Shown: piece by piece, positions 1 through 64,000 of the stretch
Layout: the number at the start of each line of letters is the position of its first letter
How positions within the stretch are numbered: the first letter of the stretch is position 1
NCBI GenBank assembly: GCA_021108215.1
Contig: JAIORK010000049.1
Span: 62,001-126,000 of the forward strand
Source of the DNA: a bacterium
Lineage (GTDB): Bacteria; Oederibacteriota; JAAXVQ01; JAUVAV01
Direction of reading: 5' to 3'
DNA length: 64,000 nucleotides
Translations under genes and position numbers: made by a program
The notes under the pieces: generated by a model
Seen by the model: the letters and a program-made list of their open reading frames with translations, nothing else
Told to the model about the DNA's origin: nothing
The model's database searches: none

Positions 1-3000
1 GTCAGCGTAAGTGTCATATCCATGGTTCGTTCAAAAGCCAGTTGGATCTGGAGTAAAATGAGATTGCGCAATTGTTGGTTATTGCCTGCGCTTTGCAGTG
101 CATTTTCGGCTGCAGTTTGGACTGCTTGGACGGTTTTGGCATTTCCCAATATGCGGTTAAGCTCAATAATAATTTTCTGTTCATCATGCTTGACGAATTG
201 ATTGTGGGCCAGATCGGACCGTGCTTCCAGTTTTTTAATCCGCTGCGAAATGTTCGTTTGCAGCGTACGGCGTTGTGTATCGAGTCTTTTCTGGAATCCG
301 GTGATTTTCTCCAATAATGCGGAGGATCTTTCAGGCCATGCAGTAAGCATTGCAATAAGTTTTACCAATTGTTCAGCCTGCGGATCTGTTATACGCTCAG
401 CGTCTTTGAGTTGATCTGCCAGAGTCATGAGGAAATTGTCCTTGTTTAACAATTCGGAAAGATTGCCGGAATACATGGCCATGACACGGTTTAAATCGCC
501 GATTAATTCATCGGCAACCAATTCGAATTCTTCTCCGCTCTGCCTAAGTGCTGCATGTTGGCGTACTGAACTGAAACTACCCTCTGCCTGCTGGATTAAA
601 AGCCCAAGATTGTTGAGCAAAACATTTTTTTCATCATCTGTTTTAAATACGGGCTGCTCATTGCGCCAATTGTTGATCAGTAACATGCCGCGCAGATGAC
701 GTTGCGCATCATAAATGGGTATATGCAAGATAGTATCCACCCGGCGTACCGACCCGGGACGTACCAGGGTTAATATCCAAACAGCTGTCGCAGCCAAAAA
801 TCGCGGCATGCCGAGTGCAACTGTTTCGCTGACCGTTCTAAGCCGGGCTGGAAGTGGACGGCTGGAATGCCGGACGATATCCCGCAGCAACTCCCGTTTG
901 TCAACAAAAGGTGCTTTGTGGCGCTGGGCAATATAAAGATAATCAAGCGGTCCGGTTTGCACACTTTGTTCGTAAATTAAATTGTTTTTTTTGTCCTGTT
1001 TGGTTTTTAGTCCCTTGACTTGAAATGTCAGGGCACGATGTTTTTCAGCACCATCTTTTGTGGTCTTCCAATAACGCGCAGCAGAACCGCCATACATCCC
1101 GCTGCGGCGCAGGCTTCTGTACCACTGGGTTCCCCGTTCGTCGGTGCGGGTGGAATAAATATTAAGTCCGGTAAAAGGAGTGTTGTTTTTAATCGCATCA
1201 AAAATAATACTATAAACCTGAAGCGGGTCCTGCGTTCCCAAAAGCCGCCGGGTATAATCAAAAAGCATGTAAACCGCCGGATTGATGCCTTGAAGCTGGC
1301 GGGTACGCTGGTGGTAAGAACTTAGTTCCGCCACAGTTTTAGAGATCAATGTGCTGCCGGCTTCCGTCAATGCATCTCCCTGGATTTCAGTCAACGTGGC
1401 AATGCCGGTTTCAACAGCCTGGTTCACTGCGAGAACTTCAATACTCCGGATGTTTTCAAGCGCATTGTCCGCCAGTTGTCGGATCATTTCAGAGGTTGCT
1501 GAAATTTCGTCAGGCGACAAATTCTGAAGTGTTTCCAACCAGTTCATCGCAGAGGACAGCATGCTATGGACTTCGTTCGTTGTTTGCGCTTGATTAAGCC
1601 GGCGGGAATAATCCGACACCAATGATTCCCGGTTTGTGGTATTCAGCGGAATATCCAAAACCGGAAGTTTGTCCGCCAAAGTGGTTCTGTGAACGAATCT
1701 GACTTCAGATGTCTGGAAAGCTTTCAACCAGCCGGACAGGCGCTTGAAATCGGCAGTGTCCTGAGCACCGCGTGCTTCAAGCGTGTGGAGTAGATCGGAG
1801 AATTCTTGGGAAACCGTGTGGAACAATTCTTTTCCCTGAAATACGATTGCGCTTAGTTCCTGGGAAACCGGGCGTCTTCCCTGGACCTGGGGCCACTCCT
1901 GTGTGAGTGTTTCCAGACGTTCAACCCTCTGATAAGCTTCGGCTGCCTGTTGCGAAACCCTCTGAAGCAGCTCGATTTCTTCGGGCGGCAATTCGCGGTT
2001 AGGCAGTATAAAGATCATGCTCCCGGGTTCGCCGCCCTGCGGCGTGATGGCCAGAGTAATGGAGCGGTTTATCTCCTGCAACCAGGATTTGGGAAACATT
2101 CTGAGCAGCAGTCCGGCTAAAACCGGCGGGATAAAGCGGGCTACAGTATTGTTGTTCATCCAACCGAACAAACGGTACTGCCAGGCGCGCGTGGCATCAA
2201 AAAGCTTGTATTTAAAAATATCTTTAAGAACATAAACGGGATTGACCCTGGGATCTGTATGGCGTTGGTTGATAATTTGGATGGACCGGAAGTTTTCCGG
2301 CGATTGGTCATAGTGCAGTAATAACTGTTGTTTTTCATCACCTGCATCAAACGGTTGTTTTGTCAAGGCACTGGAGAATCCAAATAATCCATAGCGGCCC
2401 GTGCTCACGTACTGCCACTCATTGTTGGAATTCTTTGAGAGGGTATAAAAATTAGCGCGCTCCAGGCCCAGGAGATCTTTTAGTGTTTGCATGACACTTT
2501 CCTGGATTTCCTCACGAGTCTGTGCTTGAGCTAATGTCGAAGTAAGCTTGACAATTGAGTCCCAGCGCCAGGTATCGCCCACCGGTGCGACTTCCCCTTT
2601 GATGATATGCAGCGGGAGTTCCATGGAAAGCGTGAACACATTTTGTCGGTTTTCTGTTTTTTGTGCAACGGATATTGTTCCACTCATGTTTTCAACCATT
2701 TTTTTTGCGTAGGCATACTCCGTGGCAACCGTGCGTGTTGCACGGCGGGAAGCCTGGTAAGGAATCGTCAGGAGTTCGTTGATACGGTCCTCGACAACCG
2801 GGATGCCCCCTTCATCCGTGATGGCGATGGCAAGATTGTCATCTTTACGGAAAAGCGTGATGGTTATTACCTCGGCATTGCTCTCCAGGGCGACATTAAT
2901 AACATTTTGTATCATGGAAGCAAACCGGTCCGGATTGGCAATCAATGTGGCATTTTCTAAAAAGCTTTCAATGCGGACGTTTTGGGCGCGGTCTCCCAGG

Positions 3001-6000
3001 CGCTGGAGCGAGCGCTGGATGGCCCATTTGGCGTCGAGGGGTTGTGTATCACCCAAAGAAAATTCAACCATAGCTGATCCGGCCGCGATCCTTTGGCGCA
3101 TCTCGTCAAGTGAATCCCTGACGACCGAGAAAGAGCGAAGTCCTTTAGTGGAAAAATCATCCAAAGGAAAAATTTTGGCTAGAGAATCGATTTCAGAAAA
3201 AATTGTATTGGATTCTTTATAAAATACGGATAAAGCATTTTCGACAATACTATTTTGTTGTTCCGGGTAAATGGCAGACTGTTTGCCCGCAGCTTGCAGC
3301 ATGTTCGGGAGTTCGGTGTTCAACCAAAGTTCGTAACGGTTCAAAAGGGTGATGATATGTTGGCCGAGCGTAACGTCTTTGTTCGGCATGGGGGTGCTGA
3401 AATAATTCGGTTCCTGGGAGATGAGACGACGAAGAAATCCGCCTAATGCCATAAAATTATTTTTAAAAAAATGATCCATGCTGTTGCGCGTATCTTCAAA
3501 AACATCTAAACGATCCTGGACAAAAACCAAATTTCGCAGCATGCCAATGAGTTCGAAATGCGAGCTTAACATGCCAATATGGTCATTGTTTTTTCTGGCA
3601 TTTGCCGTACGCGCGGCCAAGGTGTCAATCAGTGCCAGAAGACTCGTCCGGGCATCGGCCGTGAGTTCTTCTGTTTCCAAAATTACATTGCGGAAATACG
3701 TTATCAGATAACCGCCCTGCTGCCCGGCTTTTTGGTTGAAGGTGTTATTTCCCAAAGCGCTGTACATGAGTGCGTTTTCCAACAGGTCGGGTTGTGCGGC
3801 AAGTTGGTCAATCTCGAAGAGAATACCTTGCAATGTTCCGGATTTTTCTTTGGAGACAGGAAGTGAGATGGCAGGCTGGTCATTCTCAATTTTCCATTCA
3901 AATCGTCCCATTCTTAAATTCAGCAGGGAACGTATTCCCGTGGGGGTAAGCTGTGCTAGCAATGTTTTTAAAGAATTCCAACTGGCGGCCAGCCCGCGTT
4001 CTTGCGCGGCAGCGATCTCTGTTTGGAGCGTCTTTTCCAGGCCGGCCAAATACCCCATCAGTTCATAATGGATCAGGCGCATGCCGGCACGATCATTGGC
4101 GTCTCTTGCATTTTGTGTTATCGTACTGAGGTTTTCTAAATAAGCGAGCAATATTTGATGGGTTTTGGGATCGGCATCTTCTATTTTTTGGAGATTGCTT
4201 AGCAAATGCCCTAATAAATAGCCGCCCTGGTGCATATCACCTTGATTAAATTCCGGATTACCATAGGCATTGAAAAGTAAAACTTCATCAATCACCGCGC
4301 CGGTTTCGCGGTCGATTTTTTCAAAGTTTTTTATAATACCGCCAATGGTGGGATTGAATCCTTCGCTAATGACTTTTTCTTCCCAACCCATTTTCCAGGT
4401 AAATTTTCCCGTAGGTCTGCGCAGATAGGTAAAAAGATCCCGTTTTTTTAAGGTGCGGCTTAAATTGGCAGCTGCTTTTTGACCTTTCGTATACGACCGG
4501 TCGTTGGTTCTTTGTTGTTCATCAAGTTTTTCAATCATTCCGACCATCTCACCCGCCACCCGGGCAGTACTGATTTTAGGTGCTTCGGCCAATGAACGCC
4601 TAATCATGGCGATACGGCCGGCCGGATCATCCAAAGCAGTCTTGGCTTTGATCAATGCAGCCAGCAGAGCTTGCGGAGAAAAACTGCGACGTCCGCCATC
4701 ACCGTCGTCTATCATGTCATACGGTAAAATGACCGCATTGGCACCTGCCGGGTCTTCGGAAAATTTGGTTCCTTCCGGAAATTGGTTTTTATATTCTTTT
4801 TCTGTTCCAAGGAAGACGCAATTTTCAGGAACCGCGCCGTCAGGTGAGCCAATCACAATGCCGCCGTTGACCATGACTTTCATAAATCCGGTTGCCGAGG
4901 CTTCTCTTCCCTCATTGGCGCCCATGATCGTACCATCCACACCGGCTGCGATCAGCTGCATGTCCACGGTATTAAAATTGGGGTAATAAATCAAACGATC
5001 ACGGTTTTGCGGCACAATCAGGACACGGTCCGCCAATTCAGGATGCTGGTGCATAAGGTCAAGGAATTCCTGTACCAACTGTTGACTGGCATAGTCATCC
5101 TGGTGTACCCGGCCGCCAATTATAATACCTACATCCTGTTTAATAAATTCTTCGCGCATCGTTGGGTCCCGGAGCATTTCCTTTAGTTTGTAAAGCTGCT
5201 TATAATGCACGACCCGGCGCGTCCAATTGATGAATTTTATATTTTCAACTCTGGCCTGCCAATCGGCATCCATGCCGAAGCGCTCGGTGATCATATCAAG
5301 CATGGCTTTGCGTCCCCGCGCTTTTTCTGCAAGAAGTTCCTCATCCGGAATTTCAGCAAGGCGTTTGATCCAGGCCGCCTCTTTGGCCGCTATATCTGTG
5401 ATGTGTGATGTTTGCCGGTTAAAAGCCTGCCACCACGTTTTTATTTTTCCCTGCATCCAATATTTAAGACTAACCCCGTTGGTAATATACTGAATTTTTT
5501 CACTGACCTTTTGATAGGCAGGCATCTTTTTCATGGTATCGCCGTGCATCTTGGCCACGCCGTATAATCCGTGGGCGACTGCGGCAATCATCCCGGTAAT
5601 ATGAACATTATCTGAGGTGTCCGTTACCTGGTTAAGTAGGTTCCGGGAAAATTTATAGACACTTAAAAAATGTTTGTTGGCAATTTTATGCGCATATTCA
5701 AGCGGCGTGTGGTCATTGAGAATTTTGATCGTATTTTGAAAGCGGGGATTTGTTTTAAATTCATCCTCCACCAGCTCGGGCAAAGCGAACGTGCCCGCGC
5801 TCATTTCAGACAAAATAATGGCATCCGGTGTGATGTCAAGCGCCTCCAACAAGGCCAAATAGCCCCGGCCGATTAAATAGCTTTGTTCCAATTCAATCCG
5901 TGACTTGGCGTTGTCCGGATCATGCCGGAAGCGTTCGGCCCCGGCTTTGTCAGCGCTGCCGGCGTACACCGTGTCAAAAATATTAGGTTCCGACTCTGCC

Positions 6001-9000
6001 GGATTGTAATCGTCCAGATAATACATAATACTGCCGGATTCAGGATCAACATCTTCATAGACCGCAACAGTACGCCGGGAACCGTTGAACATGGGAACCT
6101 GAAGGGTCAAATCCTCGCCGGTTTTAGGATTTTTAGTCCGCGGCAAGGTGGAACGGAGCAGATCGCCGCTTTGCACTTTTTCCAGTCCGAAGGTTCCGCC
6201 GCCATCTTCACGCGGTTCGATTTTCTGGAGCCATACGGATTGATAAAGCGGGGTTACGCCAATAGCTTTTTTAATGCCTGAATGTTCAGCCAGATCATCG
6301 ATACGGTCTCGCAACAAGGGGCCGATACCACCGACAGAGACGGACATGGCCAGCACTTGGAGCGCGGTTACCACATTTCCATTTAAGCTGGTGAGTATCT
6401 GATTGAGTTTTTCGCGCATGGGATGGTTGGGATCGACCAGGTTTTTTCTGGCCTGCTTGACAATATTTTCCGTTATACGGCTTTCGACCGTTACTTCGAT
6501 CACTATTTTAGGTTCAGGAGGTATAACCCGGATGGGGCGCACCATACCGGCCGCCAATCCGGAAATCAGTCGGATGAATCCCAAATTCCAAACCACATGC
6601 AGTATATAGGCGGCAGTAAAGCCGATTAATCCGCCAATCACAATGCTGCCACCGGCGCTGCCCAAAAGAATGCCGCCAATTGAGAGACCAAGCATGCCCA
6701 AGGATAAAGCGGTCAATTGAAGTGTATGCCGCCAGGTTCGATTAATTGTAATATGTTTTTTTAAGGACTTACTATACACCACAACTCGGTTGCCGTGCGC
6801 TGCGCTGACGGTGGTTGTAAACAGGAGCGCGGTTGCCATGTAAATGATGCTTTTTAATATTGGGAAGTTGGAAAACATGCTTAAATCCGCAACGCCGAAG
6901 AAAAAAACAGCTATAAATCCCATAAACGGCAGTAACCAGAGATTTTCAATAAAAACAGCTCGCAGTGCCTGCGGCCAGACAATATTTCCGTCATGATTGA
7001 TAACACGATCCTGGAATTCCGGAAAAATACCTCGGGCTCGTGTTTGTTCCTGTTCCGCCACCAGTTGTTCGATTTGGGAGATCTTTGCGGCCAGATTAAG
7101 CGCAGGATGTGAGAATGCAGTAGACCATACCGGACTTTCAGACTTGAGCCGGTTAATTAATTTTAATAAATTGAGAAGGCTTTCCCTTTTGAGTGGTGTG
7201 TCGGCCGGTTGGAATAACTGAGCGAGATCGAGAAGATTGTGTGGAATTGTCGCATCCCCAGGCTGATAATACTTACCCGAAGTTTTGAGGAAATAATTAA
7301 CGCTATGCACAACTTCTTTGCTTAGCAGATAGGTTGTCAGATCACTCACGTCGGTCTCGTAAATCACCATGGCATCTTCTTCGCGCGAAAGAATTTCAAT
7401 CGCACGAATGAGGGTATAGTGGCTCTCGATACCTTGGCGTAAATACGCTTCCCTGCCGGCTGCACTGAAAAGCTCGAGATTGTCGGTATCACCAAAATTT
7501 AAAATTGACTGAAAAAGCACCTGACGAAAATCAGTGTTCCCGATGGTAGGTCTTAAAAGAATTTCCCTTAAATTAAGCGGGCGGCCCAAAAATGCACTAT
7601 ACGCACTTGTCGCGAAAAAAGACCCCAACTGATCATTCGCCTTGGCAAGGATGGCTGTATCCGAGAGTTTGTTCACACTGGCAAAGGCTTCTTGTTTAAG
7701 GGTATTGTCGGGTAGTAAAAAAACAGAGAGCGATTCAAATTCATCTTTGATCTTATTTTGACCGATACGGTTACAAAGAAATGTCATCAAACGGTTATGT
7801 ATCAGATGTTCGATGGGAATTTCCACTGGGATACCGACCGTCTCGAACGCATCATCCATGACACGCTCCCGCAGGTTGGCAACAACCGCGTGTTCATCCA
7901 TGGCTGCTTCTTTATCTTCAATCAGCTGCCGGGTAAGCTTGCCCTCGCGCAGCATGATTCCCATACTAATAATATCTGCCAGATTATCCTGGATGATGTA
8001 ATTTGTTTTTGTCTTTTGTGCAGCGGTTCGAGACATTTTTGCATGCCCAAAGGGGTTGAGGACCAGACGCAAAAGATGGTTGGCGACACCTTTAATATCA
8101 CCTACGTCTGCAAGATATCCCGTAACGCCATCCTCAATCTGCGCCGGAATCCCCCCGGCCCGGTAGGCGACTTCCGGGACACCTTTTTGGAGGGCCTCGG
8201 TCACTTTGAATTCAAATCCTTCTTTGTGCGATAGTTGCAATGCAATGAAACTGGAACGCAAGACAGCATTAAGCATTTGGTCATTATGCGGTGCGATGAC
8301 GACCTTGATGTCATTCGCAATGCCACGGAATTCAGGCTTTGATTTACTCTGCATGGCGCGATTAAACAGTGACTTTGCCTCCGGATCATCGTCTGCGACA
8401 TTTCCCAGAATGACGAGCTGCGGTTGGAGGCGATTCATCAGACGTGTTGTCTGGTAGTGGAGATAGTTCCCCCCCGGGAACCGTATCCAGGTCAATACCT
8501 TAAGACCGCGTGCAAAGAAGGCAACCACGCCATGCAGCCGATTGAGGCGTTTACGGAGCAGTCTAAAAGATTCAAGAACATCATCAATGCCCTTGGAAGG
8601 GTCGAAACGGGCAATTTGGGTTATCAACGGCCGGTTGGCATCAACTTCTGTATTGCCGCTTTTAATCGCGAGTTCATTGAAGAGCCGCATGTAATAACTG
8701 GTTTGCTGAGCACCCAAAGGTTTGTTCATGCCGTCAAACGGCACCATGGCGGGATACATTTGCAGAATTTTATTATCCGCATCAAACCCGGCCGGAACAA
8801 ACGCCTTCTCGTGAAACAAAAAGAGGTCCGCGTCCTTGATTTGGTCCTGGAGATATTTCCAGGTTTTATTGGCAGCGGTTCCCGCTTGGTTAATCCGGTC
8901 CGTATCAAACTGAGTATGACAACGCCAGATAATTAAAGCATCGGGATTGATTCGTTTGATATGTTTGATCAATCCTGCGGGTTGCGGATCATCAATCACA

Positions 9001-12000
9001 AAGACATTTCCCCATTTTAAATGCGGGGCAAACTGCTTGGCATGTGCGGCACTCCAGCCCTGATGGAATGCCATCTCTTCACTGTTCAGGGGTTTTTCGT
9101 GCCCCAATTGGAGAACATTATGAAATTTAAGCTTGGTGATGTCAAAGATTCCCTTGAATTTACCTTGGGAAATAGTGTCGGTCATGACCAACCAACGCAT
9201 GGGTAATTTAAGCATCTTCGCCCAACGAATACCGCCATGCCGCATAATGGAGACTCCCCCGCCTTTGGGCGTGGAGTTGATGAAAACCGTCCTAAGATCA
9301 TTACGACGCGCAGCCTCTGCCAGGGACTGGTGACGTGCCAACTGCACGGGACCCAACAGATCGCGGAAGTGACCCAGGCTCCCCAGGGTATTGACATGTG
9401 CCAGTCCGGTCGCATCAATCAAAATTTCCTGGGCAGTGGCCTCGAATGCCTGCATGGCTGCCTGACTGGCGTCTACTGCAGTGTGCGCCTTTTGGAAAAA
9501 TTTTCCTGGAACACGCCGGGGTGAAAACGCCACTGTGTCCAACTCATCCCACAAATGTTCTTGTAAGGCGGCAAACGAATTTTCAGGCCATCCGATGAAC
9601 CCTACAGTATCAATACGCGCATCAAGATTGCGAATGACATAATCCAGCTCGTCAATAACCGTCTGATCGGCGTCATGGGAAATCGTAAATGAATTTTGGT
9701 AGATGATTTTGCGGGTTACCGTATTTTCAACATAAACAGTTATTTGGTTGCCTTTACGAACAATGCCGGCAGAAATTTTTGCGTTGGCAAGTCCATGAGA
9801 GAGTTGGGTTACCTGAGGACGTTGAAGGTTTGTCGCGGCTTTTTGGATATCCGCCATGGCAATCGTCTGATTTTGGGTAAGTTCCTTGAATGTCCAGTTA
9901 TCATCCGCCGCAGTCCAGGTATCGGAAATGTTTTCAAAAGGCGAAAAACGGGCGGTCAAAGGAAAAAGCCCGGGGAAACGCCGCTGTAAAAAGCGCGGGA
10001 TGAATCTGGATGGACGAATCATAATTTGGGCGGGTGAAGGATTGCCGTGTACACTGCCCTGACGGTGCATCGCATCCAATTGAGCTTGCAGCTGCCGGAT
10101 AACCGCAGCGTATTCCGCCGTGGAAAGCGAATTGTTTGCCAGCATTTCACTCAGCGGCTGCCAACGGACGCGGGAATTGAAAAAGCGGGTTGTGAACTCG
10201 AGACGGGTTAATTCCATGGAAAGCGACCGTTGGATTTTTTTCAGAAATTCGTTTGCCGGCATGCCTTTGTTTATAATTACCCGGTCAGCTGTGAGGGTGA
10301 CGGGATTATCAACAATCATGCGGTCTTTATCAGTCACAAATCCGCGCATTTTTATGCCTTGCGCATTGATTAAAGCATAGGACCCCTCGCCGCCAAAGTT
10401 GGCGGACATGCCTTTGTCAATGAAAAATTTTGCGTAACTTCCCTCCTGATTCATAAACGGCAATTCCAGTTTTGGCAAAGTGTTGTGTCCGGTAAACCAG
10501 TTGAAAACGCGGATGCCGGACTGGATTACGGCAATGCCGATGTCGTGAATAATCCCGTTGATTTGATCGGGTTTGATCTGTGTGGTTTTGTCCGCATACC
10601 AGGCATTGATGATGGCAAAGGCATCCTGCATGCGGTGCCGCTGACCTCGTGATTTTTTTACCGCATTTGTCATTTTTTCCAGTGCAATAAAAATATCGCG
10701 GCCGGTGTATTCTACCCCGCGGTAGGTTAGCTGGATGCTTCCGTCCGGTTGGATCGGAAACATGCCGTGCGAGACCAGATCACCGTAAGGATCAAACGTG
10801 AAGAGATTGAAGTTTTCCAGAAAAAAATTGGCCATTTCCTGCAAAACATCACTCTGGGGATAATTGGCTTGGGTGATTTTCCGGCTATTGATTTTCAGAT
10901 GCATTTCATTTAATTCTTTTATAACCGCCTCGCCCCACCCTTTGTGGCTTGACCAGTCTTTGCACCACCATTCCATGCTCAAATACGCCTGGGTATTGAT
11001 TCCCTGAAAAACCCGGAACCACCACTTACCCTGGTCCATGGCCTGTTTCAGGTGCTTCTCATTGGCCAAATGGATTTCGCGTGCCAGACGAACGGCGTCA
11101 TCCCATTGCTTGAGCTCGGCCAAGGTGGCGCCGTCCGCTTTTCGTTGCGATTTGCCTTGGTCCAATTCCCTGACAATGCGCGCCCACCAAGCCACCGAAG
11201 TTTTACCAATGCCGTTTAGACCCACCGCCGGTTTGGGAACTTTAATCCGGGCAAAATGACCTGCAAATTCTTCCCAGGTATCCATCTGTTGCTTGGTCCA
11301 TTGACCTCTGAATTTATTCATTTGTACGACAAAATTTTCGCGCGCGGCTTTGGCCTTGATTCCGAGGCGGTTTTTTTCAAATTTAGTTTGTACTGTGTTG
11401 TATTCAGCCAGCTTTGCGGTCCACCAATTAAAACTATTAACTTTATCCGGTTCGGTTTTCCGGTGTTGTTCAACTAATTTTTCAGCAAGCTTATCGCCGT
11501 GATGATTAAAACCCTTGTACCACGGGAGATGCAGCCCCAACAAATTGCCGGCTGCCCAGAGGTCATGATTTCCAATAATATAAACAACGCGGTCCGGTGC
11601 GATTTCGCACAATTCCTTAACCATGCGAAAGGCCTTGACACCATCCGCGCCCCGGTCCAACAGATCGCCGTTGATCACGATGGATCCGGGCATATCCTTG
11701 AGCGAACGCCCCTGTTCATTCATCTGTTCCTCAATGGAACGCAGGGGGTCGAGCTGTCCTTTGAATCCGGCTACCTGTTGCAAGGCATCGGAAAGTAAGG
11801 TGGTAAACCGGGTTATGTCGGCGTGCAAATCGGAAATAACGGCGATGCCCGGCAATTTTCCACTGCCGGGATTTTTTATTTCTTTATCAATTTCGCGCAA
11901 TAAAAGACGAATTTGACGTTTGCGTTCCTGTGGGTCCGCTTTGGCTCTATACCCGATGCGCTCCGAAATTCTTTCCCGGCGCGCCGCCGGCAGGTAATAG

Positions 12001-15000
12001 GCAATGAGTGTCTTGATATAGCTGGCATATTCTTTGAGCGTTGCCCGGCCGTGACCGGCGGCATTGGCTTCGTAAATTTCATGGATGATAATTGCGCGTT
12101 GAGCAAAACGGGGCAAGGATAAAAAGTTGGGATGAAGATAAATAAAACGACCGGCACCGCCGTAGGAAATGCGGTATCCTTTGGTTGGGTGTAAAAAGGC
12201 CGACTTAGGTAAGACTTTAAAAACCGGACGTTGATAGCCGGTCGGCAATCCCCCGCGGCGTTCAATATCGGCAATCAGTTGTGCCAGTTGCAGATTAATC
12301 CGGACATGATTCAGCTGTGGTGCGCGCGGCGTGCGTGTCAGACGCCAGAGGTAATAAAGCTTGGGTGTGTAATTCAATACCCATATAAAAACACCACTGC
12401 CGATTCCCACTTCAGTCAGTGTGGAAAGCGCGGTTCCCGAATCGAGCATAAAAGAAAGAACACCCAAGATGAGCAGCGAGAGTCCTGTTCCGACAACCCG
12501 CAAAGGACGTATTCGGATAAAACCGCCGGCTTTTTCAAAATCTTCAAGCGCGGTTTCCGGTGTTTCGAAAATAGGTAATTCATGTTCTACCAAATTCTGT
12601 TGATGGACTTGATTGAGGGCGTTGTTGCCGATAACCACAGGTGTGATACCAGTGCCGTAAATTTTGGCTGCCGGCCGCTCGGCTTCTATGATGATCATTT
12701 CATCCTGTGTTATTTTATTAATTGCAATGGTTGCTTCCGGCGAGGTTGCCATAAAATGTGTTGGGTCAAGATCAATAATGGTGCCGTCTATATATATATG
12801 ATGATGAATCAGATTGGATGTCTCTGATTTTTTAGCTACTACCAGGACATTTTTTCCCTGATTGCGTAAATACATGGCTAATCTGGCGGTTAATTTTAGA
12901 TTGCGGTTTTCCGTATCCTGCGGAACCGCCGCAAATTCGCGTATAACCAATTGGGCCTGTAACCGAATATTTTCCAGCGGAGCTTTTGCCTGCTCAGGGA
13001 TGGAGATGCCGAAAGAACGGAGTTTGCCGATAAAATTATTGGAAGCAATTGCTTGTTTCAAAAAAGCGGATTGCCGGGTTGGATCGAGTGAATTAATCTT
13101 GTCCCAGAAAATCTCCCTTTGCGGATTGGCGGCAATACCCTGATTGATGGCTTCAAGCAAATCAGTCCGGGTAATATGGGGTGTGACGTACATATCCAAT
13201 AATCCCGGCACGCTCATGATTAGTGTTGTTTCATAAATTAGATCAGCTAAAACCCGGCCCGAAACATTGCTTAAAGTATGCGTGATTTGCCGGGGGGGTA
13301 ACTGAACCAATGAACGTGCATAAACTGAATTAATGCGCTGATAATATTCTTTGAGATAATCATCGCTTTTTTGTGTGAGATCAAATTCAAGTGCTTCCAA
13401 CAGGGTACGATACATGGCCGGATTGTCGCGGGCCAGTTGGGCGATCACGCCGGAATAAACAGCATGATTCCCTATCGGCGTTTGCATGATTCTGCGGCAA
13501 AGTTTCGGTTCTACGGAATGCAGCAGACTCAACATGCGGGCATTTTGCGCAGGTGTATGTAAATTTAAAAAAGTTTTGAACGATGCGCTAAAAGCATTGA
13601 TTTCCGGCATTTGTCCGCTAAGCGGCCGCGGCACTTGGTCCCGAAGCAGCATAAGACGAATCGTTCCAATCATCGTCTCAATGTTTTTCCGATCACCCGG
13701 CAATAAAGGCCGGGATTCAAATAGACGCGCAACAGCGGTATGGATTTGCCGGTTTAGTACCGTATCGGATTGGGGGTTCAAAACAGCGGTTGCCCGGGCA
13801 TAAACCCTGCGGTTGCGTTTTTCCTGCCAAGTCATGGACCGTTCGAACAATGATTCCGCCATACTCGCATACTCACGCACTGTGGCACGGAGATGGCCCT
13901 GGTTGTGTGCTTCATAAATTTCATGGATCAGAACAGAACACTGCATGGATTGCGGAAGGCTGAGGAACCGGGGATGAAGGTGGATGACGCCGTTCCTGCC
14001 CTGCCCTACGCGGAAACCCTGCAACAGATTGGAGAAAAAAGGCCGGGGCGTCAAGACTTGCAGGCGGGGCCGCACATACCCCAGCGGCAAACCACCGCGG
14101 CGCTCAATATCCGCCAGTAATCCCTCCAGTTGACGTCCGGCATTATCATTCGTGAGTTCCGGCAGAACGGTTTTGGGAAAAGCCAAACGCAACATATATA
14201 GTAACCGGGGTAAAAATGCTGTGACCAAACTCAGTCCGGAGACGAGTCCAAAAATACTCCAATGCAATGCACCCGGTGAACCCAGATAAGAAATCAGAAA
14301 ACCTAAAGCGGTAATGCCGATTACACTGAGTGCCAGACGACCAAATGAAAACGTGATGGCATTGCCGGAGGATTGCGGTTGATCATCGGATACGAATTTT
14401 TTTTCCTGTTGATTCAAATGCCGGGCCAGATTTTTTGCATCGCGGATACGTTTTTCACGAGCCGGCTTGGAGAGTCGTTGGGCATAGCTTTCAATTGAAT
14501 TAACCAGATCGACCCAATCATCTTCAATCGGATTTTTAGAAGTCTCAGTAATGAATCCTATGAGTCGGACCGTCATGGTAAGCGGGTCAATAATAATATT
14601 TTCAGGTTGAATATCACCATGAAAATAACCTGACTTGTGCAATACCAGGAGTTGCCCTTTAATTGTTTCTATAACATCGGAGATTTGTTGTTCCGAGAGA
14701 CGGTTGTCTTTTAAGAGTGTCATGAAATCGATACCGGGGATATCTTCGCGAAGAAAGCCTATGGTATTATTTTTTTTATCAATTATGGTGGCATGGAGTT
14801 GCGTGGCCAGCGGTATGTTTTGATAGGTCAGCCGGCCGATGGCTTGTATGCGTTTGATCAGAGAATGCATATTTTCAAGTTCTTGCGCAAATAGATCCGT
14901 CCCCAGGTTGGCCTGGCCTTCACCCTGCAGATCATTGACATCAAACTCCCGTTTGACGACGAATTGAAAGGTTTGATCGCCATACTCAGCCAGATAGTAA

Positions 15001-18000
15001 TTATAATCCAAAGTCTGCATCAATTGTTTTTTGAGACGGAAATTATCAATGTCGATGGCAGGTAATTCTTCCCCGATGCGTTCGGCAGCTGCTCTTTGGC
15101 CGGCATCATAATGAACACCAACACTTGCCAGTGTTTTTTCCAGCCAATTCGCACGCGTGTAAGTTTTTTCAATCGGTTTGTCCTTGCTGGCAAGCAGTGA
15201 TGTCAGATCTTGTAATGCCGCACGATTGGGGGCGTTTTTCCGAAGAACATAATCCCAAAACTGATGATATTTTTCAGTATCATTGGCTTTCCATTGGTTC
15301 AGAACGTGATTAAGCGTACGCGCGACACTCTTAGATTGCATTCCGGGGTAATAAAACGGGACACGCGTCACCCCGAACAACCATTCGCTGCTTAAGGCTG
15401 CCAATGTTTCGGGTTTGATTTTTAAAAGTACAGCCTGAACTTTGCCGGGGGCCATTCTGACAATCCATCGACTCAGCATGAAATTAATAATGCCCACCCA
15501 ATTTCCGAATGTTTCTTTTGTATTCAGGCTGACATCAAACTGATTTTCTTCCAAGGATTCAATCAGCATTTCCGGAAAGCGCTCACCCAAGGTGGCGAAG
15601 ATCGGTGTTCCCGGCATCAGTTCGCCGAATTCAACACCGGTAAATCGATTGTGGCTTTTTCCCGGGCAAAGTGTTAAACGGTAGAAGGTTTGACGATCAA
15701 TTTCATACACCAGCCGCAATAATTGAATGATGGTATCGTTGTTCAGCGGCTCGACATAATCAATCATGATTTCAGAGAACTGGTTGATGGCATCACCGAC
15801 ATCGCCGCGCACAATATCCGCGAGATTTGGCAAAATATCTTTGGCAAGAAATAGTTTTAATAAGGCTGTAATCATCTGACTGTTTTGTTTGTTATACAAA
15901 TCCGGGCGGTTATTTTGAATATAGGCCAGCGGCTCGCGGATTTCCTGTGGTTGGTCGGATATTATTTCCGGTTTGACCAGCCAATTCTTGATGGTTTCGT
16001 CCAATTGCGTATTTTTTTCCTCCAGCCAGGTTTGATGCATGTCCTGCCATTCTTGAATTTGTTGGAAATAATGCCATTCCTCAGTTGTGCGATGGTGGGA
16101 TGATTTTTTATCCAAAACCATGCTGACGGGTGAAGGCGTCATCTCTTCGGACATGTCGCCGAGATAGATATTGCCGCTGTTGCCGTCCACAGTTAACAAG
16201 TGACCGGCAAATGTTTTGTCCGCATCCTGAGAAAAACGGATGAACGGCCGGGTCTCTTCCAAATGAAGACTCATCTCTGAAATACCGATCACACATGGTT
16301 TAAGACTGCGCGATTTTCGAAGTAAGGCGGAAGCATGCGAGGTCACCAAACCCAAACGTTCGACAACACCCATACAAAGCGGATGGGCAATCATGGCTTC
16401 GTGTTCAACGTCAGAACGATCAAGAATCAAGATATAGGGTTCTTGATTTTGTGTGAATTTGGCTACATCCTGTCGGGTCAAAGCCGCTTTGGCTGTGTGA
16501 ATACCGACGGAAGACGGCGTTCCGCGGGCAGTGCGCTTATGGGAGAGCGTGGCCGGAATTTTTGGGGCGCGCAAATAATCTTCAATCCATTCCCATTCAT
16601 GTTTCGGGACGTTTTGGATAATGTCCTGCTCGGAAATGAGCCCTTCTTTTTGCATGTCCCAGAGAATGCGTACCCGGGCTTGGGGCGCAACCAGTGTGTC
16701 TGCGCTTCTAACCTGCAGCAGATACAGGTGGCCGTTTTCAATCGTGAACTCGATATCCAGACTCGTTTTATAATGTTTCTCCAGAATTGTGATGTGCGAT
16801 TTTAATTCCGCATAGATCGCCGGCTGGATTTCCCTGAGTGTTTCCATTGATTCCGCAGATGTGCTGCCGGAAACAATCGCCTCCCCTACCTTGCCGATGC
16901 CATAATCACCGGATAATTTCGGTTTGCCGCTTAAAGGATCGCGCGAGTAGACGACGCCTGAACCGGATTGGTCATTCATGTCACCATAAACCATTTGCTG
17001 GATTGTAACCCCGGTGCCGACATCCGGTATACGGTAAGCTGCACGATGTGTACGCACACGTTCGTCATCCCAAGATGTCATGACTCTTTCGGTGGCCATT
17101 TTCAGTTGCAGATGCACTTTTTGCGGAAATTGCGATCCGGTCTGCTGCAGAATCATTTTTTTATAAGTTTTGATCAACTTTGCAGAATCACTTTTCGAGA
17201 AGTAGGAGGAACTCATTTGCTGCAATTGACGCTCGCGGATATCTGTAAATTGATCTTGACTGACTCCCATGACTTTGACTCCGAATTCTTCAATAAAACG
17301 GGCATAGGCATTCCAGGCGAAATCTTCATCCTGGGCATAGCGGGCAAGACCATTGACGGTTTTGTCATTCAAACCAATGTGAGTAACGGTCATCATCATC
17401 CCCGGCATCGAATGCTCGGCGCCGGAGCGGACTGACAACAGCAAGGGATTGGTTTCGTTGTTTAATTTGCGCCGCGATGTTTTTTCAATCCTGAAAACAT
17501 TATCTTTTATTTCTTTCCAAATAGCTTGTGAGAGCTTACCTTTGCGTGAAATTGTTTGTTTGGATATATCCGACTGAATGGTAAATCCGGGCGGCACCGG
17601 CAGTTTGAGGCGCGCCATCTCGTATAAATTACGTCCTTTGCCGCCCAAACGGGTCAGCAAATACGGCGGGGCTTCGGGCATGCCCTTTTCGAAAAAAAGA
17701 ATATTCGGTTGGTCTTCGCCACGAGGCGGTCCGGCCACAACCCCGCTGAAAATAATTGCCGCCAGAGAATGGCCTTCACTGGTGTCATAGCCCAGAAAAG
17801 AAGCAGCTGCAATTATTGCCAGGATAACGATCGGGAATATGGACATAAGCGTGCGGCTGGTGACCGCAAAACGCCGGTTTTGAACAAGCGGCGATGCCTG
17901 CACAGCTTGATACGCATAGCCGATTTTAGAAGCGATGGTTTGAAATGCGGCTTGTACTTGGGGAAAATCCATTGGAGCGGCGAGCAAGCTCGGATCAAGT

Positions 18001-21000
18001 TGATGGGATGCTTTTAAACGGGCTTGATTGTTTTGGACTTTTTTGGCGGTCGTATAAAAATCTCCGAATGCCGAAAGGATGGCTTGCTTGTTGAAAAAAC
18101 GCGTCGCGTGTGCACCCGCGGTTTGGTCCACAATCGTATTAAGCATATCAATAAATTGACTGAGATTCGTTTTGATTTGTGCAGAATCGGTATCAGCACT
18201 GAAATAAGCGGCAAAAGGCATTGCCGGTGCCACCGGCAGGGTGGTACCGGCAACGCGTCCCTCCATATACTTGAACGCCGCGCTTAACAGCACCAACGCC
18301 TGGTTCAAAGCAATCGGATTTGAGAGCGGCGCCAGATTACGGAATTCCGGTTGGCCGTTTGTGAAGCCAAAATTGAAATAATCAAAACGCTTTCCCACGG
18401 GCGTACCCTGCGTGACAAATTCTTCGAGCGCATCCATGCCGACATGGTTGCCCAAACCGGATCGGAGTGGAAGCGCGGAGGCTAAATTACCATTGATCCC
18501 GGCAAGGATAGGCGCGAGATAGCCCTCGATTTCTGAAAAAGCCAAACGCCATTTTTTTTGTTGCGCCGGATCAATCGGCTGACGTCCTGCCAGGCGTAAA
18601 ATAGGTGTCACCGTGCTCCGGGTTACTTTGGATGTTTGCGCATGCAACATGAAGCGGAATATGTCTTTGAGCCAGCGATCGACTGCCGATGCGGTGTTTT
18701 TTGCTTTTGCGGTTAAGCGTGGTGTTGAAAAAGCAATACTGCCGTCCAGGCGGGTCTCCCCTTTTGCTTTGCGGTCGGCGATGGTATTTCCCTTTACCGT
18801 TGAGGATGAAATGAAAAACTGGGCACCTTTTTGCGTGCGGTAGTGTTTCAGCCGGCCACCGGCTTCATCCACCGGGGTATAGGCTGCAATACCGTGGCGG
18901 CTGCTGAAAATAGCTTTGATTTCATCCAGCAGGGTCAAGGATTGGTCCAAGGTGAGACGGCTGGAATCGGCAATATGCAGGGTTGCATTAAAATCAAGTT
19001 CGCGGTTCATGGCAACCACCGTGTCCAAAGAACGATCAAAATCGCTTACCATCGTATCTGAGGCAACATTCACCCGGGACACAGGCTCCATCAGCGCATA
19101 GCGGAAAAGCGCATGATGACGCCCTATGTCATCACGATTAAGCCGGAGCGTCTCAAACTGTTGAAATGCAAAACCAACCGGAAGTATTGCAGACATAACC
19201 ATGCCGGTTTGCTGCATCGTGGAAAAATCCAACCCATAGGCCAGGGCCATTGTCAGTGTGAAAACAGCCGGTGCCAAAAGGAGTGCACGTTGAGTAAAAC
19301 CGGCAGATGACCAGGCAATCCGGATGCTTGCCGAAATTTCTGAAAACGTGCGTCCCGACAATTCAGCCAGACGTCGACGCATGCCGTTCATAGACGCCAA
19401 CCAGCCGGAACGCATACCGCGAATTGCTTTGGCAAGCTGTTCGCTGCTGCTACTGGTATAGAAAGAAAGCTCTTTGTCGCCCAAGACCATGGTATGCAGC
19501 TGGGTTTGGGGCATGGTCTGTTTCATCGTACCGGGATAAACGGCAACAGTAAAAGAAGTGTTTTTAATCGGGATTAAAAAAGCTCCGTTGGACGCGATCA
19601 TGCCTTCAAAATCAAGCTCGACATCCGGATTGTTGGCCTGATATTGTGACATCTGTTGTGCATAAGCAGCTTGTAAGCGTGCACTGTCAACCTCGCCTTT
19701 GGCGACTTGGTTGTTGGCCCACATCAACTTCAGCGTCATATCAAGAATTTGATAGGCGACGCGGACATCCCGGGGCAAGGTCGCTTCCTTGAGAACTGCC
19801 TGTGAATCATGCCATTGCATGAAAAGCGGCGCCAGCGCAATTTCTTCCTGATTTTGAGCAATGAGTTTTTCCAAAGGGGTATAGCGGTTTTTTAATAATG
19901 AAAAATAGGGATTGATTAAATCGAGCTTGGTGATTCGCGGCTTGATGGAAACATAACTAACGCCCTGCCCGCGCAAAGATTCTAAAATAAGATCCGTGTG
20001 GTAGCCGCCGGTGGTCAACATGGCAATACGCTGATTTTGTGTTTTCATTGCCGCCAGCAGGTTGCCGACAAAATCATGACTGCGCTGGTCGGCACCGTCA
20101 TAAAAACGATTTACCAGGGCAAGTTGCTTATCCAGTGAGTAGACCTCCAGGTCCATCTCTTCATCCAGACCATACAGGGACAAAAATTGCATGAAGGGAT
20201 CCATGGAAAACTGTTCAGGATACATGCGGAATTTTGCGAGTTCAACCGGGGATGCTGAAACATTAATCAGTTTTTCTACAATCTCCAGACGCCGCAGAAG
20301 AACATCCAGTTCCCGCTCGCGGGGTGATGTATAGAGTTTTTCATGAATCAATTTTTCCAGGATATCGATATCACTAAAAAGTTTGTCTGAATCAACTTCC
20401 AGCGGAAAGACATTCATGCGCTTCGAAACAAAGAGGTTGAGGTGCGGAAATTGGTCCGGATTGATTGTAAGACTTGAAGCATATTTCTTTAAATACCGGG
20501 CATATTTCAACAGCGGCATTTTCCCCTTTTGATAGGCCCGCTTGCGCAAGTCGAATTTGAGGAGATATTCTCCGTAAATGCGCGGTTTAATTTCATCAAA
20601 AGCATCGCGTAAATCAAAAATGTACCCCGTGTTTTCATCGGTTAAAAAGCTGCCGACCGTCTCGCGGTTGGTCTGATAGTGGCGGGGATCTTCAACACCT
20701 TCCAAGGAAACAGGATGTTTTCCGCAGGCTGCGTAAAATTCAGAACCTGACATCTTGCCTTGCCGCATAAAATATTTCCCGACCTGCGTTTTAATTCCGC
20801 TGACCGGAAAAGTGGAAAGTTTGGTCACATTGACCGGTTGGCTGGCACCTTCAATTCCAATGAGACTCAGAGAATGGTTTTTCGCAAATTCATTAATGAT
20901 TTGGGAAATATTCCACTGCACCTCATGATTGCAATGCAGATCATTGACATGAATAACCAGTTGATCTTTTGATCCGTGAAACGTTTGGGAGATGGTTCCG

Positions 21001-21203
21001 TATTTTTGATTAATTTCAATGGGTTGGTTATTAAAAAGGACCGGATTGAGATTGGCCATAAAGGTCGCAGCTTCAAATGCCCATGTGAAATATGGAAATA
21101 AGAACGTGAGTGAAATAAGCATGACAATAACCTTGGTAGACATCTTGCGTGAAGGTTTATGCCAATATGAAATCGCGAAAAACGATTTTAGGGAATATCC
21201 CAT
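1..21203 (-). CDS. Giant multidomain membrane-associated protein, partial (at least 7067 aa, runs off the left edge)
   Basis: The frame opens at the ATG complementary to 21201-21203, preceded by CAGGAG with good spacing, and has no stop down to position 3. Spot translations at many points (16335, 14619, 13923, 12081, 11565, 10047, 8982, 4881) all fall in the same phase, so no frameshift breaks it. Residue 1 starts at 21203; residue n lies at 21203-3(n-1). A membrane segment follows at about residues 22-42, with further hydrophobic segments near 17830, 14350, 12500 and 6990-6560. Recognisable modules are listed separately; between them are long stretches I do not recognise. The combination of sugar-polymer enzymes, phosphotransfer modules, peptidase-like and sensor-like domains on one chain resembles the giant proteins known from Omnitrophota. 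The cellular role is unknown; membrane or periplasmic attachment is inferred from the hydrophobic segments. The C-terminus lies outside the window. Confidence 0.93.
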   Translation of the reverse strand, partial: MGYSLKSFFAISYWHKPSRKMSTKVIVMLISLTFLFPYFTWAFEAATFMANLNPVLFNNQPIEINQKYGTISQTFHGSKDQLVIHVNDLHCNHEVQWNISQIINEFAKNHSLSLIGIEGASQPVNVTKLSTFPVSGIKTQVGKYFMRQGKMSGSEFYAACGKHPVSLEGVEDPRHYQTNRETVGSFLTDENTGYIFDLRDAFDEIKPRIYGEYLLKFDLRKRAYQKGKMPLLKYARYLKKYASSLTINPDQFPHLNLFVSKRMNVFPLEVDSDKLFSDIDILEKLIHEKLYTSPRERELDVLLRRLEIVEKLINVSASPVELAKFRMYPEQFSMDPFMQFLSLYGLDEEMDLEVYSLDKQLALVNRFYDGADQRSHDFVGNLLAAMKTQNQRIAMLTTGGYHTDLILESLRGQGVSYVSIKPRITKLDLINPYFSLLKNRYTPLEKLIAQNQEEIALAPLFMQWHDSQAVLKEATLPRDVRVAYQILDMTLKLMWANNQVAKGEVDSARLQAAYAQQMSQYQANNPDVELDFEGMIASNGAFLIPIKNTSFTVAVYPGTMKQTMPQTQLHTMVLGDKELSFYTSSSSEQLAKAIRGMRSGWLASMNGMRRRLAELSGRTFSEISASIRIAWSSAGFTQRALLLAPAVFTLTMALAYGLDFSTMQQTGMVMSAILPVGFAFQQFETLRLNRDDIGRHHALFRYALMEPVSRVNVASDTMVSDFDRSLDTVVAMNRELDFNATLHIADSSRLTLDQSLTLLDEIKAIFSSRHGIAAYTPVDEAGGRLKHYRTQKGAQFFISSSTVKGNTIADRKAKGETRLDGSIAFSTPRLTAKAKNTASAVDRWLKDIFRFMLHAQTSKVTRSTVTPILRLAGRQPIDPAQQKKWRLAFSEIEGYLAPILAGINGNLASALPLRSGLGNHVGMDALEEFVTQGTPVGKRFDYFNFGFTNGQPEFRNLAPLSNPIALNQALVLLSAAFKYMEGRVAGTTLPVAPAMPFAAYFSADTDSAQIKTNLSQFIDMLNTIVDQTAGAHATRFFNKQAILSAFGDFYTTAKKVQNNQARLKASHQLDPSLLAAPMDFPQVQAAFQTIASKIGYAYQAVQASPLVQNRRFAVTSRTLMSIFPIVILAIIAAASFLGYDTSEGHSLAAIIFSGVVAGPPRGEDQPNILFFEKGMPEAPPYLLTRLGGKGRNLYEMARLKLPVPPGFTIQSDISKQTISRKGKLSQAIWKEIKDNVFRIEKTSRRKLNNETNPLLLSVRSGAEHSMPGMMMTVTHIGLNDKTVNGLARYAQDEDFAWNAYARFIEEFGVKVMGVSQDQFTDIRERQLQQMSSSYFSKSDSAKLIKTYKKMILQQTGSQFPQKVHLQLKMATERVMTSWDDERVRTHRAAYRIPDVGTGVTIQQMVYGDMNDQSGSGVVYSRDPLSGKPKLSGDYGIGKVGEAIVSGSTSAESMETLREIQPAIYAELKSHITILEKHYKTSLDIEFTIENGHLYLLQVRSADTLVAPQARVRILWDMQKEGLISEQDIIQNVPKHEWEWIEDYLRAPKIPATLSHKRTARGTPSSVGIHTAKAALTRQDVAKFTQNQEPYILILDRSDVEHEAMIAHPLCMGVVERLGLVTSHASALLRKSRSLKPCVIGISEMSLHLEETRPFIRFSQDADKTFAGHLLTVDGNSGNIYLGDMSEEMTPSPVSMVLDKKSSHHRTTEEWHYFQQIQEWQDMHQTWLEEKNTQLDETIKNWLVKPEIISDQPQEIREPLAYIQNNRPDLYNKQNSQMITALLKLFLAKDILPNLADIVRGDVGDAINQFSEIMIDYVEPLNNDTIIQLLRLVYEIDRQTFYRLTLCPGKSHNRFTGVEFGELMPGTPIFATLGERFPEMLIESLEENQFDVSLNTKETFGNWVGIINFMLSRWIVRMAPGKVQAVLLKIKPETLAALSSEWLFGVTRVPFYYPGMQSKSVARTLNHVLNQWKANDTEKYHQFWDYVLRKNAPNRAALQDLTSLLASKDKPIEKTYTRANWLEKTLASVGVHYDAGQRAAAERIGEELPAIDIDNFRLKKQLMQTLDYNYYLAEYGDQTFQFVVKREFDVNDLQGEGQANLGTDLFAQELENMHSLIKRIQAIGRLTYQNIPLATQLHATIIDKKNNTIGFLREDIPGIDFMTLLKDNRLSEQQISDVIETIKGQLLVLHKSGYFHGDIQPENIIIDPLTMTVRLIGFITETSKNPIEDDWVDLVNSIESYAQRLSKPAREKRIRDAKNLARHLNQQEKKFVSDDQPQSSGNAITFSFGRLALSVIGITALGFLISYLGSPGALHWSIFGLVSGLSLVTAFLPRLLYMLRLAFPKTVLPELTNDNAGRQLEGLLADIERRGGLPLGYVRPRLQVLTPRPFFSNLLQGFRVGQGRNGVIHLHPRFLSLPQSMQCSVLIHEIYEAHNQGHLRATVREYASMAESLFERSMTWQEKRNRRVYARATAVLNPQSDTVLNRQIHTAVARLFESRPLLPGDRKNIETMIGTIRLMLLRDQVPRPLSGQMPEINAFSASFKTFLNLHTPAQNARMLSLLHSVEPKLCRRIMQTPIGNHAVYSGVIAQLARDNPAMYRTLLEALEFDLTQKSDDYLKEYYQRINSVYARSLVQLPPRQITHTLSNVSGRVLADLIYETTLIMSVPGLLDMYVTPHITRTDLLEAINQGIAANPQREIFWDKINSLDPTRQSAFLKQAIASNNFIGKLRSFGISIPEQAKAPLENIRLQAQLVIREFAAVPQDTENRNLKLTARLAMYLRNQGKNVLVVAKKSETSNLIHHHIYIDGTIIDLDPTHFMATSPEATIAINKITQDEMIIIEAERPAAKIYGTGITPVVIGNNALNQVHQQNLVEHELPIFETPETALEDFEKAGGFIRIRPLRVVGTGLSLLILGVLSFMLDSGTALSTLTEVGIGSGVFIWVLNYTPKLYYLWRLTRTPRAPQLNHVRINLQLAQLIADIERRGGLPTGYQRPVFKVLPKSAFLHPTKGYRISYGGAGRFIYLHPNFLSLPRFAQRAIIIHEIYEANAAGHGRATLKEYASYIKTLIAYYLPAARRERISERIGYRAKADPQERKRQIRLLLREIDKEIKNPGSGKLPGIAVISDLHADITRFTTLLSDALQQVAGFKGQLDPLRSIEEQMNEQGRSLKDMPGSIVINGDLLDRGADGVKAFRMVKELCEIAPDRVVYIIGNHDLWAAGNLLGLHLPWYKGFNHHGDKLAEKLVEQHRKTEPDKVNSFNWWTAKLAEYNTVQTKFEKNRLGIKAKAARENFVVQMNKFRGQWTKQQMDTWEEFAGHFARIKVPKPAVGLNGIGKTSVAWWARIVRELDQGKSQRKADGATLAELKQWDDAVRLAREIHLANEKHLKQAMDQGKWWFRVFQGINTQAYLSMEWWCKDWSSHKGWGEAVIKELNEMHLKINSRKITQANYPQSDVLQEMANFFLENFNLFTFDPYGDLVSHGMFPIQPDGSIQLTYRGVEYTGRDIFIALEKMTNAVKKSRGQRHRMQDAFAIINAWYADKTTQIKPDQINGIIHDIGIAVIQSGIRVFNWFTGHNTLPKLELPFMNQEGSYAKFFIDKGMSANFGGEGSYALINAQGIKMRGFVTDKDRMIVDNPVTLTADRVIINKGMPANEFLKKIQRSLSMELTRLEFTTRFFNSRVRWQPLSEMLANNSLSTAEYAAVIRQLQAQLDAMHRQGSVHGNPSPAQIMIRPSRFIPRFLQRRFPGLFPLTARFSPFENISDTWTAADDNWTFKELTQNQTIAMADIQKAATNLQRPQVTQLSHGLANAKISAGIVRKGNQITVYVENTVTRKIIYQNSFTISHDADQTVIDELDYVIRNLDARIDTVGFIGWPENSFAALQEHLWDELDTVAFSPRRVPGKFFQKAHTAVDASQAAMQAFEATAQEILIDATGLAHVNTLGSLGHFRDLLGPVQLARHQSLAEAARRNDLRTVFINSTPKGGGVSIMRHGGIRWAKMLKLPMRWLVMTDTISQGKFKGIFDITKLKFHNVLQLGHEKPLNSEEMAFHQGWSAAHAKQFAPHLKWGNVFVIDDPQPAGLIKHIKRINPDALIIWRCHTQFDTDRINQAGTAANKTWKYLQDQIKDADLFLFHEKAFVPAGFDADNKILQMYPAMVPFDGMNKPLGAQQTSYYMRLFNELAIKSGNTEVDANRPLITQIARFDPSKGIDDVLESFRLLRKRLNRLHGVVAFFARGLKVLTWIRFPGGNYLHYQTTRLMNRLQPQLVILGNVADDDPEAKSLFNRAMQSKSKPEFRGIANDIKVVIAPHNDQMLNAVLRSSFIALQLSHKEGFEFKVTEALQKGVPEVAYRAGGIPAQIEDGVTGYLADVGDIKGVANHLLRLVLNPFGHAKMSRTAAQKTKTNYIIQDNLADIISMGIMLREGKLTRQLIEDKEAAMDEHAVVANLRERVMDDAFETVGIPVEIPIEHLIHNRLMTFLCNRIGQNKIKDEFESLSVFLLPDNTLKQEAFASVNKLSDTAILAKANDQLGSFFATSAYSAFLGRPLNLREILLRPTIGNTDFRQVLFQSILNFGDTDNLELFSAAGREAYLRQGIESHYTLIRAIEILSREEDAMVIYETDVSDLTTYLLSKEVVHSVNYFLKTSGKYYQPGDATIPHNLLDLAQLFQPADTPLKRESLLNLLKLINRLKSESPVWSTAFSHPALNLAAKISQIEQLVAEQEQTRARGIFPEFQDRVINHDGNIVWPQALRAVFIENLWLLPFMGFIAVFFFGVADLSMFSNFPILKSIIYMATALLFTTTVSAAHGNRVVVYSKSLKKHITINRTWRHTLQLTALSLGMLGLSIGGILLGSAGGSIVIGGLIGFTAAYILHVVWNLGFIRLISGLAAGMVRPIRVIPPEPKIVIEVTVESRITENIVKQARKNLVDPNHPMREKLNQILTSLNGNVVTALQVLAMSVSVGGIGPLLRDRIDDLAEHSGIKKAIGVTPLYQSVWLQKIEPREDGGGTFGLEKVQSGDLLRSTLPRTKNPKTGEDLTLQVPMFNGSRRTVAVYEDVDPESGSIMYYLDDYNPAESEPNIFDTVYAGSADKAGAERFRHDPDNAKSRIELEQSYLIGRGYLALLEALDITPDAIILSEMSAGTFALPELVEDEFKTNPRFQNTIKILNDHTPLEYAHKIANKHFLSVYKFSRNLLNQVTDTSDNVHITGMIAAVAHGLYGVAKMHGDTMKKMPAYQKVSEKIQYITNGVSLKYWMQGKIKTWWQAFNRQTSHITDIAAKEAAWIKRLAEIPDEELLAEKARGRKAMLDMITERFGMDADWQARVENIKFINWTRRVVHYKQLYKLKEMLRDPTMREEFIKQDVGIIIGGRVHQDDYASQQLVQEFLDLMHQHPELADRVLIVPQNRDRLIYYPNFNTVDMQLIAAGVDGTIMGANEGREASATGFMKVMVNGGIVIGSPDGAVPENCVFLGTEKEYKNQFPEGTKFSEDPAGANAVILPYDMIDDGDGGRRSFSPQALLAALIKAKTALDDPAGRIAMIRRSLAEAPKISTARVAGEMVGMIEKLDEQQRTNDRSYTKGQKAAANLSRTLKKRDLFTYLRRPTGKFTWKMGWEEKVISEGFNPTIGGIIKNFEKIDRETGAVIDEVLLFNAYGNPEFNQGDMHQGGYLLGHLLSNLQKIEDADPKTHQILLAYLENLSTITQNARDANDRAGMRLIHYELMGYLAGLEKTLQTEIAAAQERGLAASWNSLKTLLAQLTPTGIRSLLNLRMGRFEWKIENDQPAISLPVSKEKSGTLQGILFEIDQLAAQPDLLENALMYSALGNNTFNQKAGQQGGYLITYFRNVILETEELTADARTSLLALIDTLAARTANARKNNDHIGMLSSHFELIGMLRNLVFVQDRLDVFEDTRNSMDHFFKNNFMALGGFLRRLISQEPNYFSTPMPNKDVTLGQHIITLLNRYELWLNTELPNMLQAAGKQSAIYPEQQNSIVENALSVFYKESNTIFSEIDSLAKIFPLDDFSTKGLRSFSVVRDSLDEMRQRIAAGSAMVEFSLGDTQPLDAKWAIQRSLQRLGDRAQNVRIESFLENATLIANPDRFASMIQNVINVALESNAEVITITLFRKDDNLAIAITDEGGIPVVEDRINELLTIPYQASRRATRTVATEYAYAKKMVENMSGTISVAQKTENRQNVFTLSMELPLHIIKGEVAPVGDTWRWDSIVKLTSTLAQAQTREEIQESVMQTLKDLLGLERANFYTLSKNSNNEWQYVSTGRYGLFGFSSALTKQPFDAGDEKQQLLLHYDQSPENFRSIQIINQRHTDPRVNPVYVLKDIFKYKLFDATRAWQYRLFGWMNNNTVARFIPPVLAGLLLRMFPKSWLQEINRSITLAITPQGGEPGSMIFILPNRELPPEEIELLQRVSQQAAEAYQRVERLETLTQEWPQVQGRRPVSQELSAIVFQGKELFHTVSQEFSDLLHTLEARGAQDTADFKRLSGWLKAFQTSEVRFVHRTTLADKLPVLDIPLNTTNRESLVSDYSRRLNQAQTTNEVHSMLSSAMNWLETLQNLSPDEISATSEMIRQLADNALENIRSIEVLAVNQAVETGIATLTEIQGDALTEAGSTLISKTVAELSSYHQRTRQLQGINPAVYMLFDYTRRLLGTQDPLQVYSIIFDAIKNNTPFTGLNIYSTRTDERGTQWYRSLRRSGMYGGSAARYWKTTKDGAEKHRALTFQVKGLKTKQDKKNNLIYEQSVQTGPLDYLYIAQRHKAPFVDKRELLRDIVRHSSRPLPARLRTVSETVALGMPRFLAATAVWILTLVRPGSVRRVDTILHIPIYDAQRHLRGMLLINNWRNEQPVFKTDDEKNVLLNNLGLLIQQAEGSFSSVRQHAALRQSGEEFELVADELIGDLNRVMAMYSGNLSELLNKDNFLMTLADQLKDAERITDPQAEQLVKLIAMLTAWPERSSALLEKITGFQKRLDTQRRTLQTNISQRIKKLEARSDLAHNQFVKHDEQKIIIELNRILGNAKTVQAVQTAAENALQSAGNNQQLRNLILLQIQLAFERTMDMTLTL
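530..2590 (-). other. Giant protein: two GAF-like sensor segments
   Basis: The first (about 2590-1915) reads LKDLLGLERANFYTLS, then WQYVSTGRYG and later an ITLAITPQGG strand. The second (about 1330-530) reads YSIIFDAIKNNTPFTGLNIY, WYRSLRRSGMYGG and later ILHIPIYDAQRHLRGMLLI. Both follow the helix, then ligand-pocket strands, layout of GAF domains. Together with the ATPase-like segment this makes the visible C-terminal part look like a decayed sensor kinase. Alpha-helical, possibly coiled-coil sequence continues to the window edge. Confidence 0.45.
2640..2960 (-). other. Giant protein: histidine-kinase-type ATPase-like segment
   Basis: NPDRFASMIQNVINVALES resembles the N-box region of HATPase_c domains, followed by VITITLFRKDDNLAIAITD and DEGGIPV in place of the G1 box DxGxGI. 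A segment near 2680 ending in a beta strand and LPL resembles the closing part. The glycine boxes are imperfect, so ATP binding is uncertain and no phospho-acceptor H-box was recognised. Confidence 0.5.
3540..4460 (-). other. Giant protein: internal duplication of about 130 residues downstream of the phosphorylase domain
   Basis: Two segments match in order. One has LLFNAYGNPEFNQGDMHQGG (near 4240) and NARDANDRAGMRLIHYELMG (near 4060). The other has LMYSALGNNTFNQKAGQQGG (near 3730) and NARKNNDHIGMLSSHFELIG (near 3570). The shared frame is a GN-x2-FNQ-x5-QGGYL motif and an NAR-x2-ND-x2-GM-x3-H-x-EL motif. I do not recognise the domain. Confidence 0.7.
4640..6420 (-). other. Giant protein module 9: alpha-glucan phosphorylase-like GT35 domain (residues about 4929-5520)
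   Basis: The order of motifs follows bacterial glucan phosphorylase: an N-terminal segment with SVGGIGPLLRDRIDDLA and IGVTPLYQ, then MYYLDDYNP, LSEMSAGTFALPEL, LNDHTPLEY, YGVAKMHG, YITNGVSLKYW, GIIIGGRVH, and finally EASATGFMKVMVNGG. The last is nearly identical to the pyridoxal-phosphate motif of phosphorylases, with the lysine kept as residue 5442 (codon 4878-4880). A complete phosphorylase-type domain is therefore likely; the family normally releases glucose-1-phosphate from alpha-glucans or disaccharides. Confidence 0.85.
6560..6990 (-). other. Giant protein: cluster of hydrophobic segments between the two sugar-active modules
   Basis: Around residues 4738-4880 several long hydrophobic stretches occur, for example LWLLPFMGFIAVFFFG, SIIYMATALLFTTTV, LSLGMLGLSIGGILLG and VIGGLIGFTAAYIL, consistent with about four membrane passes. 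If real, they could place the TreT-like and phosphorylase-like modules relative to the same membrane, but topology cannot be decided by eye. Confidence 0.6.
7930..9430 (-). other. Giant protein module 8: trehalose synthase (TreT)-like GT4 glycosyltransferase (residues about 3925-4425)
   Basis: The domain shows the TreT order of motifs: VFINSTPKGGGVSIM, FHNVLQLG, VFVIDDPQPAGLI, LIIWRCHTQFDT, FVPAGF, ITQIARFDPSKGIDDV, VADDDPEAKSLF and LSHKEGFEFKVTEALQKG. In TreT enzymes these residues bind a nucleotide-sugar donor and glucose, making or breaking trehalose. The typical EGFGL of the retaining GT-B fold is EGFEF here. Domain length matches the stand-alone enzyme, so the module may be complete. Confidence 0.85.
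9960..10330 (-). other. Giant protein module 7: degenerate second kinase-like segment (residues about 3625-3748)
   Basis: LDAMHRQGSVHGNPSPAQIMI aligns with VLHKSGYFHGDIQPENIII of module 3. The catalytic Asp has become Asn and the metal-binding Asn has become Gln. This looks like a decayed or repurposed copy with no catalytic loop. Confidence 0.45.
10750..11870 (-). other. Giant protein module 6: PPP-type metallophosphoesterase (residues about 3112-3485)
   Basis: The calcineurin-type metal-binding motifs occur in order: ISDLHAD (His 3127), INGDLLDRGAD, IIGNHDLWA (His 3213) and, after a long insert, DLVSHGMFPI (His 3479), matching GDxHG, GDxxDRG, GNHD and the terminal HGG of the PPP family. 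All expected ligands appear present, so hydrolysis of a phosphoester is likely; the substrate (protein, nucleotide or sugar phosphate) cannot be told. Confidence 0.8.
11930..12570 (-). other. Giant protein module 5: membrane pair plus HEIYEA metallopeptidase-like repeat 2
   Basis: Two hydrophobic segments (about 12510-12370) precede LIADIERRGGLPTGY, IYLHPNFLSLPR and IIHEIYEANAAGH (first His at residue 3041). This is a clear paralogue of module 4 by order and spacing. Between the two copies, near 12790, SNLIHHHIYIDGT and DLDPTHFM are vaguely reminiscent of transglutaminase-like domains, but I would not assign that. Confidence 0.55.
13790..14400 (-). other. Giant protein module 4: membrane pair plus HEIYEA metallopeptidase-like repeat 1
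   Basis: Two hydrophobic segments (about 14350-14200) precede a domain with LLADIERRGGLPLGY, IHLHPRFLSLPQ and LIHEIYEAHNQGH (first His at residue 2427). The spacing HE-x8-H is a plausible zinc-binding arrangement. The same architecture recurs at 11930-12570. Peptidase activity is not demonstrated by this pattern alone. Confidence 0.55.
14520..15050 (-). other. Giant protein module 3: protein-kinase-like fold lacking the DFG aspartate (residues about 2052-2228)
   Basis: FQFVVKREF supplies a VAIK-like lysine and AQELENM a candidate C-helix glutamate. GYFHGDIQPENIII (His at residue 2195) matches the HGD-x4-N catalytic loop of kinase-like phosphotransferases. The usual DFG is replaced by IGF, so the second metal-binding aspartate is missing. 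This suggests an atypical kinase or a pseudokinase. The calls rest on motif reading only. Confidence 0.6.
16120..17700 (-). other. Giant protein module 2: pyruvate phosphate dikinase / PEP synthase-like (residues about 1168-1695)
   Basis: The N-terminal ATP-grasp part reads GGKGRNLYEM, LPVPPGFTI and LLLSVRSGAEHSMPGMM, which is very close to the PPDK signature. EFTIENGHLYLLQVR closes the nucleotide-binding half. The mobile phosphohistidine domain follows with LGLVTSHASALLRKSR and KPCVIG; the His is residue 1623 (codon 16335-16337). The C-terminal TIM-barrel that binds PEP/pyruvate is not seen afterwards, so this may be a phosphotransfer module lacking the PEP half. A membrane segment (about 17820-17770) lies just before it. 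Confidence 0.85.
19886..21203 (-). other. Giant protein module 1: N-terminal signal-anchor and DLHCNHEVQ / GIEGA domain (residues 1-440)
   Basis: After a basic N-terminus and a hydrophobic stretch (residues about 22-42) the chain shows VIHVNDLHCNHEVQ, then LSLIGIEGA, LEGVEDPRHY and, near residue 398, TTGGYHT followed by SYVSIKPRI. This layout (Asp-x-His motif, Glu-Gly motif, late Gly-Tyr-His motif) is distantly like the TraB/ChaN group of possible metal-dependent hydrolases, and I associate it with large Omnitrophota proteins. The family assignment is tentative. Confidence 0.45.
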
Positions 21204-21253
21204 TGGTTTCTCCTGAGTGACATATGTTTATATTTATGTATTACATTTTAGAA

Positions 21254-21282
21254 AGTATATCACAGGAAGTAAGGAGTCACAA
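21254..21282 (-). promoter_or_regulatory. Probable sigma-70 type promoter of the giant gene
   Basis: On the minus strand TTGTGA (21277-21282) is separated by exactly 17 bases from TATACT (21254-21259), about 50 bases upstream of the start codon at 21203. The leader is short and contains a CAGGAG ribosome binding site. The gap of 253 bases to nfnB holds nothing else that I recognise. Confidence 0.6.
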
Positions 21283-21456
21283 CCCAGAAAAACGGAAAAA
21301 CCTTTTAAATAAAATATAATATAGCGTGTGTTTCATAACGACACGATCCGTAAGTTGCTAATTTACCAATAATCTTACACACAATAAAAATTTCACAAAA
21401 AAATCCTTAAATTAAGGCGTAAAATAATTTCATAGGGTGATCTGTAAAAAAAAGTA

Positions 21457-22851
21457 TTATTTGGATTTCGTAAGATTTTCGTGGATGGTAAGCGCAGCTT
21501 TTCTGCCTGCACCCATGGCGAGAATAACGGTGGCCGCGCCGCTGACAATATCGCCGCCTGCATAGACGTTTTCCATGGAGGTTTGACCGTTTTCATCCGC
21601 CGTAATGTATCCCCATTTATTGGTCTTCAAACCGGGAGTTGATTGCGCAATGATCGGATTGGCCTGAGTACCAATCGCGATAACTGCCGAATCAATTTCA
21701 ATCTCATACTCACTACCCTCAATCGGAACTGGACGGCAACGTCCGGAAGCATCCGGTTCACCCAGCGCCATACGTAAACAACGTGCCGCGCGCAGCGCGC
21801 CCGCTTCATCACCCAAATAAGCAATTGGCGTGGTCAGCAGCCGCAGGTCGATACCCTCTTCTTTGGCATGCTTGACTTCTTCAACCCGGGCCGGCAGTTC
21901 TTTTTCCGAGCGGCGGTAAATCAGATAAACCTTTTCAACACCATTCATGCGCAGCGCGGAACGTGCCGCATCCATGGCAGTATTGCCGCCGCCAATCACT
22001 GCGACGCGCTTGCCAACCCGAATCGGGGTGGCGGCGCTCGGCTGATAAGCCCGCATCAGGTTGATGCGGGTTAAGAATTCATTGGCGGAATAAACATAAC
22101 TAAGATCTTCACCCGGAATGTTCATAAACTGAGGATACCCTGATCCGGTTGCAATATACACTGCAGCAAAATCCTGTTGATGCAGGAGTTCTTCCAGGGT
22201 CGCCATTTTGCCTATCAAAGCATTGGTCTTGAAAATGACCCCCATGGCTTCCAGATTCTCAATCTCGGGTTTAACAATTGTTTCTTTGGGAAGACGAAAT
22301 TCAGGAATTCCGTAAGCCAACACACCGCCCAGTTCATGCAAGGCCTCAAAAACCGTAACCTGATAGCCGAATTTGCGTAATTCTCCGGCACAGGTAAGAC
22401 CGGAAGGGCCGCTGCCAATGACCGCGATTTTAGCATTTTTTTCTTTGATGACACTGTCGCTCTTCAGGCACTCCTGAATGGCATAATCACCGACATAACG
22501 TTCTAAAGCGCCGATTGCGATCGGTGCTCCTTTTTTGTACAGCACACAAGCCTGTTCGCACTGGGTTTCCTGCGGGCAGACGCGCCCGCAAATAGCGGGC
22601 AAGGTATTGTTCATGCGGATACGGCGTACAGCCTCGCGCGGATCGTTGGATTTAATGGATTCCAAAAATCCCGGAATATCAATATGCACCGGGCAGCCGT
22701 CCACACAGGTGGGACGCTTGCAAAACAAACAGCGCGTTGCTTCTTCCTTGGCAGCTTCCGGTGAGAGCCCGAGATTCACTTCTGTGAAATTTTTCCGGCG
22801 TTCTTTAGGGTCCTGTTCAGGCATGGACGCACGATTGAGGTTTAAAGGCAT
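21457..22851 (-). CDS. nfnB: NfnB-like large subunit of NADH-dependent ferredoxin:NADP+ oxidoreductase (GltD-like flavoprotein)
   Basis: A 464-residue protein of the glutamate-synthase small-subunit family. The N-terminus carries two cysteine clusters for [4Fe-4S] centres (CLFCKRPTCVDGCPVHI and CGRVCPQETQCEQAC), then a FAD-binding GSGPSGLTCAGEL and an NADPH-binding GGGNTAMDAAR. The start codon overlaps the stop of the upstream NfnA-like gene by one base (TGATG), implying translational coupling and one complex. NfnAB performs electron bifurcation between NADPH, NADH and ferredoxin in anaerobes. With no glutamate-synthase large subunit nearby and an NfnA-type partner, NfnB is preferred over GltD. 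Confidence 0.88.
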   Translation of the reverse strand: MPLNLNRASMPEQDPKERRKNFTEVNLGLSPEAAKEEATRCLFCKRPTCVDGCPVHIDIPGFLESIKSNDPREAVRRIRMNNTLPAICGRVCPQETQCEQACVLYKKGAPIAIGALERYVGDYAIQECLKSDSVIKEKNAKIAVIGSGPSGLTCAGELRKFGYQVTVFEALHELGGVLAYGIPEFRLPKETIVKPEIENLEAMGVIFKTNALIGKMATLEELLHQQDFAAVYIATGSGYPQFMNIPGEDLSYVYSANEFLTRINLMRAYQPSAATPIRVGKRVAVIGGGNTAMDAARSALRMNGVEKVYLIYRRSEKELPARVEEVKHAKEEGIDLRLLTTPIAYLGDEAGALRAARCLRMALGEPDASGRCRPVPIEGSEYEIEIDSAVIAIGTQANPIIAQSTPGLKTNKWGYITADENGQTSMENVYAGGDIVSGAATVILAMGAGRKAALTIHENLTKSK

Positions 22852-23669
22852 CAGGCTTTTTTCGCCTCCATTTTTTCCTTTTCTTCCTGTTGGTACATTC
22901 TCAACCGGCGGCTCAAACCATCAAAATCAACCGTATGGCCGTCAAATTCCGGGCCGTCAACGCAGGCAAAACGTGTTTTTCCGTCAACCTGACAGCGGCA
23001 GACACCACACATACCGGTTCCGTCTATCATAATCGGATTAAGACTCACCATGGTTTTTACTTGGTAAGGGCGTGTTATTTCAGCAACAGCCTTCATCATC
23101 ACGACCGGGCCGACTGCCAAAACAAAATCCACATCTCCCTTGTCAAGCAGGCGTTTCAATGGGCCGGTCACCAGTGCTTTCTCGCCTTGGGAACCATCAT
23201 CAGTTGTAATAATCAGTTGCTGACTCACTGTTCGTAATTCTTCTTCCAAAATCAGATAGTCCTTTGAGCGGGAACCTAGAATGCCTACCAATGTATTCCC
23301 CGCAGCCTGGAAAGCCTTGGCAATGGGCAGCAGCGGTGCAATACCAACACCCCCGCCAATCATGACGCAGGTTCCGTATTTTTCAATATGGGTTGCCTGT
23401 CCCAGCGGACCGGTCATATCAAGAATTGATTGATTGCTTTCCAGTTTTGCCAGATCAAATGTAGTAGCACCTACGACCTGAAAAATAATGTCAATTGTTC
23501 CTGCGAGTGGGTCGGAATCAACAATGGTCAATGGGATGCGTTCACTCTCTGCGGTTGGACGAAGAATCACAAAATTACCCGCTTTGCGTTTGCTGGCAAT
23601 CTCGGGCGCATGAACAGAATATTGCCAAACCTGAGGGGCAATTTGTTTTTTTGCAGTGATGGTAAACAT
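22851..23669 (-). CDS. nfnA: NfnA-like small subunit (sulfide dehydrogenase / ferredoxin-NADP reductase alpha-type)
   Basis: A 272-residue ferredoxin-reductase-type flavoprotein. The first half is the FAD-binding barrel (KAGNFVILRP and ERIPLTIVD), followed by an NAD-binding part (CVMIGGGVGIAPLLPIAKA). The C-terminus has the [2Fe-2S] cluster cysteines in GTGMCGVCRCQVDG and RFACVDGPEFDGH, typical of NfnA/SudB. It is the first gene of the pair and is coupled by a one-base overlap to nfnB. An ERIC-like element lies between pckG and this gene. Confidence 0.88.
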   Translation of the reverse strand: MFTITAKKQIAPQVWQYSVHAPEIASKRKAGNFVILRPTAESERIPLTIVDSDPLAGTIDIIFQVVGATTFDLAKLESNQSILDMTGPLGQATHIEKYGTCVMIGGGVGIAPLLPIAKAFQAAGNTLVGILGSRSKDYLILEEELRTVSQQLIITTDDGSQGEKALVTGPLKRLLDKGDVDFVLAVGPVVMMKAVAEITRPYQVKTMVSLNPIMIDGTGMCGVCRCQVDGKTRFACVDGPEFDGHTVDFDGLSRRLRMYQQEEKEKMEAKKA

Positions 23670-23998
23670 TATAAGTCAGCTTTCTATTATTAGTAGTCTC
23701 CGGGCATTTGATTAAATCCGGTATTAAAGTACCTACGTCCCAATTCTCAATAGCTGTTAAGCTAATCAAACAGCCTAATTTATAAGTCCTGTGGAATGCT
23801 TGCTTTAAAAGGAAAACCGGCACTGTATCAACACGTTAGAGCAAGCAATGCCGATAGCGCTCACTATTGTTATACCTTACGTGATGGTGCGTTTTTTCCT
23901 TTTAAAACAAGCATTCCACAGGACTATTTCACCTATCGTATTGCCTATGTTAAAAATAGTTCCAGAAAGACCGAGTAATTTCTTGCTGGAATATCGTG
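23670..23998. other. Intergenic region between nfnA and pckG, mostly occupied by a palindromic element
   Basis: The 329 bases hold ERIC-like element copy 1 (23785-23925) and otherwise AT-rich sequence. A weak minus-strand promoter candidate (TTGAGA near 23748) lies upstream of nfnA, with a poor -10. No ORF here is convincing. Confidence 0.6.
23785..23925 (-). repeat. ERIC-like long palindromic element, copy 1
   Basis: Two arms of about 32 bases pair with one mismatch; the outer arm is AGTCCTGTGGAATGCTTG. The mismatch is C-A on the plus strand but G-U on the minus strand. Read on the minus strand, the 67-base stretch after ACGCACCAT aligns without gaps to copy 2 and contains GATACAGT. The arms differ from those of copies 2 and 3. 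Confidence 0.8.
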
Positions 23999-25786
23999 TT
24001 ATTTCGACAAACGCTCTTTTACTTTCGCAAATTGCGTTTTCATATTTTCAGGCAGATGGGTCCCGAATTTATTGAGAAATTCTTCAACATCCGGCATCTC
24101 TGCGCTCCATGCAGCGTGATCAACCTTGAGCAGTTCCTGCATATCCTGTTCCTGGGTGTCCAGTTTCGAAAGATCCAGATCTTTGGCTTCCGGCACCACC
24201 CCGATGGCAGTCTCTTTGCCCCCGGCCTTGCCTTCCAGACGTTCACACATCCATTTAAGCACACGGCTGTTTTCGCCAAAACCGGGCCAGAGCCATTTAC
24301 CATCCGCTGATTTACGAAACCAGTTGACATAATAAATTTTGGGTTGGTGTTTCCCCAACTTGCCGCCCATATCAAACCAATGCTGGAAATAGTCGCCCAT
24401 ATTGTATCCACAAAACGGGAGCATGGCAAAAGGATCACGCCGCAGCTTGGCTTTTACATCCAAGGCGGCCGCAGTCGGTTCAGACGCTGCGGTTGCACCC
24501 ATATAAACACCATGGTCCCAATTAAAAGCTTCCGTAACCAGCGGGACAACTTGCGTACGGCGGCCGCCAAAAACAAAAATATCAATCGGTACACCGGCCG
24601 GATTTTCCCAATCCTCACAAATTGCCGGACATTGTCTGGCCGGTGCGGTGAAACGCGCATTGGGATGGGCGCCTTTCTCACCGGACTTTGGCGTCCACTC
24701 GCGGCCTTTCCAATCAATGCCGTGTTTGATTTCAATTCCCATCTCTTCCCACCAGACATCTTTATCATCAGAAAGCACACAATTAGTATAAATACAATTT
24801 GCCTTCAAGGTATCCATTGCCTGGGGATTGGATTCATAGCTGGTTCCGGGTGCCACACCAAAAAAACCGGCTTCCGGGTTGATGGCGTAGAGACGTCCGT
24901 CATCGCCGATTTTCATCCAGGCGATATCATCACCAATGGTTTCGCATTTCCAACCTGGGATGGCAGGCTGCATCATGGCCAAATTGGTCTTGCCGCAAGC
25001 TGATGGAAAAGCAGCCGCGATATGGAACTGCCTGCCTTCCGGGTTGGTCAGGCGGAGAATCAACATGTGCTCGGCCATCCAGCCTTCCCGTTTGGCCATG
25101 GTCGAGGCAATGCGCAAAGCCAGGCATTTTTTCCCCAGCAAAGCATTGCCGCCATACCCGGAGCCATAAGACCAGATCAAATTTTCATCTGTAAAATGTG
25201 AAATGTATTTTTTTTCAATCGGCGCGCAAGGCCAGGCCGCATCTTTTTGTCCGGGTGCCAGCGGTGCGCCCACAGAATGCAGACACGGAATAAACTCGCC
25301 GTTTTCACCCAAAGTCTCAATAACTTTTTCACCCACCCGGGTCATGATATGCATATTGGCGACAACATAAGGACTGTCTGTGATCTCAATCCCTATTTTC
25401 GATATGGGAGAGCCGATCGGTCCCATGCTAAACGGAATAACATACAGGGTCCGCCCCTGCATACAGCCGGCATACAGCCCGCGCATGGTTTCCTTCAAAG
25501 CATCCGGATCGATCCAATTATTCGTTGGACCGGCCGATTCTTTATCTTTGCAGGCAATATAAGTCCTGTCTTCAACCCTCGCAACATCGCTCGGGTCCGA
25601 ACTAAACAGGAAGGAATTAGGCCGCTTAGCTTCATTAAGTTTAACAGCCGAACCGGAATCCACAGCTAATTTCGTCATAGTCTGGTACTCTTGCTCCGAG
25701 CCATTACACCAATAGACTTTATCCGGTTTACACATTGTCTCGATCTCCGAGACCCACTCAATTAGCTTTTTGTTCTTTATTTCCAT
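23999..25786 (-). CDS. pckG: Phosphoenolpyruvate carboxykinase (GTP)
   Basis: A 595-residue protein of the usual length for the GTP-dependent enzyme, which interconverts oxaloacetate and PEP. The P-loop [13 protein letters not shown] is at about residues 255-267, with [10 protein letters not shown] near residue 70, [18 protein letters not shown] and a C-terminal [21 protein letters not shown]. The start ATG has AGAGGTG upstream. It has its own promoter, diverging from the delta-60 cassette. With the PPDK-like module of the giant protein and nfnAB nearby it suggests gluconeogenic or anaplerotic flux through PEP. Confidence 0.97.
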
Positions 25787-25835
25787 GGCGGCACCTCTTG
25801 TTATAGTATTTTTTGCGTCATGGCAAAATTAGAAA

Positions 25836-25864
25836 CTTATATCATTTCTCTGCCCGCGAATCAA
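25836..25864 (-). promoter_or_regulatory. Probable promoter of pckG
   Basis: On the minus strand TTGATT (25859-25864) lies 17 bases from TATAAG (25836-25841), giving a leader of about 45 bases before the start at 25786. Confidence 0.5.
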
Positions 25865-25896
25865 TCATTTTCTGAAAAAATATGGGGTTGGATTCC

Positions 25897-26066
25897 GGGA
25901 CGTTCATTAGTATATCAGTATACGGCGAATTCAAAATCATATTATCAATCAACAATTTCATTTACTTGACAAGCGTGAATATTTTCAATTAAGCTGTAAA
26001 AAGTAGGGAACAGTCGCGACTGTTCCCTACGAATATCACACCAAGCAGGTATTTCGGGAGGAAAGC
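25897..26066 (+). repeat. Upstream repeat of the delta-60 cassette, copy 1 (with putative promoter)
   Basis: This 170-base segment is nearly identical to 29478-29647, both ending directly before the delta-60 start codon; the last part recurs before the truncated third copy. It contains TTGACA (25966-25971) as a possible -35 box, though the -10 match (TAAGCT) is poor, then the 28-bp palindrome and a CGGGAGGAAAGC ribosome binding site. Confidence 0.7.
26003..26030. repeat. 28-bp palindrome, copy 1
   Basis: A perfect palindrome with half-site GTAGGGAACAGTCG. It sits in the leader between the putative promoter and the ribosome binding site of the first delta-60 gene. Identical at 29584-29611, near-identical at 28832-28859 and a compensated variant at 58316-58343. 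Confidence 0.9.
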
Positions 26067-28835
26067 ATGAAAACAAAAACATTTTTTCTGAGTATGATAT
26101 TAATGGTTGGTCTGGTCCTGGCCGGGCTGACAACAAAGAGCTATGCCGCATCAGCCAATGATGAATTCAATCCCGATGCCAACAATACTGTTTATACCTT
26201 GACTGTGCAGGCTGATGGGAAAATACTCGTAGGCGGTTGGTTTACCAGCATCTCAGGCACACCCAGGAACCGCATCGCCCGCTTAAATACGGACGGCACT
26301 TTGGATATTGCTTTCAATCCTGATGCCAATGACGGTGTCCATTCTCTGGCCGTACAGGCTGATGGAAAAATACTTATAGCCGGTGATTTTACCACGATAA
26401 GCGGTGTGACCCGGAATCACATCGCCCGCTTGAATACAGACGGCTCTTTGGATGTCGCATTCAATCCCAATGCAAACTACGTTATTCGCACTCTGGCTGT
26501 GCTGGCTGACGGGAAAATACTTGTAGGTGGTGATTTTACCACCATCGCAGGTAGTTCCAGAAACCGCATCGCCCGGCTGAACACGGACGGCGCTGTGGAT
26601 GTTACCTTTGATCTCAATGTAAATAACGCTATTCGTGTGCTGGCTGTGCAAGCTGACGGAAAAATACTCATAGGCGGTAGTTTTACCACCATCGCGGGTG
26701 TGACCCGAAACCACATTGCCCGGCTCAATTCTGACGGCACTTTGGATACTGCTTTTGATCCCAATGCAGGCGGCAGTGTCTATACCCTGGCTCTGCAGGT
26801 TGACGGAAAAATGCTCGTAGCCGGTGATTTTACCACTATAGGCGGTGTGACCCGGAACCGTATCGCCCGCTTGAATACAGACGGCACTTTGGATGTTGCC
26901 TTTGATCCCAATGCAGGCGGCAGTGTCTATCCTCTGGCTTTGCAGGCTGACGGAAAAATACTTATGGGCGGTGATTTTACCACCATAGGCGGTGTGACCC
27001 GAAACCACATTGCCCGGCTCAATACAGACGGTACTTTGGATGTGACCTTTGCTCCTACTGCAGATGGTAATGTCTATGCCTTAGCCGTGCAGACAGATGG
27101 ACAAATACTCGTGGGCGGTGATTTTATCACCATCGCAGGCAGTTCCAGAAACCGCATCGCCCGCTTAAATACAGACGGCACAGCGGATGCCACCTTCAAT
27201 TCTGTTCCCGACGACATGGTCCAAACCATGGCTGTGCAGGTTGATGGAAAAATACTTATAGGCGGTATGTTTACTTATGTCGCAGGTGTGTCCAGGAACC
27301 ACATCGCCCGGCTCAATTCGGACGGCACATTGGATATCACCTTTGATCCTAATGCGGACAACATTGTCCAGACTTTGGCTGTGCAGGCTGACGAAAAAAT
27401 ATTCGTAGCTGGTGGTTTTGCCACCATCTCAGGCACTGCCAGAAACAGCATCGCCCGGCTCAATTCCGACGGCACTTTAGATACTGCCTTTGATCCCAAT
27501 GCAAACAGCATAGTCTATACCTTGGCTGTGCAGGCGGACGGCAAAATACTCCTGGGAGGTTTTTTTACTACTATATCAAGCACAGCCCGGAATTACATCG
27601 CCCGGTTGAATACGGACGGTACATTGGATATTGCTTTCAATCCTGATGTCAACAATGGTCTCCGTACTCTGGCTGTGCAGGCGGATGGAAAAATACTTAT
27701 AGGCGGTGATTTTACCAGTATCTCAGGCACACTTAGGAACCACATCGCCCGATTAAATACAGACGGTACTTTGGATATTACCTTCAATCCCAATGCAGGC
27801 GCCACTGTCCAAACCCTGGCTGTGCAGGCGGACGGCAAAATACTTGTAGCCGGTAATTTTACCAGTATCTCAGGCACACTCAGGAACTACATCGCCCAAT
27901 TAAACTCTGATGGCACTTTGGATACCAGCTTCAATCCTAATGCAAGCCACTATGTCAATACCCTGACTGTGCAGGCAGACGGAAAAATACTCCTGGGTGG
28001 TTGGTTTACTACCATCGCCGGTGAGACCAGAAACTACATCGCACGGCTCAATTCCGACGGCACTTTAGATACTGCCTTTAATCCTGATGCAAGCGACATT
28101 GTCTATACCCTGACTGTGCAGGCTGATGGTAAAATACTCGCAGGCGGTTATTTTACCACTATTGCAGGCGAGGCCAGAAACTACATCGCCCGGCTGAGCG
28201 CGGATGAGGCTGCGCTGCAAAACCTCGCTGTATCCGCTGACGGCACAACCATAACCTGGATGCGGGGCCAGTCATCTCCGGAAGTCTACAATGTCACCTT
28301 TGAATACTCTTCAGAGGGAACGAGCTGGACTTCTTTGAGCACAGGAACGCGCATTAGCGGAGGTTGGCAGCTATCCGGACAAGCATTGTCTTATAATGAA
28401 ATCGGATACATTAGAGCACAAGGTCAAAGCTCGGGAGGATATTGCAATGGTTCCACCGGGATTATCGAATCTGTGAAGCAGTATTACAATTATCTCGCTC
28501 CCGCACCTACACCTACTGTGACATCAACCCCTGCTGTGATATTAGACAATCCGTTGCTGAATGTGGATTTAAAAGGAAAAATTACTCTAGCCTATCCCAA
28601 TCCTGCTAAAAATGAAATGCGGTTCTTGTTCCGCTTAGATCAAGCCGCTAAGGTGGATTTACAGATTTACAATATGTCCGGCGAACAAATTGCCCAGCTT
28701 ACGCAATCCCTGCCAGCCGGTCAGGGACAAACCATTGTGTGGGATTGTTCATCTGTCGCGCCAGGCATCTATCTTGTGCGGATTATTATGGATGGCGAAG
28801 AAAAAAGATTAATCAAGGTGGCAATTGTGAAGTAA
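26067..28835 (+). CDS. Secreted delta-60 repeat (DUF5122) beta-propeller protein with C-terminal sorting-type domain, copy 1
   Basis: A 922-residue protein. A signal peptide (residues 1-29, ending SYAAS) precedes 14 repeats of about 51 residues, each with VQADGKILVGG and RNxIARLNTDGTLD, the delta-60 / DUF5122 pattern that folds as propeller blades. A fibronectin-like segment follows (about 715-805: LQNLAVSADGTTITW and SSEGTSWTSL), then a short Pro/Thr linker and a C-terminal domain (ITLAYPNPAKNEMRF, LQIYNMSGEQIAQL, PGIYLVRI) of the FlgD-Ig / type IX-like sorting style. Likely exported and surface-anchored or secreted; ligand unknown. The stop codon TAA lies inside a 28-bp palindrome. The next gene is a small STAS-like protein, and the pair is repeated at 29648-32978. 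Confidence 0.92.
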   Translation: MKTKTFFLSMILMVGLVLAGLTTKSYAASANDEFNPDANNTVYTLTVQADGKILVGGWFTSISGTPRNRIARLNTDGTLDIAFNPDANDGVHSLAVQADGKILIAGDFTTISGVTRNHIARLNTDGSLDVAFNPNANYVIRTLAVLADGKILVGGDFTTIAGSSRNRIARLNTDGAVDVTFDLNVNNAIRVLAVQADGKILIGGSFTTIAGVTRNHIARLNSDGTLDTAFDPNAGGSVYTLALQVDGKMLVAGDFTTIGGVTRNRIARLNTDGTLDVAFDPNAGGSVYPLALQADGKILMGGDFTTIGGVTRNHIARLNTDGTLDVTFAPTADGNVYALAVQTDGQILVGGDFITIAGSSRNRIARLNTDGTADATFNSVPDDMVQTMAVQVDGKILIGGMFTYVAGVSRNHIARLNSDGTLDITFDPNADNIVQTLAVQADEKIFVAGGFATISGTARNSIARLNSDGTLDTAFDPNANSIVYTLAVQADGKILLGGFFTTISSTARNYIARLNTDGTLDIAFNPDVNNGLRTLAVQADGKILIGGDFTSISGTLRNHIARLNTDGTLDITFNPNAGATVQTLAVQADGKILVAGNFTSISGTLRNYIAQLNSDGTLDTSFNPNASHYVNTLTVQADGKILLGGWFTTIAGETRNYIARLNSDGTLDTAFNPDASDIVYTLTVQADGKILAGGYFTTIAGEARNYIARLSADEAALQNLAVSADGTTITWMRGQSSPEVYNVTFEYSSEGTSWTSLSTGTRISGGWQLSGQALSYNEIGYIRAQGQSSGGYCNGSTGIIESVKQYYNYLAPAPTPTVTSTPAVILDNPLLNVDLKGKITLAYPNPAKNEMRFLFRLDQAAKVDLQIYNMSGEQIAQLTQSLPAGQGQTIVWDCSSVAPGIYLVRIIMDGEEKRLIKVAIVK

Positions 28836-28859
28836 GGAACAGTCGCGACTGTTCCCTAC
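28832..28859. repeat. 28-bp palindrome, copy 2, overlapping the stop codon of the first delta-60 gene
   Basis: Matches the palindrome at 26003 with one change (GTAAGG for GTAGGG). The stop codon of the CDS (28833-28835) is supplied by this element. Confidence 0.85.
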
Positions 28860-29074
28860 GAAGAAGCGGGGACTAGGAAATTTTCTTTAGTTTCTAGGGT
28901 TTTACGAAATGTATTGGAAAACAATAAGAACTAAGCTAAACTCAAAAATGATGGATGCCCCAATGGAACAGGGTCTAATTTCCAACCTTGAGGTTGATTG
29001 ATGGGGTAATCATCCAGATGGTAACGGAGGGGTGAAGGTAATCACCATTTATAAATACGAATAAGGAGTGAAGG

Positions 29075-29443
29075 ATGGCTAGTGTTGGCTTTGCTGTGTA
29101 CAAAGGGCGCAGGATATTACAATTGGATTTAACCGGGGCTAAGGATGGAAAAAAAGAGGGTTTTATGGTGATTGGAAAATTGAATGAGCTGATAGTAAAA
29201 GAACCAATGAATTCAGTACTGGCTCTAATAGATGTTAGTCAAGCATATCTTACACCAAAAATACTGGCAATTTTAAAGGAAGGTGCTGGTAAAAACAAAA
29301 ATTATGTAAAGGCGGCGGCAATTGTTGGTGCCAGTGGAGTGAAAAAATTACTTATGCAAATAGTTGCCAATATAACTGGTAGAAATATTAAGCAATTTAA
29401 TAGCATTAGTGAAGCAAAAGACTGGCTCGTTTTACAGGAATGA
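29075..29443 (+). CDS. Small STAS / SpoIIAA-like protein, copy 1
   Basis: A 122-residue cytosolic protein without signal peptide, with AAGGAGTGAAGG directly before the ATG. The sequence alternates strands and helices: ILQLDLTG, VLALIDVSQAYL, KAAAIVGASGVKKLL, then FNSISEAKDWLV. The end motif (Phe then Glu-Ala-x3-Trp-Leu) is typical of SpoIIAA/STAS-like single-domain proteins. It is a paralogue of the gene at 32619. It sits downstream of a delta-60 gene in both cassettes. Function unknown; a regulatory partner role would be inference. Confidence 0.75.
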   Translation: MASVGFAVYKGRRILQLDLTGAKDGKKEGFMVIGKLNELIVKEPMNSVLALIDVSQAYLTPKILAILKEGAGKNKNYVKAAAIVGASGVKKLLMQIVANITGRNIKQFNSISEAKDWLVLQE

Positions 29444-29477
29444 AACCTCCCCCGCAATAAAAAGGGACATGGGATCA

Positions 29478-29647
29478 GGGACGTTTATTAGTATATCAGT
29501 ATACGGCGAATTTAAAATCATATTATCAATCAACGACTCCATTTACTTGACAAGCATGAATATTTTCAATTAAGCTGTAAAAAGTAGGGAACAGTCGCGA
29601 CTGTTCCCTACGAATATCACACCAAGCAGGTACTTCGGGAGAAAAAC
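29478..29647 (+). repeat. Upstream repeat of the delta-60 cassette, copy 2 (with putative promoter)
   Basis: Same 170-base layout as 25897-26066, with TTGACA at 29547-29552 and the start codon at the same distance of 101 bases. The near-identity points to recent tandem duplication of the whole cassette. Confidence 0.7.
29584..29611. repeat. 28-bp palindrome, copy 3
   Basis: Identical to the copy at 26003-26030 and at the same place in the leader of the second delta-60 gene. Confidence 0.9.
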
Positions 29648-32554
29648 ATGAGAACAAAAATAATTTTTTTGAGTATGATATTAATGGTTGGTCTGGTGCT
29701 TTCCGCGCAGCTGACAAGAGTATATGCCGCCTCAGCCAATGATGGATTTAATCCCGATGCAAGCAGCTATGTCTATACCCTGGCTGTGCAGGCTGACGGC
29801 AAAGTACTCGCAGGCGGTAATTATATCACCATCGCAGGCGCGACCAGGAACCGCATCGCCCGTTTGAATACAGACGGCACATTGGATGTTGCCTTTGATC
29901 CCAATGCAAACCACAATGTCTATGCCTTAGCCGTGCAGGCTGACGGAAAAATACTTAGCGGTGGTTGGTTTACCACCATGGGTGGCGTGGCCAGGAATCG
30001 CATTGCCCGTTTGAATACGGACGGCACTTTGGATGTGACCTTTGATCCCAATGCAGATGGCAATGTCTATGCCATAGCCGTACAGGCTGATGGAAAAATA
30101 CTTATAGGTGGTTGGTTTACCAACATAGACGGCGTGCCCAGGAACCACATCGCCCGCTTGAATACGGACGGTACTTTAGATGTAACCTTTGATCCCAATG
30201 CAGATGGCAATGTCTATGCCTTAGCCGAGCAGGCTGACGGAAAAATACTTATAGGTGGTGATTTTGCCTCTATCGATAGTGTGACCAGGAACCACATCGC
30301 CCGTTTGAATACAGACGGCACATTGGATGTGACCTTTGATCCCAATGCAGACGGCAGTGTCCGTACCCTGGTTGTGCAGGTTGACGGAAAAATACTTATA
30401 GGCGGTTATTTTACTACCATCGCAGGTATGACCCGGAACCGCATCGCCCGTTTGAATATGGATGGCACTTTGGATGTTGCCTTTGATCCCAATGCAAACT
30501 CTGTTATTAAGACCTTGGTTGTGCAGGCTGACGGAAAAATACTCGCAGGCGGTTACTTTACTACCATCGTTGGTGTGACCCGGAACCGCATCGCCCGTTT
30601 GAATACAGACGGCACTTTGGATGTTGCCTTTGTTGATCCTAATGTAAACGGCAGTGTCATTGCCTTAGCTGTGCAGGCTGATGGAAAAGCGCTCGCCGGC
30701 GGTGAGTTTACCACCATCGCTGGCGTGACCCGGAACTACATCGCCCGTTTGAATACGGACGCCAGACTGGATGTCACCTTCGATCCCAATTCAGGCGGCA
30801 CTGTCCGTGCCCTGGCTATGCAGGTTGATGGAAAAGTGCTCGCCGGCGGTGCTTTTATTACCATCGCCGGTAGTGCCAGAAACCGTATCGCCCGTCTGAA
30901 TACGGATGGCACTGTGGATGTTGCCTTTGATCCCAATGCTGACAGCAGTATCTATACCTTAGTCGTGCAGGCTGATGGAAAAATACTTATAGGTGGTTGG
31001 TTTACCAACATAGGCGGCGTGACCCGGAACCGCATCGCCCGTTTGAATACGGATGGCACCTTGGATACTGCCTTTGATCCCAACGCAGGAGGCAGCAGTG
31101 TTTATACCCTGGCTGTGCAGGCTGATGGGAAAATACTTATAGGTGGTTGGTTTACCACCATGGGTGGCGTGACCAGGAACTACATCGCCCGTTTGAATAC
31201 AGACGGCACTTTGGATGTTGCCTTTGATCCTGATGTAAACAACCGCGTCTATACCCTGGCTGTGCAGGCTGACGGGAAAATACTCATCGGCGGTTCTTTT
31301 ACCACCGTTGCCGGTGTGGACCGAAACCGCATCGCCCGTTTGAATACGGATGGCACCTTGGATACCGCCTTTGATCCTAATGCCAGCCACTCTGTCCGTA
31401 CCCTGGCTGTACAGGCTGACGGAAAAATAATTATCGGCGGTTCTTTTGCCACCATCGGGGGTGTGCCCAGGAACCAAATCGCCCGTTTGAATGCTGACGG
31501 CACTTTGGATGTTGCCTTTGATCCCAATGCAGGCGGAGTCGGCAGTGTCTATACCCTGGCTGTGCAGGCTGACGGAAAAATAATTATCGGCGGTTCTTTT
31601 GCCACCATCGGGGGTGTGACCCGGAACTACATTGCCCGTTTGAATACGGACGGCACTTTGGATGTGACCTTTGATCCCAATGCAGATGGCGATGTCTATG
31701 CCATAGCCGTGCAGGCTGATGGAAAAACACTCGCAGGCGGTCAGTTTATCACCATCGGCGGTGAAACCCGGAACCGCATCGCCCGGCTGAGCGCGGATGA
31801 GGCTGCGTTACAAAACCTCGCTGTGTCCGCTGACGGCACCACCCTGTCCTGGATGCGAAGCCAATCATCTCCAGAAAACTATAAGGTAACCTTTGAATAC
31901 TCTTCAGATGGAACGAGTTGGGTTTCTCTGGGTGTTGGTACACGCATTAGCGGAGGTTGGCACCTGACCGGACAGTCATTGGCTTATAATGAAATTGGAT
32001 ACATTCGTGCACAAGGCCAAATCTCGGGAGGGCAACACAATGGTTCCGCCGGATTTATCGAATCTGTGAGACAGTATTATAATTCTCTCACTCCCACAGC
32101 GACACCTACACCGACTGTGACATCAACCTCCACAATAACACCAACTATAACCGCGACTTATACCGCAACGCCCTTGGCGACTATCAATCCCACGGCAACA
32201 CCAAGCCCGACTTTTTCGGCAACGCCGACTGCAACCATAACGATTACCGCAACCCCCACACCGGACAATCCGTTGCTGAATGTGGATTTGAGAGGAAAAA
32301 TCACACTCGCCTATCCCAATCCTGCTGTTAATGAAATGCGGTTCTTATTTCACCTGGATCATGCCACAGAGGTGGGTTTGCAGATTTACAATATGTCAGG
32401 CGAACAAATTGCTCAGCTTACGCAATCCCTGCCGGCCGGACACGGACAAACCATTGTTTGGGATTGTTCATCTGTCGCGCCCGGCATCTATCTGGTACGA
32501 ATTATTATGGATGGTAAGAATAAAGGACAACTAAAAGCAGCGATTGTGAAATAA
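29648..32554 (+). CDS. Secreted delta-60 repeat (DUF5122) beta-propeller protein with C-terminal sorting-type domain, copy 2
   Basis: A 968-residue paralogue of the gene at 26067, with the same signal peptide pattern, again 14 blades of about 51 residues, the same fibronectin-like segment and the same C-terminal domain (ITLAYPNPAVNEMRF and LQIYNMSGEQIAQL). The main difference is a long Thr/Pro linker (about residues 815-878), probably a cell-wall or envelope-spanning spacer. Blade sequences differ in local residues while the frame is kept, so the propeller surface has diversified although blade number is conserved. Ribosome binding site CGGGAGAAAAAC precedes the ATG. Confidence 0.92.
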   Translation: MRTKIIFLSMILMVGLVLSAQLTRVYAASANDGFNPDASSYVYTLAVQADGKVLAGGNYITIAGATRNRIARLNTDGTLDVAFDPNANHNVYALAVQADGKILSGGWFTTMGGVARNRIARLNTDGTLDVTFDPNADGNVYAIAVQADGKILIGGWFTNIDGVPRNHIARLNTDGTLDVTFDPNADGNVYALAEQADGKILIGGDFASIDSVTRNHIARLNTDGTLDVTFDPNADGSVRTLVVQVDGKILIGGYFTTIAGMTRNRIARLNMDGTLDVAFDPNANSVIKTLVVQADGKILAGGYFTTIVGVTRNRIARLNTDGTLDVAFVDPNVNGSVIALAVQADGKALAGGEFTTIAGVTRNYIARLNTDARLDVTFDPNSGGTVRALAMQVDGKVLAGGAFITIAGSARNRIARLNTDGTVDVAFDPNADSSIYTLVVQADGKILIGGWFTNIGGVTRNRIARLNTDGTLDTAFDPNAGGSSVYTLAVQADGKILIGGWFTTMGGVTRNYIARLNTDGTLDVAFDPDVNNRVYTLAVQADGKILIGGSFTTVAGVDRNRIARLNTDGTLDTAFDPNASHSVRTLAVQADGKIIIGGSFATIGGVPRNQIARLNADGTLDVAFDPNAGGVGSVYTLAVQADGKIIIGGSFATIGGVTRNYIARLNTDGTLDVTFDPNADGDVYAIAVQADGKTLAGGQFITIGGETRNRIARLSADEAALQNLAVSADGTTLSWMRSQSSPENYKVTFEYSSDGTSWVSLGVGTRISGGWHLTGQSLAYNEIGYIRAQGQISGGQHNGSAGFIESVRQYYNSLTPTATPTPTVTSTSTITPTITATYTATPLATINPTATPSPTFSATPTATITITATPTPDNPLLNVDLRGKITLAYPNPAVNEMRFLFHLDHATEVGLQIYNMSGEQIAQLTQSLPAGHGQTIVWDCSSVAPGIYLVRIIMDGKNKGQLKAAIVK

Positions 32555-32618
32555 CCGCAGGATGGCTCCAGCTGTTTTGTGACAATTCAAACCAATCATT
32601 TTTAGAAAGGTACAACTA

Positions 32619-32978
32619 ATGTGTAATGAAATAAAATGGATGGAATATAATGGTAAAAAAATAATGGACAATGATTTATCTGGTCTATTACCTGAAAAAT
32701 TCATAAATAAAATGAATAAATTCGAGAATGCTGTAATCAGCCAAAATGACAGAAACCTATTGGTTCTTTCTGATATTGAAAATGCACAATTTAGCCCTGC
32801 GAGTATGATTGTATTAAAAAAAATTGCAGGTACAACTGCGCCCTATATAAAAAAATATGCAATAGTTGGGGTTAAAGGTATTAAAAAAATATTGTTTAAG
32901 GCAGTGCAAGTTGTATCAACTACTTCCTTGGAAGCATTTGATTCATTAGAAGAAGCTAAAAAATGGTTAGTGGAATAA
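32619..32978 (+). CDS. Small STAS / SpoIIAA-like protein, copy 2
   Basis: A 119-residue paralogue of the gene at 29075: LLVLSDIENAQFSP aligns with VLALIDVSQAYLTP, KKYAIVGVKGIKKILF with KAAAIVGASGVKKLLM, and FDSLEEAKKWLV with FNSISEAKDWLV. It is AT-richer and clearly more diverged than the neighbouring delta-60 copies are from each other. AGAAAGG precedes the ATG. It forms the second cassette with the gene at 29648. Confidence 0.75.
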   Translation: MCNEIKWMEYNGKKIMDNDLSGLLPEKFINKMNKFENAVISQNDRNLLVLSDIENAQFSPASMIVLKKIAGTTAPYIKKYAIVGVKGIKKILFKAVQVVSTTSLEAFDSLEEAKKWLVE

Positions 32979-33154
32979 TTTGAACGGAGCAGGCCTGGGA
33001 CGGGAAAAATAACCAGTGTATGACTAATATTCTGATTCCGCTGCAAAACCACTCATCATCTATAATCATGAAACAGGGGACGTAGTGGGCTGCCTCGGGT
33101 TTGATAGACACTTTAATTAAGCTGCAATCTGTGTCGATTATAAAATATTTCAAT

Positions 33155-33251
33155 TTATCAATCAGCGACTCCATTTACTTGACAAGCATAAATATTTTCG
33201 ATTAAGCTATGCGGAGTAAGTACTGCCAAGCAGGTACTTCGGGAGGAAAGC
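33155..33251 (+). repeat. Upstream repeat of the delta-60 cassette, copy 3, lacking the palindrome
   Basis: Matches the 3' part of the other two upstream repeats, including TTGACA (33179-33184) and CGGGAGGAAAGC, but the distance from TTGACA to ATG is 73 instead of 101 bases. The 28-base difference equals the palindrome, which is absent. Confidence 0.7.
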
Positions 33252-33680
33252 ATGAAAACGAAAACATTTTTTCTGAGTATGATATTAATGATTGGTCTGG
33301 TCCTGTTCGGGTTGGTGACAAAAGGCTATGCCGCATCAGCCAATGATGAATTCAATCCCAATGCAGACTTTGCCGTTCATTCCCTGGCTGTGCAGGCTGA
33401 CAAAAAAATACTCGTAGGCGTTCTTTTTAGCAACATCGGAGGTATTGGCAAGAACCGCATCGCCCGCTTGAATACAGACGGCTCAATAGATGCCACTTTT
33501 ATTCCCAATGCGGACGACGCTGTCCGTACCCTGGTTGAGCAGGCTGACGGAAAAATACTCGCAGGCGATAGTTTTACCAGTATCTCAGGCACACCCAGGA
33601 ACCACATCGCCCGGCTGAACACGGACGGTACATTGGATATTGCTTTCAATTCTGATGCCAGCTTCTTCAATCGTGCTTGA
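33252..33680 (+). pseudogene. Truncated third delta-60 repeat gene
   Basis: The reading frame of 142 codons has the same signal peptide (MKTKTFFLSMILM) and two complete blades (NRIARLNTDG and NHIARLNTDG), then ends abruptly after FNSDASF at a TGA; the following bases show no further blades, linker or sorting domain. It looks like the stump of a third cassette copy, cut by a deletion that also removed the STAS-like partner. It could still be translated as a short secreted two-blade peptide. Confidence 0.8.
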
Positions 33681-33814
33681 TTTGCGGTTTTTGGATTTAG
33701 TTTGAAAATTGATTTTTGATTTTGCTTTAAGTGCACACGCTATTTTTACTGCGACTTAAAATCAGGGCCATGCGCCTATGAATCCAATCAAGCGTTTTTC
33801 CCACTCCGGGTACT

Positions 33815-34084
33815 TTAAAAAGACTGCCCGATTCCCCAAACAATGACTGTTTCCGCCGTAGTATCAGTCCTTTGGGCGAGATCAAAACGAATGGTAAGCA
33901 ATTGTTTTCCCAGCAAAAATGTATGCATTCGCAAACCAAATCCGACTGAATTTCTTACATCTTTGCCTGAGCTTTCGCTGATCGTGTTGCTCACAATGCC
34001 AATATCGTCGAAAAAAACCGCCTGAATTGATTTTATCAATAAAAAATCGAGCGGCCAAAGAGAATAGTTGATATTCCGCGCCAA
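33815..34084 (-). pseudogene. Out-of-frame C-terminal end of the BamA-like barrel protein
   Basis: In another frame than the upstream gene the sequence reads SELRFPLARNINYSLWPLDF, then IQAVFFDDIGIV and VGFGLRMHTF, and ends VIVWGIGQSF. This is the classic end of an Omp85/BamA-type barrel, with a final aromatic residue. It continues the protein that otherwise ends prematurely at 34036, so a single-base frameshift separates them near 34085-34130. Confidence 0.75.
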
Positions 34085-36687
34085 AGGGAAACGGAGCTCA
34101 GACTGCCTAACAACTCGCCATAGCGATAGCCGCGAATGGTCGCAGAATCCGGTAAAAGACCAATACCGCCGGATAAATAAACCGGGCGGTCAGACCCGAA
34201 ACTCCCGGCCAGCATCAGCCGTGAACCGAAAACCAGGGTAGGCGAAATAAAATCAAGCGTTTTATACAATTGAGAATTCAACTGGAGTATCTGATAACGC
34301 TCTTCGCCGCCCAATATTTTATCCGCAGTCAGCAGGGACAAACGGTGACGAAATCCATCCGCAGGGGCATACTCATACCAGGCGGTACTGTCATGCACTA
34401 ATGAAAGGCGGAGGGTGCCCACGCGCCGGTTCTGCGTGAAATCTTCGTGTTCGCGCTTGAGATAACTCAAGCCGACTTCCATTTCAATCCGGTCATACAT
34501 TGAAAAAGGTTTCTGAAAAGAAATTGCACCGCCGATCGCTTCGTCATTAAATTCGTCGAGTAAGTCACTGGTCTCCAGATCAAGAATGCGGTAATAATAC
34601 CGGCTGTACTTAATTCCCAACTGGATATCAATCGGATAAGCCAGATTACTATAAGTGAGCTGGGTGTTGGCCTGGTACCCTGGAACAAAATCGCTGTATA
34701 GGTTGACCAAATGGTCTCCTAAGTAATCACTTGCCGTAAAATAGCCGCCCCCGACCACACCTTGCGAGCTATCGTAACCCGCCAGTAAAAAAAGCAGATC
34801 CGGCGAAAAGCGAAAATGATAAGGGTGCTGTTTTTGGATAACACCGGCTTTCTTTTCCAATACCACTGTTTCTCCCATATTCGCTTCCGGCGATGTTTCA
34901 GGTGTGTCCTTCGGGCTCGCGGCGTTGGGATCTGCCGGAGAATCCACCCGCGTCGCTGCCGGGACAACGATCACCTCCCGTTCCTTTTGCAGATAGGATG
35001 CCGGCATAACATAAAGCGCGTGGTTTCCGTTTTGATAAACCGTAAAAACAATTTTTTTACCATCCGGAGAAATGGCCGGTTGAAACGCACCGCTGCGAAT
35101 ATTGGTAATCTGAAACATCTGAAATGTAACCAGGTTCATACGGCAAAGATTAAAGATGCCGCTTTGATCACTGGAAAAATATATCCAACTCCCGTCAGAA
35201 GAAAAACAAGGCGCGGTGTGCTGGGCGGCATCCCATGTCAAGGCCACACTTTCATGACCAGGTTCCTTAAGTGTTTTAATGTACAATTGCAAAAAATTGT
35301 TTCTTTCGCTGACATAGACCAAAGCGTTTCCATCCGGAGTCCAAACCGGCGACCTGTCGGCAAATCGATCCTGGGTTACAGAACGCAATGTCCCCGAGGA
35401 CAGGTTATAAATAAAAATGTCGCTCACGCCGTTTTTAACGCCGGAGAGTGCGATCGTGCCGCCATCCGGCGACCAGGCCGGTGAAAATAAATCGTCGACC
35501 GGAATATTTTTTTTAATAAGCTTGCGTGTCTTTACATCAAGAAGGTAAAGATGTTTTTTCCCCTCGATCTGGGCCACAAAGGCAATTTGTCGCGAATCCG
35601 GCGACCAGGCAATGGGTCTTCCGCGAATATTGAAACTTTCAAATTTTATATGTGTAAACGCAACCCCCTTGCCGGCAGACCCGCGGGGTTTTAGATAAAT
35701 TCGGAACCACTGTTCCCGATTTGAACAATAAGCCAAAGTGTGTCCGTCCGGCGACCAGGCTGCACCGGTGGTCAGGATTATGCGACCCGGCGGTGCATGA
35801 TCGACCGGACTGGAAAAATTCCCGGGTTTTTCCCGCCCCTCGGTTTGCAGCCAATATTTTTGCCGGGCCCAAAACATAAATTCCCGGTTAAAATCCTGCA
35901 GCCCCATCCCCAGGGTCTCGCGCAAAATTTGTGAAAGCGCAATTTGATTTTTGAATTTTTTAAAAATAAGTGAAAGCTTGTCCTCGCCGAACCGTTCGGC
36001 GATATAGTGCATCGCCAACTGTGATTGCTTATACGCCAGATAAACATCCTCCAGATGATTAAACCCTTCCATGAGGGTCAATGGGACCAACCGTTCATAG
36101 TGGACCGCATCACGGATGATCATATCTGCATAACTATCCCAACTCTGTGCTGCATATTCAGCCAATCCTTCGATAATCCACATGGGGATCAAATAACCTT
36201 TATAGACACGAAATGAACGCATACCCTCGCCGTACAAAATGTTAAATTGGAGTGCGTGGATAAATTCGTGATAGACAACTTCACGTAATGATTTGGGTGA
36301 ATCCGGCGCCGGCAAAGCAATCCGGTTTTTATAGGCTTCGGTAAAACCGCCTGTCCCCACCCCGATAATATGCGGCAAGATATTGGTTTGCTGAAAATCA
36401 ATTTGGTTGCGGTACAGGAACAGCGGTGTTTTCAGGAGTGGTTTTTCCCGCAAAAGATGGGTGTCAAAACGATAAGCGTCCTCGGCGATTTCACACACTT
36501 CACGCGCCAGGACCTCTTCTTCAGGATAGTAGTGGATTTCAAAATGCTCGGTTTCAAATACTTGCCATTGAAATTGGCGTGTTTGGAGTTTGTTCTTGCC
36601 AAAAGTTCCGGCAACCACCGGAGCATGCAACGTAAAAAAACAAAATCCCATCAGCAGCAATACAGGCATGGAAGTAGGGAATTTCAT
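34036..36687 (-). CDS. Outer-membrane protein: peptidase-MA-like domain, PD40 propeller and Omp85-type barrel (C-terminus frameshifted)
   Basis: An 883-residue frame. A signal peptide is followed by a gluzincin peptidase domain with REVVYHEFIHALQ and WIIEGLAEYA, which supply the HExxH and downstream Glu zinc ligands. Six TolB-like PD40 blades follow (AAWSPDGHTLAY, IAWSPDSRQIAF, PAWSPDGGTIAL, PVWTPDGNALVY, PCFSSDGSWIYF, PAISPDGKKIVF). The last third is beta-strand rich and resembles a surface-antigen barrel. The frame ends at 34036 in an unlikely tail, while the expected barrel end lies in another frame at 33815-34084, so the intact gene would be about 960 residues. Probably a surface or periplasm-facing peptidase with a membrane barrel; the substrate is unknown. 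sppA lies 31 bases upstream. Confidence 0.82.
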   Translation of the reverse strand: MKFPTSMPVLLLMGFCFFTLHAPVVAGTFGKNKLQTRQFQWQVFETEHFEIHYYPEEEVLAREVCEIAEDAYRFDTHLLREKPLLKTPLFLYRNQIDFQQTNILPHIIGVGTGGFTEAYKNRIALPAPDSPKSLREVVYHEFIHALQFNILYGEGMRSFRVYKGYLIPMWIIEGLAEYAAQSWDSYADMIIRDAVHYERLVPLTLMEGFNHLEDVYLAYKQSQLAMHYIAERFGEDKLSLIFKKFKNQIALSQILRETLGMGLQDFNREFMFWARQKYWLQTEGREKPGNFSSPVDHAPPGRIILTTGAAWSPDGHTLAYCSNREQWFRIYLKPRGSAGKGVAFTHIKFESFNIRGRPIAWSPDSRQIAFVAQIEGKKHLYLLDVKTRKLIKKNIPVDDLFSPAWSPDGGTIALSGVKNGVSDIFIYNLSSGTLRSVTQDRFADRSPVWTPDGNALVYVSERNNFLQLYIKTLKEPGHESVALTWDAAQHTAPCFSSDGSWIYFSSDQSGIFNLCRMNLVTFQMFQITNIRSGAFQPAISPDGKKIVFTVYQNGNHALYVMPASYLQKEREVIVVPAATRVDSPADPNAASPKDTPETSPEANMGETVVLEKKAGVIQKQHPYHFRFSPDLLFLLAGYDSSQGVVGGGYFTASDYLGDHLVNLYSDFVPGYQANTQLTYSNLAYPIDIQLGIKYSRYYYRILDLETSDLLDEFNDEAIGGAISFQKPFSMYDRIEMEVGLSYLKREHEDFTQNRRVGTLRLSLVHDSTAWYEYAPADGFRHRLSLLTADKILGGEERYQILQLNSQLYKTLDFISPTLVFGSRLMLAGSFGSDRPVYLSGGIGLLPDSATIRGYRYGELLGSLSSVSLWRGISTILFGRSIFY

Positions 36688-36718
36688 TATTGAAAAACTT
36701 CCCCCTTTACAGCGGGCG

Positions 36719-37669
36719 TCATTCGATTGATTTCAAAAGATGGTCCCACTGGACCCCTCGTTTGAGTCCCTGCAAAACGCCCAGAACATTTTTGCGATGA
36801 TGTTGTGAAGATCCCATGAGCCTTCGTAAGAAAGAAGGTCCCTCATCCCGCAATACCCTGGGCTTTCCTTTTAGTTTCGCGAGAAAAGCGGCAGTTTGAA
36901 CGGCATCATCTAAATTCCCCAATTTATCAATCAATCCTTTTTGCAGGGCCTGACGTCCGGTAAATACCCTGCCATCGGATAAACGTTCCAAGTATTTTTT
37001 TATATCTTCAGGCAACATATCCGTAAGGTTTTTTTCCTGTTTCGCTGCCAATGCTTGTGCAAGTTTGTCCCCACGCGCGTCAAAGACCGCCTCGACAAAT
37101 TGAGCATGCAGGTCGTCAATCATCCGCTGCATAATTTTTTTCTCGGATTTATTCATTTTTCTGGAAAAATCCCCGATATCTTTATACGGAACGCTTTTAA
37201 CAACCTCCATATTCAGACCAAGTTTTTTCATTAATTCGCCCGCTTCCGGATATCGCAAGATCACACCGATAGAGCCGGTAATCGAACCGGGATTGGCATA
37301 AATCCGATCAGCCGCGCAGGCAATATAATAACCGCCGGATGCACAAACTTCGGACATCGATACCACCACCGGTTTTCCAAGCCGACGAATTTTTTTTATT
37401 TCCTCGGAAATTGATTGTGCGGAAGCGATTGTACCTCCGGGGGAATTGATCGAAATCACAATGGCACGAATCATGGGATGATCATTCATTTTATGCAATT
37501 GCATAATTATCCGACGATCTTCCAGGATCATCCCCTGCACTTCGATTAAGCCGATTGAACCGCCCGCTGACATTCGATACAGCGTGCGTCCCGCCAAAAG
37601 CGCAAGCAACACAAAGAACGCCAATCCGAGCGCAATAAAAACAAATTCTTTTCCCCATTTAAAGGCCAT
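36719..37669 (-). CDS. sppA: Signal peptide peptidase SppA (S49 family)
   Basis: A 316-residue membrane serine protease with an N-terminal transmembrane segment (about residues 9-27). The Ser/Lys dyad is visible: Ser111 in CASGGYYIA and Lys163 in VPYKDIGDFSRKM. SINSPGGT is the conserved substrate-side loop, and the C-terminal RVFTGRQALQKGLIDKLG is typical. It degrades signal peptides left in the membrane. Length matches the short bacterial SppA type. GGGAGAACAGTT precedes the ATG. It lies just upstream of the barrel protein and is probably co-transcribed with it. Confidence 0.95.
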   Translation of the reverse strand: MAFKWGKEFVFIALGLAFFVLLALLAGRTLYRMSAGGSIGLIEVQGMILEDRRIIMQLHKMNDHPMIRAIVISINSPGGTIASAQSISEEIKKIRRLGKPVVVSMSEVCASGGYYIACAADRIYANPGSITGSIGVILRYPEAGELMKKLGLNMEVVKSVPYKDIGDFSRKMNKSEKKIMQRMIDDLHAQFVEAVFDARGDKLAQALAAKQEKNLTDMLPEDIKKYLERLSDGRVFTGRQALQKGLIDKLGNLDDAVQTAAFLAKLKGKPRVLRDEGPSFLRRLMGSSQHHRKNVLGVLQGLKRGVQWDHLLKSIE

Positions 37670-37906
37670 AACTGTTCTCCCGGAAAAATATTCAAAAGCT
37701 ATTATAATACTTTCAATTGCTTTTATCCATGACTTTTACGATATCGTTCAGAATACCAATGGCATCCCCGCACTTCAGTATAGGGATGTATTCTTATCCA
37801 AATTAGAAAACCGGAATCCAGGCCGATTCAGTTACAGTGAATAACTCTTATTTGGAACAAGCTCCATCCCAATCACCTGATCGGCGCAGTGCTGCGCTGC
37901 CGGTCT

Positions 37907-38719
37907 TCATTTCTTTTTGGCGGTATTAAGGATCTCGTTTGCCAGCTTTTTTTTGTTTGCAGTTAAAGTATGCATACGTTTTTTCAAAAAAACAACAGCA
38001 TCGTCTCCCATGAAAATCATCCCGCGCTTGACACAGTGCTCTAAATAAGTCCGGTTGCTGAATTCACTTGCCGCCGGATAATTTTGTGACAGGGCGCGCC
38101 AAAGCGAGCGTGTGATTCTTTGGGCATGTCCGCGGGAATGGTGAAACGCCACCACCGATTGGATTTCCGCATGCGTCATCCACCCCGCACCGGACATAAA
38201 ATAGACGGCATCTTCAAGATATTCCACGCGGGGATTTTCAAAAGAATTTAACGACAGAACAGCATACCGGGAAAGCGCCCAAATTCCATTAAACGCATAA
38301 CGAAAATCATCCAGCGTATGTTCGGGCGCGTAGTATTTAATTGTTTCAATCTGTTTACCGCCTTTGTCCTGCCAGGCCAGGGTTATCACGCCATGGGCCG
38401 CATTGGTTCTGAGCAGTTTTCCGCGGTATTTTTTTTTGAGAGCAAATTTTTTAATTTTTCTCATTGTTTCAAAACAGTCGCGATATTCTTCGTAGGGTAC
38501 GGCGCCGGTTCGTTTCCCCATATAATCTTTAAGCCAGACTCTGACCTTTTCCCCTTTTTGCTCGAGAATGACGGCGGTTTCATCTTTGCGTTTTCCCCGC
38601 ACATCATAAATAATTAATCGCGAAAACACAATTTCAGATTCCGCATCTTCGGCCGCCGGCATCGGGACCGGAAGTAAAAACAGCACTACTTGCAGAATAA
38701 GAATGCTTTTTTTTATCAT
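37907..38719 (-). CDS. Exported hypothetical protein
   Basis: A 270-residue protein with a signal peptide (residues 1-22, MIKKSILILQVVLFLLPVPM). The start overlaps the prfB stop by four bases (ATGA), so it is translationally coupled to prfB. The middle has lysine-rich strands (KVRVWLKDYMGKRTG), then WALSRYAVLSLNSF and a helical C-terminus ending in basic residues. I recognise no family. The coupling to prfB is probably operon convenience rather than function. Confidence 0.75.
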   Translation of the reverse strand: MIKKSILILQVVLFLLPVPMPAAEDAESEIVFSRLIIYDVRGKRKDETAVILEQKGEKVRVWLKDYMGKRTGAVPYEEYRDCFETMRKIKKFALKKKYRGKLLRTNAAHGVITLAWQDKGGKQIETIKYYAPEHTLDDFRYAFNGIWALSRYAVLSLNSFENPRVEYLEDAVYFMSGAGWMTHAEIQSVVAFHHSRGHAQRITRSLWRALSQNYPAASEFSNRTYLEHCVKRGMIFMGDDAVVFLKKRMHTLTANKKKLANEILNTAKKK

Positions 38720-39817
38720 GCCTTGTTTGTTTGGTTTTTCAGATAACTTTCAATAAACCCTTCGAGATATCCATCCATGACTTTATGCACGTCCCCCACC
38801 TCAAAATTGGTGCGGTGATCTTTGACCATACTATACGGCTGGAACACATAGGAACGAATTTGACTGCCAAAGGCAATTCCCATTTTTTCACCATACAGAT
38901 TCTTGGTTTTTTCAGCTTTTTCTTCCTGGGCTTTTACATACAAGCGTGCTTTTAGCACTTTCATGGCATTGGCGCGATTTTTTAGTTGTGAGCGGTCTTC
39001 CTGACATTGTACGACAATACCCGTTGGCAAATGTGTGATGCGCACAGCGGATTCGGTTTTATTAACATGCTGCCCGCCGGCACCGGAGGCGCGAAAAACA
39101 TCAATCCGCAAATCATCATCTTTAACCTCAATCTCAATTTCATCCTCAATATCCGGCACGATATCAATCGAAGCAAAAGAGGTGTGGCGCCGTTTGTTGG
39201 CATCAAACGGAGAAATCCGGACCAGACGATGGACACCTTTTTCGGACCGCAAATACCCAAAAACATAGTCCCCTTCTATTTGAAAGGTGGCGGACTTCAA
39301 TCCGGCTTCTTCGCCGGGTTGGTGGTCGAGCATGGTTACCTTGTATTTTCGGTTTTCCGCCCAGCGTGTGTACATACGAAAAAGCATCTGGGCCCAATCC
39401 TGTGATTCAGTACCACCCGCGCCCGGATGAATGGAGACGATGGCCGCGTCCCGGTCATTGGGTCCGGAAAGCATAAAACGAAATTCAAAACCGGCAATTT
39501 CTTTCTCCAAAAAGGCAATGCCTCTGTCCATATCTTTTTGCAAATCCTTGTCCTGACCGCCTGATTCTTCAAACAGCTCTGCGGCAACATTCAAATCCTC
39601 CAGCGTGGTTACCATATGATTGAAAAAATCGACATCGCGTTTATAGCGCGCCAGTTCAGTGTTCAGACTTTTTGCATGCTGCGGGTTATTCCAAATGTCC
39701 GGCTGAGAAATGGCCCCCTCCAATTTCAGAATGGCGGCTTCCTTATCAGAAACGTCAAAGATACCTCCGCATTTTTTCAATCCGCTCAGATAATTGCGTA
39801 ATTAATTCTATTGTCAT
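38716..39817 (-). CDS. prfB: Peptide chain release factor 2, with programmed +1 frameshift
   Basis: RF2 reads UGA and UAA stop codons. The stop-recognition tripeptide SPF is in LVRISPFDANKRRHTSF and the catalytic GGQ in ASGAGGQHVNKTESAV. The real start is ATG at 39815-39817: 20 codons in frame zero (starting MTIELITQLSERIEKM) run into an in-frame TGA at 39755-39757, and the main frame resumes as GAC one base on. Full length is 366 residues, as usual for RF2. A start at the ATG of 39780 would lose the conserved N-terminus and is rejected. Downstream gene overlaps by four bases; the anti-sigma gene is 48 bases upstream. Confidence 0.95.
39754..39769 (-). promoter_or_regulatory. prfB programmed +1 frameshift site
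   Basis: On the minus strand the sequence reads CGGAGGTATCTTTGAC: a Shine-Dalgarno-like GGAGG three bases before CTT TGA C. This is the classical RF2 autoregulatory signal; low RF2 makes ribosomes slip on CTT and continue in the plus-one frame. Confidence 0.93.
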
Positions 39818-39865
39818 AAGAACCCCTTTTTGAATATTTGGTAATCTGCTTTAAAAGGAAAAACG

Positions 39866-40870
39866 TCAACTTTCTTTGTTGAAAATTACACGTCGGCTTG
39901 TTTTGGGAAGGGTAAAAATCATAAACGGCTGTGTGATATTTCCATCTTGGATGCTGTTTTGACGGCTGATTTTATATTTAACGATCATGAGATCATCTTT
40001 ATTTTGTATCTCTCTCAGCATAATTTCATGACCGCGTCCTTGGCTGTCTCCCAGACAAATAATGCCGATCATGTTTTTTGACCAATCAAGCTGCGGCATG
40101 GAAATGGATTGTATTTGCGCCTTTTTCCAGAGCGCCGTCAATTCAGACGGTGTCCGTACCACCCGGTTCAAGGGTTGATGCAGTGCACACGCATCCCCGC
40201 TCCATTCGCCTCGTTGGCGAACCAGTTTAGGTTCTTTTTTTTTGGCGGAAGCGGTCATTCGATAGGCGGGTTTTTGTTCGGCATTACTTCCGCCGGAAGA
40301 ATAACCGGCATTTATTGCACTCGCTTTATAAAGTGAATTCAGTTGATTTTTCGGCTGGGTATTGGCGGTAAGGGCCGTGATCCCGGTTTTCACGGGAGCA
40401 GCAGCGCTTACGGTATGTTTCGCTTGGTCCGCACGCTTCTGGTTCGCAAGCGTTGCGTCCCCGCGCCCGCCAACTTCCGCTTTCACCATGGGTTGTTTTG
40501 CCGTTTGAGTTCCAGTGGTCGGTACAATGACAGCGGGTTTCATCGATCCAAAGGGATTGTGAAGCACAACCACAAGTAAGACTGCCGCCGCAGCTGCCAC
40601 CGTGCCCAAAGAAAGCGAGCCCCAAAAACTCAGGCGTAGTCCCGGCCAGCATTCTTTTCTAAAGCGAGCTTGAAAACGCTCGTGAAAACCATCCGGCGCT
40701 TCGACACACTTCAAATTTTTAACAGCATTGAATGACCGGGTAAAAATTTCCATTTCCTGCGCACAATGACTGCATGATTCCAAATGACTGCGTATGGATT
40801 CAATTTCTTCCTGCGTCAGTGACTGATCAACGTACAAAGGCAACAATTCATTGCATTCTTGGCAATCCAT
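39866..40870 (-). CDS. Anti-sigma factor with zinc-finger (zf-HC2) domain and PrcB-like C-terminal domain
   Basis: A 334-residue protein. The N-terminal 40 residues form an anti-sigma zinc finger (His29-x3-Cys33-x2-Cys36, with Cys3 and Cys6 upstream). A single transmembrane stretch (about residues 85-104, GTVAAAAAVLLVVVL) puts the rest outside the cytosol. After a low-complexity Ala/Lys/Gln linker, the last 80 residues (SMPQLDWSKNMIGIICLGDS, MIVKYKISRQ, PFMIFTLPKTSRRVIF) resemble the PrcB C-terminal domain. It starts two bases after the sigma gene and should sequester that sigma factor, releasing it on an envelope signal; the PrcB-like part would be the sensor (inference). Confidence 0.85.
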   Translation of the reverse strand: MDCQECNELLPLYVDQSLTQEEIESIRSHLESCSHCAQEMEIFTRSFNAVKNLKCVEAPDGFHERFQARFRKECWPGLRLSFWGSLSLGTVAAAAAVLLVVVLHNPFGSMKPAVIVPTTGTQTAKQPMVKAEVGGRGDATLANQKRADQAKHTVSAAAPVKTGITALTANTQPKNQLNSLYKASAINAGYSSGGSNAEQKPAYRMTASAKKKEPKLVRQRGEWSGDACALHQPLNRVVRTPSELTALWKKAQIQSISMPQLDWSKNMIGIICLGDSQGRGHEIMLREIQNKDDLMIVKYKISRQNSIQDGNITQPFMIFTLPKTSRRVIFNKES

Positions 40871-40872
40871 AA

Positions 40873-41466
40873 TTATCTCCTCAAAATAGGATCAAGCGCA
40901 TTTCTTAGGAGCCTGCGCGCTCTCGCCAATCGGGATTTGACCGTCCCAAGCGGAATTGAGACCATTTCGGCAATTTCATCATAAGCATAACCTTCAATAT
41001 CTCTTAAAATAATGACCTCTTTTTCATCGGCCGGAAGCTGATTGATCATCTCGCGAACAATTTGTGATATTTCAAGATTTTCAACATTCTCCAGCGGCCC
41101 TTGCCGGGTTTCTTCCAATTCCAATGGACGCGAACGGCTTTCATCCGTAGGATCTTCATTAATGGACCGGTGTTGAAAATATTTTCTTCGTTTTTGACTG
41201 CGTACCAAATTTTTCCACAAATTAACTGTGATACGATGTAACCATGTTTTAAATTCCGAACGCCCCTCAAATCGTTTCATAGCCTGAAAGGCACGTATAA
41301 ATGTCATCTGTGCCAGATCATCACTATCAGAGCGATTACCGCCGGTCAGATGATAAGCCAAATTATAGACATAGTTTGTATGCCATTTGACCAATTCCTC
41401 AAATGCGTTCCGGTCACCTTTACGGGCTTTATCTACATAGCCCTGGAGCATTATTTTTTGATTCAC
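40873..41466 (-). CDS. ECF-type RNA polymerase sigma factor
   Basis: A 197-residue sigma-70 family protein of the RpoE/SigW type. Region 2 reads AFEELVKWHTNYVYNLAYHL, SDSDDLAQMTFIRAFQAM and FKTWLHRITVNLWKNLVR. Region 4 reads LPADEKEVIILRDIEGYAYD and EIAEMVSIPLGTVKSRLARA. The linker is acidic. The start is GTG at 41464-41466; ribosome binding is weak. Two bases separate it from the anti-sigma gene, the usual regulatory pair. A 37-base hairpin and an ERIC-like element lie upstream and could affect its leader. Confidence 0.95.
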   Translation of the reverse strand: MNQKIMLQGYVDKARKGDRNAFEELVKWHTNYVYNLAYHLTGGNRSDSDDLAQMTFIRAFQAMKRFEGRSEFKTWLHRITVNLWKNLVRSQKRRKYFQHRSINEDPTDESRSRPLELEETRQGPLENVENLEISQIVREMINQLPADEKEVIILRDIEGYAYDEIAEMVSIPLGTVKSRLARARRLLRNALDPILRR

Positions 41467-41502
41467 GAATTTGACCCCAGTCTTCCACTCAGGTTCATGG
41501 AA

Positions 41503-41539
41503 ATCATTGTTTTTTGCATGTCATGGAAAAAACAATGAT
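41503..41539 (-). repeat. Perfect 13-bp hairpin in the sigma-factor leader
   Basis: ATCATTGTTTTTT pairs perfectly with AAAAAACAATGAT across an 11-base loop, within 75 bases upstream of the sigma-factor start. It could be a leader structure or a weak terminator; no function is proven. Confidence 0.5.
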
Positions 41540-41704
41540 CCTTTTATTCCATTTGGGGGGAAATTGAGTTTGACGCATTTTCCCTGGTCAGATGGCTGCT
41601 CGCGGCATTTTGATCCCGCATTTACGCAGAATAAAACAAAAAGTCTGATAAATCAATACAAAACACCACTACTGGTTAAGTTATAAAGCACACTGTCTTC
41701 TATT

Positions 41705-41843
41705 CGCCCTAAGTGCTGATTTTTTTAAAGGAAAACTGATACTGTATCCATACGCTAGAGCCGGATTTGACGATATTGTCCCCTGATGTTCCACCGAAAC
41801 TTATGGTGCGTTTTTTCCTTTAAAAAAATCAGCACTTAGGGCG
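41705..41843 (-). repeat. ERIC-like long palindromic element, copy 2
   Basis: Arms of 31 bases pair perfectly; the outer arm starts CGCCCTAAGTGCTGATTT. The minus-strand core contains TCGTCAAATCCGGCTCT and GGATACAGT, shared with copy 3. About 35 bases flanking on the plus-strand left side (ending CTTCTATTC) are also shared with copy 3. Confidence 0.85.
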
Positions 41844-41953
41844 GTCAGGTGAAAATGCAAAACACATTTAACTTGCATCTGCATCGCTTTTACGCTTCCA
41901 AATTTTTCAATTATTTGGTAAAAATACTAAATGATCATATTCAGGAGTTTTCT

Positions 41954-42739
41954 TTGATAAACTATCGTTTTTTCAAATATGGTTTCCTAATCCTTTTGTT
42001 AATACTCTCGAATTGTGCCATGTTCGGTGGTGTTCTACATGCACCGCGTCTTAAAGTCGAATCCATCCAAACGGTATGGACCACACCTGACTACTGGAAA
42101 ATGGTCCTGTCCATTAAAATTATCAACAGCAATCCGCTGTCATTGTCATTGTCCCGGGTTTCATATACCCTGGAGACAAAACGGAAAATAATTTTATCGC
42201 GTATTCACACGTCCCTGCCGGTGGTTCCCGGCTATGGGAACGCCACGGTGGAAATACCGATCAATCTTTCTCATGAAAAAATCAATGCTCTTTTTCCGGA
42301 GGCGACACAACTCCCGATAACGTTTAAAGGAGATTTTTATTCAAACAGCCTGTGGCAAAAATCCACACTTTCTTTTTCAAAAAACCAGTTCATCACAATA
42401 CCCCAGATACCACAATTAGAATTCAAATATATCCGAACCGTCAATAAAAAGCCGCTTATTTTCTTACAGACGGTTAACCAGAACCAGCGGCCGCTGGTTC
42501 TGGTCAAGACAAAGGCTTATCTCCAGCTGCCTGGAAAAAAAATCATGCTTAGCATTCCAGGTCCGATAACACTTAAACCGAATGTCAAGACCCTGGTGCC
42601 TTTCAGGCCGTCACAGTCATTTGCAAAGAAGGACTTGCAGAAAAAAGGCGTTTATTTGACCGGTGAAGTTAATGCCACTTCGGATTTCGGAACAATGGTA
42701 ATTCCCATCACACAAACCGTGCCGCCCCAATTGAATTAA
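41954..42739 (+). CDS. LEA14-like (water-stress/hypersensitive-response domain) lipoprotein
   Basis: With the TTG start at 41954 the protein has 261 residues and begins MINYRFFKYGFLILLLILSNC, a lipoprotein signal with lipobox LSNC. CAGGAG lies seven bases upstream. An ATG at 41849 in the same frame would add 35 residues ahead of the signal and is less likely. The mature part follows the LEA2/WHy layout: VVLSIKIINSNPLSLSL-like strand with N-P motif, then VSYTLETKRKIILSR, and a second related half (LIFLQTVNQNQRPLVLVK) suggesting two such domains. It is probably an envelope-anchored protein; the role is unknown. It faces away from the sigma gene. Confidence 0.7.
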   Translation: MINYRFFKYGFLILLLILSNCAMFGGVLHAPRLKVESIQTVWTTPDYWKMVLSIKIINSNPLSLSLSRVSYTLETKRKIILSRIHTSLPVVPGYGNATVEIPINLSHEKINALFPEATQLPITFKGDFYSNSLWQKSTLSFSKNQFITIPQIPQLEFKYIRTVNKKPLIFLQTVNQNQRPLVLVKTKAYLQLPGKKIMLSIPGPITLKPNVKTLVPFRPSQSFAKKDLQKKGVYLTGEVNATSDFGTMVIPITQTVPPQLN

Positions 42740-42809
42740 CCCCAAGACGTGCCGGCAGCTTTGTCGTGCCGGTGTGACCACGCTGGACAACAGCGTCCCT
42801 TAAACGCAT

Positions 42810-43607
42810 TCACTTGGTCTGTTGCGATGACTCCGGGACGGTTGATTTTTCTTTAGCCTTGGGTTTGGGGGCCGGAGGCCGACCCGCCTGCGGTTGTTTT
42901 TTTTCTTCCTCAAAAACATCCCTCCCAAAATGCCAGCGTAATATTTTTTTAAATGATTTCCGCGGGACGACGCCGGAAAGCAAATCAATACGCCACTCGC
43001 GCCGTTCTTTGACCAGCCAAATTACGCCCGGCATGGTGAGGGTATTGTCTTCCCATACCCACCATTGTTTAAAATAGGCCTCATCACGCACCTTGGAAAG
43101 CTCATTGGTTGGATCAATCCAAAGCTTTCGTGGGTCATCCCGCACGGGACCTGTATTGTCCCGGCCGATGATATATATTTCACGTGTAAATACGACCGCA
43201 AAATTACCCACAATATAAAATTGCCCGGGAACAAAAAAACCGATTTTTTCCGGCATAATCGTTTCGCCGTCTTGAGATTTTTTCATCATTTTTTTATTCT
43301 CTTGCCCCTGGACCAGAAAAAACATATCACCGAGAATAGACGCCATATCGGGTGGTTCCGCCACTTGTTTTCCCGCCTTGGCGGCTTTTTTCGCCTTGAT
43401 TTTTAAAGCGGCAACATTGCGCCGGTCTGCACGGGTCACCAATTCGGAAGCATCTTCAAAATTTTTCATGTTAATAAGCCGAAAAAATTCTTCGACCACA
43501 ATGGTGGGTTTTTCAGTCCTGGCATCTGCCAAAAACGGGAACAATCCGATACCCAAGGCGATGGTGCCAAACAGGGATAAAACCATCCTTAGACGACCAC
43601 TATTCAT
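42810..43607 (-). CDS. Exported hypothetical protein with charged C-terminus
   Basis: A 265-residue protein with a signal peptide (to about residue 29, FLADA) and a helix EKPTIVVEEFFRLINMKNFE resembling NTF2-like or DUF4878-type lipoprotein folds. The middle is strand-rich (GFFVPGQFYIVGNFAVVFTR, REIYIIGRD). The last 35 residues are Pro/Lys/Glu rich. It overlaps the upstream TPR gene by eight bases, so the two are coupled. No confident family. Confidence 0.7.
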   Translation of the reverse strand: MNSGRLRMVLSLFGTIALGIGLFPFLADARTEKPTIVVEEFFRLINMKNFEDASELVTRADRRNVAALKIKAKKAAKAGKQVAEPPDMASILGDMFFLVQGQENKKMMKKSQDGETIMPEKIGFFVPGQFYIVGNFAVVFTREIYIIGRDNTGPVRDDPRKLWIDPTNELSKVRDEAYFKQWWVWEDNTLTMPGVIWLVKERREWRIDLLSGVVPRKSFKKILRWHFGRDVFEEEKKQPQAGRPPAPKPKAKEKSTVPESSQQTK

Positions 43608-45255
43608 CTATTTCGCCTTGTAATTTTCGTATGAGTGAGATAAGCCGGCGGCGTTCGGGTGCTTTGGGATTCAATTTTAAATATAAAACGTACTCTTGCG
43701 CACCTTGATTTTTTAAATTCTGGGCGACACATTCAGTTCCCAACCAAAGATGATCCTTGGGATGTTTTTTACGTGCCAGTTTTCTTGCAGCTTCCAGCTG
43801 CCGTTTGGCTTCAAGGCGAAATCCTTTTTTTCTTAAAACCTTGGCCATCAATAGAAGTGTTTCAAAATGCCTGTCACGGATATTGATGGCAATACTGGCA
43901 TACGAGAAGGCGCGATCATAATCACCTTCTTCGTAAAAAACATTTCCCAATGCCAGCACTGTTTCTGCCTTAAGCAAATTCAAATCACGCCATTTTTTTA
44001 AAACTTCGGCTTTTTGAATTTCCGTCATAACATCCAGATATCTTTTCAAACGAAAAAGCGCGGTTGCCCTGAGATAATACAAACGGAAATTATTCGGTTC
44101 CAGTTTGAGAACTTCTTTCAAATAGACCTCTGCATGTTTGTCTTTTTTCTTAAGCAGCAAAAGACCCAGCTCGCGATGAAAGGCTTTTTTTTGCAGTGCC
44201 GTACCTTGTTGGTCCAAACCCTGCAAAAGTATTTTTTCCGCTTCAGCCGTCATTTTAAGCGCACGATAAATTTTTCCCAACAATAAGTAATTTTCATGAT
44301 TGGCCGGATACAGCGCAAGATTTTTTTCAGCAATTTTTTTGGCATCGGCATATTTTTTAAACAGCATAAGGTATCCGGCTTGTGCATTGAGCAGCAAAGG
44401 ATCTACGGGATTGATCCTTACCGCTTTATCGACATCATTTTTTGCCAATGTAATATAACGCTTGGCACTTTTTCCTCGGGCTGTTTTCGCCAGATTAATT
44501 CTGCATGCCGCGCGACCAACCCGGGCGGATAAATAACCCGCATCACTTTTCAAGGCCTCTGTAAAATACAAAACCGCCTTGATACGGGTGTTATTTTTGA
44601 TGGCAGGTTTTTTTAAAAGCACAATCGCATTAGTGTATGAATGAAAGGCACTCAAAAGATGAGTTCCCGGCACAATATCAAAAACCTTCTGATCCGCCGG
44701 GGTGACGGTCAATTCCAGAATTTCCGCAACTTTTTGCAGGGTGTTGGCAAATAACTTATCCAGCCGCTTGGTTGATCCGACCACCTTAAATGTTCTCGCT
44801 TCTGAGTTTCGCTCTGGAATAATTGACAAAAATAAACTGATTTTATCTCCCTGCAATTGATACGTCCCATGCAAGATGGCAATATCTTTGTCATCCGCAA
44901 TTGTTTCCATTTTTCCCGGATCCGGTTCCTGATCGGAAAGACCATATTCTTTCCGGATGGCATCAAGCTCATCATCCTGGATAAACACCACTGTTTTCAG
45001 GGATAAAACCGTTTCTTCCAATGCAATTCTAAATGCATTGCCAAACCACCGGCTTTTTTCAGCACTGGGATTATCCGGACGCAAGGGAAAAGCAAGTAAA
45101 TATTTTTCATAGACCACAGCATGGGCCGGTCCCTGCGCAATAATCATCAATGCGAGGAACACCACGACAATTAAACCAAGTCTGCGATACAAAACATGTT
45201 TCTGCGTCGGATCACACACCTGCATGTTCCAGACCAAGTGTTGATCCGGTGACAT
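43600..45255 (-). CDS. Tetratricopeptide-repeat protein with N-terminal membrane anchor
   Basis: Starting at the ATG 45253-45255, which follows GGAGGGGG by three bases, the protein has 551 residues; in-frame alternatives are GTG 45306 and ATG 45225. A hydrophobic anchor (LGLIVVVFLALMIIAQG) is followed by a strand/helix domain with ILHGTYQLQGDKISLFLSI, which resembles FlgO/TolB-N-like periplasmic modules. The second half holds about seven TPRs (for example AGYLMLFKKYADAKKIAEKN, YYLRATALFRLKRYLDVMTE, GNVFYEEGDYDRAFSYASIA). It probably scaffolds an envelope complex. The start region overlaps the upstream glycosidase gene. Confidence 0.78.
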   Translation of the reverse strand: MSPDQHLVWNMQVCDPTQKHVLYRRLGLIVVVFLALMIIAQGPAHAVVYEKYLLAFPLRPDNPSAEKSRWFGNAFRIALEETVLSLKTVVFIQDDELDAIRKEYGLSDQEPDPGKMETIADDKDIAILHGTYQLQGDKISLFLSIIPERNSEARTFKVVGSTKRLDKLFANTLQKVAEILELTVTPADQKVFDIVPGTHLLSAFHSYTNAIVLLKKPAIKNNTRIKAVLYFTEALKSDAGYLSARVGRAACRINLAKTARGKSAKRYITLAKNDVDKAVRINPVDPLLLNAQAGYLMLFKKYADAKKIAEKNLALYPANHENYLLLGKIYRALKMTAEAEKILLQGLDQQGTALQKKAFHRELGLLLLKKKDKHAEVYLKEVLKLEPNNFRLYYLRATALFRLKRYLDVMTEIQKAEVLKKWRDLNLLKAETVLALGNVFYEEGDYDRAFSYASIAINIRDRHFETLLLMAKVLRKKGFRLEAKRQLEAARKLARKKHPKDHLWLGTECVAQNLKNQGAQEYVLYLKLNPKAPERRRLISLIRKLQGEIDE

Positions 45256-46438
45256 CCCCCTCCAATAGATAGAGGCGGATTCTATCACCACGGGTTGCCG
45301 GCGCACCGCTTTTTCTTAATCGATATAACCGCTCGGGAAGAAAAAGTGCCGGCAAAGGCCAGAGTTTCTTCTGAGTCAACCGCACGGAATACTCCCGGGT
45401 TGCAATCAATTCCCGGTATCCCGAACCGGGAACTGCGGCGGTTTTATGCAAAATAATTTCCTTTACAGGTTCGATCCCATTGCCTTCCCGGAAGTCATTC
45501 CAGGTTCCAATTTGAATGAATTTCGCACCATGGGTAAGCGCATCTTCCCAGGTTGCGGAGTATTTTTCGCCCTGACGTCTTGAAAAAACCCGGGCATTTC
45601 TTCCGCAACTCCCTCCAATGGCGCGGTCATCATACCCCGGCGTCACCACGCCCGACACAAATTGATTTTTATTTTTATGCATCGCCTGGGCGCTTTTTTC
45701 CCAAAAAGTTTCATCCGTATCATAATCCGAAAAATAAATAGCCACCGAAGGTGCCACGCTGGGCCAGTCCGGAAAATTAATACCTTTCATCTGAGGTTGA
45801 TAATTTTGAATAAGCAAAATCTCCTGCCGGGAATTTTCCAAAATAGTATCCCACTCATTTGCATGAATAAAGTGATTTTCCATCTCAGTCCCGGGTCGGC
45901 CGCAATTCCGTGTCGTCAAAACCGGTTTTTCATCTATTTTCAAGTAAGCGCTGGAAACAAAATATTTTTCTTTGGCATAAGCCAGCATTGAGGATGCCTT
46001 TCCCACAACCCCCTGACGGTCTGTAATATTTTCCTGAAAAGGCGGAAAACAACAGGCATCATTAAAGCATAGTGCAATTTTAAAATCGAGTAATTCGGCG
46101 GTTTTAAAAAGCGTGGACAACTGTGTTTCATTATGCACATGGTCGCCGGGTGCGTCTGGACCGTACCAATCAACAATAAACGCCTGAACACCTGAAGCTT
46201 TTGCCAATAATACGTGGTATTCACACAAATCAGGATCTGCGGAATCATACACACCGATGACAGGCATATAAACCGATGCGATATCATGTTCGCCATTGGG
46301 AAGCTTATTGTTTGGATTATGAAAAAAACTTTTTTTATCTTGGTGAGGTTCAAAACTCCATCTGCCCCACCCTTCGGAAAAATCAGCTGTTTGATAGGAT
46401 ATAAAATAATGCGCGGCTAGTATTGGTTGGATATCCAT
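45212..46438 (-). CDS. Glycoside hydrolase of the GH71/GH99-like type
   Basis: A 408-residue protein without a signal peptide, preceded by CAGGAGGTGACA. Motifs fit the GH71/GH99-like barrel: ILAAHYFISY at the start, VQAFIVDWYGPDAPGDH, KIALCFNDAC, KPVLTTRN, VTPGYDDRAIGG, and KFIQIGTWNDFREGNGIEP near the end. These families act on alpha-1,3-glucan or alpha-mannan. The lack of a signal peptide makes a cytosolic role likely, unless export is by another route. The C-terminal end overlaps the TPR gene. Confidence 0.75.
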   Translation of the reverse strand: MDIQPILAAHYFISYQTADFSEGWGRWSFEPHQDKKSFFHNPNNKLPNGEHDIASVYMPVIGVYDSADPDLCEYHVLLAKASGVQAFIVDWYGPDAPGDHVHNETQLSTLFKTAELLDFKIALCFNDACCFPPFQENITDRQGVVGKASSMLAYAKEKYFVSSAYLKIDEKPVLTTRNCGRPGTEMENHFIHANEWDTILENSRQEILLIQNYQPQMKGINFPDWPSVAPSVAIYFSDYDTDETFWEKSAQAMHKNKNQFVSGVVTPGYDDRAIGGSCGRNARVFSRRQGEKYSATWEDALTHGAKFIQIGTWNDFREGNGIEPVKEIILHKTAAVPGSGYRELIATREYSVRLTQKKLWPLPALFLPERLYRLRKSGAPATRGDRIRLYLLEGDVTGSTLGLEHAGV

Positions 46439-46493
46439 AACAGTATGTCACCTCCTGGTCTGTACTGTCTGAGCATCGGCCTGTGACGATTCA

Positions 46494-46817
46494 TCATTCT
46501 TGCGTCCACGACTGATTTGAATTAAAAACATAAGATTTCACGATGTTTTCAGATGTGTAAACAATCGTCAAGTCCACAGTCGTTGTTTGAGCAAACAACC
46601 CAAATTGATAATGCAAATACGTTGCGGTCCGGTCGCCCGAATCCAAACCAGTCCGATAGGGCTCACCTAATTTCGCTTCAATTTCAGTCCGCAGCGTCTG
46701 TCCAATAACGATGGTTTCCGCAAATGAACCGGGAAATGGTTTTCCCAACGTCACACAGCCACTCAGCAAAAACAGTACTAATCCGAGAATACTTAAGCGA
46801 ATAAACCCTTTTTTCAT
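46494..46817 (-). CDS. SmpA/OmlA (BamE)-like small lipoprotein
   Basis: A 107-residue lipoprotein with signal and lipobox LLSGC (Cys21). The short domain IVIGQTLRTEIEAKLGEPYR has the BamE/SmpA helix-turn pattern (G-x6-v-x3-lG-P), followed by three strands. AAAGGCAGGAT precedes the ATG. BamE-type proteins support outer-membrane protein assembly, but this one could belong to the wider SmpA/OmlA group of unknown function. Confidence 0.7.
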   Translation of the reverse strand: MKKGFIRLSILGLVLFLLSGCVTLGKPFPGSFAETIVIGQTLRTEIEAKLGEPYRTGLDSGDRTATYLHYQFGLFAQTTTVDLTIVYTSENIVKSYVFNSNQSWTQE

Positions 46818-46923
46818 ATCCTGCCTTTCATAACAAAAAAATAAGAATAATAGTACACTATGTTATCTTATGGGGGTTTCACTGTCAAGATAAAGGCTTT
46901 CGATTGAATGAATTAGAAAGAAT

Positions 46924-47213
46924 GTTACTCAAAACGGTCATGCGTGACACCACAAATAGGACAGACATCCGGCAGTGACGAACGAACGCAAATATAGCCG
47001 CAAACCTGTAATTACAGGAACAAATAAGATCCCTATCCCGGACATAGTCCGCGACGGACAAACGGCAAGAACAAAACAAACAGACATAACGATCTTCATT
47101 GACCAAAAGATTTTCCGACAAGGCATCCGTCATGTCAGCATCCAGGTTAAAAAAACAGCCGCGACGTTTGGCAGGCGTTTCCCGCAGGGCATTGACTGCT
47201 TCTTCGCGTAACC
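46924..47213 (-). pseudogene. Broken ferredoxin:thioredoxin reductase catalytic-type gene with rubredoxin-like end
   Basis: Starting at ATG 47211-47213, four codons (MVTR) lead into a frame reading EEAVNALRE, GCFFNLDADMTDALSENLL, VNEDRYVCLFCSCRLS and DRDLICSCNYR, which follows the FTR catalytic-chain pattern with CSC in place of CPC. A third frame then gives VCGYICVRSSLPDVCPICGV and ends HDRFE. Two single-base frameshifts (near 47203 and near 47010) are therefore needed. The gene would follow the glutaredoxin-like gene directly, a sensible thiol-redox pairing. It may be a real pseudogene or a sequence error. Confidence 0.55.
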
Positions 47214-47214
47214 A

Positions 47215-47466
47215 TTATTTCTTAAAAACTTCCCGTAATTGATCCGGCTTGTAACCGACAACAAAATGATTTTTATTCATGATCAGGGTGGGAAAACTTT
47301 TTGCCGGATTAACCTTGGCAATGTCTTCCAACGCCTTTGCTTTCTCTTGCGGGCTGAGTGTGTCAACGATGATTTCCCGGTGTTTAATCTTGTTTTCCTT
47401 CAAATAATTCCTTGTTTTTCTGCACCAACTACAGGTTGATAATGAATAAAATTTCAAAGCATCCAT
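47215..47466 (-). CDS. Glutaredoxin-like thiol oxidoreductase
   Basis: Starting at ATG 47464-47466, preceded by AAAGGTGA, the protein is 83 residues long, the normal size of a glutaredoxin domain. The active site is FYSLSTCSWCRKTRNYL (Cys12-x2-Cys15), and the cis-proline loop is SFPTLIM. Family members reduce disulfides or carry Fe-S clusters; a CxxC with Ser-Trp between resembles NrdH-like and UXX-star glutaredoxins. An in-frame ATG 30 bases upstream has no good ribosome binding site. The broken FTR-like gene follows two bases later. Confidence 0.85.
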   Translation of the reverse strand: MDALKFYSLSTCSWCRKTRNYLKENKIKHREIIVDTLSPQEKAKALEDIAKVNPAKSFPTLIMNKNHFVVGYKPDQLREVFKK

Positions 47467-47535
47467 GGCGTCACCTTTCTTGAAGTGTGATTTCATTACA
47501 CCGGCATTTAAACATCAATGAATTCCGGCTCCGGA

Positions 47536-48465
47536 TTATTTTTCAGCCTGTTCCAACAAAACCTTAAAAGCCTTACTGGCTTCCCCGAAATAAAGGCTGG
47601 TATGCGGGAAAGGAATCTCAATGCCGGCATTGTCAAATGCGTTTTTCAGCCGCTTACGGTATTCACGTGCAACCTCCCACTGTTTAATCGGTCTGGTTTT
47701 TACACGCGCTTTAATCACGACAGCCGAATCGTCAAATTTGTCTACACCGAATATTTCAAGCGGCTCAAGAATCATTGATTTGTACTTTTCATCATCGAGC
47801 ATAGTTCCGAGGACATCCGTCATAATCTTAGAAACCCGATCCACATCCTCTTTGTAGGCGACACCTATATCAAACACGTATGCCGACCATCCCAAGGTCA
47901 TATTTGAAATCGTTGTAATCGATCCATTGGGGAAAATGTGCACCACACCGGAAAGATCACGCAACACGATGGTCCGAAGGTTGATTTCCTCAACCAATCC
48001 TCCGGTCCCGTTAATAATGGCAACATCACCCAGCCGGACTTGATTCTCAAGAATGATGAACAAACCGCTGATGAAATCCTTCACCAAACTTTGCGCACCA
48101 AAACTGATCCCAAGTCCCAAGACACCGGCGGTGGCCATTAAGGGTCCGATATTAATTCCCAATTGCGAAAGCACGATCATGATTGCCATGCTCCACAAAG
48201 CAATATAGAGGGTTTTTCGCATAACACTCACCAGTGTCATAATTCTCTTTTTCGTCTCTTCTTCATGGGCTGGTTTCTTATTCAGCTTAAGTCCGAAAAG
48301 AAGCCGTTTGGAAAGCAAATGCTCTAAGGCACGCAATAAAAATTTTAAAATAATATTCAATAAAAGAAATAACACCAATGTCAGTAAAATCCGCGGACCC
48401 GCCATTATTAAAAATTCCAAAAAATCCGCGGAGTATTTTGTCAAATCAAACTTAAATGTTTCCAT
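47536..48465 (-). CDS. Small-conductance mechanosensitive channel (MscS family)
   Basis: A 309-residue membrane protein with three hydrophobic segments (about 20-45, 80-105, 112-135). The pore-lining helix and beta domain read VLGLGISFGAQSLVKDFISG, VRLGDVAIINGTGGLVEEIN and IFPNGSITTISNMT, which are diagnostic of MscS. It relieves osmotic down-shock by letting solutes out. The start immediately follows the stop of the upstream gene (TGA then ATG), so they form an operon. Confidence 0.95.
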   Translation of the reverse strand: METFKFDLTKYSADFLEFLIMAGPRILLTLVLFLLLNIILKFLLRALEHLLSKRLLFGLKLNKKPAHEEETKKRIMTLVSVMRKTLYIALWSMAIMIVLSQLGINIGPLMATAGVLGLGISFGAQSLVKDFISGLFIILENQVRLGDVAIINGTGGLVEEINLRTIVLRDLSGVVHIFPNGSITTISNMTLGWSAYVFDIGVAYKEDVDRVSKIMTDVLGTMLDDEKYKSMILEPLEIFGVDKFDDSAVVIKARVKTRPIKQWEVAREYRKRLKNAFDNAGIEIPFPHTSLYFGEASKAFKVLLEQAEK

Positions 48466-49107
48466 TCATCGCTCTCCCTCATCCGTCTCTAAAGTAAACG
48501 GTTTTTTTTCGTTGAGTAAAAATAAATGCATGCTGTGACGTTCATCTTTGCTGCGAACCTGAAAATTGATTTCCCGACAGGGTTCTTGGACAGACAGGTT
48601 AAAATAAAATTTTCCCGTCGGCAAGGGTAAAATGGTTTCTTCGTCCGTTCCCGGCTTCAGATAAACATACAGTTTTTCCGGAGATGTTTTATCCACACCA
48701 CCGTCTGTTGTTTCGTGAATCCTGTACATCCTAAAATCAATCTCAACACTTTGAGTCCGGTCTATTCTTACAGTATAATCTATTTTTCGCGCAAAAGGCG
48801 CGCTGCCCGAAACCGGCTGCAAAATGGGTCTGCGGGACAATTGGCGTCTTCTTTCTTCGCTCCCGGTCCGGACATAAATTTGTTTTTCCAGCTTGTTTTG
48901 CCGGACTGTTAAGCGATGTAAAAAACAGGTCTCCGGTTGATTGCTTTTCCGCATATAATCCACCAACATCATGTCCGACCATTCGGACATGATTTCTACG
49001 GCGGGTGTCTCCAAAGACAGTTTGGTGTCCTTGGCAACAAGCAGGGACGGAAGCAAACAACCTGCAAGCACAAAATACACTACTCGTTTTACCCAATCTG
49101 TATTCAT
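48466..49107 (-). CDS. Exported hypothetical protein
   Basis: A 213-residue protein with signal peptide (about residues 1-25, ending LLVA). The rest is strand-rich with many charged residues: YTVRIDRTQSVEIDFRMYRI, KLYVYLKPGTDEETILPLP and INFQVRSKDERHSMHLFLLN, suggesting a beta-sandwich. No known family is recognised. AGGGGGCAATTC precedes the ATG, and the gene ends right at the start of the mscS-like gene. Confidence 0.7.
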   Translation of the reverse strand: MNTDWVKRVVYFVLAGCLLPSLLVAKDTKLSLETPAVEIMSEWSDMMLVDYMRKSNQPETCFLHRLTVRQNKLEKQIYVRTGSEERRRQLSRRPILQPVSGSAPFARKIDYTVRIDRTQSVEIDFRMYRIHETTDGGVDKTSPEKLYVYLKPGTDEETILPLPTGKFYFNLSVQEPCREINFQVRSKDERHSMHLFLLNEKKPFTLETDEGER

Positions 49108-49161
49108 GAATTGCCCCCTGTCTTACATCCGGCGGTCGCAAACATTCCGCATGCAACGTTT

Positions 49162-50349
49162 TTAGACATTGCTTAAAGAAATCAATGATTCGGAAATTTT
49201 CTCCAAAATTTCCTTTTCAAATGTTTTGCGCTGCCATTGACGTACACCCTGCAACGCTTTTTCAAGCCGGGCGGATCCTGCCAATTGTTCGAGACTTTGC
49301 ATGGGCCATAATAAAGCCGGGTCCAGAGCGAGCCGTTCACCTTTGGCCATCCGCCATGACTTTAACGCTTTGAATCTGCCGTTATACTCATCGCTTTTTT
49401 TCCGGTAAACGTCTCCGTTTTTTTTTGACGGGAGCGGGACCGGAACCGCTTGTTTTCCTTTTTGCAAAGCCTGTTGCAGTGCTTTTTGTCTTTTTTGATG
49501 GAAAATGACGGCCATTCCTTTTGTTTTTTTTAGGTCGCTATCCGGTTTTTTTGCCAGCACCAAAAGGACATCATCTCCCAAAACCCGAAACGGTGTCCGG
49601 TCGATCTTCCGGCACAACCGGTCCCTAAATACAACCAGTTCTTTTAAAATTGCGCGCTGCTTTTCATTAAGATCTTTGCATCCTTTTACAGACCAAAACA
49701 ACGCTTCCGCCGGGACCGCCGTATCTGCTTTAATTTTTTCCAAAAGCCGTTGCTCCTCTTCGACCCAGGAAATACGGCCGGCTTTTTTCAATTGTGAAGC
49801 AAGCACTTCATAAAGCGGCAACAACAAAGCCACGTCATTCGCTGCATAGTGAAGCGATTTTTTCAAAAGCGGACGCATTGTCCAATCCTGCCGTTGCAGC
49901 GTTTTGCTCTTGGTCAACGTGATTCCCATAAAATCAAGCAGCACATTGGACAGACCCCGCCTGGTCGAGCCGAGAAAATGCGCGGCGATTGCAGTATCAA
50001 AAATATTTTTAACTTTGAACCCATAGTCACGGTCCAATGCCCGCAAATCATTTTCGCAGGAATGAAAAATCTTTAAAATTTTCGCTTGCCGCAAAATTTT
50101 ACCCAGTTCTGAAAGATCATGAACCGCAATCGGATCAACCAAATAAACCTGCGTCAAACTGGCAATTTGAATAAGACATATTCTTTCCGGGTAACGATGG
50201 TACCCATTGCTTTCCAAATCAAAAGCAATCGCCGATTGCTTGGCAAGCGTTCGGGAAACCTCATTCCAGCGTGTTTGTGAATCAATGTACTCAAATGCCT
50301 CGGTGTCGAAAACATCTTCCGGTTTAGGGGATATCGTGGGTACGTACAT
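49162..50349 (-). CDS. rnd: Ribonuclease D (3'-5' exoribonuclease, DEDDy type)
   Basis: A 395-residue protein of normal RNase D length. The DEDDy active site is spread over IAFDLESNGYHRYPERICLI (Asp, Glu), HSCENDLRALDRDYG (Asp) and SLHYAANDVALLLPLY (Tyr-x3-Asp). A HRDC-like helical region follows near residues 215-290. RNase D trims tRNA 3' ends and other stable RNAs. No clear ribosome binding site precedes the ATG; the gene begins six bases after the YkgJ-type gene, so coupled translation is likely. Confidence 0.93.
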   Translation of the reverse strand: MYVPTISPKPEDVFDTEAFEYIDSQTRWNEVSRTLAKQSAIAFDLESNGYHRYPERICLIQIASLTQVYLVDPIAVHDLSELGKILRQAKILKIFHSCENDLRALDRDYGFKVKNIFDTAIAAHFLGSTRRGLSNVLLDFMGITLTKSKTLQRQDWTMRPLLKKSLHYAANDVALLLPLYEVLASQLKKAGRISWVEEEQRLLEKIKADTAVPAEALFWSVKGCKDLNEKQRAILKELVVFRDRLCRKIDRTPFRVLGDDVLLVLAKKPDSDLKKTKGMAVIFHQKRQKALQQALQKGKQAVPVPLPSKKNGDVYRKKSDEYNGRFKALKSWRMAKGERLALDPALLWPMQSLEQLAGSARLEKALQGVRQWQRKTFEKEILEKISESLISLSNV

Positions 50350-50355
50350 ATTATG

Positions 50356-50799
50356 TCAACACGACTTGCATGCGCGTCGTGCCCGGAATTCTTTGAGCGG
50401 CAACGAAGCCCAGCGTTTGCCTTTTTCAACAAGATACGCCTCAAGTTCTTTAAGATCCGAAAAGAAAATATCATGATCCGTCGCGCTATTGACACCGTGG
50501 CACTCTGTATCTCCGCTTTCATCCCAGCCGTAATCCCGGCAAATTTGCGGACGCTCTTCGTACATCCCGCATTTAAAATCATCCTGTAAGTGCTTACATT
50601 TATTATTCACTTGCATATACCATTCTTTGTCCTCAATAAACAGGGCAATACTTTCGTGAGCAATGTACCATCGTAAGTGATCATAATCCTCGAGCGTCCT
50701 CGGCGTGTCGATCTGTAAGGCAAAATAGCGGCAGCATTGTCCCTGGCAGCTGATACAATCAAGTGCCGCTGATTTTTTTTTCACTTTGGTTATGGGCAT
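50356..50799 (-). CDS. YkgJ-family cysteine-cluster protein
   Basis: A 147-residue protein with the YkgJ/UPF0153 cysteine pattern: LDCISCQGQCCRYFALQ, NNKCKHLQDDFKCGMYEERP and QICRDYGW. The cysteines are thought to bind Zn or an Fe-S cluster. GAAAGGAAAACC precedes the ATG. It closes with ACKSC. It is directly upstream of rnd; the biochemical role of the family is not established. Confidence 0.9.
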   Translation of the reverse strand: MPITKVKKKSAALDCISCQGQCCRYFALQIDTPRTLEDYDHLRWYIAHESIALFIEDKEWYMQVNNKCKHLQDDFKCGMYEERPQICRDYGWDESGDTECHGVNSATDHDIFFSDLKELEAYLVEKGKRWASLPLKEFRARRACKSC

Positions 50800-50810
50800 G
50801 GTTTTCCTTT

Positions 50811-51962
50811 CTAGTTTAGATTAGAGAGCGCAAGTAGTGCCTCTTGACGAATCATCCGGTCTTCACTTCGGCTGAGCGCTTGAAGTTCGAAACGAACGGA
50901 TACATCTCCGATATCCCCGAGTGCTTTAATCGCCGTGATACAAATATCCTTATCCCGGTCATGGGTGGCTTTTATCAAGGCGTCCAGAACGGCCTTTGAA
51001 TCAAAAAAGGCCAATTCATCGCAAGCCAAACGGCGAATTTCAGAATCATGATTTTGTGTCGCCAGGATTAAGGCTGCTTCCGCCCGACTGCCTTTGACCC
51101 TCCCCAAGGCAATAACCGCTTCCCGGCGAACACGCTGATTTTTATCCTTAAGCTGTTTTTTAAGCAACCCGGCTGAGGGTCTGTGCTTCATGCGCCCGAT
51201 GACTTTCACCGCTTCCTGACGAACACCCGGGTCGGAATCAAGCAGACATTTTTGGATTGCCGGCATAATTTTTTCAGGGCGAATATACCCTAAAGCTGTT
51301 AACGCGCCAATCCTTTTATATTTGTAAGGATCCCGCAAGGCTTTTTTAAGCGCGGGTACCGCCGGTTTTCCAATCATCGATAACCGCTCAATTGCCGCCT
51401 GACGGCGATGGTGTTCACCGGCCAATTCCCGGATAAGCTTTTTTATCTTCTGTTTTTGCGAATCACGCTCTGCCGTCGGCGTGAAATGCGGAATCAGTTG
51501 GTTGATAAGACTCTTTTTTTCTTCCTCTGTGACCGGGATATCACCTTTGCCACTCTGTTTTCCTTTACGAAAATAGCGTTCATAAAATTCATTGTGCTTA
51601 TCATCGGTTTGCGTTCTCTGATAAGGGGTTGGTGCAACAGTAACTTGAAGAACCGGGGTTCTTTTGGGCACTTTACCGGACTGGGCTTGCGTGGCATTTT
51701 CCCATCGATCCGGATTTTCCAATTCATAGGCAGTGCGCCCCTTTTGCGTACGGGCTTCACCCTCCCCGACCCAAAGACTTATACAGGTAATCAATCCGAA
51801 TATCATGATCGCAGCGTGATAAAAATCCACGGGCTTACGCCCGTGGTATTTTTGTCGGGAGATGTTCGCCTTCGGCGATATTTTTACTCGCTTCATCAAT
51901 GGACTTACGTCCATCGTGTTCGCGCTAGCACGATAATTCCTATTATTTATTTTAAAAAACAT
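50811..51962 (-). CDS. HEAT-repeat protein with membrane/signal segment and a translated palindromic element at its N-terminus
   Basis: A 383-residue frame. Residues about 14-48 come from a multi-hairpin repeat (51827-51933). A hydrophobic stretch follows (IMIFGLITCISLWVGEG), which would be a normal signal peptide if the protein began at ATG 51804-51806. The start at 51962 has AGGGAA at suitable spacing, so the element may have inserted in frame into the n-region. The C-terminal 200 residues form about six HEAT repeats (VPALKKALRDPYKYKRIGAL, RVRREAVIALGRVKG, DKDICITAIKALGDIG). Such scaffolds bind other proteins; the partner is unknown. Confidence 0.82.
   Translation of the reverse strand: MFFKINNRNYRASANTMDVSPLMKRVKISPKANISRQKYHGRKPVDFYHAAIMIFGLITCISLWVGEGEARTQKGRTAYELENPDRWENATQAQSGKVPKRTPVLQVTVAPTPYQRTQTDDKHNEFYERYFRKGKQSGKGDIPVTEEEKKSLINQLIPHFTPTAERDSQKQKIKKLIRELAGEHHRRQAAIERLSMIGKPAVPALKKALRDPYKYKRIGALTALGYIRPEKIMPAIQKCLLDSDPGVRQEAVKVIGRMKHRPSAGLLKKQLKDKNQRVRREAVIALGRVKGSRAEAALILATQNHDSEIRRLACDELAFFDSKAVLDALIKATHDRDKDICITAIKALGDIGDVSVRFELQALSRSEDRMIRQEALLALSNLN
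51827..51933 (-). repeat. Multi-hairpin REP-like element inside the start of the HEAT-repeat gene
   Basis: Four short palindromes follow each other: CCACGGGCTTACGCCCGTGG (51827-51846), TCGCCTTCGGCGA (51866-51878), ATGGACTTACGTCCAT (51899-51914) and a CGTG/CACG stem just after. The GCTTACGC and ACTTACGT loops are alike. Clustered hairpins of this kind are typical of dispersed intergenic repeats rather than of coding sequence. Confidence 0.75.
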
Positions 51963-51979
51963 GGCATTCCCTAATTCGC

Positions 51980-52261
51980 TTATTCGGTTTCTTCCGCTTT
52001 TACCGGCTCACGCGGGAGTTCGGGACTGAGAAACCAGGCATGGACCCAACCGGTGGCCGCACCAACCAAAGCGCCAATCACCCCGGCATAAAAAAGCACA
52101 ACGCTCATCGCCGTGATTGACGGAAGATTTTCAGGTGCCTCGGATGTTGCAGCATGCGTGTTAACCGGACGCAAACAGCACAAACAGATAAGCAAAACAG
52201 CAAGCACCAGTACCCGTGATCGTTTTTTTTTCTGAATACCCAAAGCATGCAATAGTGACAC
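51980..52261 (-). CDS. Small two-segment membrane protein
   Basis: Starting at GTG 52259-52261, preceded by AAGGAGG, the protein has 93 residues. It has a first hydrophobic stretch (VLVLAVLLICLCCL, probably a signal sequence, followed by HAAT) and a second (AMSVVLFYAGVIGALVGAATG). An in-frame ATG at 52288 overlaps the malQ stop but lacks a comparable ribosome binding site. Function unknown. It lies between malQ and the HEAT-repeat gene. Confidence 0.65.
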   Translation of the reverse strand: MSLLHALGIQKKKRSRVLVLAVLLICLCCLRPVNTHAATSEAPENLPSITAMSVVLFYAGVIGALVGAATGWVHAWFLSPELPREPVKAEETE

Positions 52262-52284
52262 AGCGTTTTCCTCCTTGCAGCTCC

Positions 52285-54108
52285 TCATCCTCTGCTGCTT
52301 TTTCCAACTAAACCCTTTATCACCTTATTTTCATCAAGTTGCAACAATTTTTCCAGGGAAATCGGAAGCGTCACACTCCAATTTTCATTTCCAACCGTAC
52401 CCGGTCGATTAATCCGAAAATCCGAGGAATCCTTGCCGTCGAAAATATCCGTCAGTGTAAGCCAATCCTGCAATAATTGTATACTAAAAATAGACACCGC
52501 AGCATTGGCTTTGGCAATGGTTTTTTCAGCAAATTGGCGACTCACTCCAGCCGCCGGCTCACCCTCCATACCAATATGCTGCCAGAATTTTTTCTTTTCC
52601 GTCGCTGTTTCATTGAACATTCCAATAAAATCCTGAATCTGTTCCCGGGGCTTACCCATTATTGCGATAAATTGTTCCAACCCCCGCATCTCTTCTTTCC
52701 AAAAAATCCGCCCTTCTTTGGTGCGGGTCAAATCAAATAGTTGTGGAATAATATGATCCGCATCCACCCCCCGGTCTTGACATTTATAACGAAATCCCTT
52801 CTCGTCAACACTGCCGGCCTCGGATTCCCACCAGCCTTTTAAATCCACCATATCATGCGTGGAGATGACCGCAATTGCATTGACCCGATAGTCCTGATCT
52901 TCTTTGTACGCATCACCCTTGCCCCACCAACGTTGCCAACGCTGCACATCCATGCCAACAAGTCCATATTCACGCAGTGTGCGATAAGAACAATCCGGCA
53001 CAGTCCCGAGGTCCTCGGCACAGGGAAGCATCGCTGTATTTTTCAGCATAACATCCAATAGTTTCTTGCCATGCGCTTCCCAAAGCGCTTCGCTTGCCGG
53101 ATCAAATGCACCGTGGTGAATCGCCGGATCAATCGTCCATATTCTAAAAATACCCACAAAATGATCAATACGATAAAGTTGGTAAAAATATTCGGCATAC
53201 TGGAGTTTTTGCACCAAATAATCATAGTGATTCTCCGAAATTTCCTCCCACTGATATGGCGGCATGCCCCAATTTTGACCATCGGCAAAATACATATCAG
53301 GCGGAGCCCCGGCACTTAAGTGCAGTTTAAAATAGCTTTGATTGGCCCACACATCCGCACTGTCCCGCGAGACAAGAAACGGTAAATCTCCCATCAAGAG
53401 AACATCTTTTGAATCTGCATAGTTTTTTATTGCTTTCATCTGCAAAAACAACTGCCATTGCAACCACTGATAAAAATCCAGCTGTTTTTTACCATCCGAA
53501 TCCACCATGTCTATCTGAGCAGCATCGTACGTACGTCTGGACTCGGGCCACTCCCACCAGGCCTTTTCCTGATGACATCCCTTATAATATGTAAAAAGCG
53601 CATAGGGTTCCAACCACGCCTGATTTTTCTCTTTGTACGTGATAAAATCAGCTGCCGGATTTTGGGTATACGCTTTATAAATTTCATACAGCAAGGCTAT
53701 CTTTTCACCCTTAACAGCGTAGTTGACACGGGGTAAACCTGCTGGAAAATTTTTTGTCAAATTATCCAATTTATCCTGAAACAGGTCGAGTTGAACATCC
53801 GACAAGGATGGAAGGTTCAAATACATGGGATCAAGTGCAAACATACTGCGCGCGTCATAGGGTGTAAAATTATATCCAGTATCATTTATGGGCAGCAATT
53901 GGATAATTGAAATATCCGTTTTCCGGCACCAATCAACCAACAATTTCAAGTCCGGGAATTCCCCAATTCCCAAACTATTATTAGAATAGAGGGAAAAAAG
54001 CGGGACTGCCACCCCGGCCCGTCTTTTCAAGCCTATTTTTTTCCAATGGTCTTTCGAGGGTGTTTCCAGCATCCATTGGTAAGTATCCTGATCAAGTGAA
54101 TTTGACAT
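52285..54108 (-). CDS. malQ: 4-alpha-glucanotransferase (amylomaltase, GH77)
   Basis: Starting at ATG 54106-54108, preceded by AAAAGGAGTTCTT, the protein has 607 residues. The GH77 catalytic residues are all visible: the nucleophile Asp in YRIDHFVGIFRIW, the acid/base Glu in PCAEDLGTVP and the transition-state Asp in VISTHDMVD. The N-terminus carries GVAVPLFSLYSNNSLGIGEF and QLLPINDTGYNFTPYD. MalQ shuffles glucosyl units between maltodextrins and, with a glucan phosphorylase, feeds glucose-1-phosphate. A longer in-frame start at 54237 has a random-looking extension and no ribosome binding site. Confidence 0.95.
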   Translation of the reverse strand: MSNSLDQDTYQWMLETPSKDHWKKIGLKRRAGVAVPLFSLYSNNSLGIGEFPDLKLLVDWCRKTDISIIQLLPINDTGYNFTPYDARSMFALDPMYLNLPSLSDVQLDLFQDKLDNLTKNFPAGLPRVNYAVKGEKIALLYEIYKAYTQNPAADFITYKEKNQAWLEPYALFTYYKGCHQEKAWWEWPESRRTYDAAQIDMVDSDGKKQLDFYQWLQWQLFLQMKAIKNYADSKDVLLMGDLPFLVSRDSADVWANQSYFKLHLSAGAPPDMYFADGQNWGMPPYQWEEISENHYDYLVQKLQYAEYFYQLYRIDHFVGIFRIWTIDPAIHHGAFDPASEALWEAHGKKLLDVMLKNTAMLPCAEDLGTVPDCSYRTLREYGLVGMDVQRWQRWWGKGDAYKEDQDYRVNAIAVISTHDMVDLKGWWESEAGSVDEKGFRYKCQDRGVDADHIIPQLFDLTRTKEGRIFWKEEMRGLEQFIAIMGKPREQIQDFIGMFNETATEKKKFWQHIGMEGEPAAGVSRQFAEKTIAKANAAVSIFSIQLLQDWLTLTDIFDGKDSSDFRINRPGTVGNENWSVTLPISLEKLLQLDENKVIKGLVGKSSRG

Positions 54109-54348
54109 AAGAACTCCTTTTAATAATTTGCATCCATGATGACTGGATATTATACATAATCTTACTTCAAAAAAGAGAGAAAAAATCATCCGATCGAATG
54201 CTTTTTTCTTCATGCAAAACTTTAAGCCTGTCGCCAATCACGCTTTAAAAACCGATCTTTTAAACGTTTTCTAGAATCTACTTTAACTTCTTGACATCCC
54301 CAGGGTTCTGTGAAAAAATTGCCGGAAATTAATGCGGAGGAATTGTTT

Positions 54349-56772
54349 GTGAAGATTTCATTGTCCTGGCTCTCGGAATTTGTTTCCATAAAAGACATCA
54401 CACCAACAGAACTTGCACACCGTCTTACTATGAGTGGTTTGGAAGTTTCAGGTATTGACGATCAGTCACAGGGATTTGAAAATGTCGTTATTGGCAAACT
54501 TATTAGTATTGCACCCCATCCCAATGCGGACAAACTAAGCCTGACTGAAGTCGAAACAGCAAACGGTATTTTTCGTATTGTCTGCGGTGCGAAAAACATC
54601 TCTCCGGGCATCATCGTACCGGTTGCGCTGGTGGGTGCCGAGCTGCCAAACGGGCTCATCATTAAACAAGCTAAAATCCGGGGCGAAGAATCCAATGGCA
54701 TGATCTGCTCCGAATCTGAATTAGGCTTGGCGGAATCAAGCGAAGGCATCATGCATCTTCCGGCCGAGACTCCCCTGGATGCCTCCATCACTGAATTACT
54801 CAAGAGCAATGACACTGTCCTGGATATCGAGGTCACCCCGAATCGTTCAGACTGTCTCTCGCATTTTGGAATTGCCCGGCATCTTTCCGCGATTTTAGAC
54901 CGGCCTTTGCGCCTGCCGCCGATCTCACTGTGTGAAAACAATACATATGCCAGTTCAACCATGAAAGTTACGGTCGAATCCAACTCCGGCTGTTATCGCT
55001 ATTGTGCCAGAATTATTACCGACGTGACCGTAGCGCCTTCGCCTTTATGGATGCAGCGGCGTTTAGAAAACGTCGGAATTCGTCCGGTCAACAATATCGT
55101 GGATGTTACCAACTATTTGTTGATGGAGCTCGGGCATCCTCTGCATGCTTTTGATTTGGAAAAAATTTCCGGAAATACAATCATCCCCCGCAAAGCCCGT
55201 GCACATGAAAAAATAAAAACATTGGACGGGGTTGTTCGTGAATTGTTGACGGATGATCTCGTGATTGCGGACGCCAAGCAGCCGATCGCTCTGGCCGGTG
55301 TGATGGGAGGACAAGAGACCGAAGTTACCCAACAGACCCATCAGATACTCCTGGAGTCAGCCTGGTTCGACAGCAGTATTGTGCGGAAAATGAGCCGCCG
55401 TACCGGATGTGTCTCTGAGTCATCGTATCGCTTTGAGCGCGGTACAGACCCTGAAAACGGCCTCTTGCTGGCCATTGACCGTGCCGCCCAGCTCATTGCG
55501 GAATTTTCCGGCGGTCATTTGCAAAAAGGGATCGTTGATGATTACCCCGCGAAAATAAAAATTCGTACCGTACCGTTGACCCTTGCCCGTGTCTCAAAAG
55601 TGCTGGGAATGCAGATCGAAAGCAAGCAGGCTATCAGCGCACTTTCCCGCCTCGGTTTTTTAACCGAACCGGGTCAGGTTCCCGGAACGTATACCATACG
55701 CATTCCCAGTTTTCGGCATGATGTAACCATTGAAGAAGACCTCATTGAAGAAATTGCGGAAGTCATCGGCTATGATAAAATCCCTGTTTCCAACCCCTGT
55801 ATGCCGCTTAAATGTTCTGTGCCTGATCCTAAACGTGATTTTTTACAAACCTGCCGCGATTTGGCGGTGACCGCCGGATTAACCGAGACGGTCCAGTACA
55901 GTTTTCATTCACCCTCACATTTTGACTGGCTGCGGTTACCGGATAATCATCCGTGGCGTAAAACCGTCACTTTAAAAAATCCCATCAGCGAGGCGCGGTC
56001 ACGTATGCGTCCTGCACTTCTTCCCGGCCTGATTGAAACGGTTTGTCATAATCAGCGTAGAGGCCAAGAACGAATTTTCCTATTTGAAACCGGCGCGGTA
56101 TTTATTCCCAATGACAATGGCCCTTTGCCGCACGAGCCTAAACATCTGGCTGTGGCAATGACCGGTCCGCGCCACCCCATGCACTGGCAATTGGGTAAAA
56201 AACGCATTCCAGCTGATTTTTATGATCTCAAAGGCATCTTGGAATCACTTTTCACTCAACTATATATGAAGGCCAAGCTCCGTTTGCGTGCCGAAAAGCT
56301 TCCCTTTTTACACCCCATGATCAGTTTTACACTGCATGCTCCAGACGGCAATCAGTTAGGCTGGGCCGGCGCGTTGCATCCTGAAGCACAGAAACACTAT
56401 AAGCTTAAAGATACGTTGTTCATTGCGGAGTTGGATCTCGAGGCCCTCTTCCCCTGGTGGAATAAAAAACCATCTTTGCAGCGTCATTCCCGATTTCCGG
56501 TTGTAAAGCGGGATATTGCACTTGCTGTTTCTGATTCCACACAAGCAGGCGACGTGATCAAAGCTATTTATAATGTCGGGCGTGATCTTGTACGTGACGT
56601 TGTCCCTTTTGATCTCTATACCGGTGAAGGCCTTCCCGAAGGAAGCAAAAGCCTGGCTTTTTCTCTCACTATGCAATCATTTGAAAAAACCCTGCAAGAT
56701 GAGGAAGTCAATCAAAAACAGTCCGAGATTGTTGCCCACCTGCAAAAAAAATTCAAAGCGCAGCAACGATAA
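54349..56772 (+). CDS. pheT: Phenylalanine--tRNA ligase beta subunit
   Basis: The best start is GTG 54349, preceded by GCGGAGG, giving 807 residues beginning MKISLSWLSEFVSI as in other PheT proteins; a GTG at 54310 would add 13 residues. The N-terminal tRNA-binding domain has GKLISIAPHPNADKLSLTEV and CGAKNI. The B3/B4 editing domain, the B5 domain (RIPSFRHDVTIEEDLIEEIA) and the C-terminal FDX-ACB anticodon-binding domain (SRFPVVKRDIALAV) follow in order. The catalytic alpha subunit pheS is not adjacent in this window, which is unusual. A ZapB-like gene follows 18 bases later. Confidence 0.95.
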   Translation: MKISLSWLSEFVSIKDITPTELAHRLTMSGLEVSGIDDQSQGFENVVIGKLISIAPHPNADKLSLTEVETANGIFRIVCGAKNISPGIIVPVALVGAELPNGLIIKQAKIRGEESNGMICSESELGLAESSEGIMHLPAETPLDASITELLKSNDTVLDIEVTPNRSDCLSHFGIARHLSAILDRPLRLPPISLCENNTYASSTMKVTVESNSGCYRYCARIITDVTVAPSPLWMQRRLENVGIRPVNNIVDVTNYLLMELGHPLHAFDLEKISGNTIIPRKARAHEKIKTLDGVVRELLTDDLVIADAKQPIALAGVMGGQETEVTQQTHQILLESAWFDSSIVRKMSRRTGCVSESSYRFERGTDPENGLLLAIDRAAQLIAEFSGGHLQKGIVDDYPAKIKIRTVPLTLARVSKVLGMQIESKQAISALSRLGFLTEPGQVPGTYTIRIPSFRHDVTIEEDLIEEIAEVIGYDKIPVSNPCMPLKCSVPDPKRDFLQTCRDLAVTAGLTETVQYSFHSPSHFDWLRLPDNHPWRKTVTLKNPISEARSRMRPALLPGLIETVCHNQRRGQERIFLFETGAVFIPNDNGPLPHEPKHLAVAMTGPRHPMHWQLGKKRIPADFYDLKGILESLFTQLYMKAKLRLRAEKLPFLHPMISFTLHAPDGNQLGWAGALHPEAQKHYKLKDTLFIAELDLEALFPWWNKKPSLQRHSRFPVVKRDIALAVSDSTQAGDVIKAIYNVGRDLVRDVVPFDLYTGEGLPEGSKSLAFSLTMQSFEKTLQDEEVNQKQSEIVAHLQKKFKAQQR

Positions 56773-56790
56773 TGCCGGAGGAATGTTAGC

Positions 56791-57075
56791 ATGTCGACTC
56801 ATGAATGGACACAATTGGTCCAGCGCGTTGATGGTCTTATCAACGAATTAAAAAAAGCCCGAAACGAGGCCGCTCAGTGGCGGACCCGAGCCATTGAATT
56901 GGAACGTCTCAAAGATCACAGCAACCACGACACCACGCTGCATGCCCAGGCCAAAGACCGGGAACTGGAAAAATACCGCAAAGAAAGAAAGAAAATGCTT
57001 GCCATGGTGAGCAAACTGATAGCAGAATTAGATGCGGCACAAAATTCAATTTCGGAGCAGGAAGCCAATGGCTGA
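56791..57075 (+). CDS. ZapB-like coiled-coil protein
   Basis: A 94-residue, highly charged, almost entirely helical protein (LVQRVDGLINELKKARNEAA, RTRAIELERLKDH, RELEKYRKERKKMLAMVSKL), consistent with a coiled coil. It starts after GGAGGAATGTTAGC and overlaps the zapA start by eight bases. Its size, coiled-coil nature and pairing with zapA suggest a division-associated ZapB-type protein, but sequence evidence beyond that is thin. Confidence 0.7.
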   Translation: MSTHEWTQLVQRVDGLINELKKARNEAAQWRTRAIELERLKDHSNHDTTLHAQAKDRELEKYRKERKKMLAMVSKLIAELDAAQNSISEQEANG

Positions 57076-57409
57076 GGAACGCAAAGCAATTAAAGTCAAT
57101 ATTTTTGGGAGCGAGTACTCGATTCGGGGCGAAGCTGACGAATCCTATATACAATCCCTGGCTGCTTATCTCGATGAACGCATGAAGGAAATCGCCCAAA
57201 GCACACATTTAACCAGTCCGCTTAAAATCAGCATTCTGGCCGGCATCAATCTGGCTGATGAGATTTTCCGGTTGCGCGAACATTCACAGGGTGTTGGCGG
57301 CAAAACCAGCCGTGCGTTGGCTGACGAGTCTCATTTGGCAAAATCAATCGCACCGGAAGCCATTGCCGCCCTGGCACGACACATCCAGTCCGCATTGGAG
57401 CAGGAATAG
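57068..57409 (+). CDS. zapA: Cell division protein ZapA
   Basis: Starting at ATG 57068 the protein has 113 residues, with GGAGCAGGAAG upstream. The core is the ZapA pattern: VNIFGSEYSIRGEADESYIQ, SLAAYLDERMKEIAQ, LKISILAGINLADEIFRL. ZapA bundles FtsZ filaments at the septum. A longer in-frame ATG at 57032 would overlap the upstream gene more deeply. It closes the pheT-ZapB-ZapA operon. Confidence 0.9.
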   Translation: MAEERKAIKVNIFGSEYSIRGEADESYIQSLAAYLDERMKEIAQSTHLTSPLKISILAGINLADEIFRLREHSQGVGGKTSRALADESHLAKSIAPEAIAALARHIQSALEQE

Positions 57410-57946
57410 TCCTTCCCCATCCCGACACGATTCCAAATTTAATGACCCGCCGGTATTTATATCTTTTTTTAAATTTGGTGACCAACCAGATCCGGTTTGT
57501 CTGTTTGCCCGGAGTGTAGACGTGCAGGATGTTTGATTTTGCTGTGCACGATGCGCGACCCATTTTCACTGTTTTTTTTAGTGTGTGTACTTTGGCTGTC
57601 AACCTTTGTCGTGCCGGATATTTTGGTCAATTTGGCAAAATGCCGCACAACACCAACAGCCAGCACTGTCGGCAATACAAAACTTCCGGGCATAAACAGA
57701 ATAACCGCTAAACTCATTTTAAATATTTTTTTCAAAATAATGATTACCTTTCTTTCGCGACCTGCCGGCACTTCCATGCATAAACACCCATAGGCTTAAA
57801 TACATGCTATATAATTTATCCGCCCATACTTAACATCCCGACCGGATATACCAGTAACGGGATTTTCCTGTTTGTCTAAAGTCCCACTGGAAAAAAACCA
57901 GCAAAACCAATACCAGCTAAATTACAGAAGCGCACTGTTTTCTATT

Positions 57947-58106
57947 CACCCGGAGTTCTGATTTTCAAAGAAAAACCGAAACTGTATCCGCACGCCAGAG
58001 CCGGATTTGACGATACTGCTCCCTGCTGTTCACCTAAACTCGCGGTGCGTCCTGCATCCGGCATTCGCCGGACAATTTTTTTCTTTAAAAACCAGAACTC
58101 CGGGCG
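57947..58106 (-). repeat. ERIC-like long palindromic element, copy 3, with inserted hairpin
   Basis: Arms pair with three mismatches, all of which are G-U on the minus strand; the outer arm on that strand is CGCCCGGAGTTCTGGTTT. The core shares TCGTCAAATCCGGCTCT and GGATACAGT with copy 2. A 28-base extra piece with a perfect 6-bp stem (TCCGGC/GCCGGA around ATTC) lies between one arm and the core. Confidence 0.85.
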
Positions 58107-58150
58107 AGCCGGTTAGCTGCTATTTAATTAGTCGATCCTGCAAACAAAAC

Positions 58151-58306
58151 AGACCTGTGGGTATTGTTGAACGAATATGCTGCAGGGGTATGGCCTGATA
58201 GACTTATTTAGCGGCTAGCAGTTCATTATAGGCGGTTATTTCCATGTCCCCGTAATATCAAAAAGGCCCCTTTGCAGCATATTCGTTCAACAATGCGCAC
58301 AGGTCT
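58151..58306. repeat. Large inverted repeat
   Basis: Arms of 38 and 40 bases pair with few mismatches around a 78-base centre; the shared inner part is TTGTTGAACGAATATGCTGC. Further partial pairing continues inward (CCTGATA with TATCA). It is unrelated to the ERIC-like and 28-bp families. Confidence 0.75.
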
Positions 58307-58315
58307 CCACCGATA

Positions 58316-58343
58316 GTAGGGAATGGTCGCGACCATTCCCTAC
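58316..58343. repeat. 28-bp palindrome, copy 4 (compensated variant)
   Basis: A perfect palindrome with half-site GTAGGGAATGGTCG, which differs from copies 1 and 3 at two positions on each side, with both halves changed so that symmetry is kept. Confidence 0.85.
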
Positions 58344-58505
58344 TCAAACGATTAATCGCTAAAAAAGTGGTCAACGAGGGCGAGGTATCACCGTATCATC
58401 CGAATCCCGGCAGCGTACTTGCTCAATCGTTTGCCCAGGCTTCATCGGGAAATGAATTCCAATTTGACTTTTTCAGGATCGGCGATTTAATTAAACAAAA
58501 ATATA

Positions 58506-59444
58506 TTAAGAACAAAAGAAATGTCGTTCAATTGCTTGAGGTGGGGTTGCCGGATCAATCCAGTGCATTCTTTTTTCAGCTTTGAACCATGTCAACTGGC
58601 GTTTAATATACCGGCGGGTGTCACGTTTGATGAATTCCACCGCCTTTTCGTAGGTGTATTCCCCCAAGATATGTTTTATTAAATGCGAATATCCCAATGC
58701 CTGCATGGCCGGTGTTTCAGGCGAGATCCCTTTTCCCAACAATTGCCGGACCTCATCCAACCATCCTAAGTCCAACCAACGCTCAATTCGCTGTTCAGCC
58801 CGCTGGTACAGCATATCACGCGGGACATCCATTCCCAGCCAAAGTGCGGATTTGTTTTCAGTTGTAGTTGCTTGTTGCTTGATTTTTGATGCCGGCAACC
58901 CTGAAAGATGCTGGATTTCCAAAGCACGAATCACGCGCAATTGGTCCGAAGGATGAAGCCGGATGGCTGATTCCGGATCAACTTTAACCAGCATGGCATA
59001 TAAATAAGCATTCCCTTCATTTTTCGCCGTTTGTTTCATTTTTTTTCGAAAGGTCGCGTCCGCCGGCGGCAAAGATGCCAACCCATCAATCAGCGCGCGT
59101 ATCCACAAACCAGTGCCGCCGACCACTAAACAAATTTTTCCGGAAACATGAATGGTGTGCATTATTTTTTCCGCCGCATTGGAAAATTGGTCGGCGGTCA
59201 TGATTTTTTCAGGTTCTATCCTGGATACCATATAATGTTTAACCGCTGACAATTGTTCACCACTGGGTTTTCCGGTCCCGATATCCAGCTGTCGATAAAT
59301 TTGGCGGGAATCAGCGGAAATAACTTCACTTTCCAGATGCTTACTCAATTGAATTGCAAAATCAGTCTTTCCGGAAGCTGTGGGACCGGCGATCACAATA
59401 ATCCTGGGATTACTTTTTCCGGACCCCGGCAACTGCACTGCCAT
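58506..59444 (-). CDS. miaA: tRNA dimethylallyltransferase
   Basis: A 312-residue protein of the normal MiaA length. The P-loop is IAGPTASGKTDFAIQLSKHL (about residues 18-37). EVISADSRQIYRQLDIGTGKP is the substrate-binding loop; LVVGGTGLWIRALIDGL follows; the C-terminus has RDTRRYIKRQLTWFKAEK. MiaA adds an isopentenyl group to A37 of UNN-reading tRNAs. Its start overlaps the mutL stop by one base, so it is translationally coupled to mutL, a pairing common in bacteria. Confidence 0.97.
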   Translation of the reverse strand: MAVQLPGSGKSNPRIIVIAGPTASGKTDFAIQLSKHLESEVISADSRQIYRQLDIGTGKPSGEQLSAVKHYMVSRIEPEKIMTADQFSNAAEKIMHTIHVSGKICLVVGGTGLWIRALIDGLASLPPADATFRKKMKQTAKNEGNAYLYAMLVKVDPESAIRLHPSDQLRVIRALEIQHLSGLPASKIKQQATTTENKSALWLGMDVPRDMLYQRAEQRIERWLDLGWLDEVRQLLGKGISPETPAMQALGYSHLIKHILGEYTYEKAVEFIKRDTRRYIKRQLTWFKAEKRMHWIDPATPPQAIERHFFCS

Positions 59445-61249
59445 CAGGCATAATCCCGTTTGAATATTTTATCCAATTCATTCCATTTAAGTCTGAATAG
59501 AAAAGGTCGGCCGTGCGGACACGTCGGGAGTCCGGGCAATGCCAATGCCTGAGAAACCAGATGATGCATGGTCTCTGCTTGCATACGTTCACCGGCTTTC
59601 ACAGCTGCTTTGCAGGCCATCTGATGCAGTGTTTTTTCCCGCAGTGACTCCCGGGACTGCTTCCGGCCGGTCTCCAGGATTCCATCCAGCACTTCTTTCA
59701 CCAGTTTGATCAAATTCGCTGCCGGAAGAGCTGCCGGCTGGGTCTGAATGGTAAACGTATTTTTACCAAATACACTGATTTCCAAACCCAACTCACTAAA
59801 AAAATCCAAATAATTTTCTAAAATCGCGGTTTGGGATGCTGAGCATTCAAAGGTAAGCGGCAAGAGCAGACTTTGCCGGGGAAAAACACTATCAGCTTCC
59901 AAAAACTTTTCATACAAAATCCGTTCATGCGCAGCATGCTGATCAATCAGCATAAACCCTACTTGATCTTGGGCTGCGATATATGTTTTTCCGACTTGGC
60001 CGATGATCCGCAGCTCTTGGGAATCATCTCCCGGCGAGGGTTCTTTATGTGTTTTTTCCGGCAACTTGGTAAAATCATCCCCCTGTGTTTTGGGATGGCG
60101 ATGCAGGTAGGTTGCCACAGATTCTTTGACCTTGCCGGCAGACCACCCCAATTTCAACGATTCATTCGTATGAGAATACCGCGATGAGTGCGCCGGGCCG
60201 GTTTCATTGACCAGATCCAGGACACGTCCTCCGGAAAGGTCACCGGTTTTTAATTTTTCCCGCAGCGTACGGTAGACAAAATCATGGATCGCTTTTTCAT
60301 CGCGCAGCCGCACTTCGCGTTTTGCCGGATGAACATTCACATCCACCAAATGTCCGGGCATTTCAAAAAAAAGAAACGTTACAGGAAAACGCCCTTCAGG
60401 TATCAAAGTCCGATACGCCTGGATGACCGCATGCGCAATTCCCCGGTGATCAACCGGGCGTTGATTTATAAAAAAGCGCATTCCCTGACGCGTATTTTTA
60501 TGGTCTCCGACTCCGCCGATACTGCCCCGCATCCAGATACCACCGGCTTCACCCTCAATGTCCAGCATTTCGCGGGGTAAACTTTTTCCATAAACAGCAT
60601 AGAGTCGCTCTTGCATCTTTTTTGTTTTCGGACAATGAAACAGCTCTCGCTGGTCCACCAAAAGACGAAAGCGAATTTCCGGGTTGGCCAATGCTGCCAG
60701 TTCTACGGCTTGGATCGCATGGGTTTGTTCGGTGTTTTTTGATTTCATAAAATGTTTTCTTGCCGGTGTATTAAAAAACAGGTCCTGCACGATTAAATCA
60801 GTCCCCACCGTACAGGCAACTGGTTTTTCCAGGATGACGCACCCGCCTTCCAAGTTTAACTGGAGACCGATCTCCTGAAGCCGGGTGCTGGTTTTCATTT
60901 CAATTCGCGACACCGATGCAATGGATGGCAATGCTTCACCGCGAAATCCAAATGTATTGATTTTTTCCAGATCCTGCGCAGCTTTTATCTTGCTGGTGGC
61001 ATGACGTGAAAAGGCAAGGACGGCGTCCTCCGGTACCATGCCATCCCCGTCATCTGTAACCCGGATCATTTTCATCCCCGCCTCTTTGAGTTCGACGGTA
61101 ATGATTTCGGCTTTCGCATCCACCGCATTTTCCACGAGTTCTTTCACCACGGACGCAGGACGCTCAACCACCTCCCCGGCAGCAATAAGGTTGGCAACTT
61201 CACTGGAGAGTAATGAAATTTTAGTACTGATATCTTGTGATGCCATCAT
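59444..61249 (-). CDS. mutL: DNA mismatch repair protein MutL
   Basis: A 601-residue protein. The GHKL ATPase motifs read ELVENAVDAKAEII, DDGDGMV and TFGFRGEALPSI. The C-terminal endonuclease motif is DQHAAHERILYE (about residues 430-445), so this is the nicking type of MutL found in bacteria without MutH. GGAAGGAAGAAA precedes the ATG. No mutS is present in the window. It forms an operon with miaA and lies 23 bases after the glycosyltransferase gene. Confidence 0.97.
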   Translation of the reverse strand: MMASQDISTKISLLSSEVANLIAAGEVVERPASVVKELVENAVDAKAEIITVELKEAGMKMIRVTDDGDGMVPEDAVLAFSRHATSKIKAAQDLEKINTFGFRGEALPSIASVSRIEMKTSTRLQEIGLQLNLEGGCVILEKPVACTVGTDLIVQDLFFNTPARKHFMKSKNTEQTHAIQAVELAALANPEIRFRLLVDQRELFHCPKTKKMQERLYAVYGKSLPREMLDIEGEAGGIWMRGSIGGVGDHKNTRQGMRFFINQRPVDHRGIAHAVIQAYRTLIPEGRFPVTFLFFEMPGHLVDVNVHPAKREVRLRDEKAIHDFVYRTLREKLKTGDLSGGRVLDLVNETGPAHSSRYSHTNESLKLGWSAGKVKESVATYLHRHPKTQGDDFTKLPEKTHKEPSPGDDSQELRIIGQVGKTYIAAQDQVGFMLIDQHAAHERILYEKFLEADSVFPRQSLLLPLTFECSASQTAILENYLDFFSELGLEISVFGKNTFTIQTQPAALPAANLIKLVKEVLDGILETGRKQSRESLREKTLHQMACKAAVKAGERMQAETMHHLVSQALALPGLPTCPHGRPFLFRLKWNELDKIFKRDYA

Positions 61250-61272
61250 TTTCTTCCTTCCATTGTTATTGC

Positions 61273-63375
61273 TTAATGCCGATATTGCACCGGCGGCGGC
61301 GGCGGCGGTGGTTGGTAGTGCTGATAGTGATGATATTGTACCGGCGGCGGTGGTGGTTGATGGTGCTGGTAATGATAGTATTGCACCGGCGGCGGTTGGT
61401 AGGGCCGGTAATGCATCGGTGGTTGTGACGGTCTATTTCGATAAACCGGCAAGCGGCCTTTGGAATTGAAATGGGTATCATCTCCGGCTTGAGATACATC
61501 CACAACAAACAACGCAGCTTCCCTTTTTTGAAAAATAGTATCGCGTATATCCCGGCAATTTTCCGCCAATGCCGGGTCCAGAGCTGCCGCCTGCGCCATT
61601 GCCCTGTCCCCTCTGTCATCCTGACCCGCCCAATAGCAGGTCATGCCAAGATTGTAATACAACCAGGGATTTTTATCATCATACGAAATGGCTGCCACGC
61701 GTTTTTTAAGCGCAAGTGCATAATGCTTCGTGGCTGTCAGGACATTGGCATAAAGGGTCAGGATTTCTTCATCATCCCGCTGCTTACGATATGCCGCTTC
61801 CACAGAGTAGAGTGCCTGCGCATACAACCCTATTTCCAAAAGTGCACCGGCATGCAAGCGAAGTAACTGCGCGTTTCCCGGAAGATAGTCCAGGGCTTTT
61901 TTGAATTCTTTGGCGGCTTCCATATAATTTTCCTGATTCATGAATTGATTCCCAAAATCACTATGCGCGGTGGCACGATGGTAATTTTGTTCATCCTTTT
62001 CCAAAATCCCAATTTGGGTGATCCCGAGTAAAAGCAGCCAGACGGTAACCGGCAGTATGATGGTTTGCCATTGCTGTTGCCGCAGTCGCACAAAAAATGA
62101 ATTCAACGCGACTCCTGAAAAAAGAAAAAATACCGGCATAATTGCAAAGCGGTTTTCAGAAGAAACGACCGTCCCCACATTAGTGAGCAGTACCACGAAA
62201 AAAAGTCCGTACCAGGGCAGCAATTGTTTCCAGCGCCGACGCATCCAAAGCATCCCGATTACACCCAAGGGAAATACCACAGCAAAAGAAACCCAAGGCC
62301 ACCGCAAAACGCCCACACGCTCGCGTACACTATAATAATTCAGACTGGTGGTATATTCGTAGTGATTGAAAAACATCAATAATTTATCCACTATGATCTT
62401 TTTCCAATGATCTTTGTCGGACATAATCTCCCGCCAGGTCTGCCAAAACCAAAACCGATTTGATTCTCCATACGTCATGGGTCGATTCGTCATCTGTTCC
62501 GCCCGTTCTTTAAAATACGGAATCTTTTTTTTTGCTGAAAATTTCATAGGGTCCAAGGGTTTATGAAAACCCGTGGCTTGCCGTGCATTCCCAAGATAAA
62601 AATTCACACCCCCTTGCCCCGTAGTGAGCATGAGCTCGTTAAGTATGCTGTAATTCCGTATGGTTGCAGGTGAAATCATGACGAGCATACTGCCCAACAG
62701 CAAAACACTTTTGAAAACTTGTTTGCGCCATTGACTCTGCGCAGCGTGATGCAAACCTATCCAGACCACCAAGGGAAAAACCATCCAAATACTCGCCGGT
62801 CGCGTCAGTACCGCCATCCCCAGCAAAGCTCCCGGCAAACACCAGACCCATGGCGATGTTTGGCGCAATGCCCAATAGGCGGATGCCAGCACCAATAGCA
62901 TAAACAAGTGAATCAGCGAGACGGCCAGCAATGTTCCGGCATAAAAAAGTCCCATTCCGTAAAACGCATTCAAGCCTGCCGCAATCAGGGCTACCGGACG
63001 GTTAAACAGGTGCTTGCCCAGCAAGAATAAAACAACACTGGAAAATACACCCATTACCATTTGAACAACAATAACCGCCAAAGGTTGAATCCCTGCCAAC
63101 CGGTAAACCAGGGCGATTAAAAAGGAGTAAAAGGGCGAATCGGTATACACGCCGGTTCCTAAAATTTCCCCTCCGAGAATGGATTTTGCCCATTGGTGAT
63201 AATGATCTGAAGTGCCGATCGGCTGAAAAAAAAGATCATTTGAAAAGACCTGCCGAAAAAAGAAGAGTTGAACCGCCAAACTCACAAACACCACGGCACC
63301 CAGCAGCCAAATATCCCTGCGGCCAACTTGTGGTTTCATTCGCGATAAAAACTGTATCATTCTATTTTCTAACAT
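61273..63375 (-). CDS. Family-39-type membrane glycosyltransferase with C-terminal TPRs and Pro/His/Tyr-rich tail
   Basis: A 700-residue protein. The first 450 residues carry about ten membrane segments of the PMT_2/ArnT-like type (LLGAVVFVSLAVQLFFF, PFYSFLIALVYRLAG, LIHLFMLLVLASAYWAL, LLGMAVLTRPASIW); SDHYHQWAKSILGGEILGT is the extracytoplasmic loop with the acidic residue. Three or four TPRs follow (DFGNQFMNQENYMEAAKEF, HAGALLEIGLYAQALYSVEA, PWLYYNLGMTCYWAGQDDRG). Family members transfer sugars from polyprenyl-phosphate donors to proteins or lipids. The final 60 residues are a tandem Pro/His/Tyr repeat. GGGAATGG precedes the ATG. Confidence 0.85.
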   Translation of the reverse strand: MLENRMIQFLSRMKPQVGRRDIWLLGAVVFVSLAVQLFFFRQVFSNDLFFQPIGTSDHYHQWAKSILGGEILGTGVYTDSPFYSFLIALVYRLAGIQPLAVIVVQMVMGVFSSVVLFLLGKHLFNRPVALIAAGLNAFYGMGLFYAGTLLAVSLIHLFMLLVLASAYWALRQTSPWVWCLPGALLGMAVLTRPASIWMVFPLVVWIGLHHAAQSQWRKQVFKSVLLLGSMLVMISPATIRNYSILNELMLTTGQGGVNFYLGNARQATGFHKPLDPMKFSAKKKIPYFKERAEQMTNRPMTYGESNRFWFWQTWREIMSDKDHWKKIIVDKLLMFFNHYEYTTSLNYYSVRERVGVLRWPWVSFAVVFPLGVIGMLWMRRRWKQLLPWYGLFFVVLLTNVGTVVSSENRFAIMPVFFLFSGVALNSFFVRLRQQQWQTIILPVTVWLLLLGITQIGILEKDEQNYHRATAHSDFGNQFMNQENYMEAAKEFKKALDYLPGNAQLLRLHAGALLEIGLYAQALYSVEAAYRKQRDDEEILTLYANVLTATKHYALALKKRVAAISYDDKNPWLYYNLGMTCYWAGQDDRGDRAMAQAAALDPALAENCRDIRDTIFQKREAALFVVDVSQAGDDTHFNSKGRLPVYRNRPSQPPMHYRPYQPPPVQYYHYQHHQPPPPPVQYHHYQHYQPPPPPPPVQYRH
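61276..61420 (-). repeat. Tandem repeat encoding the PPPVQYHHYQ-type tail
   Basis: Units translating as PPPVQYxHYQHxQP recur three to four times, with Pro runs of three to seven residues. The unit length varies in steps of one proline codon, which suggests repeat instability in the run of GGC/GGT codons. Confidence 0.8.
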
Positions 63376-63393
63376 TAAACCATTCCCTGCCGG

Positions 63394-64000
63394 TTACCAG
63401 TGATAGGAAATTTCCACGCGCCCACCGCCGGGTAGCCAGGCAACCGAAACGCCCATGGCGTCTTGCCGGTCGACCAAGTAACCTTCATTTCCTGTAATAT
63501 AAATTTGTTCTTCAAAATAGGAGGTCAGGATTGTGGCCGCAGCCCAGGCAGTAAAAAAACCGCCGGCTTCCCACCAGTTTTGATTAATGGCCTGACCAAC
63601 ACCGGGAACCATTGATGCCATACCGGTCCACATCGCAGCGGTCCGGTCGTGGTTTTGGGCATACTGTTTGTTCGTGGCATGCAGCATGGCGTAAGTCATG
63701 ATGCCGTTACGGAGTAATAGTGAAGAAAAATAAAGCGGCATAAACGATTCAGCACCGGTTTGCTTCTTCCGGGTAAATTCCAGTTGGCGGACTGTTCCAA
63801 ATGACACGGTGGCGGCCAGGAGCAGCAAACTGCCTTGAAGATAATCCTGATTGATCATCTGCCCGGCACCGGGGAGCAAAGAGGCGGCACCAATCCAATA
63901 GGCCTCTTGATCCTCGCGTCCCCGGTCCATCGCAGTCAGCATGGCTTCACAGGTTGCATAGCGCTTGAGTAAAAAAAACGTCCCTTCGTGCAACAGACGC
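63394..64000 (-). CDS. Membrane protein with two DUF5683-like PGxGQ motifs, 5' end outside the window
   Basis: At least 202 codons are open to the right edge. Two related blocks are seen: WIGAASLLPGAGQMINQDYL followed by a hydrophobic helix, and WTGMASMVPGVGQAINQNWW followed by another. PGxGQ-x2-N with an adjoining helix is the DUF5683/TM2-like pattern of small membrane proteins. The remaining C-terminus (GVSVAWLPGGGRVEISYHW) is strand-like and ends in an aromatic residue, like an outer-membrane strand. The true start lies beyond 64000; TTG 63991-63993 is only an internal alternative. Confidence 0.7.
   Translation of the reverse strand, partial: RLLHEGTFFLLKRYATCEAMLTAMDRGREDQEAYWIGAASLLPGAGQMINQDYLQGSLLLLAATVSFGTVRQLEFTRKKQTGAESFMPLYFSSLLLRNGIMTYAMLHATNKQYAQNHDRTAAMWTGMASMVPGVGQAINQNWWEAGGFFTAWAAATILTSYFEEQIYITGNEGYLVDRQDAMGVSVAWLPGGGRVEISYHW

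Follow-up and report, generated by a model that had tools for sequence, protein, structure and literature searches.

Covarying internal stems without strand preference in a decayed family of bacterial MITEs

Among the bacterial MITEs with stem-loop interiors are ERIC, Chunjie and QMITE2. They are short and intergenic, and combine terminal inverted repeats (TIRs) and direct repeats with a strong predicted stem-loop (PMC10969869). The MITE described here is likewise of this form; in contrast to those three, it has another sequence, and its internal arms vary from copy to copy but change together inside any one copy. Two further bodies of work bear on it. The first concerns template switching between inverted repeats, which gives arm homogenisation and spacer inversion (PMC8604942) and has been proposed as a way in which RNA stems arise and become fixed, and as a source of compensatory stem changes (PMC8794818). 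Arm homogenisation, spacer inversion and clustered compensatory changes in these template-switch or quasipalindrome mutations (PMC8604942, PMC8794818, PMC7202029) resemble what we describe below, although those cases come from yeast genes, RNA genes and E. coli and here the process would act on a dispersed MITE family. The second concerns the IS4Sa subgroup of insertion sequences, which have ends of the form CA------T, target duplications of 8-10 bp, a length of 1150-1750 bp and a YREK motif (De Palmenaer 2008; PMC2266710).

We analysed a 64-kb stretch of DNA, referred to below as the window. An earlier note on this DNA had described three dispersed elements in which a long stem encloses a shared core, and on re-reading the sequence all three were found in place (Table 1). 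The core is indeed near-constant in length, the larger value in copy 3 including an added hairpin that the earlier note had also recognised. The stem is the inner part of a larger unit of about 214 bp with its own terminal repeats, and these repeats are decayed in all three window copies.

Table 1. Parts of the three copies, with positions in the window
Copy	Feature	Position	Strand
1	Left terminal repeat, decayed (CAATAGCTGTTAAGCTA), like that of copy L043	23748..23764	
1	Left stem arm, 32 nt	23785..23816	
1	Core/loop, 77 nt	23817..23893	+
1	Right stem arm, 31/32 complementary to left	23894..23925	
2	Left terminal inverted repeat, decayed (CACTACTGGTTAAGTTA vs consensus CAYTGCTGTCCAAATTA)	41667..41683	
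2	Left stem arm, 31 nt	41705..41735	
2	Core/loop, 77 nt; conserved CTGATACTGTATCCATACGCTAGAGCC...TTGACGATA and GGTGCGTT	41736..41812	+
2	Right stem arm, 31/31 complementary to left	41813..41843	
3	Left terminal repeat, decayed (CAATACCAGCTAAATTA)	57908..57924	
3	Left stem arm, 30 nt	57946..57975	
3	Core/loop, 102 nt including the extra hairpin	57976..58077	+
3	REP-like hairpin insert, 26 nt (TCCTGCATCCGGCATTCGCCGGACAA); same site in several other copies	58050..58075	
3	Right stem arm, 27/30 complementary to left; three A·C mismatches on +	58078..58107	

In the genome to which the window belongs (67 contigs, 3.56 Mb), BLAST gave 43 matches. The collection of all copies with a covariance model, which the earlier note had proposed, holds about 43 copies from this genome and six from one of the 44 relatives searched (same family, candidate division FCPU426). 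When the copies are read with their flanks, the intact unit is seen to consist of 17-bp TIRs (CAYTGCTGTCCAAATTA), a subterminal stretch of approximately 20 bp at either end, an internal inverted repeat of approximately 30 bp and a core of approximately 77 nt. Its length is typically 211-217 bp, and a spacing of 214 bp between the TIRs recurs. The unit is non-coding and multi-copy and carries no transposase open reading frame. Both 17-bp TIRs are recognisable in 24 copies, 13 of which have 9-bp direct repeats just outside the TIRs that match at 7-9 of 9 positions. Examples of such target duplications include TATTAGACT on both sides of L099 and GTATAATAA at L009, where the end is shifted by one. 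Shortened derivatives also exist, which keep the TIRs and have lost the core and one arm at the same junction (L017/L035, L027, L053); since they are multi-copy with one junction, they appear to have moved too.

The three window sites hold decayed copies of a MITE, a DNA transposon that cannot move by itself. The earlier note had set its elements apart from an ordinary decaying MITE, a distinction that is not supported. The elements are MITEs, with TIRs and 9-bp duplications and a relationship to insertion sequences of the IS4 family. The family is new; its kind, a MITE of IS4Sa-like type, is already known. Membership in ERIC, judged by the TIRs and ends alone, is unlikely because the TIRs differ and the ends are of IS4 type. 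The core pattern also matched twice in Pseudoalteromonas (L061, L062), but arms are absent there and both are chance hits.

One core copy, L109_700 (L109:700-841), lies beside an ordinary copy and has perfect 32-bp arms wholly unlike all others, with no recognisable TIRs. Might the core itself be an element that inserted independently into many different pre-existing palindromes? The arms of L109_700 would fit such an origin. However, most arms align together, with the inner TTTAAAGGAAAA in common; the outer TIRs and subterminal sequence are common to the copies; and it is the TIRs, rather than the core, that the 9-bp duplications flank. We regard independent insertion into palindromes as extremely improbable.

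The ends of the unit lead to a candidate source of transposase. A genome of the same family contains an element of approximately 1.27 kb (CATAGCTGTCCAAATTA...TAATTTGGACACATGTG; L067/L158) with a perfect 9-bp duplication, AAGAAATAT, on both sides. The 387-aa protein of L067 matches PF01609 (DDE_Tnp_1) and PF14294 (DUF4372), as well as the NCBIfam model “IS4 family transposase” (NF033592; 277 bits against a cut-off of 115). In a genome of the same order, another element (L069) likewise has these ends around a related transposase. The ends (CATAGCTGT...), the 9-bp AAGAAATAT and the length of L067 all fit the values for IS4Sa in Table 1 of PMC2266710, and the YREK motif of the subgroup is visible in its protein (IYKDRWQIEIFFKTLK). 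By its ends, duplication length, size and motif, the partner element appears to belong with IS4Sa, and we call it “IS4Sa-like.” The MITE has the TIR and the 9-bp duplication in common with IS4Sa, whereas it has no transposase and its interior is unrelated. As to the linkage to a transposase that the earlier note had suggested looking for, the same ends flank an IS4-family transposase in relatives but not in the window's own genome, whose 3.56-Mb assembly has no match to PF01609 or PF14294. Comparison of ends and domains strongly supports the view that the MITE was moved in trans by an IS4-family transposase (IS4Sa-like, DUF4372 + DDE_Tnp_1) that is now absent from the assembly.

The TIR is present in all seven of the nearest relatives searched. 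Four MITEs in relatives (L141, L148, L149, L150) combine these TIRs and perfect 9-bp duplications with interiors of another kind. Because unrelated interiors stand between the same TIRs, the stem and core seen in the window represent one interior type in a wider TIR family. In L148, L150, L141 and others, the interiors are built of CCACAGATT-type inverted repeats.

The earlier note had claimed that unlike arms nevertheless pair with their own partners, and that this amounts to covariation. Both statements are borne out, and strongly. In an alignment of 29 copies and 31 arm pairs, 94.6% of the cells show standard pairing; shuffling the partners lowers this to 78.7%. Changes on both sides affect 154 cells, against 49 +/- 6 in the shuffles. 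Inside one copy the arms mismatch at 6.2% of positions, while the outer arms diverge by 44% between copies. Even where the left cores of copies are less than 5% apart, this outer-arm divergence is 21%. Within three subfamilies we counted 10, 10 and 21 matched changes in both arms, where 0.5, 0.6 and 1.5 would be expected of independent arms. The matched changes include transversions and, in L001, a paired 2-nt insertion.

Does this covariation reflect selection on an RNA? The earlier note had argued that all stem mismatches are G·U wobbles when read on the minus strand. This is so in the window, where all four mismatches (one, none and three in copies 1, 2 and 3, respectively) are A·C on the plus strand. 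A selected RNA made from one strand should have more G·U mismatches on that strand than A·C ones, which read as G·U on the opposite strand, and genome-wide no such excess is found. Over 40 copies there are 31 G·T and 35 A·C mismatches on the plus strand, plus 16 transversions (p = 0.71; 95% confidence interval of the G·T share 0.35-0.60, which alone gives the power of the comparison), in counts that are not fully independent because the copies are related by descent. The 29-copy alignment alone gives 20 G·T and 19 A·C. Mismatches that are equally G·T on either strand, with transversions among them, are what the earlier note had said would refute its reading; its four-of-four pattern is a small-sample accident of three copies.

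Other signs of an RNA were sought as well. The long stem is the only structure common to the copies; RNAalifold gave no second conserved helix on either strand. No Rfam family was found, either at the gathering thresholds or at E <= 1, where the only matches were meaningless ones to miRNA precursors, mostly alike on both strands. In addition, copies without recognisable TIRs are paired as well as the others. The idea that the stem is a functional RNA hairpin of the minus strand, kept by selection, draws on the strong covariation and on the four wobbles of the window copies; set against the equal mismatch counts, the single common structure and the Rfam result, it is unsupported, and we judge it very unlikely. 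The covarying stem is explained equally by template switching. A hammerhead-like CTGATG...CGAAAC in copy 2 was dropped as a candidate, as it is not conserved in other copies.

The reading we favour, with a probability of roughly three in four, is that of a decayed MITE, moved in all likelihood by the IS4Sa-like transposase, whose arms would have been homogenised in place by template switching. In this process, known as quasipalindrome correction, a replicating nascent strand would switch template between the two arms, copying the sequence of one arm into the other and at times inverting the loop. The two arms of each copy would drift jointly while the copies diverge from one another, and compensatory changes would therefore appear without selection on RNA.

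Several observations point to such a process. The first is the behaviour of the arms as the elements decay. Arm mismatch is 6.3% in copies with both TIRs recognisable and 6.1% in those with a TIR lost (Spearman -0.07). The mean TIR divergence is 24%, and approximately twice that (49%) would be expected as arm mismatch without homogenisation. Lost ends make the TIR measure noisy and the comparison therefore rough, but restricting it to the 21 copies whose TIRs are good gives the same picture (TIR divergence 13.9%, arm mismatch 6.3%). That arm mismatch stays flat as the TIRs decay suggests a DNA-level process acting in place, independent of mobility. From the balance of mismatches, we estimate, roughly, that the arms are homogenised about once for every two stem mutations or so.

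The second observation is inversion of the core. Judged against the asymmetric outer sequences of the nearest relatives, the core is turned round in at least four copies, with alignment scores in swapped versus same orientation of 55/24 (L096), 45/16.5 (L097), 45.5/20.5 (L077) and 29.5/15 (L116). The third comes from a neighbouring MITE (L124). A 9-nt stretch of its right arm has 7 departures from the consensus built on eight relatives, each matching the reverse complement of the left arm, so that the right arm, unlike those of the relatives, is the exact reverse complement of the left over 21 nt. Against its nearest relative (L133), however, L124 differs at only 4 of those positions, which counts against a template switch. 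Taken together, the flat arm mismatch, the inverted cores and the clustered change in L124 point to template switching, both parts of whose footprint are present: clustered changes that turn one arm into the reverse complement of its partner, and an inverted spacer. From this footprint we infer the mechanism; the pattern itself is observed directly. Not simply predicted by template switching is the share of transversions, which make up 17 of 41 paired changes but 8 of 58 unpaired ones.

L124, at 58151-58306 in the window, belongs to a second, unrelated MITE family, for which BLAST gave up to 30 genomic matches, including some to its flanking palindrome. The mismatches of this family number 17 G·T versus 2 A·C. 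A strand bias was considered and rejected, since every copy has them in largely the same columns; they are inherited differences between the two ends of the element.

The arms could also have been homogenised by RecA-type recombination or gene conversion rather than by template switching during replication. Either would explain the arm identity and the four inverted cores as well. However, homologous recombination has little to work with in 30-bp arms, and tracts of a few nucleotides better suit template switching. We hold the recombinational route to be quite unlikely.

Selection of the hairpin at the DNA level, or on both strands, must be weighed too. A cruciform or single-stranded DNA hairpin, a bidirectional terminator or an aid to transposition would favour compensatory mutations without strand bias, in agreement with the equal G·T and A·C counts. 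Internal inverted repeats also occur in several of the unrelated interiors between the same TIRs (L141, L148, L150), and the core is conserved: divergence is 31% in its left 40 nt, compared with 44% in the arms and 56% in the middle of the loop, a difference that neutrality alone does not explain. It is tempting to hypothesize that the internal foldback is a selected DNA feature, unrelated fold-back interiors having been gained repeatedly in the TIR family (the stem and core here, the CCACAGATT type in relatives), and that a hairpin on either strand serves the element or the host, with the conserved core as the recognised part; we would give this low odds. Stems are equally good in copies that have lost their TIRs, which argues that mobility is not what maintains them, and the shortened derivatives appear to have moved in several copies without the core and the second arm. 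The terminator version is ill-suited and was rejected, since in mechanically called open reading frames the genes neighbouring the copies lie in every orientation, divergent included. On balance, selection on the DNA hairpin seems unlikely, and the strong covariation without strand preference is most simply a by-product of template switching.

Functional RNA is the usual reading of compensatory changes in a stem, yet here a largely dead transposon family covaries without strand preference. The family is thus a warning that covariation alone is no proof of RNA. Two cheap controls separate selection on RNA from arm correction at the DNA level, namely the balance of G·T and A·C mismatches and the relation of stem quality to element age. 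With approximately 50 natural replicates, the family also offers material for measuring the rate of stem homogenisation.

Some other features were seen along the way. Another hairpin element, with core AAGCGGAAATCGTTTTCACAA, is represented by L120 and L121 (G000:C6:92179-92399 and C45:53594-53762); its arms differ between the two copies and pair within each. The palindrome GTAGGGAANNGTCGCGACNNTTCCCTAC occurs at 26003-26030, 28832-28859, 29584-29611 and 58316-58343 in the window and at 48 sites in the genome. Its NN positions vary (TG/CA, CG/CG, CA/TG) and are matched on both sides in nearly all sites. A minus-strand open reading frame (3-21203) runs off the start of the window and is 7067 aa or more in length. 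Three adjacent genes at 26067-33680 consist of DUF5122 beta-propeller-type repeats of approximately 49 aa (147 bp); the first has a Por secretion tail, and their upstream regions are near-identical.
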